Source: a virus
Length of the DNA stretch: 31,240 bases
IMG/VR virus record: IMGVR_UViG_3300022934_000099
Span: 1-31,240 of that record
Direction: 5' to 3' (one strand)
In this document: in pieces, positions 1-31,240 of the stretch
Numbering within the stretch: position 1 is the first letter of the stretch
Layout: the number at the start of each line of letters is the position of its first letter
The notes under the pieces: model-generated
Seen by the model: the letters and a program-made list of their open reading frames with translations, nothing else
The model's database searches: none
Told to the model about the DNA's origin: nothing
Program-made: the position numbers and the translations under genes

Positions 1-27
1 TATATTATTAACATAGGATGAAGGAGA
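1..27 (+). promoter_or_regulatory. Repeated leader module: -10-like box plus strong RBS
   Basis: The first 27 bases match 3447-3473 at 24 of 27 positions. Both copies hold a TATATT box, a short A/T-rich stretch and the Shine-Dalgarno core AAGGAG. The -35 region of this copy lies outside the window, so promoter function is inferred from the second copy and from the position directly before a cluster of small genes. Confidence 0.5.
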
Positions 28-33
28 ATGAAA

Positions 34-411
34 ATGGCTTTTACTTTTGCAAATGAACTGATCTCAGATCTTCATAAAGATGCTTATGGTTTTCGCCCAT
101 CTCAACGTTTCTTTGATGATTGGAAATCATATTCTGACGAAGAGAAGCAAGAGGTTTGGGATGCTTTGATTCATACGATGGAGTATAATCAAAAAGAAGA
201 AGCTCGTCATGAAGCTGATAACCTAAATAAGTTTCGTGAAACGGTTCGTAAAGTAATGAATACATGTGGTGTAGCATGGAACGACGCTATTGATTATCTT
301 TGGGATGCCGAAGATGATACTACTGATTTTGATTATTTCCTTTGGAATTATGGAATTGGTTATAACGATCGTCGCAATATACGTAAGCTATATGAGGAGG
401 CTGCACAATGA
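34..411 (+). CDS. Conserved phage hypothetical protein, 125 aa
   Basis: An in-frame ATG at 28 lies one base after AAGGAG (21-26). The ATG at 34 has a normal spacing of 7 bases and is the better start. The protein is acidic and rich in aromatic residues, starts FANELISDLHKDAYGFRPS, and has no signal peptide or membrane segment. It resembles an unnamed family seen in marine T4-like phages, recalled from memory, and I know of no function. The stop overlaps the next ATG (408) by four bases, so the two genes are probably translationally coupled. Confidence 0.8.
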   Translation: MAFTFANELISDLHKDAYGFRPSQRFFDDWKSYSDEEKQEVWDALIHTMEYNQKEEARHEADNLNKFRETVRKVMNTCGVAWNDAIDYLWDAEDDTTDFDYFLWNYGIGYNDRRNIRKLYEEAAQ

Positions 412-626
412 TGTTAAGTGGTGATCTGCAGGGAGCAATGGTTTTACATATTCTTGAGAAAGGATGGCATCAGCCTTTCGTTGATGGTAAAGCCAATGAA
501 TATCAAATAGAAGAAGCTATTACGGTTGGTTTGTATCAAGGAGACATACCTCCTTTAGATCAAGATGACGTTGATGTCATAATCTCTCTGGTAAATGATT
601 TAATTAAAAATTATGGTACAGTATGA
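408..626 (+). CDS. Small hypothetical protein, 72 aa
   Basis: The start ATG overlaps the stop of the upstream gene (ATGATG across 408-413), and GAGGAGG-like bases at 393-400 serve as RBS. The protein is acidic and soluble-looking, with no recognisable motif. Its last codons overlap the next gene (623), which continues a tightly packed operon. I do not recognise the family; coding status rests on spacing, overlap and frame. Confidence 0.7.
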   Translation: MMLSGDLQGAMVLHILEKGWHQPFVDGKANEYQIEEAITVGLYQGDIPPLDQDDVDVIISLVNDLIKNYGTV

Positions 627-1345
627 AAAAAATTATATTAAAAGGCAATGCTCATTGGTTTGAGGCTTTTTCTAAACCCATAACAGCATTTAAAGCATTG
701 CCTAAATGGTATAAAGATACTAAGATTGATGGACCAATTAAACAGGCAATGTTTAACACCAGAAATGATGGCACATTGAAAAAATGTGTTCCATTTCTAG
801 ATGCAATGACTGCGGGGTATGTTATTACGGCTGCTCAGGATTTTGGTATTAAATTATATTATGATAAGGAAGGAAAACATAATTGGCATTCTGAAAGCCC
901 TGCACCAACTCTTCCACAGATTATTTCTTCTCATACATCACCTCAATTGGGGCCGTATTGGAAACCGTTTAAGGATTTTGTGACCTTAAAATATGATAAT
1001 CCATATGTATTAAACACACCTCCTGGGTATAGTTTGCTCTATACACCTTTACTAAATAATTTTGAATTACAAAATAAAGGCATTCATTTTTTATCTGGTA
1101 TAGTTGATGCTGACAGGTTCCCCATTGCTGTTGCGCTACCTTTTATTTGTACTAATTTTGATGATGAAATAATAGTAGAAAAAGGTACACCATTGGTTCA
1201 GGCAATTCCCATTAAAAAAGAAAATTGGGTTATGTCAGAGGCTATTATGGATTCTAATGAATATGAATCTAACTACAATAAATTAACCACAAAATTTAGG
1301 GATGCTTATAAAAATATGTTTTGGAATCAAAGCAAATATAGATAG
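623..1345 (+). CDS. DUF6065-like protein, 240 aa
   Basis: The protein begins with a short hydrophobic strand (KKIILKGNAHW). It then has FKALPKWYKD near residues 23-32 and a central block, TLKKCVPFLDAMTAGYVIT, near residues 51-69. These resemble the 'P.W...' and 'KCxPFLDAxTxGYII' signatures I remember for DUF6065 proteins of cyanophages and bacteria. Function is unknown; the even spread of aromatic and proline residues suggests a soluble beta-rich fold. It overlaps the preceding stop by four bases. A halogenase is encoded about 4 kb downstream, and a functional link between them is only a guess. The family call is by eye. Confidence 0.6.
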   Translation: MKKIILKGNAHWFEAFSKPITAFKALPKWYKDTKIDGPIKQAMFNTRNDGTLKKCVPFLDAMTAGYVITAAQDFGIKLYYDKEGKHNWHSESPAPTLPQIISSHTSPQLGPYWKPFKDFVTLKYDNPYVLNTPPGYSLLYTPLLNNFELQNKGIHFLSGIVDADRFPIAVALPFICTNFDDEIIVEKGTPLVQAIPIKKENWVMSEAIMDSNEYESNYNKLTTKFRDAYKNMFWNQSKYR

Positions 1346-1353
1346 GAAAGAAA

Positions 1354-1812
1354 ATGTTTAAATTCATTATACCATTACTTTTAGTTGCAGGGTCGGCCGC
1401 GGCAGATAATGTTGATCGCATTAAGATCTATGACCATACAACAACGGTTGTTACTCAAATCCCTACTACTCAGACCCGTTGTCAGAATGTAGAAGTACCA
1501 ATCTATCAAGAAGTGCAGAGACAAGGTGATGCAGCTGGTGGTGCGTTAGCCGGTATGATTATTGGTGGTCTTCTTGGCAAAGGGGTTTCTGGTAATGATG
1601 ATGGAGCTGCTGCAGGTGCTGTGATTGGTGGTCTTATAGGGGCTGACAAAGGCTCTAAGCCTAAGACAGAGCGGCGAATAGTTGGATATGAGACTCAACG
1701 TCAATGTAGTGAAGTTGTTGTATATGTGGATGAGAAAGAAGAGCGTTACAGCCACTCTACAATTCGTTTCTATCTGAATGGTAAGCGTTATGTATTGGAA
1801 TTTATAAAATAG
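1354..1812 (+). CDS. Secreted glycine-zipper (17 kDa antigen-like) envelope protein, 152 aa
   Basis: Residues 1-17 form a clean signal peptide: a basic start, a hydrophobic core and an Ala-rich cleavage region (GSAAA-D). There is no lipobox cysteine. Residues 58-100 hold glycine-zipper repeats such as GGALAGMIIGGLLGKG and AAAGAVIGGLIGADKG, typical of the Gly-zipper 2TM / rickettsial 17 kDa antigen superfamily, which associates with membranes. Cysteines C43 and C118 flank the zipper and could form a periplasmic disulfide. The RBS is AGGAAAG at 1345-1351. In a phage, roles in envelope modification or superinfection exclusion are possible but not shown here. The gene stands in the accessory cluster and was probably acquired from a bacterium. 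Confidence 0.8.
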   Translation: MFKFIIPLLLVAGSAAADNVDRIKIYDHTTTVVTQIPTTQTRCQNVEVPIYQEVQRQGDAAGGALAGMIIGGLLGKGVSGNDDGAAAGAVIGGLIGADKGSKPKTERRIVGYETQRQCSEVVVYVDEKEERYSHSTIRFYLNGKRYVLEFIK

Positions 1813-1821
1813 GAGTTTATT

Positions 1822-2034
1822 ATGGGTTTTGTAATTTTACTAACATTGTTTGCATATGATAATCAAGAGTTCTTAGAAATGGAAAAAGCTAAACGAGCTG
1901 AAGGTTATACGTGGCAACAAATCGAAGGCGGTTGTCGTGAACCATATCCTGGTTTTGTTGAGGGTAAGGATTATATTTCACAGGGGAAAACTGATACACA
2001 TCCAGGATATGTTTGTCATCAGTTAACCAAATAA
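1822..2034 (+). CDS. Small hypothetical protein, 70 aa
   Basis: It starts at an ATG 9 bases after AGGAG (1812-1816). The N-terminus is weakly hydrophobic (GFVILLTLFAY), followed by a charged, Gly/Pro-rich part with two cysteines (near residues 38 and 65). No family is recognised. The hydrophobic start could be a short membrane anchor or just a buried helix. Its TAA stop overlaps the ATG of the next gene. Confidence 0.65.
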   Translation: MGFVILLTLFAYDNQEFLEMEKAKRAEGYTWQQIEGGCREPYPGFVEGKDYISQGKTDTHPGYVCHQLTK

Positions 2035-2231
2035 TGGCTTGGTTATTGGTATTCATGACATACTGGGATGGTCAGATTATGACAGTTGGTAATGGTGTGT
2101 TTGAAACTCATATAGAATGTTTTGCTGAACGTGAAAAGCTCAGTACTGAGGTTGGTGGTATGAATGGATACTTTCCACCTAACATGCAAGCCATATGTAT
2201 GAAGATAGAGTTGAAAAAAGATTCTATATAG
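2034..2231 (+). CDS. Small conserved phage protein, 65 aa
   Basis: The ATG at 2034 overlaps the upstream stop (TAATG). An in-frame ATG at 2013 lies inside the previous gene and is less likely. The start MAWLLVFMTYW is strongly hydrophobic. Two cysteines (in HIECFAE and MQAICMK) and the order 'G.G.FE...EC...RE....' recall a short cyanophage family without known function, an impression from memory. It may be secreted or membrane-anchored. The gene ends nine bases before tRNA-Arg. Confidence 0.65.
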   Translation: MAWLLVFMTYWDGQIMTVGNGVFETHIECFAEREKLSTEVGGMNGYFPPNMQAICMKIELKKDSI

Positions 2232-2239
2232 GTTATAAT

Positions 2240-2316
2240 GATTCCGTAGCTCAACTGGATAGAGCAACTGACTTCTAATCAGTAGGTTGAGGGTTCGAGT
2301 CCTTCCGGAATCACCA
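2240..2316 (+). tRNA. tRNA-Arg (anticodon UCU)
   Basis: This is a complete cloverleaf. The acceptor is GATTCCG (2240-2246) pairing CGGAATC (2306-2312), with discriminator A2313 and an encoded CCA (2314-2316). The anticodon stem is ACTGA/TCAGT with loop CTTCTAA, giving anticodon TCT at 2274-2276. The T arm is GAGGG/CCTTC with one G-T wobble and loop TTCGAGT. It reads AGA codons, which are common in the late genes here (for example many AGA in 13.4-31.2 kb), so it probably supports translation of the AT-rich phage genes. It sits inside the + strand gene cluster, and no integrase is seen next to it. Confidence 0.96.
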
Positions 2317-2331
2317 GATAAAGGTAACGAT

Positions 2332-2547
2332 ATGCAACTAAGTTGGGAAAAAATTAGAGATCCAGAAACATGTGAATTATATCATGTTATGTGGGATCCT
2401 ATTATATCAAAAGAAGTTGCATCAATACATAAGGTAAAATTTAAAAAACCTTATCAAGTAAAAATATTAGATAGAGTACCTTGGCATCGTAAAACACTTA
2501 AACAGGCTAAAGCAGATTGTGAATGGATATATGGCAACACAAAATAG
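2332..2547 (+). CDS. Small hypothetical protein, 71 aa
   Basis: A longer frame opens inside the tRNA, but the ATG at 2332 has AAGGTAA six bases upstream and lies clear of the tRNA, so it is the likely start. The protein is basic in its second half, with several tryptophans, and ends ADCEWIYGNTK. No motif is recognised. Its end overlaps the start of the sulfotransferase-like gene. Confidence 0.65.
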   Translation: MQLSWEKIRDPETCELYHVMWDPIISKEVASIHKVKFKKPYQVKILDRVPWHRKTLKQAKADCEWIYGNTK

Positions 2548-3145
2548 TTTTATGATCTTTGGTCTACAACGATCTGGTACAACATTTCTTGAAAAACTTA
2601 TTACATATAACTATGATGCTACGGTTGCCAACGGATCTATATGGAAACATCAGTTAGAAGTTCCGGATAGTGATATACCATCTGTAGCAATTATTAAATC
2701 TCCATATACATGGGTTGAGTCTATAGCATGGCGTGAACCAGCAGACATTGCAAAAACATATCCTGAGGTTACAGAACCCGGAAAAATAATGATAGACAAT
2801 TCTTATGGTGAATGTATCTTAAATCTTCATAATTTAATAAACCTATATTGCAAATGGTTTAATAATTGGTATGAATCAGCCACACATTTTTTTAGATATG
2901 AAGATCTTCTGGTTGCTCAAGACCAACAAATCCAATTGGGTCGTTTAGATTTTGTAAGACCTTATGATGATTGGGAGGCTCCTGCATATGGAAGCCTGTT
3001 TATGTCTGAAGGATTTAAGGGTGAAGATCTTTTTTATTATAAAAGCCAAACGCCCAAACATCTCACAGACAACCACATTGATATTATAAATGATGTCTTG
3101 GGGAATGATTTTTTTAACGAGACTAAGTATAAGAGGATAAGATGA
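2531..3145 (+). CDS. Sulfotransferase-like P-loop protein, 204 aa
   Basis: The ATG at 2531 is preferred over 2519 because it leaves MATQNSFMIFGLQRSGTTF with the usual short lead-in. GLQRSGTTF (residues 11-19) is the 5'-phosphosulfate-binding loop of sulfotransferases. IIKSPYTWVESI (54-65) resembles the 3'-phosphate-binding segment, and FRYEDLL (121-127) is the strand typical of this superfamily. The length is short for the family (often 250-300 aa), but the ends look intact. By family, it would transfer sulfate from PAPS to an unknown acceptor, such as a glycan or a virion component. It overlaps genes on both sides. Confidence 0.75.
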   Translation: MATQNSFMIFGLQRSGTTFLEKLITYNYDATVANGSIWKHQLEVPDSDIPSVAIIKSPYTWVESIAWREPADIAKTYPEVTEPGKIMIDNSYGECILNLHNLINLYCKWFNNWYESATHFFRYEDLLVAQDQQIQLGRLDFVRPYDDWEAPAYGSLFMSEGFKGEDLFYYKSQTPKHLTDNHIDIINDVLGNDFFNETKYKRIR

Positions 3146-3354
3146 CACAAGTTCTAGTATATAACACAGGACCTGGAACTGAATTCCAGAGAGTTATGAT
3201 TGGCGAGACGACTCTAGAAATGGCACTCCGAAACTACCTAGATCAGGATCCTGAGCTAAGAGAAACCAAAAAAGCTGAATTTGAAGCTAATGGCCGCGCA
3301 ATATTTAACCGTACTGCTGAAGAATATGAAATAGAATTAAAAGAAAATTCTTAA
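3142..3354 (+). CDS. Small hypothetical protein, 70 aa
   Basis: ATGA overlaps the upstream stop, and GAGGATAAG (3132-3140) gives an RBS. The protein is acidic, with a likely helical C-terminal half rich in Glu and Lys, and no recognised family. It is the last gene before a gap with a terminator-like inverted repeat and a new promoter, so it probably ends the first small-gene operon. Confidence 0.7.
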   Translation: MTQVLVYNTGPGTEFQRVMIGETTLEMALRNYLDQDPELRETKKAEFEANGRAIFNRTAEEYEIELKENS

Positions 3355-3378
3355 AAAATTATAACCCATTGATTTTAA

Positions 3379-3415
3379 ACGAAAACAAAATGCACTTTTC
3401 TGCACTTTTTTTCGT
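3379..3415 (+). terminator. Imperfect inverted repeat, weak terminator-like
   Basis: ACGAAAA (3379-3385) pairs with TTTTCGT (3409-3415). Inside, AAAA and TGCA (3387-3394) can pair with TGCA and TTTT (3401-3409) around loop CTTTTC, leaving small bulges. The same bases contain a direct repeat TGCACTTTT (3391-3399, 3401-3409). The stem is AT-rich and lacks a clear downstream U tract, so termination is uncertain. Its place between a gene end and a new promoter supports it. Confidence 0.35.
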
Positions 3416-3424
3416 GTGCCCGGG

Positions 3425-3473
3425 GTGAAATCTCTGAAATAATCATTATATTAATAATATAAGATGAAGGAGA
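3425..3473 (+). promoter_or_regulatory. Putative sigma-70-like promoter and leader (second copy of 1-27 module)
   Basis: GTGAAA (3425-3430) lies 16 bases before TATATT (3447-3452). The module 3447-3473, from the -10 box through AAGGAG, repeats bases 1-27 with three mismatches. It leads the second cluster of small genes. The -35 match is moderate. Confidence 0.5.
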
Positions 3474-3478
3474 TCAAA

Positions 3479-3796
3479 ATGGAAATCATCGTAAAACATA
3501 TGGATCGTAACGAAGTAACAGGTGATATGGAAGGATATACATCTGTAGCGAAGGTTGATGTATCTGATTTTGTTAATCATGGTACCAATGAAATGTTGGA
3601 GTATGCATTCCGTTGGACTAACAACGTAATGGGTAGCTGGTCTAAGAAGATTGGTGAAGATGCTAATGATGATGTAACAGTTCTTGTTGAGCGTGAAGAT
3701 GGTTTGGGACTTCGTTCTACATCAGTATTTGATCGTATGGAGCTTGACGGTGTTGAGTACGAAGTTGGTATGGTAGGATTCAAGGAGGTAGCATAA
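3479..3796 (+). CDS. Small hypothetical protein, 105 aa
   Basis: The ATG at 3464 contains the Shine-Dalgarno bases and cannot be the start. The ATG at 3479 lies 6 bases after AAGGAG (3467-3472). The protein is acidic and beta-rich in appearance. Its N-terminus (I-V-H-N-TG-EG-T spacing) matches that of the next gene at about 10 of 21 positions, which suggests a tandem pair. No family is recognised. The stop overlaps the next ATG (TAATG). Confidence 0.75.
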   Translation: MEIIVKHMDRNEVTGDMEGYTSVAKVDVSDFVNHGTNEMLEYAFRWTNNVMGSWSKKIGEDANDDVTVLVEREDGLGLRSTSVFDRMELDGVEYEVGMVGFKEVA

Positions 3797-4083
3797 TGTC
3801 TATTAAAGTAATGCATGAGCAAAAAGAAAATCGTCGGACTGGCAACATAGAAGGTGAGACAATTTATTTTGAATCATCAGGCTGGTGGGGTAGTGGTCCT
3901 ATCTCATTCCGCCGTAGATATGGTTCTTGGTCAATGTCTACAACATCAGGTGGTCAAAGCCAAGGCATTGATGTTCTTGATCAGATTCGTGAAATGAAAG
4001 CAATGTTAGATTATGCCGAATCAGCTATCTTAGAGTATCGTGCAGTTGAGCAAGAGTATGACGGTCTGGAGATCGTGGAGTAA
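3796..4083 (+). CDS. Small hypothetical protein, 95 aa, related at its N-terminus to the preceding gene
   Basis: It starts at the ATG overlapping the previous stop, with AAGGAGG at 3781-3787. Residues 1-22 share the pattern M-I-V-H-N-TG-EG-T with the previous protein. A Gly/Ser/Trp-rich middle (SSGWWGSGPISFRRRYGSW) follows, then a helical acidic C-terminus. Function is unknown. ATG of the next gene overlaps its TAATGA. Confidence 0.72.
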   Translation: MSIKVMHEQKENRRTGNIEGETIYFESSGWWGSGPISFRRRYGSWSMSTTSGGQSQGIDVLDQIREMKAMLDYAESAILEYRAVEQEYDGLEIVE

Positions 4084-4316
4084 TGAGATATGTTGAATTC
4101 GAAGGAGAAGAATATGATGCTCGGCATGGAGGTCCTTTTGATCGCGGATCGGCTGATTCGTATTATGGTCGTCGCTTTGATCCTCATTTTTTTATCGGCG
4201 CAACTAATACTACACCTCGCGTAGATAGATCGGGAATGTCTGATCGTCAAGTGGAGGAGTATTATAAGGGTTATGCTTATAATGAATCCACTGGAGATAA
4301 AAAGGATTGGGGATGA
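4083..4316 (+). CDS. Conserved small phage protein with a GGPFDRGSADSYYGR motif, 77 aa
   Basis: It starts at an ATG overlapping the upstream stop. The segment GGPFDRGSADSYYGRRFDPH (residues 16-35) resembles a short, strongly conserved motif that I remember from many phage hypothetical proteins. The whole protein is rich in Tyr, Gly, Arg and Asp, consistent with a small compact or partly disordered protein. No function is known to me. The stop overlaps the next ATG (ATGA). Confidence 0.75.
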   Translation: MRYVEFEGEEYDARHGGPFDRGSADSYYGRRFDPHFFIGATNTTPRVDRSGMSDRQVEEYYKGYAYNESTGDKKDWG

Positions 4317-4501
4317 AGTTCGTTCATGATAACCAGCCAGATAAGGTATACTATATCACCGAGTCTTGGCATGGTGGCGGAGCAACAATGAAAGAACACT
4401 TTAACGGTTGCTTTCGTACTAAAATTGAGTTAAACTCTAATGAGTATAAAAAAATGTTAGAAAGGTTGGCTGAGAATGGCTGGAAAGAATCTATTCGCTA
4501 G
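4313..4501 (+). CDS. Small hypothetical protein, 62 aa
   Basis: The ATG at 4313 overlaps the previous TGA. The frame can be extended to a TTG at 4307, which is less likely. AAAGGATTGGGG upstream contains a usable RBS. The protein is mixed charge with a likely C-terminal helix (NEYKKMLERLAENGWKE). It overlaps the next gene by 26 bases. No family is recognised. Confidence 0.65.
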   Translation: MKFVHDNQPDKVYYITESWHGGGATMKEHFNGCFRTKIELNSNEYKKMLERLAENGWKESIR

Positions 4502-4718
4502 TGAGTTGAAAAAAGAGCTTACAAAGTTTCGTAATGCGGAAAAGCGTAAGCAGGCTACCTTTATGAAGAAACAGGCTCGTCAGGCTAAAGTAAAGCGTGA
4601 GGATCGTTCTATGCTTCGTAAAGAAGAGATGCATTGGACTGATGCATCTAAGTATGCTAAACAATATTATGGAGAGACCTTCTATGAAACAACAAGACAT
4701 GATAACGATTGGGATTAA
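4476..4718 (+). CDS. Small basic hypothetical protein, 80 aa
   Basis: It starts at an ATG inside the end of the previous gene, with AAAGGTTGGC upstream as a weak RBS. The first 50 residues are strongly basic and helical (repeats of KKQ, RKQ, RQAK), so nucleic-acid binding is possible. The last 30 residues are acidic and aromatic. Function is unknown. It overlaps the start of the membrane protein at 4684. Confidence 0.65.
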   Translation: MAGKNLFASELKKELTKFRNAEKRKQATFMKKQARQAKVKREDRSMLRKEEMHWTDASKYAKQYYGETFYETTRHDNDWD

Positions 4719-4833
4719 GGCAATAGGTGTTATTGCCTTAATTGGATTTGGGGTTTGGTATACAATACATGTATGGTCAGATTGTCTTCAAGAAAATTCT
4801 TTTTTAACATGTGGAAGGATGTTGTATAAATGA
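4684..4833 (+). CDS. Single-span membrane protein, 49 aa
   Basis: The open frame extends upstream to 4597, but GGAGA (4671-4675) points to the ATG at 4684. Residues 7-29 form one transmembrane helix (ITIGIKAIGVIALIGFGVW), followed by a short tail with two cysteines. No function is recognised; small phage inner-membrane proteins are common in such clusters. Its stop overlaps the next ATG (ATGA at 4830). Confidence 0.6.
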   Translation: MKQQDMITIGIKAIGVIALIGFGVWYTIHVWSDCLQENSFLTCGRMLYK

Positions 4834-4982
4834 GTGATACTCGGCAACTAGAAATGAAATTGCATGAGCAGGCTGATCAGATTGGTTACCTGCGTCATGA
4901 AGTAGCTAAGCTAAAGCAACAGCTTGAAAAGAGTGATGCTATTCTTAAGAATCTCTGTGAAAGGTTATATGTGCAGGGATGA
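4830..4982 (+). CDS. Short coiled-coil protein, 50 aa
   Basis: This short gene fills the gap between two others with ATGA-type overlaps at both ends (4830 with the previous stop; its TGA 4980-4982 with the ATG at 4979). GGAAGGATG at 4813-4821 acts as RBS. Nearly the whole protein forms a helix with heptad-spaced Leu/Ile/Val (for example QIGYLRHEVAKLKQQLEKS), so it probably dimerises as a coiled coil. Function is unknown. Confidence 0.7.
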   Translation: MSDTRQLEMKLHEQADQIGYLRHEVAKLKQQLEKSDAILKNLCERLYVQG

Positions 4983-5287
4983 CCGGAATTTTTTATGATA
5001 CAAAGGAAATGGAAATGATTTTACAAGAACAAGAGGACGGTACTATGACATATGATCGTAGCTGGATGATTCAGGAATTGCATAAGCGGGTCTGTCGTGT
5101 AATCTTTACTAAGGTTAATGGTGAAACGCGGGATATGCAATGCACTCTAATGGAATCAGCATTAACCACTGCTGGTGATAAACATGATCCTAAACGCCAG
5201 CGCAATGAAGATACAATTGCTGTTTGGGATACTCTAAAATGTGAATGGCGTTCATTCCGTGTAGATCGCGTAATTTCATTTACATAA
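4979..5287 (+). CDS. SH3-like beta-barrel (DUF2693-type) protein, 102 aa
   Basis: The core 'RVIFTKVNGETRDMQCTL' followed by 'TIAVWDTLKCEWRSFRV' matches the pattern of the DUF2693 / SH3-like barrel family common in T4-like phages ('FTK.DGT.R.M.CTL ... VWD....GWRSFRVD'). The start is uncertain. The ATG at 4979 overlaps the upstream stop, while the ATG at 5045 has GAGG upstream and would give an 80-aa protein starting MTYDRSWMIQELHKR. Function is unknown. Confidence 0.75.
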   Translation: MTGIFYDTKEMEMILQEQEDGTMTYDRSWMIQELHKRVCRVIFTKVNGETRDMQCTLMESALTTAGDKHDPKRQRNEDTIAVWDTLKCEWRSFRVDRVISFT

Positions 5288-5295
5288 ATATAATC

Positions 5296-5484
5296 ATGTT
5301 TGATATAATTTGGATACTTTTCGCTGCGGCTTCTTTCTGTTCCTTTATGATCGGTAGATCATGGAGTAATAGATTTCCGCCCGAATTCATCATTGAGAAT
5401 ACTATAGAGTATTTAATCGCCGAAGGCTATATACATGCCGAACGAACCGAAGATGGCGAATGGGAAATAAGTAAAGTAGATTAA
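5296..5484 (+). CDS. Small membrane-anchored protein, 62 aa
   Basis: The ATG at 5296 is chosen over an upstream in-frame ATG (5245) inside the previous gene. Residues 3-20 form a transmembrane helix (DIIWILFAAASFCSFMIG). The cytoplasmic part, IENTIEYLIAEGYI..., ends in an acidic tail. Short proteins with this layout recur in marine T4-like phages (recalled). The stop TAATGA overlaps the halogenase start. Confidence 0.65.
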   Translation: MFDIIWILFAAASFCSFMIGRSWSNRFPPEFIIENTIEYLIAEGYIHAERTEDGEWEISKVD

Positions 5485-6650
5485 TGAAAAAACTTGCAAT
5501 TGTCGGTAAAGGCACCATTGGCTGCCTTGCCATTAATTATTTTTTACAACGTACTGATTGGCATATTGATTGGATATTTGATAGTAGTATTCCTACTACA
5601 TCAGTTGGCGAAGGAACTACATTAGCAGTTGCAAAACTTTTACAAACATTTGATTGGACCAATAATGCTATGTCGGAATTTAATGCGGTTCCTAAATTAG
5701 GCATTTATAAAAAAAATTGGACTGAGGAAACGTTTTCACACTCTTTTCCTTTTGGTGAATTTGGTATCCACATGTCCGCAGTTGATCTCCAAAATAAGAT
5801 ATATGATTTTGTAAAAACCTCACCACGCATTAATATTATTAACATGTATGTAGAGAATCCAAATGATCTTGACGCTGATCATGTAATGATTTGTTCTGGC
5901 TCTCCTAAAGATTATAGTGATTATACACCACTTGATCATGTATCGGTTGACAGTTGTTTTGTGACACAGTGTTATTGGGATCGCCCAGAATTTATGGAAA
6001 CATTAACTATAGCCCGGCCCTATGGTTGGGTGTTTGGCATCCCCATACAGAATAGATGTTCTATTGGTTATCTTTATAATTCTAATTATACTTCTCTGTC
6101 AAATATAAAGAAGGATGTACAAAGTGTATTTGAAGATTTTGGTTTGACACCAAGTGATACTACAAATCATATACAATTTAAAAGTTATTATAAAAATAAT
6201 AATTTTTCAAATAAAGTTGTATATAACGGCAATGCATCATTTTTTGTAGAACCATTAGAAGCAACAACGTCAGCTTCAGCCATTAAGATAATGAATACAG
6301 CATTAAATTTATGGCACGGTGTGTTTCCATCCGAGTTTGCACAGAACCTATATGAAAATGAAATTAATGCCGTTGAGTCAATCATATGCATGCATTATAT
6401 GTCAGGCTCTACATTTAAAAACGATTTCTGGAATGACGCAAAAAAACGTTCCACACAAAAATTACAAAAAGATTTTAAAGAAGGATCTGAGTTTAGTAAC
6501 ATAGTCAAATTGGTTACCAAAGAAAATATAGATCATATGGAGATGATGAACATTGAACTTGGTACATGGGAAGCCCAAAGTTATAAATTTAACATTGAAA
6601 GACTTGGTATCAAAGACACTTTAATTGAAATGGCTAAAAATAATTCGTGA
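5484..6650 (+). CDS. Flavin-dependent tryptophan halogenase-like protein, 388 aa
   Basis: The N-terminal FAD-binding GxGxxG appears as VGKGTIGCLA (7-16), followed by SVGEGTT (40-46). K71 in PKLGIYKKNW aligns with the catalytic lysine of RebH/PrnA (K79). The family signature WxWxIP is present as W182-V-F184-G-I-P187, so its second Trp is Phe. E259 in FVEPLEATT aligns with the conserved Glu near the active site (RebH E357). The protein is shorter than bacterial enzymes (about 510-540 aa), mostly at the C-terminal substrate-binding part, so the substrate is probably not free tryptophan. Known family chemistry is FADH2- and O2-dependent halide oxidation. Similar genes are annotated in marine cyanophages. 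It overlaps the upstream stop. Confidence 0.88.
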   Translation: MKKLAIVGKGTIGCLAINYFLQRTDWHIDWIFDSSIPTTSVGEGTTLAVAKLLQTFDWTNNAMSEFNAVPKLGIYKKNWTEETFSHSFPFGEFGIHMSAVDLQNKIYDFVKTSPRINIINMYVENPNDLDADHVMICSGSPKDYSDYTPLDHVSVDSCFVTQCYWDRPEFMETLTIARPYGWVFGIPIQNRCSIGYLYNSNYTSLSNIKKDVQSVFEDFGLTPSDTTNHIQFKSYYKNNNFSNKVVYNGNASFFVEPLEATTSASAIKIMNTALNLWHGVFPSEFAQNLYENEINAVESIICMHYMSGSTFKNDFWNDAKKRSTQKLQKDFKEGSEFSNIVKLVTKENIDHMEMMNIELGTWEAQSYKFNIERLGIKDTLIEMAKNNS

Positions 6651-6675
6651 CATTTGTTTCGTTTGATGTTATAAT
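6647..6675 (+). promoter_or_regulatory. Sigma-70-like promoter with extended -10
   Basis: GTGACA (6647-6652), 17 bases, then TATAAT (6670-6675) preceded by TGT (6667-6669) as an extended -10. It begins at the halogenase stop codon. The RBS TTGGAGGA and the ATG at 6699 follow within 25 bases, giving a very short leader. Confidence 0.75.
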
Positions 6676-6698
6676 AAATTATATGTTGGAGGATACAA

Positions 6699-7235
6699 AT
6701 GGTCAAACCTTTAAAGAAGAAAAGAGTTCTCACACCAAAGCAAAAAGAAGAGTTGACACTTCGTTTGGAAAAAGCACGGGCAGCTAAGGGCCCCGCTAAG
6801 AATGTCAGCGTACATGAATCCATTAGAGATCTGACTGATGATCATCCATTATCACCTAAGAAGGTTCGTAAATGGATTAAGGATCAGCAATTGAAACTTC
6901 GGGCCATGAAGGCGTTGAAGAATTCTAATGACCGTAAGGAAAAAGCTGCATATCATGTTGAAGAAGGTTATCTACATAATATGCAGGCCTATATTAGAAC
7001 TGGTATCTGGCTTGATAATAGAGCAGGCGCTGATAGAGAACAAAAAGTAAAATTACGTTGTACACATTTAGCTTATGATAAGAATGGCAATGTAAAAAGA
7101 ACATTAGGCGTCTACTATCCTGATTTAGGAGGTGAGTGGACTTTAGAAATGGAATTAGGAAATAATGCAGGAAGAAAGATTTCTAACAAAGGCAAGGTTC
7201 ACAAAGCTCGTAGAAAGAATCGTAAAAGAGCATAA
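6699..7235 (+). CDS. Conserved basic T4-like phage protein upstream of gp33, 178 aa
   Basis: The RBS GGAGG at 6687-6691 is strong. The N-terminal half is basic and helical, with a patch VRKWIKDQQLKLR near residues 56-68. The C-terminal half has GVYYPDLGGEWTLEM near residues 137-151, which I remember as a conserved block in homologues next to gp33 in marine T4-like phages. The tail is extremely basic (KVHKARRKNRKRA), consistent with nucleic-acid binding. Function is unknown. It has its own promoter and overlaps gp33 by 71 bases in another frame, so it probably belongs to an early/middle unit with gp33. Confidence 0.75.
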   Translation: MVKPLKKKRVLTPKQKEELTLRLEKARAAKGPAKNVSVHESIRDLTDDHPLSPKKVRKWIKDQQLKLRAMKALKNSNDRKEKAAYHVEEGYLHNMQAYIRTGIWLDNRAGADREQKVKLRCTHLAYDKNGNVKRTLGVYYPDLGGEWTLEMELGNNAGRKISNKGKVHKARRKNRKRA

Positions 7236-7395
7236 GTCATCTTACATGGATGCAATCATACATGTTTGTGATGATGTTGATTTAGATCTAGAGGATGTTA
7301 GAAAATACATAGCCCCAGCCATAAAAGACAAACTTGAAGCTGAGGCTATGAATTTAAATTTTTTACCAAAAGGCAACACTTTGCCGATTGACTAA
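7165..7395 (+). CDS. 33: gp33, late-transcription coactivator, 76 aa
   Basis: TKARFTKLVERIVKEH (8-23), SYMDAIIHVCDD (26-37) and the C-terminus EAEAMNLNFLPKGNTLPID match the short gp33 proteins of marine T4-like phages. In T4, gp33 binds the beta-flap of host RNA polymerase and links the late sigma factor gp55 to the sliding clamp gp45. It is shorter than T4 gp33 (112 aa), as usual in marine relatives. The start ATG lies inside the preceding gene with TTAGGA upstream. The conserved N-terminus falls in the overlap, so the overlap is real. Perfect TATAAATA late promoters in this window are its expected targets. Confidence 0.82.
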   Translation: MQEERFLTKARFTKLVERIVKEHKSSYMDAIIHVCDDVDLDLEDVRKYIAPAIKDKLEAEAMNLNFLPKGNTLPID

Positions 7396-7416
7396 TACTA
7401 TATAATTCTTTATAAT
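7388..7416 (+). promoter_or_regulatory. Strong sigma-70-like promoter of gp32
   Basis: TTGACT (7388-7393), exactly 17 bases, then TATAAT (7411-7416). A second TATAAT lies at 7401-7406. The predicted leader of about 50 bases is A-rich and nearly free of pairing. T4 gp32 represses its own mRNA by binding an unstructured A/U-rich leader, and this leader would suit that. Confidence 0.75.
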
Positions 7417-7472
7417 GATATAGTGGACAATAAAATACACAAAGATATACAATTAATATACGGAGAATACAT

Positions 7473-8402
7473 ATGAGTTTTGCAGCACTAAAACGTAACC
7501 GCACAGACCTTTCGGCTTTAGTAGAAGCAGCAGGTAATGCAGGTCCAGAAGAACAGAAGAAGCATAATGTTACTGATGATCGTTTCTGGCAACCAACTCG
7601 AGATAAGGCTGGTAATGGTTATGCTGTAATTCGTTTCCTTCCTGGAGACGCAGAAGCACCTACTCCTTGGGTGCGTTACTGGGACCATTTCTTTAAGGGC
7701 CCAACAGGTCAATGGTATGTAGAGAAATCTCTTACATCTATTGGTCAAGCCGATCCATTAGCAGAGATGAACTCTAAGCTTTGGAACCAAGATGGTTCAG
7801 AAGAAGCAAAGCGGACAGTTCGTGAACGTAAACGTAACCTACGTTATGTTGCTAATGTGTTGATTATCTCAGATCCATCTGCACCAGAGAATGAGGGTAA
7901 AGTAATGCTCTATCGCTTTGGTAAAAAGATCTTTGATAAGATTATGGATACAATGCAACCTCAGTTCCCTGACGAGAAACCTATCAATCCATTTGATATG
8001 TGGGAAGGGGCTGACTTTACATTGAAGATTCGTAAGGTAGAAGGTTATCCGAATTATGATACATCCGCCTTTAAGTCTGCATCAGCCATTCCTGGTAGTG
8101 ATGAAGAACTAGAAGCAATCTATAATCAACAACATGATCTATCAGAGTGGACAGATCCTAAGAACTATAAGACATATGATGAATTGCAATCTCGTCTGGC
8201 TGTGGTATTAGGTGAGTCTTCTACTCCAATGACAGCAAAGGTCATGGAGAGCCTAGACGATATTGATTCTATTCCGGGCTTTGATTCTCGTCCAGCTCCT
8301 ACAGCAGCTACAGCACCCGAACCAACTATTCGTACGGCTGAGTCTTCTATGGAAGAGGATGATACAATGAGTTATTTCGCTAAGCTGGCAGCGGAAGACT
8401 AA
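7473..8402 (+). CDS. 32: gp32, single-stranded DNA-binding protein, 309 aa
   Basis: The order of T4 gp32 blocks is clear: AGNGYAVIRFLP (46-57), a GQWYVEK strand (79-85), SDPSAPENEGKVMLYRFGKKIFDKI (133-157, quoted in part: APENEGKV, RFGKKI), PFDMWEGADFTLKIRKVEG and PNYDTSAF. The N-terminus SFAALKR can serve the cooperative 'LAST'-type role, and the acidic C-terminus (SMEEDDTMSYFAKLAAED) would bind partner proteins. It coats single-stranded DNA during replication, recombination and repair. The T4 zinc-site cysteines are missing and the protein has no cysteine at all. It has its own promoter and a GGAG RBS, and is followed after four bases by the gene at 8407. Confidence 0.95.
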   Translation: MSFAALKRNRTDLSALVEAAGNAGPEEQKKHNVTDDRFWQPTRDKAGNGYAVIRFLPGDAEAPTPWVRYWDHFFKGPTGQWYVEKSLTSIGQADPLAEMNSKLWNQDGSEEAKRTVRERKRNLRYVANVLIISDPSAPENEGKVMLYRFGKKIFDKIMDTMQPQFPDEKPINPFDMWEGADFTLKIRKVEGYPNYDTSAFKSASAIPGSDEELEAIYNQQHDLSEWTDPKNYKTYDELQSRLAVVLGESSTPMTAKVMESLDDIDSIPGFDSRPAPTAATAPEPTIRTAESSMEEDDTMSYFAKLAAED

Positions 8403-8406
8403 GAAA

Positions 8407-8670
8407 ATGGATATACAAGGGGCTTCAAAGAATATGCCGTTTAATACGATCTATCCAAACTCGGAGAATATTCCGCCCCCTGTATATCCTACCAAAGAAG
8501 CCAAAAGAGTTGTTGAGCCGTCTACTCGTGCTTCGATTAATATGGATGTTTTGAAAAAGTATTATGAAGCAAAAGACAGAATGACGGAAACTATTAATGA
8601 TGAAAGATTACAGAAATACCTTAATGCTGCGGAATATCGCCCAGGGGATGTTGTAGATATTGAGGTATAG
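8407..8670 (+). CDS. Small hypothetical protein after gp32, 87 aa
   Basis: It starts four bases after the gp32 stop (ACTAAGAAAATG), with only a weak RBS, so it is probably coupled to gp32. The first 40 residues are Pro/Asn-rich and likely disordered. Residues 45-75 are helical (MDVLKKYYEAKDRMTETIND). There is no recognised family. It ends in the structured RNA region before the terminator. Confidence 0.7.
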   Translation: MDIQGASKNMPFNTIYPNSENIPPPVYPTKEAKRVVEPSTRASINMDVLKKYYEAKDRMTETINDERLQKYLNAAEYRPGDVVDIEV

Positions 8671-8674
8671 AAAC

Positions 8675-8781
8675 CCATCCCTGCAGTCTGCAGCTCAGGA
8701 ATGGTCGGTGAGTCGCTGGTACCGATTGGAAAGCTAGCCGGGTGCTGTACTGCGAAACGAACAGATAGAAAGGGCGTCACC
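8675..8781 (+). ncRNA. Candidate structured RNA or 3' UTR element, family unknown
   Basis: This non-coding stretch is visibly more GC-rich than its surroundings and rich in complementary segments. CCAT-C-CCTG (8675-8683) pairs with CAGG-A-ATGG (8696-8704). TCGGT (8705-8709) pairs with ACCGA (8721-8725). CTGT (8745-8748) pairs with ACAG (8761-8764). At long range, GGTGA-GT-CGC (8707-8716) pairs with GCGTCACC (8774-8781). The last pairing competes with both the second hairpin and the terminator stem. It does not fit any riboswitch or ribozyme consensus I can recall. It could be a processed gp32-operon 3' UTR RNA, or the complement could be functional. Confidence 0.4.
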
Positions 8782-8799
8782 TAGGAAGGGCGCCCTTTT
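8769..8799 (+). terminator. Intrinsic terminator ending the gp32 operon
   Basis: AAAGGGCG (8769-8776) pairs perfectly with CGCCCTTT (8791-8798) around a 14-base loop, followed by TTTTGATTT. AAGGGCGCCCTT is also a perfect palindrome. It sits between the + strand gp32 unit and the converging - strand tape-measure gene (stop at 8803). It may also slow leftward transcription, although the U tract on that side is interrupted. Confidence 0.8.
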
Positions 8800-8802
8800 G
8801 AT

Positions 8803-10626
8803 TTAATTATTAACTGTAAGATCGTTTGTTACGGTCGTAACGTTTTGAGGTGGAAGTGGGGGTATATCACTGCCTCCACCTGATGCAGAACCATTTACAG
8901 TATTGGTATCTCCACCATTAAAGATATAGGTATCACCGGATTGAGTAATTGTTCCACCTTCTATGAGTCTTGAAACAATATCATTTACGGCTCCGCGTTC
9001 TGCATAGGCTTGAGTACCTATTCTGGTTTTTCCACTACCACTACCTCTAAAGAATCTACTGCGAATACCGAAGAGGCCGCGGCCTGCCATTTTTTCTAGT
9101 CTTCTGGCACTTAGATTTTCAATAGGTAAGAATCCATCATTTGGATCTTCATTTGCCACAACATTATAATCCATTATTTGTTTATAGCTATCCCATGTAG
9201 TATAATCATCAGGATCAAATCCAGGAGCCTTTTCTGGGAATCTAAAGAAATGTTTTTCTTGAGCCCATGTCTTTAATTCTTCTGTGGACATTTTCATTAG
9301 TAATTCACAATAGACACCCCATTCGCCTTGAGGCATACCTTGGCCACCAGTGGTTTTTATCCAATCCTTCATACCTTTTTGAATTGCTAATAATACTGCT
9401 ATAGCACCTTTACCTCTATCAGCAGCAACTTTTTCCATATCAAAAGCAGCTTGAATCATAGGTGCATCAATAGAACCATCAGCTAAAGAGCTTGGAGCTA
9501 TCATCATTTGTAGTGCGGCACCAGGCACTGACCCTGCAATTTTAAATGCAGCTGATATTGTCTTGCCAGGTATTGATACCCCACTCACAAGAGTTCTACC
9601 AATCATATTGTTGAGAGGGTTGTATTTTCCCTTTGTGATCGTTTGGGCTTTAGCTAATACATTTGCGGCTGTTTCTGCTGCAGCTTCAACTGGATTAAGA
9701 GCAGCCACAAAAGCTGTTGCCCCTACTCTGTTCCTTATCATCATACCATAATTTTTATATCTATTTCCTCTACCTCTTTCATCATTCATAGCGGTGAATC
9801 TACGGTTTGGATCAATAGACTTGGTAGGATCTGCTACTAGTGGCTTAGCGGTAGTTGTATCTATTTTAACCGCGGATTTAGATGTGTCGGGAGAGGCTAA
9901 CGCCTGTGCTTCTTTTCTAACAACCATTGCATCGGCACCACCTGTAAGTCTAGTAACTTTACCATTCTTTACACTGTAATTTTTTCCAGTAGCATCCCTA
10001 AAGGTATTTGTACCAACATTTTTTTGGAGATCTAATTTTTTCCCCTGATAATCAACTGTTACTTTTGGAATTGGTTTTGGTAAAGTTGGTGTTACTTTTG
10101 TAACCGGCGATGGTGGTTTAAGTGTAGGTGTAACCTTTGATACCTTAGGTGTTGTGTAAGGAACCTTGGTATTTTTTTTAATCTCTGAATTCTGAGATTG
10201 AATATCATTTAATCTTTGATTAATTTTGGCAATACTTAAGGTAATGTTTTGATCTAATGGATTCAATACAGTTTCTACAGCTTCTTTGACCTCTGTCTTT
10301 TGTCTTGAATCCAATTTATCTACAAAAGCTTTTATTGCTGCAGCACCTGCTGCTAGGCCCAAAGCACCTTGAGCCAAAGCACCCATTGAGGGTCTGCTGG
10401 TTTCACCCGAAGATTTGTCTACTCTAGAACTTGCCTTCTGCGCCTGAAGTTTTTTATTCTGAGCCTCTAGTTGATCAAACTTATTTCTGTCTTGACTTTT
10501 TAAAAAGGCCGTAAAGTTTTTATTGAGTCCCTCAACACCATCACCGACACGATTAATGCCCTCAAGAGTATCGGCATTAAGTTTCTTTTGCTCTTCGAGC
10601 TTCTGGGCTAGGTTTGTTAAACTCAT
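8803..10626 (-). CDS. 29: Tape measure / gp29-type tail length protein, 607 aa
   Basis: The length is close to T4 gp29 (590 aa). The N-terminus (about 1-70) is a charged coiled coil, followed by a Gly/Ala hydrophobic helix (GALAQGALGLAAGAAAIKAF, about 82-101). A Pro/Thr/Lys linker repeats KVTPTL, then come more Ala-rich hydrophobic helices. The C-terminus is Gly/Ser-rich and ends NVTTVTNDLTVNN. Such proteins run inside the tail tube from the hub and set its length. Its ATG follows the gp51-like stop with no gap, and the gp26-gp51-tape measure order supports the call. Sequence identity to gp29 is not obvious by eye. Confidence 0.75.
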   Translation of the reverse strand: MSLTNLAQKLEEQKKLNADTLEGINRVGDGVEGLNKNFTAFLKSQDRNKFDQLEAQNKKLQAQKASSRVDKSSGETSRPSMGALAQGALGLAAGAAAIKAFVDKLDSRQKTEVKEAVETVLNPLDQNITLSIAKINQRLNDIQSQNSEIKKNTKVPYTTPKVSKVTPTLKPPSPVTKVTPTLPKPIPKVTVDYQGKKLDLQKNVGTNTFRDATGKNYSVKNGKVTRLTGGADAMVVRKEAQALASPDTSKSAVKIDTTTAKPLVADPTKSIDPNRRFTAMNDERGRGNRYKNYGMMIRNRVGATAFVAALNPVEAAAETAANVLAKAQTITKGKYNPLNNMIGRTLVSGVSIPGKTISAAFKIAGSVPGAALQMMIAPSSLADGSIDAPMIQAAFDMEKVAADRGKGAIAVLLAIQKGMKDWIKTTGGQGMPQGEWGVYCELLMKMSTEELKTWAQEKHFFRFPEKAPGFDPDDYTTWDSYKQIMDYNVVANEDPNDGFLPIENLSARRLEKMAGRGLFGIRSRFFRGSGSGKTRIGTQAYAERGAVNDIVSRLIEGGTITQSGDTYIFNGGDTNTVNGSASGGGSDIPPLPPQNVTTVTNDLTVNN

Positions 10627-10815
10627 TTAAATACCCTGCGCAACCTTTCTTTCTTCGGCTATTCTTTTCATTTGCTCGATCAATAGATTTACATAAATTT
10701 CTCTCTCCCATGGCATCATCGATTCTATGTCGCTGAGTGAATAGTTATGGTTCTCCATTAATTGAAAATTCACTTGATAAAAATTCACTAGTGTGTCATG
10801 TGAGAGAGCTATTAA
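10627..10815 (-). CDS. 51: gp51-like tail assembly chaperone extension, reached by -1 frameshift from gp26
   Basis: This frame has no stop from the T run at the end of gp26 to the TAA at 10629-10627. It encodes about 62 residues: LIALSHDTLVNFYQVNF, then NYSLSDIESMMPWEREIYVN and LLIEQMKRIAEERK. The 'YSL.DIE.MMPWERE.YV.LL' block is typical of short gp51 proteins of marine T4-like phages. No ATG precedes the conserved part; the first ATG would remove 24 residues, and two GTGs (10773-10771 and 10758-10756) have no clear RBS. A T_TTT_TTT slippery site at the gp26 stop would join it to gp26 as a protein of about 298 aa. T4 gp51 is needed for hub assembly. Confidence 0.7.
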   Translation of the reverse strand, partial: LIALSHDTLVNFYQVNFQLMENHNYSLSDIESMMPWEREIYVNLLIEQMKRIAEERKVAQGI

Positions 10816-11522
10816 AAAAAATCCTGTAATCCCTGTAATGTATATTTATTCTCTTTTTTACATTTTTCACAAGTAAATTCTGCATCATGTTTCAATGATG
10901 GTAGATTGTTTACATATTCCAAAATCTTTTGATAGTGATCAGTAGAAAGACTATCCATAAATTGTTTAATTTCTTCTTCCGGTTCATCTTTAAATAAGAA
11001 TGTATCATCTTCTGTATGAAGTGTTTGTAGGCACATCAAAGATAAGTTATAAAGAATCTCAGTATAGCTTTCACCTTCTAGGATCTTTTCTTTTTGAATT
11101 GCATCCTTATATTTTGGAAATCCCATTACCAATTCAATATCATCATTTAATTTGATTTTTGGATTTGGAAATTCTTTTGATTCAATCTTAATAGTAGATA
11201 CATCAATATCAACTGAGTTGGGATGCTCACATTCACATCTCAGCAAGATAGTACTTGTCTCACCAACTGACTTTGATCTAATCTGTAAGAACATATATTC
11301 AACGTCAAATGTCGATAGATTATTAATGTCTATATCTTCTTCGATACATTGTTTTACTATATCAAGAATAGCCTGAGCTGCCATTAGACTATCATCAGAT
11401 TCAAATGCCATAAGCAATACTTTTTCTTCACCTACATTGTAGGGTCTAAAATGAATCTTTTGTTGGAGAGAAGGTAATACTGTATTAAATTTAGGATAAT
11501 TGTTTAGTTTGGGTAGAGCCAT
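10812..11522 (-). CDS. 26: gp26-like baseplate hub / tail assembly protein, 236 aa
   Basis: KIHFRPYNVGEEKVLLMAFES (22-42, quoted in part: RPYNVGEEK) and FDVEYMFLQIRSKSVGE (72-88) match the T4_baseplate (gp26) family, as does the C-terminus LQGLQDFF. C96/C98/H100 and C218/C221 could form a small zinc site. T4 gp26 takes part in assembly of the baseplate hub. By position (two genes before the tape measure, with a -1 frame extension) it corresponds to the gpG-type tail assembly chaperone. The RBS is GAGG, 9 bases before the ATG. It ends on a run of eight T. Confidence 0.85.
   Translation of the reverse strand: MALPKLNNYPKFNTVLPSLQQKIHFRPYNVGEEKVLLMAFESDDSLMAAQAILDIVKQCIEEDIDINNLSTFDVEYMFLQIRSKSVGETSTILLRCECEHPNSVDIDVSTIKIESKEFPNPKIKLNDDIELVMGFPKYKDAIQKEKILEGESYTEILYNLSLMCLQTLHTEDDTFLFKDEPEEEIKQFMDSLSTDHYQKILEYVNNLPSLKHDAEFTCEKCKKENKYTLQGLQDFF
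10814..10821 (-). other. Candidate -1 programmed frameshift site at the gp26 stop
   Basis: On the - strand, eight T follow GGA: the gp26 frame reads GAT TTT TTT TAA. The heptamer T_TTT_TTT allows both tRNA-Phe to slip one base back, after which reading goes on as TTA ATA GCT into the gp51-like frame. The zero-frame stop directly after the heptamer is a known stimulator of slippage. No strong downstream hairpin is obvious by eye. Confidence 0.6.
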
Positions 11523-11538
11523 TTCAAAGCCTCATTAA

Positions 11539-12249
11539 TTAAAAAATATTATTTACAAACCCTATAATGTTAGATCTAATTGTACTAGTCAAAGCATCTT
11601 TAAGATTTGATGGAGATACGATAAATGGAGCTTTCCAGTCAGTAAAACTTAATTGAATATTTAATTCAACTATACCATCCATCTCATTGTTTAATTGTAT
11701 TGCATTCATAGTTGTTGGGAATGCATCAATAAGTTTACATTTATAGATCACAAGATCGTTTAGTTGATCATTAAGACCCAAAATAGTTTCGCCAAGTTCA
11801 AAGTCAGAAATTTTAGGAAGAACATTTCCTATACCACTTGAGAATTCCTGTCTATATCTTTGAGGTAGGCTCTTGACTTTTTTAAACTGTTCTATTTCAA
11901 CATCTCTAGAATAGTCTTTTTTGTAACCTACTTCATATGTATTTGTGTTTGTTGCAAGGTTTTGCCATGTTTCAAAATATTCCCTTACACCATAATCATT
12001 AAGAACATGGAATGTCATAGACACATCTTGAATTAAAAATCCATTGGCAACACGCTCTTGTATTAAACCATAATTAAAAGTATTGGTAGTAATCTGCCTA
12101 CCAGGTAATTGAACATCCCTACAAAGTATATTCATTTCCTCAGATCTAGCCCCAGGAAGGCTTGGAAGCTTTACGCGCCATAGGTTATTACGGGCAAGGC
12201 CACCTTTAGCACTTACTAAACTTTTAAACTGATCAACTGTACCAGCCAT
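11539..12249 (-). CDS. 54: gp54-like tail tube initiator, 236 aa
   Basis: The protein has the pattern of the tail-tube-like fold: NNLWRVKLPSLPG (21-33), LCRDVQLPGRQI (42-53), a central 'MTFHVLNDYGVREYFETW', and 'LIDAFPTTMNAIQL...IVELNIQLSFTDW' near the C-terminus. T4 gp54 sits on gp48 on top of the hub and starts tail tube polymerisation. It is shorter than T4 gp54 (320 aa) but similar to marine homologues. A paralogous gp19 tail tube protein has the same fold, but the context (between gp4 and gp26, with gp48 divergent) favours gp54. The start overlaps the upstream stop (TAATG). Confidence 0.75.
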   Translation of the reverse strand: MAGTVDQFKSLVSAKGGLARNNLWRVKLPSLPGARSEEMNILCRDVQLPGRQITTNTFNYGLIQERVANGFLIQDVSMTFHVLNDYGVREYFETWQNLATNTNTYEVGYKKDYSRDVEIEQFKKVKSLPQRYRQEFSSGIGNVLPKISDFELGETILGLNDQLNDLVIYKCKLIDAFPTTMNAIQLNNEMDGIVELNIQLSFTDWKAPFIVSPSNLKDALTSTIRSNIIGFVNNIF

Positions 12250-12833
12250 TAGATTTTCCTTCTTGAATCAGAATATACTTTGTTCTTACCAGCCTTTTGG
12301 AAATCAGCGGTAGGAAGAAATGTAGCAATCTCCCACTCAGGAGCTTCTACTCTGGCAAATCTACTTCTGACATGTTCATTTAAATAATGCTTTACACATG
12401 GTTTAAAGTGTTTATATTTACCGGCTCTCTTTAGTAGATTATATGAAACATTAAATTTAGTTGTCTCATCATATCTTTTGTTATTCGTAATATCTAACAG
12501 ACTATCCAAGAACTTGGCTCTTAGTATTGGTGGTAGATAATGAAGATTGAGACCCAAGAATCCCTTTTCTGCGGGACCAATAACAATCACTAAAGGAAAG
12601 CTATCATAGTAGGGCAGAGTTGATTTTAATTTTGGGTCATAGAAAAACATATACATTGAACCAACGATTTGTCTATTCGACAATTGTATTGGTTCTTCTT
12701 TCATAAGAGCGTTTCTATTTACACTTCTCATAGCCGAAGCCTTACGACGAAACCATTCACGAGACTCCTGAGTTCGTGGTGTAATCCCGTTGCGGAAAGC
12801 TTCCATTTCTAATTTGTAAAATAAATTTGACAT
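12249..12833 (-). CDS. Conserved T4-like phage protein, 194 aa, function unassigned
   Basis: The N-terminus is helical and basic (WFRRKASAMRSVNRNALMKE). The centre has MYMFFYDPKLKSTLPYYDSF and FLGLNLHYLPPILRAKFLD, blocks that I remember as conserved in marine T4-like phages ('Y.YDPK.K..LPYYD.FPL', 'GLNLHYLP...R'). The pattern of a small beta-barrel with a basic N-terminal helix fits a virion-associated or assembly protein. Position between gp4 and gp54 suggests a role in head or tail completion, but I cannot assign a T4 gene number. It lies 8 bases after gp4 and overlaps gp54 by one base. Confidence 0.8.
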   Translation of the reverse strand: MSNLFYKLEMEAFRNGITPRTQESREWFRRKASAMRSVNRNALMKEEPIQLSNRQIVGSMYMFFYDPKLKSTLPYYDSFPLVIVIGPAEKGFLGLNLHYLPPILRAKFLDSLLDITNNKRYDETTKFNVSYNLLKRAGKYKHFKPCVKHYLNEHVRSRFARVEAPEWEIATFLPTADFQKAGKNKVYSDSRRKI

Positions 12834-12841
12834 ACCATTAT

Positions 12842-13333
12842 TTATCTACGTTTTTTCACTTTTAGGGGTTTTAAAGGTTTAAGAGTTCTTTTTGGTTTGG
12901 GCAGAATACCCATTGAAGATAATTCTTTCTCTGTCCAAACCTGAAATCCCCAACCTCTATCAGCTGCATAGTTTTGAGCTGCAGCCCATTTATTCATATT
13001 CTTTATGTATGTCATTCCTTCAGAGATATACTTTTTTGTCTTGCGACCCTTGAACTCTGGTGGGGATGTTTCTTTCTCTGGTTTGATCTCAACTAAAAAA
13101 GTCTTGCCATCACTGTAGGTAATTTTGAGATCCATGAAGTAACGATGATACTTTTTGTCGACTTCATAGAAGTAGGGTATAACAACCTCTTCTGATGACC
13201 AAGAACGTATTGACGAATTTTCATCACACCACTTAAAAGCATTTCTCTCCCATAAAGATCTAAATATTACATTATCTGGATCACCTTTATACTTGGTTCT
13301 GTTCTTTACCTTATATCTTCCAGAATATGCCAT
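12842..13333 (-). CDS. 4: gp4 (gp50) head completion protein, 163 aa
   Basis: The protein follows T4 gp4 closely: MAYSGRYKVKN, KYKGDPDNVIFRSLWERNAF (14-33), SWSSEEVVIPY (44-54), RYFMDLKITYSDGKTFLVEI (64-83), KPEKETSPP and KWAAAQNYAADRGWGFQVWT. The fold is nuclease-like (D68 and E82-x-K84 fit a PD-(D/E)XK pattern). In T4 it is needed to finish filled heads before tail joining. The basic C-terminus (KPKRTLKPLKPLKVKKRR) is longer than in T4 (150 aa). It is the first gene of the leftward operon, behind a late-type promoter. Confidence 0.93.
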   Translation of the reverse strand: MAYSGRYKVKNRTKYKGDPDNVIFRSLWERNAFKWCDENSSIRSWSSEEVVIPYFYEVDKKYHRYFMDLKITYSDGKTFLVEIKPEKETSPPEFKGRKTKKYISEGMTYIKNMNKWAAAQNYAADRGWGFQVWTEKELSSMGILPKPKRTLKPLKPLKVKKRR

Positions 13334-13341
13334 AATTACCT

Positions 13342-13349
13342 TATAAATA
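13342..13349 (+). promoter_or_regulatory. Late promoter of the gp48 operon (TATAAATA)
   Basis: This is a perfect match to the T4 late promoter octamer, recognised by RNA polymerase with gp55 and gp33. Transcription would start near 13356, about 30 bases before the gp48 start codon. Confidence 0.85.
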
Positions 13350-13365
13350 CTTTAAAGTTTTTTAA

Positions 13366-13373
13366 TATTTATT
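13366..13373 (-). promoter_or_regulatory. Late promoter of the leftward gp4-gp29 operon
   Basis: On the - strand the octamer reads AATAAATA, 7 of 8 to the T4 late consensus TATAAATA. A start near 13359 would leave about 25 bases before the gp4 ATG (13333). It faces the + strand late promoter across 16 bases. Confidence 0.55.
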
Positions 13374-13386
13374 AGGATAAAAACCG

Positions 13387-14472
13387 TTGCGTATCAAAAT
13401 CACAGAAGGCAATTTGTCATATAACTTTCCAATAGAAAATAATAGTGACTATAAGGCCAAAGTTCAGTTTAGAGCTACCCAAGAAAGCTATGCAGGATTG
13501 TGGGATGCTGGTGTTTCAGTATTTGGCAGCCAGGTGCAAGCGAATATTCCAAATGAAAGCTTTATCCCAAATAAAGATCTAGCTAAGAAAGCACAACAAT
13601 CTATTGATGTGCAAAAACATAAAGGTATAAGTTACTCCCAAAAGTTAAGAAACAACAAAACAATTAAAGGCTCCGTTGAATTATTTTTACCACAATCTAT
13701 ACAAATTGCAGATAAAATTGATTATACTCAGCCTGAATTAGGTATGCTTGGTGGAGCAGCCTTTATGGGAGCCAGAGCAGCTGCTATGGGTGCTTACGTT
13801 GGTGTAGGCACTATGATGGATGCCGGGTCTAAAATGGTAGGGCAGACACTTGGAGCTTTGTTTAATGGCAATCTTGGTAATACAGCCACTTCACTTGCTG
13901 TACAAAGAGCAGCCCAAAAAGCTAGTATGCCAGAGGTTTCAGGTGCGGTTGCATCAGCAACAGGCATTGCCGTAAATCCAAATAAAAGAAATATTTTAAA
14001 TGGCATTGCTCTAAGATCATTTAGATTTACATTTAAGTTGATACCCCGCACCGCTGAAGAGTCTCAAAGGATAAAGGACATAATTTATTTCTTTCGAAAA
14101 AATATGTATCCATCTCTAACTGATGATTCTAAAATATTTGATGGTGAAGATGAAGGCATTGGTGCTACATCAGCTGGAAATGAAATTTTAAACTTTGAGG
14201 GTATGTCTGCTGGTTTAGAATACCCATGCAAGTGGGAAATTGAAATGTATTATCTTGGTGAAGATGTATATGGAGAAACCTGGACTAAGATAGGAACAGA
14301 AATTCTGCCATGTTTCTTAGAATCATTTGAAGCTGTTTATAACCCAAACACTATGGCATTTCATACAGATGGATCTCCTCAGGAAGTAGATATCTCTTTA
14401 ACCTTTGTTGAAGAACGTGCCATGAATGCTACTGATATTAAAAAGCCCGCTCCATTAGAATCTACCTTTTAG
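13387..14472 (+). CDS. 48: gp48-like baseplate tail tube cap, 361 aa
   Basis: Length equals T4 gp48 (364 aa). The layout matches: a basic N-terminal part, a Gly/Ala-rich hydrophobic stretch (about 119-145), then NPNKRNILNGIALRSF (from about 197), FTFKLIPRTAEES and IKDIIYFFRKNMYP of the tube-like domain, ending LESTF. In T4, gp48 caps the hub and carries gp54 and the tail tube. The start is TTG at 13387, with AGGAT (13374-13378) 8 bases upstream; no in-frame ATG occurs until after residue 100, so TTG is needed. It is the first gene of the rightward late operon. Confidence 0.85.
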   Translation: MRIKITEGNLSYNFPIENNSDYKAKVQFRATQESYAGLWDAGVSVFGSQVQANIPNESFIPNKDLAKKAQQSIDVQKHKGISYSQKLRNNKTIKGSVELFLPQSIQIADKIDYTQPELGMLGGAAFMGARAAAMGAYVGVGTMMDAGSKMVGQTLGALFNGNLGNTATSLAVQRAAQKASMPEVSGAVASATGIAVNPNKRNILNGIALRSFRFTFKLIPRTAEESQRIKDIIYFFRKNMYPSLTDDSKIFDGEDEGIGATSAGNEILNFEGMSAGLEYPCKWEIEMYYLGEDVYGETWTKIGTEILPCFLESFEAVYNPNTMAFHTDGSPQEVDISLTFVEERAMNATDIKKPAPLESTF

Positions 14473-14485
14473 AAAGTTTTAAACT

Positions 14486-15529
14486 ATGCCAATGTTTGCT
14501 AATTTTCCAATTACAACCTATAATTTTGGTGAAGAGACATCAAATGTTTTATTTGATAATATCACCACCTATATAGATCTTGTTGATGAATTTAAAGATG
14601 ATTTAAGTTATTACTCAGAATACTTTATTCAGGACGGCGAAAGACCGGACATACTTTCTTACAAACTTTATGGCACAACTGAATATTATTATCTATTTTA
14701 TCTTTTAAATGATAAGTTAAGAGTAAGTGGCTGGCCGCTAGATGAATCTGAATTGATTGAAAAGGCAAACGAATTCTACCCACACAAAGCAATTCAGACT
14801 GATAACAACATAGCAGTAGGAATGTATAAAGGTGATTGGGTTGCATCTAGTGATTACAACACCGTAGAATATCCAAGCTTTAAAGGTAAGATCATAGAGA
14901 AAAATCTCATGCTTGGACAATTAATTGTAGAGCCAGCAACTGAGATCAGAGACATTAATATTACTAATCCAGGTTCTGGATATACATCCCCTCCCACAGT
15001 AACCATAACAGGTGGTAATGGTGAAGGCGCAACAGCAATCGCAACAATTGCCAATGGATCAGTAACAGCTGTTACCATTACTAACAGAGGCACTGATTAT
15101 ACATCTATACCTACAATTACTTTATCATCTCCTCAGGTTGGTGCTAATACAGCAACTGCTGATGCTCTTATTTCATCTACTACAATTAACGCAGGTGACA
15201 GATTATATTCAGATCCAGGTGAAGACAATATTGACAATTGGAACCAGGTACCAAGTTCTATTCCCAACTTTAGAGTTGTAGGAGTAAAGGATCAAACTCT
15301 TGGTATTCATCATTATGAAAATGCAGATGGGGAATGGATTGATCTGGATGTACTAAATACTGGTGGAGTTAATATATCCCAATTTGTTGGAGATACAACA
15401 GGTGCTGGTGGAGTAACATACCGCCAACAACTACGTAAAGAAAATGATGAATTAAGACAAATAAATGTTTTTCTTCCACGAATTGCACGACAGCTGCATT
15501 TACAATTTAATAAACTTTTAAGGGTTTAA
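14486..15529 (+). CDS. 53: gp53 baseplate wedge protein with inserted repeat domain, 347 aa
   Basis: RPDILSYKLYGTTEYYYLFYLLND (53-76, quoted in part: RPDILSYKLYG, YLLND) matches T4 gp53 'RPEELANAIYG...CND', and the C-terminus ENDELRQINVFLPRI matches 'ENEKLRQIKII'. T4 gp53 is 196 aa. The extra length is an insert near residues 150-235 with two copies of 'ITNxGxxYTSxPTxT' (159-173 and 199-213) around a Gly/Ala/Thr-rich segment. gp53 joins neighbouring wedges to each other around the hub. The start may also be the ATG at 14492. It lies 13 bases after gp48. Confidence 0.9.
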   Translation: MPMFANFPITTYNFGEETSNVLFDNITTYIDLVDEFKDDLSYYSEYFIQDGERPDILSYKLYGTTEYYYLFYLLNDKLRVSGWPLDESELIEKANEFYPHKAIQTDNNIAVGMYKGDWVASSDYNTVEYPSFKGKIIEKNLMLGQLIVEPATEIRDINITNPGSGYTSPPTVTITGGNGEGATAIATIANGSVTAVTITNRGTDYTSIPTITLSSPQVGANTATADALISSTTINAGDRLYSDPGEDNIDNWNQVPSSIPNFRVVGVKDQTLGIHHYENADGEWIDLDVLNTGGVNISQFVGDTTGAGGVTYRQQLRKENDELRQINVFLPRIARQLHLQFNKLLRV

Positions 15530-15530
15530 C

Positions 15531-16985
15531 ATGGCCTATTTGACGCCAGAATCTTTTGATTTAGGTTCAGTATACTTTTATACAAATCGCATGTCGGTTG
15601 ATAATCCTAATGTTGATAATAAAATTGACATTAAAGAGGGTATAAGTGAATTTAGTATATATGAACATCTAGGTAAGGCATATCTTACGGCTGAGATGAT
15701 ATATGTGGACGATCTTAATCTTTTTGAAATGCCTGGCATCATTGGCACTGAAAGAATTCAATTTAATATTTCTACACCTCTTACTGAATCCGAATCAAAT
15801 GTGTTTACGACTACCAAAAACTTTGTCATTAATGGAATAAACAAATTTAATAAACACAATGAAGGTACATCCGTATATCATATTTCTCTTATAGAAGACC
15901 ATGGATATTTTAATTATGTTCAGAAGATCAGTAAATCTTATTTTGGTAGTGGCGAGGATATTATACAAACTATATTAAAAGACAATCTTAAAAAAGAAAT
16001 TGATTTTGAATTTAATGACGGTAATCCATTTAGAAAGTCAGTACAGGGTGATATGAGGTATAATGTACCATTCCTTAAACCTCTTGATGCAGTAAAGGCT
16101 ATTCTTGGTAAAATTACAACTTCTCATGGAATGCCATATCTACTCTATTCAAGTATACACAGTGATAAACTTATTTTTACCGATCTAGAAACACTACTTG
16201 AAAAGGAACCATTTAATAAAGATAGAGCAGCTACGTTTAATCCGACCATGTCCTATACTTCTGGTAACTTTATAGAGCAGATGTATAATATAAGTAAATA
16301 TTCAATAACATACTCTACAGCAGAAGATACACTTAAACTTGCTCAAAATGGCGGTCTAGGGTTTAGATATGAAAACGTTGATACTAATGATGGTACGTAT
16401 TATAATCAAAGTATGAATCTTAGAAATTTTATTGTGCCTTGGTTGGAAAATATATTTGATAAAAATGCATTGGGCTTTTTGGTAGATGATGATGTATTTG
16501 ATCCTGATCCTTCAAACCAGAATGAAACAAATGTATCAGCACCGACTTTAGGTGATTATAATTCTCAGGTGTATACTACTCTCAAGTCAAGTAACTTTGC
16601 GCCTAATAAAGAAAAAGGTATAAATGAGTCTCGTTCATTTCTTAATGATGTAGTAAGAGATGCTACTATGCATTATCTCACAAAAAATGTTTATGATATT
16701 GAAATGGCTGGTATGATATGGCTGGCCACTGATACGTCAAGAAGTGTAGGCGGCCAAGTTAACATTGCTGTAAATCAAGATACTGGTTTAAGTACTAATC
16801 AACATAATTATTCTTTAACAGATGATAAAAGATCTGGACCTCATTTAATAATTACTAAAAGACATCTATTCACACCCCATAATAAAAAAACAAGAGTAAG
16901 TGTTCAGGTATCAAGACTAGCCAACAGAGTATCTAAAGTAGGTGTTCGTGTAGTTGAGAATCAATCTTTGGTCGGGAGAGTATAA
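15531..16985 (+). CDS. 27: gp27-like baseplate hub protein, 484 aa
   Basis: The protein has the gpD/gp27 hub pattern: a beta-rich N-terminal half (FSIYEHLGKAYLTAEMIYVD, then TTKNFVINGINKF), a middle domain (DIIQTILKDNL, MRYNVPFLKPLDAV), and C-terminal AMHYLTKNVYDIEM-like and GPHLIITKRHLFTP strands. T4 gp27 (391 aa) forms a trimeric ring that carries gp5 and matches the six-fold baseplate to the three-fold spike. The position directly before the gp5-like gene agrees. Its stop overlaps the next ATG (TATAATG). Confidence 0.82.
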   Translation: MAYLTPESFDLGSVYFYTNRMSVDNPNVDNKIDIKEGISEFSIYEHLGKAYLTAEMIYVDDLNLFEMPGIIGTERIQFNISTPLTESESNVFTTTKNFVINGINKFNKHNEGTSVYHISLIEDHGYFNYVQKISKSYFGSGEDIIQTILKDNLKKEIDFEFNDGNPFRKSVQGDMRYNVPFLKPLDAVKAILGKITTSHGMPYLLYSSIHSDKLIFTDLETLLEKEPFNKDRAATFNPTMSYTSGNFIEQMYNISKYSITYSTAEDTLKLAQNGGLGFRYENVDTNDGTYYNQSMNLRNFIVPWLENIFDKNALGFLVDDDVFDPDPSNQNETNVSAPTLGDYNSQVYTTLKSSNFAPNKEKGINESRSFLNDVVRDATMHYLTKNVYDIEMAGMIWLATDTSRSVGGQVNIAVNQDTGLSTNQHNYSLTDDKRSGPHLIITKRHLFTPHNKKTRVSVQVSRLANRVSKVGVRVVENQSLVGRV

Positions 16986-17956
16986 TGTATTATGGAGATA
17001 AGACCCGTTGGTTTATAGGTACCGCAATTGAAATCAATAAAGATTTTCCTGGGAAGATTAAGGTAAGAATATTTGGTATTCATGGACCCGATATTGATAA
17101 TGCCAATTTACCTTGGGCAGACATTTTAATACCCACCACAGAAGCCGGGACATCAGGTATTGGTAAAATACCTCAGATACATCCACCGGCTAGGGTTTAT
17201 GGGTTTTTCTTAGATGGTGAAAATTCACAGTCTCCTATTGTATTAGGATCAATGTTTACCACAGAAAGAGAATCAGCAACCCAACAAAGATTGAGAACCA
17301 CTGTCAATAGAGGTTCCACAAGCAGCAGTGTAGACGCAAGTAGTACTATTAAGCATGATGGGTTTATACAACCCAATAATCTTATAAAGAATTACAATAC
17401 AGTTGAAAGGGCTGCTGGTGGTTACGGTTCATCAGCCATGGTAAAAAAATCTGTAATTATTATGAGTTATCTTACCCAAAATGGATATACACCATTACAA
17501 GCTGCCGGTATAGTAGGCAACCTCACAAAAGAAAGTTTTAATGCAAAGGACAATGTGTATTTTGATCCTACTGCTTTGGGTGACAACGGTAATTCTTATG
17601 GCTTGGCACAATGGAATAATAGTGCTAATGCAGGATTTAGATGGAATAAATTAAAAAATTATGCCAACCTTAGAAATTTACCCGAAAGTGATTTCTTTGG
17701 GCAGTTGGGTTATTTGGTTAATACTTTAAACGGTTCATTAGGTGGTAAAGATACTGATGCGTCAGAATATTCTTATGTGCATCGTAGGCTCATAAACAGT
17801 AATAGAATAAACGGTCCTAAAGGTGATAATAACGCAACGTGGGTTTTTCTTGATAGATATGAAAACCCTGCTAATAAGGATAGTGAGTATATTACACGGT
17901 CTAAATATGCAACAGATGCCCTATCTTGGTATGAAGCATCTATTAATGGAGTATAA
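16985..17956 (+). CDS. 5: gp5-like OB-fold plus phage tail lysozyme protein, 323 aa
   Basis: Residues 6-92 form the OB-fold of gp5/VgrG (RWFIGTAIEI, GKIKVRIFGIHG, PWADILIP, PVR-like region and IVLGSM). A Ser/Thr-rich linker (100-122) follows. Residues 148-320 match the Phage_lysozyme2 type of tail lysozyme: AAGIVGNLTKESFN (173-186) with E183 as likely catalytic acid, then GDNGNSYGLAQW (199-210). It would cut peptidoglycan during injection. Unlike T4 gp5, the lysozyme is of another family and the beta-helix spike is on a separate gene (19605). It is in one unit with gp27. Confidence 0.88.
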   Translation: MYYGDKTRWFIGTAIEINKDFPGKIKVRIFGIHGPDIDNANLPWADILIPTTEAGTSGIGKIPQIHPPARVYGFFLDGENSQSPIVLGSMFTTERESATQQRLRTTVNRGSTSSSVDASSTIKHDGFIQPNNLIKNYNTVERAAGGYGSSAMVKKSVIIMSYLTQNGYTPLQAAGIVGNLTKESFNAKDNVYFDPTALGDNGNSYGLAQWNNSANAGFRWNKLKNYANLRNLPESDFFGQLGYLVNTLNGSLGGKDTDASEYSYVHRRLINSNRINGPKGDNNATWVFLDRYENPANKDSEYITRSKYATDALSWYEASINGV

Positions 17957-17958
17957 TT

Positions 17959-19605
17959 ATGTCACTGTCAAATGATCTTAACTTTATTGCGGCTACCGTA
18001 ACATCAACTGCTAAAAAATTAGACCACTCTGTAAAAGAAAAATTAAATGATGCCCAGGCCCAACAAATACTTGAAAATACATCTAAGGCAGGTCTTAAAG
18101 TAAATGAGGAAATAGGTGGTATAATATCTTTAAATGCCTCTAGTGATATGATTAAAAACGTAGAGGGTAGTATACCGACTCAATCTATAGGCCAACTACC
18201 AATCACAAAGCTTACTTCAAATATGAAAGGCCTGAAGGCAACACTAGAACCTGTTGCATCTACAGTGCTTAAAGAAACAAGTAAAAATCTTACTAATGCT
18301 ACCCTTGCAGTTGAAACAAATTTAAATGAAGTTATATCGTTGGGGTCAATAGAAGCAATATCATCATCGCTAAAATCTATTGTACCTGACATTAAGGCAA
18401 ATGAAATAAATTCTATTATTAAAGAAGCCGTTGTTGATGTATCAAAGCCCATTGTAGATCTAAAGGCTGCTGGTAGTAACTTTGATGAATTTTTAGAAGA
18501 CCTAGATGAGATTAATGAAATTCTTGAAAAAAACCTTAACAATGTAATTGCAACTGTCGCTGGCACTAGTGGAGTAAAACCAGGTCTTGCCGGGCTTCTA
18601 AATAGTGTATCTAGTGATGTAATAAAATTTAAAAATGAAGCTCTATCTATTTTTAACATTGGATTTAATTCAATGGTTGAAAATGCTATTGAAAAATCCT
18701 TTGCCCCCGCCACAAATATTCTTAATGAATTTGCAACTAAGAATGGTATTCCTATAAAAATAAAAGATAAAGATAAAGCAGCAATTTTTACAAATATACA
18801 AAACGGAAATATTTTGGCAGCGGTCAATATTTTACAAAAATATAGTGATAGACCTCTAGATGATTTAGTAACAGGGGTCAGAAAAATTGATAATAGAATG
18901 TCAACATTTCAACATAAAAAATCAGAGGCTGCTGTTTCGGTAACTCCAGTATCAAGAGATCTTTCTAAAATAGAAGTTGACTGGAGAAATGGATATCCAG
19001 TAAATAATGGATATGATTATTACTTAGACTATATAGTATCTTCAGAAGAAGAATTAATTACAGAAATATCTACTATCAAGAGAGCTTTCACTGAAGTAAT
19101 AATTGATTGTACTGGTACACCATCTGATGTAGCAAATGATATGTACAGCATTCATTATCATGAAGCCCGAGACTATATTAAAAGTAATGGGTTTCCATGG
19201 CACTATTATATTTTAAAAACAGGTATAATAGAAAGAGTGAGACCCGTAAATATTGAATCTATTAATGTTGGTGGTACTAAAAATCATGACAAGAGATCTA
19301 TTATTATAATGATTGATGGAGGTACTACTACGCCATATTATGAAGACTATGATTTTAATAAACATGCCGTAAGAGATAAGGGTATTAATCAAGCCCAATA
19401 TGCGACTCTAGAAAAGATACTTAGAAACATTTATTATTACTATCCGGGCACACAGGTTTTTGGTTATCATGAAATAAACAAAGAAGCATTTCCATATCTC
19501 AATGTACCTAATTACATTCAATCAAAATTTAATAAGAAAAATATTTTTAACCCATTTGAAAGAGATTCCTTGACACTTGATGAACTAAGAAGGGGCGGTG
19601 TATAA
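17959..19605 (+). CDS. Hub-associated protein with degenerate amidase-like C-terminal domain, 548 aa
   Basis: Residues 1-325 are helical and low in complexity (long Leu/Ile/Lys/Asn/Ser helices), perhaps a fibrous part in the hub. Residues 376-525 follow the T7-lysozyme / Amidase_2 fold: VIIDCTGT (380-387), ARDYIKSNGFPWHYYILKTG, RSIIIMIDGG (446-455), and GYHEINKEAFPYL (502-514). By eye-alignment the zinc ligands of T7 lysozyme are replaced (H17 by D383, H122 by Y503, C130 by F511) and Y46 by W414. The domain probably binds rather than cuts peptidoglycan. Placed between the lysozyme protein and the spike, it is likely part of the cell-wall-penetrating device. Confidence 0.78.
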   Translation: MSLSNDLNFIAATVTSTAKKLDHSVKEKLNDAQAQQILENTSKAGLKVNEEIGGIISLNASSDMIKNVEGSIPTQSIGQLPITKLTSNMKGLKATLEPVASTVLKETSKNLTNATLAVETNLNEVISLGSIEAISSSLKSIVPDIKANEINSIIKEAVVDVSKPIVDLKAAGSNFDEFLEDLDEINEILEKNLNNVIATVAGTSGVKPGLAGLLNSVSSDVIKFKNEALSIFNIGFNSMVENAIEKSFAPATNILNEFATKNGIPIKIKDKDKAAIFTNIQNGNILAAVNILQKYSDRPLDDLVTGVRKIDNRMSTFQHKKSEAAVSVTPVSRDLSKIEVDWRNGYPVNNGYDYYLDYIVSSEEELITEISTIKRAFTEVIIDCTGTPSDVANDMYSIHYHEARDYIKSNGFPWHYYILKTGIIERVRPVNIESINVGGTKNHDKRSIIIMIDGGTTTPYYEDYDFNKHAVRDKGINQAQYATLEKILRNIYYYYPGTQVFGYHEINKEAFPYLNVPNYIQSKFNKKNIFNPFERDSLTLDELRRGGV

Positions 19606-22148
19606 TGTTAAGTAAAAGCAATCTAGCCAAAACTGCAGCGCAGAATCAAAAAAATAATCAGCATGAAGATATTACAGGTACTTACCCCACCATTGATTAT
19701 GTTGGTGCTTTTAATTATTCTAAAGAAGCCTTAGGTAATAAAAGGACAGAACTTTATTATAATGGCGCAATTGATGGAATACCTATTGATAATACAGATT
19801 TGATTCAATCTGAATATCCCCTTAATCAAGTACAAAAAAGCTTTTCAGGCCACAGCTTTGAAATGGATGATACACCAGGTGCTGAACGTATCATTATAAA
19901 ACACACTACAGGTGCAGGTGTAGAAATAGGTAAGGATGGTTCTATCTCTATTTCAACAATTAAAAATAGTATTCAAGTTACGGGTGGTGATCAATTTATT
20001 ACAATTACTGGAGACGGTACAATTAATTATGGTGGTAACCTTGAACTAAATGTAACAGGTGATTTTAACATAAATTGTATGAATTTTAATGTAAAGACCA
20101 GAGGAAACAAAACTGAAAACATTAGTGGCTTTAGCAAATCAAAAAGTCTTGGTCAAGAGAATATTGTAAACGGCCCATCATTTGAGGTCTATACTCAACA
20201 GGTAACAGAATTGATGTTGGCCAATCATGATCATATGGTAAAGGGTGTATCTACTCATCTTGTTGAGAATGATATGAAAACCTTTGTAGGTGGAAATCTA
20301 TACATGACAACAGAGGGCATCTTGGCTCAGTCTGCAGACGATATGAACCTATCTGCTAATAATATGACTGTGCAGGGTGGCACGGGTATTATTGGCGGTA
20401 CTGCTGTTGACTTTGTCGGCAATGGAGCTGTATTTGATCAAGGAGTCAAGGCTCCAACATTTCATGGAGATCTAACAGGTAGAGCTGATGAAGCAATTTC
20501 GGCAGACACATCAGTATTTGCTGCTACAGCAGGAGCTGCACCAACTGGTCTGGCAGGAGCAGCAGAAAATTGGACAAATACAAATACAGCTGTGCCCGCA
20601 AACATTGAGGATGTAAATGCAGCAAACTATGCTGTACCAGATGCATCTTCGGTAGCCGAATATCTTACAAAACTTAATGGCGGTATTCGTAAGGTCAAGG
20701 TAGACAATAATAATTACATTAAAAACAAAATTGACCCTAAAGTAGATACTGGTGGCATTCTCTATAATATTGATGAGGTGACACCTGACTTAATTAGATC
20801 AAGACTTAGAAATAAAAAGAATGCTGAGAACAAAGCCTTCCTTGAATTTATTCTTAAAAATCAATTAATCAACAATAGTTATTTTGAAGAAAAAACACCA
20901 GCTGGTTATGGTAGATCAACACAAAGAGAGACATCGCCTGTTGTTGGTACTACTTCATTTGGTCCTAGTGGGCAGACTAATACAGTATCAACATCTACAA
21001 AAATTCCTACTAAAAATATTATACCAGATCCAGAATTTAATTATTTAAATCTCGGAGATATAACGTCTCGTACCAAGTTGTCAAAAAATATTACAATGGC
21101 AACTTTCTTGGGTACCAAAGATCCAACAAACATTGATTTTATCAGAGACCAAGAAGTCAAACGACAAATTGCAAAGTATTTAACAATACATGCAAACATA
21201 CTTGAAATAGTTAATAATGAAAAAACGTTATTGAAAAATCTTATTGTAAAACCAGTTGAAAGTATTTACAGACCTGGTGAATTCGAAATATTTGATACCG
21301 GATCTGACACTGATTTAAAAATTAAGGGTCGATTGGTAATATATGATATTGTTGATAAAACCACAGGTAAATCTAATCCAACCCAAATGTATGATCTTGC
21401 TGTATTTCTTAAAGACAGAATACCATTTGATATCATTTCTCTTGAATATGATAATATTAATATTGTGGATGATGAATATAATGCTAGAATGGCTATCTAT
21501 CTACCTGAATTAAATCAGGACTATCAGGGAGATTTTAAACAAAAAATTAATACCAAATTTAATGGTGAGATAGTATCGCAAAACGAGTTTATAGAACTAC
21601 AAGCAAATAAGAAAGAAATTACACCCATACCATATACTGAAGAAATAAAAAATAATAAAACATTTGATTATAAAGTATCAATAAAGAATTCAACTATTGA
21701 TCGTAAATATATTAAAGACCAATGGGTATTGAGAAACCTATCTGATAATGCTGAAGAAGTATTGCTTAAAATTCTTGAAAACGAATTTAGTGATCTTATG
21801 TCTTTATGCAACTTTCAAATCTATACAACACCACAAGGTATACTTCCCAAAACTAAAGGTAGTAGAAAAAAAACCTCTCAGCATTTAAAAGGTAAAGCCT
21901 TTGATATAAGTGTTGCTGGTTGGTCTAATGATCAAAAGAAATTATTTATTAACAATGCACTTACGGTAGGTTTCCAGGGCTTTGGGTTTTATCCAGAGAC
22001 TGGTGAATATAACTTTATACACATTGATATGGGCCCAGCAAGGTGGTGGAAAGCAACAGAGTCTTGGGCGGGTGAGAGTGTCGAAAATGATTGGGTACCT
22101 CACATAAATAAGAATCGCAAACGAGAAAATCCATATTTAAGCTTATAA
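19605..22148 (+). CDS. Beta-helix spike protein with C-terminal M15 peptidase domain, 847 aa
   Basis: Residues about 95-290 hold short Gly/Asp/Asn-rich beta repeats (VEIGKDGSISIS, ITGDGTINYGGNLELNVTGD) as in the gp5 C-terminal beta-helix and VgrG spikes. The middle is unassigned. Near the C-terminus SQHLKGKAFDI (758-768) and FIHIDMG (804-810) give the M15 zinc set H760, D767 and H806, with D808 as base. This is a D-Ala-D-Ala-type (VanY/L-Ala-D-Glu) peptidase signature. It likely pierces the outer membrane and cuts peptide cross-links. It starts one base overlapping the previous stop (TAATG). Its TAA stop lies inside the gp25 late promoter. Confidence 0.85.
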   Translation: MLSKSNLAKTAAQNQKNNQHEDITGTYPTIDYVGAFNYSKEALGNKRTELYYNGAIDGIPIDNTDLIQSEYPLNQVQKSFSGHSFEMDDTPGAERIIIKHTTGAGVEIGKDGSISISTIKNSIQVTGGDQFITITGDGTINYGGNLELNVTGDFNINCMNFNVKTRGNKTENISGFSKSKSLGQENIVNGPSFEVYTQQVTELMLANHDHMVKGVSTHLVENDMKTFVGGNLYMTTEGILAQSADDMNLSANNMTVQGGTGIIGGTAVDFVGNGAVFDQGVKAPTFHGDLTGRADEAISADTSVFAATAGAAPTGLAGAAENWTNTNTAVPANIEDVNAANYAVPDASSVAEYLTKLNGGIRKVKVDNNNYIKNKIDPKVDTGGILYNIDEVTPDLIRSRLRNKKNAENKAFLEFILKNQLINNSYFEEKTPAGYGRSTQRETSPVVGTTSFGPSGQTNTVSTSTKIPTKNIIPDPEFNYLNLGDITSRTKLSKNITMATFLGTKDPTNIDFIRDQEVKRQIAKYLTIHANILEIVNNEKTLLKNLIVKPVESIYRPGEFEIFDTGSDTDLKIKGRLVIYDIVDKTTGKSNPTQMYDLAVFLKDRIPFDIISLEYDNINIVDDEYNARMAIYLPELNQDYQGDFKQKINTKFNGEIVSQNEFIELQANKKEITPIPYTEEIKNNKTFDYKVSIKNSTIDRKYIKDQWVLRNLSDNAEEVLLKILENEFSDLMSLCNFQIYTTPQGILPKTKGSRKKTSQHLKGKAFDISVAGWSNDQKKLFINNALTVGFQGFGFYPETGEYNFIHIDMGPARWWKATESWAGESVENDWVPHINKNRKRENPYLSL

Positions 22149-22151
22149 ATA
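22144..22151 (+). promoter_or_regulatory. Late promoter before gp25 (TATAAATA)
   Basis: A perfect T4 late octamer that includes the stop codon of the spike gene, 17 bases before the gp25 ATG. It would give a leader of about 11 bases; AAAGGTTGAG supplies the RBS. Confidence 0.8.
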
Positions 22152-22168
22152 AGACTAAAGGTTGAGAC

Positions 22169-22612
22169 ATGGTAACAAGAGTAAAATCAGCAGAAGATGG
22201 TAATTTAAATGTCGGTACAATACGGGCCGCCAGAAGTGTGCCATTTTCTGATATTGATCTTACCTTTGCCATTAAGGATAATGGTGAACTTAGAAAGAAA
22301 AAAGAAGCGGCCGCAGTAAAGCAGGCCATTAGAAATCTTCTTCTTACTAACAAATTTGAAAAACCATTTAACCCCGACTTTGGTGGCAACCTAATAAATC
22401 TACTTTTTGAATTGGCTGGTAGTTCAACTAATATTATTTTGAAAAAAGATATCATTAAAACCATAAATGTATATGAACCACGTGCAAATGTATTGGACGT
22501 TTCTATACAAGATGGTACTGATTATAACTCAATATATGTGACAGTTACTTTTAGAGTAATGAATAGTAGAGAAGTAATTTCAACAACAACTGCTTTATCA
22601 AGGTTGAGATAG
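22169..22612 (+). CDS. 25: gp25 baseplate wedge protein, 147 aa
   Basis: It has the gp25/GPW lysozyme-like structural fold pattern: DIDLTFAIKDNGELRKKKEAAAV, then IRNLLLTNKFEKPFNPDFGG (about 49-68; motif RNLL...PF.P.FG) and the conserved EPR motif (YEPRANVLDV, near residue 100). T4 gp25 is 132 aa and forms the core wedge bundle with gp6 and gp53 that triggers sheath contraction. It begins the gp25-gp6 run behind its own late promoter. Confidence 0.94.
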   Translation: MVTRVKSAEDGNLNVGTIRAARSVPFSDIDLTFAIKDNGELRKKKEAAAVKQAIRNLLLTNKFEKPFNPDFGGNLINLLFELAGSSTNIILKKDIIKTINVYEPRANVLDVSIQDGTDYNSIYVTVTFRVMNSREVISTTTALSRLR

Positions 22613-22613
22613 T

Positions 22614-24614
22614 ATGGCAACAACAATAAAATCATCATCATTAGATTTTAATTCTTTAAAGAATAATCTAAAAACCTATTTGCAAAATAGTGAAGAGTTT
22701 GCGGACTATGATTTCGAAGCATCCGGTCTTTCAAACATTCTAGATGTGTTGGCACATAATACACATATGAATGGCCTCTTGGCAAACTTTGCTCTTAATG
22801 AATCATACTTATCAACTGCTCAATTAAGAAGTTCCGCTATCTCTTTGGCAGAAGGCATTGGTTACATACCCGACTCTGCAACAGCTTCTCAGGGCCGTGT
22901 TAGAGTATATTATACAACTTCTACTACACCACGTGAATCACCAGTAACTCTTCCGGCCTATACTCAGTTTAATGCAACAGTTGATAATGAAACATATACA
23001 TTTCTTACAATTGAGCCATATGTTGCTACTGATGATGGAAATGGTTTTTATGAATTTAAGACTGATCTTGGTCTTAATGAAATTACAATTTATGAGGGCA
23101 CACTTAAAACTAAAACATTTCTTGTAGGTGAATATCAGGATAATCCCGTATACGTAATTCCAGATACAGGTTTATTTGCCGATAGTGTTACCGTAAGGGT
23201 TTATCCAGATGCTACTTCAAGTGAATTTACAGACTATACAAATATTCTTAATGCAACAACTATTAACGCAAGTACCAAAGTTTACATCTTAAGAGAATCA
23301 CCTAATGGTTATTTTGAATTGTCTTTTGGTGATGGTAATACGTTTGGTATTGCTCCCACATCAGGTGCTAAGATAGAAGTGATTTATCTTTCCACTTCAG
23401 GAGCTGAAGCGAATGGTGCTAATAGATTTACTGCTGCGCAACAATATACAACAGGTGGTGATAATTCAATTACAGTTGATTTGATTACTACGACCCTTCA
23501 AAGAAGTGTTGGTGGCAAGCCAAAAGAATCTATAGAATCAATTAGAAAAAATGCTCCATTCTCATATGCATCTCAAAACCGTATGGTGACAGCTGCTGAC
23601 TATTCGTCTTTGATTCTTAAAAACTATTCCTCACTCATTAAGGATATTATTTCTTGGGGTGGTGAAGATGCAGCTCAGCCTGAATTTGGTGCCGTGTTCA
23701 CTTCTATACTATTTGAGGATGGTATTTCAGATAGTACAATACAATCAGTTAAACAAGGTATAGTAAGTCTTGCCGAACAACTTGCTGTAGCGTCATTTAA
23801 TCTAAGATTTGCAGATCCTGTTACTACTTATATTGAGGTTGACACATATTTCCAATTCAACCCAACTAAAACCGATAAAACATCTAATACTGTAAAAGAT
23901 GAAGTAAACACAGTAGTCAGCAATTATTTTACTAATACTACGGGTGTTTTTAATAGTTCATTTAGAAGATCAAATATGTTATCTTTGATTGATGATGTAA
24001 ACACTGCTGTGCTATCATCTCGTGCTGATATTAGAATGCAGAGAAGATTTACCCCAACTAATCCTAATCTAGTAACTGTAATTAATAATATTACTGATAC
24101 TGGCAATCTTACAGGTGCCGAACTTGATTATGTTGTCAAACTAGTAAATTCAAGAAACTATAATGGCGCGGCCAATTTCCTTTTGGATTTCTCATCACAG
24201 AACTATACATCGATTCGCACTACACTGTCAACTACCGCTATATCAAATGTACAACAAATTATATATCCAGTGCCATTATCAGAACCCGATAATGATCAAT
24301 ATATTATAACAAGTAATACTTTTGTTTACAATGGTATTAACTGCCAATTGAGAAATGCTCTTAATAGTAGAACAATCAATATTATTAATGCCGGTTCAGG
24401 GCTCACCGTATTAGAGGGTGTTGGTACCTGGCAGGATAACAAAGTTACTATTGATTACTTTATTCCATCTACTATTTCAGGTACAGATACTCAAATAGCT
24501 TTGTCAGCAGTGCCTGCAAACCAAAGTGCCATTACGCCAATTAGAAACGATCTTTTGGTTTATGATCCAAATAGATCTTCGGTGAATGCTGTATTGGTAA
24601 CAGCGGAGAACTAA
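22614..24614 (+). CDS. 6: gp6 baseplate wedge protein, 666 aa
   Basis: Length is nearly that of T4 gp6 (660 aa). The N-terminus DFEASGLSNILDVLAHNTHM (about 34-53) and NFALNESYLSTAQLRSSAIS match the gp6/J-like core. NRMVTAADYSSLILKNYSSL and the domain with 'DIISWGGEDAAQPEFGAVFT' match the central region. gp6 dimers form the inner ring that joins the six wedges. It starts two bases after the gp25 stop and is followed directly by the next gene. Confidence 0.94.
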   Translation: MATTIKSSSLDFNSLKNNLKTYLQNSEEFADYDFEASGLSNILDVLAHNTHMNGLLANFALNESYLSTAQLRSSAISLAEGIGYIPDSATASQGRVRVYYTTSTTPRESPVTLPAYTQFNATVDNETYTFLTIEPYVATDDGNGFYEFKTDLGLNEITIYEGTLKTKTFLVGEYQDNPVYVIPDTGLFADSVTVRVYPDATSSEFTDYTNILNATTINASTKVYILRESPNGYFELSFGDGNTFGIAPTSGAKIEVIYLSTSGAEANGANRFTAAQQYTTGGDNSITVDLITTTLQRSVGGKPKESIESIRKNAPFSYASQNRMVTAADYSSLILKNYSSLIKDIISWGGEDAAQPEFGAVFTSILFEDGISDSTIQSVKQGIVSLAEQLAVASFNLRFADPVTTYIEVDTYFQFNPTKTDKTSNTVKDEVNTVVSNYFTNTTGVFNSSFRRSNMLSLIDDVNTAVLSSRADIRMQRRFTPTNPNLVTVINNITDTGNLTGAELDYVVKLVNSRNYNGAANFLLDFSSQNYTSIRTTLSTTAISNVQQIIYPVPLSEPDNDQYIITSNTFVYNGINCQLRNALNSRTINIINAGSGLTVLEGVGTWQDNKVTIDYFIPSTISGTDTQIALSAVPANQSAITPIRNDLLVYDPNRSSVNAVLVTAEN

Positions 24615-25463
24615 ATGAGTCATTCGGGCGATAAGACACTTTTAGACAATAAAAGAAATAATTTAAATCTTCACAGGTCTGAAGTAAAAAAACTTCTGCC
24701 TGCTTACTTTCAAGATGATTATCCTAAGCTAATTCGTTTATTGGAACTATACTATGAGTGGTTAGATAAGCAGGATGGCTTTGAAGATAAGATACACAGA
24801 CTAAATGAAAAAAGAGATGTAACTATTGTTTCAGAATCTTTGCTTGAATTTTTAGAAGATGAATTATTATTAGGTAATGCCTACTTTGGTGGTTTCCTCA
24901 ATAAAAGAGAAGCCATAAAATTTAGTAATCTTTTATATCGTTCTAAAGGTACTAAGTATTCCATTGAACAATTTTTTAGGGGATTCTTTGGTGTAGACCC
25001 GGTAATCATTTATCCTAAAGAAAGTATTTTCAAAGTTGGACCTGAAATTGATTATGAATTAAATGCCACAAATACTAACGGCGAACAGATTAAGCAACCT
25101 GCTTCAACACTCGGACCCGAATCCTTTAAATATATTACTGATGATAAATTATATCAAGTACTTTCAATTTTGATTAGGGTTAATATTCCTATTGATCAGT
25201 GGGTAGATGTTTATAAACTCTTTGCTCATCCAGCAGGTTTTTATATTGGATCAGAGGTTCTCATTGAAGTTGTAAATGAAAACTGGGATTATGATGGTGA
25301 TACCAATGTTGGCCTATTTACACCATTCTCTGAAGAAGAGGGTATAAGTTATACTATGGAATTTGGTCCAGGCGAAGAACTTACTACATTTACAGCATCT
25401 ACATCAATTGCTACTACCCAGCCTGATGCCTATGTAAGTGTAACAACAATCGAGGAAGAATAA
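24615..25463 (+). CDS. Baseplate/virion structural protein, possible gp7 counterpart, 282 aa
   Basis: The start abuts the gp6 stop (TAAATG). The N-terminal half is conserved in marine myoviruses: LLPAYFQDDYPKLIRLLELYYEWLD (28-52, quoted in part: YFQDDYPKLI), LYRSKGTKYSIEQFFRGFFG and IIYPKESIFKVGPEID. The C-terminus is acidic and Thr-rich. T4 has gp7 (1032 aa) directly after gp6, so position suggests a reduced gp7, but I see no clear sequence match. It is surely a wedge or tail component. Confidence 0.75.
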   Translation: MSHSGDKTLLDNKRNNLNLHRSEVKKLLPAYFQDDYPKLIRLLELYYEWLDKQDGFEDKIHRLNEKRDVTIVSESLLEFLEDELLLGNAYFGGFLNKREAIKFSNLLYRSKGTKYSIEQFFRGFFGVDPVIIYPKESIFKVGPEIDYELNATNTNGEQIKQPASTLGPESFKYITDDKLYQVLSILIRVNIPIDQWVDVYKLFAHPAGFYIGSEVLIEVVNENWDYDGDTNVGLFTPFSEEEGISYTMEFGPGEELTTFTASTSIATTQPDAYVSVTTIEEE

Positions 25464-26038
25464 TGGGATTCCGAAGACAAGTTGTATATCAAAAAATTGA
25501 TGATCTTGAAAATTATGGCTTGGAAGCTTTTGAAGGTTTTGATCTTGAAGAACTCTTTGATCCTAGTGGTGTAACCTTTGATGATAGTGATACAAATTCC
25601 GATGCGGAATTTAGTGATGCTGTGTTTATGGATGAGGATGATTATGGAAACGGTTTTTATGACAGTGTTGCAGCCCAGATAACATCATTAGTAAATGGTG
25701 CTACATCATTGCCTGAACGCTGGACCTTTTTACAGGAATTGGTGGGTATATACCAAAAAGCTGATATTACAAATACAGCAACAGTAAGTACAAATGATGT
25801 GCAGGCTATTTTAAATTTTAAAGCTGGTAATAACTCTAATACATTTGAACAAGATAATTGGATAAGAAAACATATTTTACCCTACAATACTTTATCACAA
25901 CCAAGTGTTTTGACTTCTAGGTTTGATCAAAATAAATGGTATACAAAATATGATAGTATAAATGATTTTGATTCTATAGGTAGAGCATTAGTTGGTACAG
26001 ATTCCATAGGATATCACGGAATTACTCAGTGGTGGTAG
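25463..26038 (+). CDS. Virion structural protein, acidic N-terminus, 191 aa
   Basis: ATG overlaps the upstream stop (TAATG). Residues 15-65 are very acidic (Asp/Glu clusters such as FDLEELFDP and MDEDDYG). The second half ends SIGYHGITQWW. No family is recognised. Its place in the baseplate operon, and the fact that the next gene has a late promoter overlapping its end, suggest a structural role in the wedge or tail. Confidence 0.7.
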   Translation: MGFRRQVVYQKIDDLENYGLEAFEGFDLEELFDPSGVTFDDSDTNSDAEFSDAVFMDEDDYGNGFYDSVAAQITSLVNGATSLPERWTFLQELVGIYQKADITNTATVSTNDVQAILNFKAGNNSNTFEQDNWIRKHILPYNTLSQPSVLTSRFDQNKWYTKYDSINDFDSIGRALVGTDSIGYHGITQWW

Positions 26039-26046
26039 TATAAATA
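26039..26046 (+). promoter_or_regulatory. Late promoter (TATAAATA) before the gene at 26074
   Basis: A perfect T4 late octamer starting directly after the TAG stop of the upstream gene, 28 bases before the next ATG. It would add late transcripts for the structural gene, gp8 and the DUF4815-like gene. Confidence 0.8.
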
Positions 26047-26073
26047 ATACAAAGAAAATTGGTAGGCAGATAA

Positions 26074-27051
26074 ATGGCTAGACAAATTATTAACACAGGT
26101 ACAGTTGCTAATGATGGCACAGGTGATACATTACGTGTTGCTGGTACCAAAATAAATGAAAACTTTGCTGAGTTGTATTCGACCGTTGGTGGTGACGTTG
26201 GTGGATCAACAAGATTAACCGATAGTGGTGTTACCTTCTTGGGATTATCATACAATACAAGACTTGGTTTTGTTGAAGGCACATCACTTGTATCTATTGA
26301 CCTGCCAAATACTGGTGGTACATTATTAGTTGATACGGCAACACAGACAATTACTAATAAAACCATTAGTGCGGATGATAATGATATATCCGGTTTGCCA
26401 GCTTCTAGTTTTGTAATTACTAATGGTTCTGGAGTTGTTGATGGTGCAGCTTCTGCCAAAGCAATTCCTTCTGGTGCTGTGGTTGGTACGACCGATACAC
26501 AAACCATAACCAATAAAACACTTACTAGTCCGACAATTTATAGACCCAATATTCAACAGTCTCTAAGAGATTCTGCAGGATCTGACATTATTAGATTTGT
26601 AACAGTAGGTTCGGCTAATTCAATTCAGGTTTCTAATGCAGCAACAAGTAATAAACCAAAAATTGCTGCTGTTGGTAGTGATACTAACGTAGGCCTAGAT
26701 ATTAATGCTAAGGGCACTGGACAAATTAATCTTAATTCATCTTTAGTATTGGGTAATAATTCTATTGATTCTGCTGCTCCTACACTAGCGGCATATATGA
26801 AATCCCCCCTTACTATTTTTAATCACAGTGCATCAATTGCCGCAACCATGCCAAATGGTACTACAGTAGGTCAAAAGAAAACCTTTGTCAATAAAAACAC
26901 AGGCACGGCAACAATTACTAAGACAGGTAGTAACTTAGGACCACATAATACATTTGCTGTAGCAAGGTATGGATCAGCTTCATTAGTGTGGGATGGAACT
27001 GAATGGATAGTTCTTAACGATCCAACATCTACATACTTAACATTTACATAA
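26074..27051 (+). CDS. Virion structural protein with TQTITNKT repeats, 325 aa
   Basis: The start INTGTVANDGTGDTLRVAGT (6-25) followed by KINENFAELY is a module common in marine phage tail and baseplate proteins. TQTITNKT occurs twice (90-97 and 142-149), a motif of tail fibre-like proteins. The C-terminal part (from about 225) is beta-rich and ends with VWDGTEWIVLND. It is probably a baseplate-associated or fibre-connecting protein; no T4 gene number can be given. RBS: no strong site (TTGGTAGGCAG). Confidence 0.75.
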   Translation: MARQIINTGTVANDGTGDTLRVAGTKINENFAELYSTVGGDVGGSTRLTDSGVTFLGLSYNTRLGFVEGTSLVSIDLPNTGGTLLVDTATQTITNKTISADDNDISGLPASSFVITNGSGVVDGAASAKAIPSGAVVGTTDTQTITNKTLTSPTIYRPNIQQSLRDSAGSDIIRFVTVGSANSIQVSNAATSNKPKIAAVGSDTNVGLDINAKGTGQINLNSSLVLGNNSIDSAAPTLAAYMKSPLTIFNHSASIAATMPNGTTVGQKKTFVNKNTGTATITKTGSNLGPHNTFAVARYGSASLVWDGTEWIVLNDPTSTYLTFT

Positions 27052-27061
27052 GAGATAAACC

Positions 27062-28582
27062 ATGGTAGCAATTATTACTAAAAAATTAAAAAAACTTTTT
27101 ATACAGGATTTGCTTGATCAATACAATGTTGAAAACATTGGTGATTCAAATAATTACTATTACATTGGTTTAAGTAAATCTCAACCATATAATATAGAAA
27201 TTGGGGGTACAAACTCAGTATATGATCCTGATCCATCTGATTGGGATGAACGTAGTTTTAGAATGTCTCTTCAATCTGTAAAATTAGCCGAAGCTGTATC
27301 ATTTGTAGTACCTATTGAAACCTGGAGTACTAATACTAAGTATTTTCAATATGCTGATAATCTTCAACAGGACCCAAGATTTTATGTACGTACAAATGAT
27401 AACAATGTATATGTTTGTATTAGGCATGGTAAAAACGCGGTTGGTACACATGTTGAATCAACGGTAAAACCTGATCATACTGATACCACATTGCCTATTG
27501 AGTCTGATGGATATGTATGGAAATATCTTTATACTATTACAACAACTGATGCTAACAACTATCTTACTGATACGTGGATGCCCGTAAAGTATGTTGATTC
27601 TGCAGCTGCTACTGCACCTGAAGCTCCACAAAAAGCTGTACAGGATGCAGCCATTGCAGGGCAAATTATTGGGTATAGAGTCGTTGCTAATCAAGCTGGT
27701 GCTGCAGCACAATATTCACAAGCACCATCTTTGACTGTAGTTGGAAATGGTTCTGGTGCAACTGCAAGACCTATTATGTCAGCAACTTCAGGAAACGCAA
27801 CTATTGTGGCGGTTGAGGTAGGAGACTCAGCTAATGCAGGAGCAACTGGTTATGGTAGTTTGTCAACCTATATGGGTAGTAATTACAAATATGCCAATGT
27901 TGAGGTAGATAATACTTACTTGGTTTCTGGTGCTGCACCTACAATTTATCCTGTATTCGCTCAAGACTCTGGTATGGGAGCCGATCCCACAGTTGATCTT
28001 AAAACTAGAGCTATTATGTTTAACGTTAAACCCACTGGCACTCAAAATAGCAAGTTCGTAATTGACCAAAATTACAAACAAATTGGTCTTATTAAAAATC
28101 CAAGACAATATGGTTCAAATAATTTATTTACAAATGCTGAAGGCCTTGGTCTTAAAAAATTAAGAATTAGTCCAAAGCCAGCAGGAGCCGTTGGAGATCC
28201 ATCTACTGGATATGCATTAACATTTAGTGATAATACACTTATTAATCAAACCACTGGCACAAATGCCGGTGCCAAAGCTTATTTAACATGGTATGATGAT
28301 TCAGATACATTATGGTACCATCAAGACGAATATACAGGATTTACACCATTTGATTCTGGTGAAACTATTACTATTGATGGTAACAATGACCTAAGTACGA
28401 CATCTATTTTTGGTATCTATAACACTGATACCCTACCAGCAGGTGCAGGCGCAAATGGATATACATCATTTAATCCTGATATAGATAATTACTCTGGTGA
28501 AGTACTTTTCATTAACAACCAACCTGCAACTACACGTAACAGACTTGGTACTGAAGACATCAAACTTGTAATACAACTTTAA
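27062..28582 (+). CDS. 8: gp8 baseplate wedge protein, 506 aa
   Basis: It has the gp8 layout: FIQDLLDQ...YYYIGLSKSQPY near the N-terminus, DWDERSFRMSL (60-70), and the signature ESDGYVWKYLYTIT (147-160). T4 gp8 is 334 aa and joins gp7 and gp10 in the wedge. The extra length includes a Gly/Ala-rich insert around 200-260 (YSQAPSLTVVGNGSGATARP, 218-237) of the same kind as the gp53 insert. It is followed after 9 bases by the DUF4815-like gene. Confidence 0.9.
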   Translation: MVAIITKKLKKLFIQDLLDQYNVENIGDSNNYYYIGLSKSQPYNIEIGGTNSVYDPDPSDWDERSFRMSLQSVKLAEAVSFVVPIETWSTNTKYFQYADNLQQDPRFYVRTNDNNVYVCIRHGKNAVGTHVESTVKPDHTDTTLPIESDGYVWKYLYTITTTDANNYLTDTWMPVKYVDSAAATAPEAPQKAVQDAAIAGQIIGYRVVANQAGAAAQYSQAPSLTVVGNGSGATARPIMSATSGNATIVAVEVGDSANAGATGYGSLSTYMGSNYKYANVEVDNTYLVSGAAPTIYPVFAQDSGMGADPTVDLKTRAIMFNVKPTGTQNSKFVIDQNYKQIGLIKNPRQYGSNNLFTNAEGLGLKKLRISPKPAGAVGDPSTGYALTFSDNTLINQTTGTNAGAKAYLTWYDDSDTLWYHQDEYTGFTPFDSGETITIDGNNDLSTTSIFGIYNTDTLPAGAGANGYTSFNPDIDNYSGEVLFINNQPATTRNRLGTEDIKLVIQL

Positions 28583-28591
28583 AGGTATAAC

Positions 28592-31240
28592 ATGGCTACT
28601 CAATATACACAAACTACATTTTTAAGTCAGTATAATGATGACTATCGAGACAGTGATCACTTTCATCGTATATTGTTTAATAACGGTCGTGCTTTGCAGG
28701 CTCGTGAACTTACTCAGATGCAGACCATTATTCAATCTGAGATTGCACGTATTGCAACATATCTTTTTAATGAAGGTGCAATTCTTAATACTAACGTAAG
28801 CCTTGCATCTGGTCCCAATGAAGGCGCCTTTACATTTATTAAATTAGACAACCTTTCAAACATTGCAACGCCATCAGCCTTAGTTGGTACAGAAATTACA
28901 GATGGCACATTATATGCAACTGTAAAGGCTGTTATACCATCAGAAACCGTAACTCGTAATGGTGTGGTAGTTACAGACCCTGATACACTTATTGTAAAAA
29001 TGGGTAAGGGTGAACCAAACGTTGATACGTCATCTACAACTCCTGAACTTAATTCTTTAAGATTCCAAGCAGGTGCCACTATTACAACAGATGAGGGATC
29101 GGTAACTATAAAAGTTGGTACCGATGTTGTGGGCACTTGTACTCTTATTGATACTCCTCGTTTTGAATCATTTGCTGCTGGCCATATGATTATGGTTGAA
29201 GCCCAAACTTTAGTTATTGATAAGTATTCTCCTACAGGATCAGGTATTGTTGGTTTTAGAGTAAATGAAGAAATAATTACTTCTGGCGACAATGTAGCTC
29301 TATATGATAATTCAGGTACCACACCAAACCTCACATCACCTGGTGCCGACAGATATAAAATTACTCTTACATTAGGTCTTAAATCACAAGCACCTGCAGG
29401 TTCTACATTCTTTGAACTATATCATGTAACCAAAGGATTGTTTACTCTTGTAAAAACAAAAGACAATAATCTAAATTATGTTGGCGATCTAATAAATCAA
29501 CGTACAAAATCAATAAGTGGTAATTTTATTGAAAGAAATACAAGTGGAGAATTAAGCCTTACTGTAGAAAATGATTCTACCGATGATAATTATTTGGTAT
29601 ATTCAGTTACAGGCGGTACTGCATTTATTGAAGGTCAAAAGATTACACGTAAGTTTTTTAACACACAACGTGTTGAAAAACCAAGATCTCTTGTAAACGA
29701 CATTCACACAGAAACCAATGAATTTGTTTCGGCACGCTATGGTAGTTATTTCCTTGCAGATAGTGCCTGGGGACTTCTTGGTAAAATAGATGATTATTCT
29801 GTTGTTAATTTATACACCATTGACAAGACCGGATCAAATCAATATCAACTTAGTTCTTTTGATTCAGCTGCTGGTGTAAACATTGGTACAGCAAGAATTA
29901 GACAAATCGATGAATATAACAATCAATATAGAATTCATGTTTTTGATGTAAGAATTACCGATGCTCAAAAGGGTATTAAAGATGTAATATCATTAGGTAC
30001 AGATTCTGATAACCATGCTAACCTAGTATCTGTTTTGGGATCTACTGACATCTATGACAGAGCCGATGATAATCTGTTGTTCCCTTTAACAAGGGATAGA
30101 GTACAGACTATTTCTAATCTAACTACTACTATTGGTGTAATAAAAACCGATACTACAAGTGGTGCTGGTGTTGCAACAAATATTAACTCTACCGGTAGTA
30201 ATACTCTTACTGATGCTGAGCAATGGCTGATTACAGTAGACAGCAGTGGAGAAATTTTCTCTGAAGCAGCTATTACCATTGCTGGAGATGGTCTATCTGC
30301 TTCTATAAGTGGGTTGCCATTTAACTCAGCTATTACAGTATTGGCATATGAAAATACAACACTAACACAAAAAGTCAAAACAATTTCTGCCAACACAACT
30401 GAGGCTGGTCTTTCTTTAAATTCAGACAATGAATTTAAACTTAACAAGGTTGACATTTATAAATTCATTAGTATTACAGATGATACATCTGGTGAAGATA
30501 TAATGTATAAATTCCTAAAAGACAATGGTCAAAGAGACAACTTCTATTGTGCAGGTGGCGGTAAATTAAAGGCAGGAGTTTCAGCACCTGCAGGTACCAT
30601 TACAGTTGTATATCAATATTTTGATCATGGTGCAGCACCTTCTGGATCTGGGTATTTTGGTGGTAAGGCTTCCTATCCAAGTCTTACATATGATAAAGTG
30701 CCTGTTTATACTACATCTACTGGCATTAAACAAAGACTTACCGATGTTATTGATATGAGACCTATTCAAGATCCAGTATCTGGTAACTTTGATACCGGTC
30801 AAGCCAGAATTGAACGCATACCGCGCAACACAGATACATTAACTATAGGCACTGCGGAATATTGGAAACCAAGAGTTGATATGATAACAATGGCACCTGA
30901 CGGTAGGTTGCATTCTCATCAAGGCACATCAAGCTTTAGACTCTTAGAACCTAGAGATATTGATCCAACCCATATGATATTGCATAAGGTTACATTGGCT
31001 CCATATACCATTGACCATAAAGATCTTAACACATATACTTATGACAATCGTGGCTTTAAAATGTCCGACATAAGAAGTATGGAACGTAGACTGACTAATA
31101 TTGAGGCTATATCGACCCTAAGTCAGACCGAATGGAAACTTTCTCAACTAACAGTGTATGACCCCGACAATCCAACTGATGTCAGACAGACTGAGGGTCT
31201 ATCGGGTGATGGATTTAACAACCTTGCACAGACCTCATGG
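28592..31240 (+). CDS. DUF4815-like virion structural protein, partial (at least 883 aa)
   Basis: The ATG at 28592 opens a frame that stays open to the window end. The N-terminus HFHRILFNNGRALQARELTQ (23-42) followed by MQTIIQSEIARIATYLFNEG is the hallmark of the DUF4815 family found in marine T4-like phages. The rest is beta-rich with repeated Thr/Ser/Gly segments, and VIDMRPIQDP and RMERR-like helices lie near the end of the window. It is a large tail or baseplate protein, and by position could take the role of gp10 or of a fibre base. The C-terminus is missing because the window ends. Confidence 0.85.
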   Translation, partial: MATQYTQTTFLSQYNDDYRDSDHFHRILFNNGRALQARELTQMQTIIQSEIARIATYLFNEGAILNTNVSLASGPNEGAFTFIKLDNLSNIATPSALVGTEITDGTLYATVKAVIPSETVTRNGVVVTDPDTLIVKMGKGEPNVDTSSTTPELNSLRFQAGATITTDEGSVTIKVGTDVVGTCTLIDTPRFESFAAGHMIMVEAQTLVIDKYSPTGSGIVGFRVNEEIITSGDNVALYDNSGTTPNLTSPGADRYKITLTLGLKSQAPAGSTFFELYHVTKGLFTLVKTKDNNLNYVGDLINQRTKSISGNFIERNTSGELSLTVENDSTDDNYLVYSVTGGTAFIEGQKITRKFFNTQRVEKPRSLVNDIHTETNEFVSARYGSYFLADSAWGLLGKIDDYSVVNLYTIDKTGSNQYQLSSFDSAAGVNIGTARIRQIDEYNNQYRIHVFDVRITDAQKGIKDVISLGTDSDNHANLVSVLGSTDIYDRADDNLLFPLTRDRVQTISNLTTTIGVIKTDTTSGAGVATNINSTGSNTLTDAEQWLITVDSSGEIFSEAAITIAGDGLSASISGLPFNSAITVLAYENTTLTQKVKTISANTTEAGLSLNSDNEFKLNKVDIYKFISITDDTSGEDIMYKFLKDNGQRDNFYCAGGGKLKAGVSAPAGTITVVYQYFDHGAAPSGSGYFGGKASYPSLTYDKVPVYTTSTGIKQRLTDVIDMRPIQDPVSGNFDTGQARIERIPRNTDTLTIGTAEYWKPRVDMITMAPDGRLHSHQGTSSFRLLEPRDIDPTHMILHKVTLAPYTIDHKDLNTYTYDNRGFKMSDIRSMERRLTNIEAISTLSQTEWKLSQLTVYDPDNPTDVRQTEGLSGDGFNNLAQTSW

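Follow-up and report, generated by a model that had tools for sequence, protein, structure and literature searches.

A predicted programmed -1 frameshift joining gp26 and gp51 in an uncultivated T4-like virus

The gp26-gp51 locus and its neighbours

The DNA analyzed here, referred to as the window, is a 31,240-nucleotide IMG/VR record of an uncultivated T4-like virus. On its minus strand, a tail tube gene (positions 11539-12249; PHROG 45 tail tube, E 7.8e-32) lies directly upstream of a gene for a 236-residue gp26 homologue (10812-11522). We assign this homologue as the short tail assembly chaperone (TAC-N) from its matches to PF12322 (E 3.8e-50) and PHROG 150 (E 4.2e-55). The gene ends CAG GAT TTT TTT TAA, and its run of eight T residues (10821-10814) holds the slippery heptamer T_TTT_TTT (10821-10815) directly 5' of the stop codon TAA (10814-10812). 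The -1 frame continues for 62 codons (10815-10630) to its own TAA (10629-10627), which adjoins the ATG of the following ORF at 10626. As in gene pairs of the G/G-T type, the slippery sequence is found within the overlap of gp26 and the -1 frame.

The -1 extension (10627-10815, minus strand, stop included) corresponds to gp51, or TAC-C. Its peptide hits PHROG 634 ("baseplate hub assembly catalyst") at E 1.2e-24. It also aligns with positions 225-281 of the 282 positions of PHROG 150, gp26 corresponding to the other part of that family. Because the -1 peptide matches the last part of PHROG 150, the profile suggests a family that holds joined gp26-gp51 forms. The predicted gp26-51 fusion (TAC-NC) is 298 residues long, with the junction peptide ...LQDFFLIALSHD... 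An earlier note on this DNA had described the gp26 end on eight T residues, the T_TTT_TTT heptamer with its immediate stop and an open -1 frame of about 62 codons carrying the conserved gp51 block, all of which agree with our reading. It was mistaken in stating that no ATG precedes the gp51 core. An in-frame ATG at 10758-10756 (minus strand), 21 codons past the heptamer start, begins the sequence MENHNYSLSDIE and constitutes a rival start. Its SD is poor, with anti-SD pairing of -1.6 kcal/mol versus -5.6 kcal/mol at the gp26 start.

Directly after TAC-C is a 607-residue ORF (8803-10626, minus strand), which is likely the tape measure gene by its place and size. Sequence comparison gave nothing for this ORF better than E 0.16 in Pfam, no match in PHROGs, and no match in a tblastn search of the phage collection. 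BLASTP gave no significant match to T4 gp29 (E 0.058) and none to the C48C1 gene at the corresponding place. The gene order of tail tube, gp26 (TAC-N), gp51 (TAC-C) and long ORF follows the usual order in long-tailed phages, in which the tail tube gene precedes the short and long chaperones and a long ORF. Among the 33 loci with enough sequence, 27 have a long ORF at that place, with a start from 53 nt upstream to 21 nt downstream of the TAC-C stop. These ORFs are 492-826 codons long, some of them truncated where the contig ends. Of all ORFs beginning within 900 nt, the test took the longest, a choice that favours a positive result. The earlier note was right that the -1 frame stops directly before the ATG at 10626, and its naming of that ORF as the tape measure gene is a matter of place and size. 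In Synechococcus phage DSL-LC02, the gene that immediately follows the gp51 part (L211:2896-4059) carries the annotation GH104 glycoside hydrolase and not tape measure. Elsewhere in the window, the head-closure (PHROG 218) protein at 12842-13333 (minus strand) also matches a TnsA-like endonuclease N-terminal family (E 1.4e-19), and a tryptophan halogenase-like gene (PF04820, E 2.6e-29), here in a T4-like phage, lies at 5484-6650 on the plus strand.

The AlphaFold2 model of gp26 has a mean pLDDT of 90. When residues 1-91 were compared with 999 chains, the HK97 tail assembly chaperone 2OB9 ranked second (Z 7.5, 85 aligned residues, rmsd 4.6), behind 3FGX (Z 7.9), and the fourth chain scored Z 4.7; best Z values of 7 to 8 are common for models without a clear match. 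Foldseek placed 2OB9 at rank 16 (E 1.6, probability 0.51), which is not significant alone. The modelled likeness to 2OB9 is support, not proof, for a chaperone fold. The model of a T4-type gp51 gave no telling fold match, with 2OB9 absent from its lists, and sequence searches of the PDB with gp26 and T4 gp51 found no relative.

The slip site and the -1 frame in related phages

Relatives of the locus were taken from IMG/VR (80 of 279, representing 79 distinct loci, and 80 of at least 570) and from annotated phages. Of 194 loci entered, eight were removed for having fewer than 200 nt beyond the stop, and the remaining 186 were reduced to 64 non-redundant loci at below 90% identity. The counts exclude L008, which is cut inside gp26, the T4-type loci L085, L086 and L092, in which gene 25 is present and the -1 frame holds no gp51, and L199-L208, which carry T4-type gp51; L209, L211 and L212 also lie outside the 64-locus counts, and their -1 frames were read separately. 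The loci share descent, and the counts are not independent trials.

The -1 frame remains open for at least 140 nt beyond the gp26 stop in all 64 loci, and the +1 frame in none. Stop-free alternative-frame windows of 60 codons occur inside gp26 at a chance level of 21 in 2,346. A T_TTT_TTN heptamer, starting 7, 10 or 13 nt 5' of the gp26 stop, is present in 59 of the 64 loci (TTTTTTC in 38, TTTTTTT in 18, TTTTTTA in two and TTTTTTG in one), and elsewhere in the same gp26 genes this motif is found in frame at 8 of 14,701 codon positions. The encoded amino acids (mostly DFF, SFF and NFF) and codon usage would together be expected to produce T_TTT in 31.3 of the 59 loci, and therefore the argument needs both the T run and the open frame. 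The earlier note had proposed aligning the locus across T4-like marine phages: the T run and the open -1 frame proved to be conserved, and the expected lack of an ATG did not, as 51 of the 59 heptamer-bearing loci have one ahead of the gp51 core.

The pattern is kept in the Kyanoviridae (C48C1, P-SSM2 and HTVC008M) and in Aeh1, and also in Sinorhizobium phage phiN3, Stenotrophomonas phage YB07, Vibrio phage QD01 and the large Vibrio phage 2.275.O, in which the -1 peptide is barely recognisable as gp51. The five remaining loci of the 64, which are of the Vi01 type, keep the -1 frame without T_TTT_TTN. In Vi01-type loci (L084, L090, L091 and L094-L111), the gp51 part lies in the -1 frame and (A/C)TT TTC is found near the stop. 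This sequence resembles sites of the kind used in T7 gene 10, given as G_GU in a 2016 review (PMC5009743). Four of these loci (L091 and L108-L110) have TAATG at the gp26 stop. In Pelagibacter phage Mosig (L209:4205-4232), the gp26 frame is about nine codons longer than usual and the -1 gp51 part is present.

In T4, genes 51 and 26 are separate and stand head to head on opposite strands, and gene 25 rather than gp51 follows gp26 in three T4-type loci examined (T4, Stupor and UTK0003). T4 gp26 (208 residues) and gp51 (249 residues) are paralogues, matching PF12322 at 8.8e-64 and 3.9e-52. The 48 residues of T4 gp51 that lie past its PF12322 match correspond to the marine -1 part: a profile of the latter hit gp51 residues 205-247 by hmmsearch at 4.5e-9 in a set of nine proteins, and at 6.4e-8 when a 9-kb stretch of T4 was searched in six frames. 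With hhalign, positions 21-285 of the virtual fusion profile aligned to positions 12-247 of the T4 gp51 profile with a probability of 99.3% (E 1e-20), and the -1 part alone aligned to T4 gp51 202-247 (E 2e-8), both being single-comparison E values. The fusion and T4 gp51 align over nearly their whole length and share the position of the junction. T4 gp26, for its part, matches the short form almost to its end. The window therefore has the two features of the T4 gp26/gp51 family, PF12322 in the short form and a C-terminal domain like gp51 residues of about 202-247. T4 gp51 is a gp26-like domain and the gp51 C-terminal domain in a single frame, equivalent to the fusion. T4 thus has one gene for the short form (gp26) and another for the long form (gp51), and because T4 gp51 joins the same parts in one frame, gp26 and gp26-51 of the window are probably short and long chaperones.

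We compared substitutions at -1 codon positions in the 48 nt ahead of the ATG, using window-type loci with no ATG before -1 codon 20 (n = 63). In 26 disjoint pairs, 45, 46 and 127 changes fell at -1 codon positions 1, 2 and 3, respectively. With changes piled up at third positions, this stretch bears the mark of protein-coding sequence in the -1 frame. A mixed set of 62 disjoint pairs, which includes P-SSM2-type loci whose ATG at codon 5 precedes most of the stretch, gave 34, 17 and 139 changes. The position of the first ATG between heptamer and core varies from codon 3 to codon 21, eight of the 59 loci have no ATG there, and six have no ATG, GTG or TTG; the core was not recognised in L082 and L093, for which the first 25 codons were used. 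As in G/G-T type pairs, gp26 is thus followed by an overlapping ORF in the -1 frame, open in 64 of 64 loci, with no dependable start of its own.

These data bear on whether gp51 might instead be a separate small protein that starts at the ATG at 10758-10756 or, in other phages, just past the gp26 stop, perhaps through translational coupling. Public records annotate gp51 in this way, for example in P-SSM2, HTVC008M and phiN3, and most loci do offer an ATG before the core. In 23 loci, mainly of the P-SSM2 type, that ATG is at codon 5, and in the P-SSM2 type it lies 2 nt past the stop codon. Anti-SD pairing reaches -3 kcal/mol or better in 0.74 of these codon-5 ATGs and -5 kcal/mol in none, and because of this weak complementarity there may be a second, coupled start at codon 5, mainly in P-SSM2-type phages. 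However, none of the 48 ATGs at codon 20 or 21 reaches -5 kcal/mol, compared to 0.83 of the 59 slip sites, 0.54 of gp26 starts and 0.08 of random gp26 windows. The variable position of the ATG, and its absence from some loci, also argue against this explanation. Furthermore, such a start would lose the conserved LSHDxLxNxY stretch, which evolves like a protein read in the -1 frame, and the same parts are fused in T4. We consider an independent gp51 start quite improbable and favour a frameshift fusion.

Candidate stimulatory elements around the slip site

An SD-like sequence, CAGGG (10831-10835, minus strand), stands 9 nt upstream of the heptamer in the window and may act as a 5' stimulator. 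The signal is weak in the window, where its anti-SD pairing is -4.9 kcal/mol and does not go beyond synonymous codon choice (p 0.32). Across the 59 loci, mean anti-SD pairing is -6.88 kcal/mol at this place versus -0.86 kcal/mol in the rest of gp26. The peak lies 8-16 nt upstream of the slip site, and the strongest 9-mers start 15-16 nt upstream of the heptamer. None of 100 replicates with synonymous codon choice reached the mean of the 59 loci. By group, the corresponding counts were 0 of 100 for the P-SSM2 type (n = 22), 0 of 100 for the window type (n = 26) and 3 of 100 for the others (n = 11), and among single loci 14 of 59 fall in the strongest tenth of their own null distribution.

RNA folding downstream of the heptamer was evaluated against synonymous replicates that follow the codon usage of the gene concerned. 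There is no 3' stem-loop beyond chance in the window (z -0.01), where fractions of 0.11 and 0.22 of synonymous replicates fold as well. Over the 59 loci the mean folding z is -1.7 to -1.9, which derives chiefly from P-SSM2-type loci. In these cyanophages (L081 and L119-L198), a stem-loop starts 5 nt after the heptamer with a folding energy of -12.2 kcal/mol versus -2.7 to -2.85 kcal/mol under synonymous change. No replicate of 100 reached this value, and 21 of 22 loci fall in the strongest tenth of their own null. Standard pairs fill 92% of the pair cells over 24 distinct rows. Covariation is mixed, because the pair (13, 27) is U-A in 12 rows, A.C in nine, G-C in two and U.C in one. Window-type loci have no near stem within 33 nt (-1.33 versus -1.78 kcal/mol in the null, with 98 of 100 replicates folding equally or better). 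Over 60 nt they are somewhat more folded (-7.23 versus -4.95 kcal/mol, 0 of 100 replicates), and 11 of 26 fall in the strongest tenth.

The bacterial dnaX cassette likewise combines a slippery heptamer with a 5' SD-like element, which we find for the locus set as a whole rather than for the window alone. A 3' stem-loop of the dnaX kind is also found in the P-SSM2-type clade, whereas the window has no clear 3' stem. dnaX is otherwise a different gene with a different slip sequence.

The fusion could also arise if RNA polymerase, instead of the ribosome, slipped on the T run. The window has eight consecutive T residues, and polymerase slippage in bacteria is known on runs of nine A or T, according to the 2016 review (PMC5009743). 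Yet 41 of the 59 relatives have just six T residues and two have seven, and a near-fixed SD-like element, with a 3' stem-loop in one clade, is of the kind that stimulates ribosomes. Polymerase slippage thus seems somewhat less likely still than an independent gp51 start. Homopolymers are error-prone in sequencing, and the earlier note had named an error in the T run as grounds for rejecting the frameshift; that gp26-51 is really one in-frame gene is scarcely credible, because the same T run and stop recur in contigs L001-L007 and L009 and the frame relation is constant in all 64 loci, 38 of which have TTTTTTC. All three alternatives were tested, and comparison disfavours each of them.

Probable short and long forms of a tail assembly chaperone

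The heptamer, the conserved open -1 frame, its protein-like evolution and the equivalence of the fusion to T4 gp51 are all read from sequence. With the heptamer in 59 of 64 loci, the open frame in 64 of 64, the third-position changes and the T4 comparison, they lend strong support to the gp26-gp51 frameshift fusion that the earlier note had put forward. We conclude that the window very probably makes a short and a long tail chaperone by programmed -1 frameshifting on T_TTT_TTT. Most ribosomes would stop at the gp26 TAA to produce the 236-residue short form, TAC-N. A minority would slip back one base on the heptamer before the stop and produce the 298-residue gp26-51 fusion, TAC-NC. If the two forms work as lambda gpG and gpG-T do, the part common to both would coat the tape measure, and the C-terminal addition would recruit tail-tube subunits. 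That slippage takes place in cells is inferred, as are how often it does so, what the chaperones bind and that the next gene encodes the tape measure.

Phage lambda similarly obtains short and long chaperones, gpG and gpG-T, from a -1 frameshift close to where a short ORF ends; the window, with its T run as slip site, is likened to this system by arrangement and not by sequence comparison. gpG and gpG-T bind the tape measure and the tube, as the 2016 review states (PMC5009743). The tail chaperones of T4 itself resemble those of the window in having a short form and a long form with an added C-terminal domain, and differ in being encoded by two separate, divergent genes. The locus of Vandenendeviridae and Andersonviridae exemplified by phage Adele is also similar, with a -1 frame open in all genomes there and a poly-T stretch ending TAC-N, but its motif is GTTTTT, in contrast to T_TTT_TTN in the window's relatives (PMC12846349).

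By all the comparative tests available, the window appears to carry a genuine programmed -1 frameshift site, and the system is of a kind already known. The abstract of the 2022 paper by Vladimirov, Gautam and Davidson reportedly names genes 26 and 51, with frameshifting kept in several T4-like groups. That paper (Virology 566:9-15) reportedly described tail chaperones of this kind in T4-like phages. Thus, the tie to lambda-type chaperones suggested in the earlier note is supported and had already been published; credit for discovering frameshifted chaperones in T4-like phages belongs to the 2022 paper, and the window is a clear new example. According to the PRFect paper (PMC10885494), some T4-like phages have both a short gene and a longer, fused one, and the Adele paper (PMC12846349) cites the 2022 work for poly-T slip signals in the TAC-N genes of T4-like phages. 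The 2016 review still listed T4 as an exception (PMC5009743).

Our analysis adds the SD-like element in most loci and the 3' stem-loop in P-SSM2-type cyanophages. It also provides an independent comparison in which gp26 and gp51 emerge as short and long forms of one family, with signs of frameshifting in the examined Kyanoviridae and several T4-related phages. Our literature search, mainly of titles and the starts of abstracts, with subscription papers thinly covered, found no report of this SD-like element or stem-loop. Because of that thin coverage, both may well have been described already.

More tentatively, T4-related phages might have several interchangeable ways of fixing how much short relative to long chaperone is made, a reading that we think has somewhat less than an even chance of being correct and that comprises four variants. 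P-SSM2-type cyanophages would use a dnaX-like cassette of SD-like element, T_TTT_TTC and a 3' stem-loop 5 nt further on. The window's group would have a slimmer cassette, composed of the heptamer and a weak SD without a near stem. Vi01-type phages would rely on a T7-gene-10-like site or a coupled start, and T4 on gene duplication. This graded set of ratio-setting means, especially the cyanophage stem-loop, may be undescribed.

There is also a gap in annotation. The joined gene is annotated in none of the 14 public records with an open -1 frame that we examined, and three of these records (Aeh1, Vi01 and Vibrio K356) omit the gp51 C-terminal part. The C48C1 record annotates just the last 34 codons of the gp51 part.
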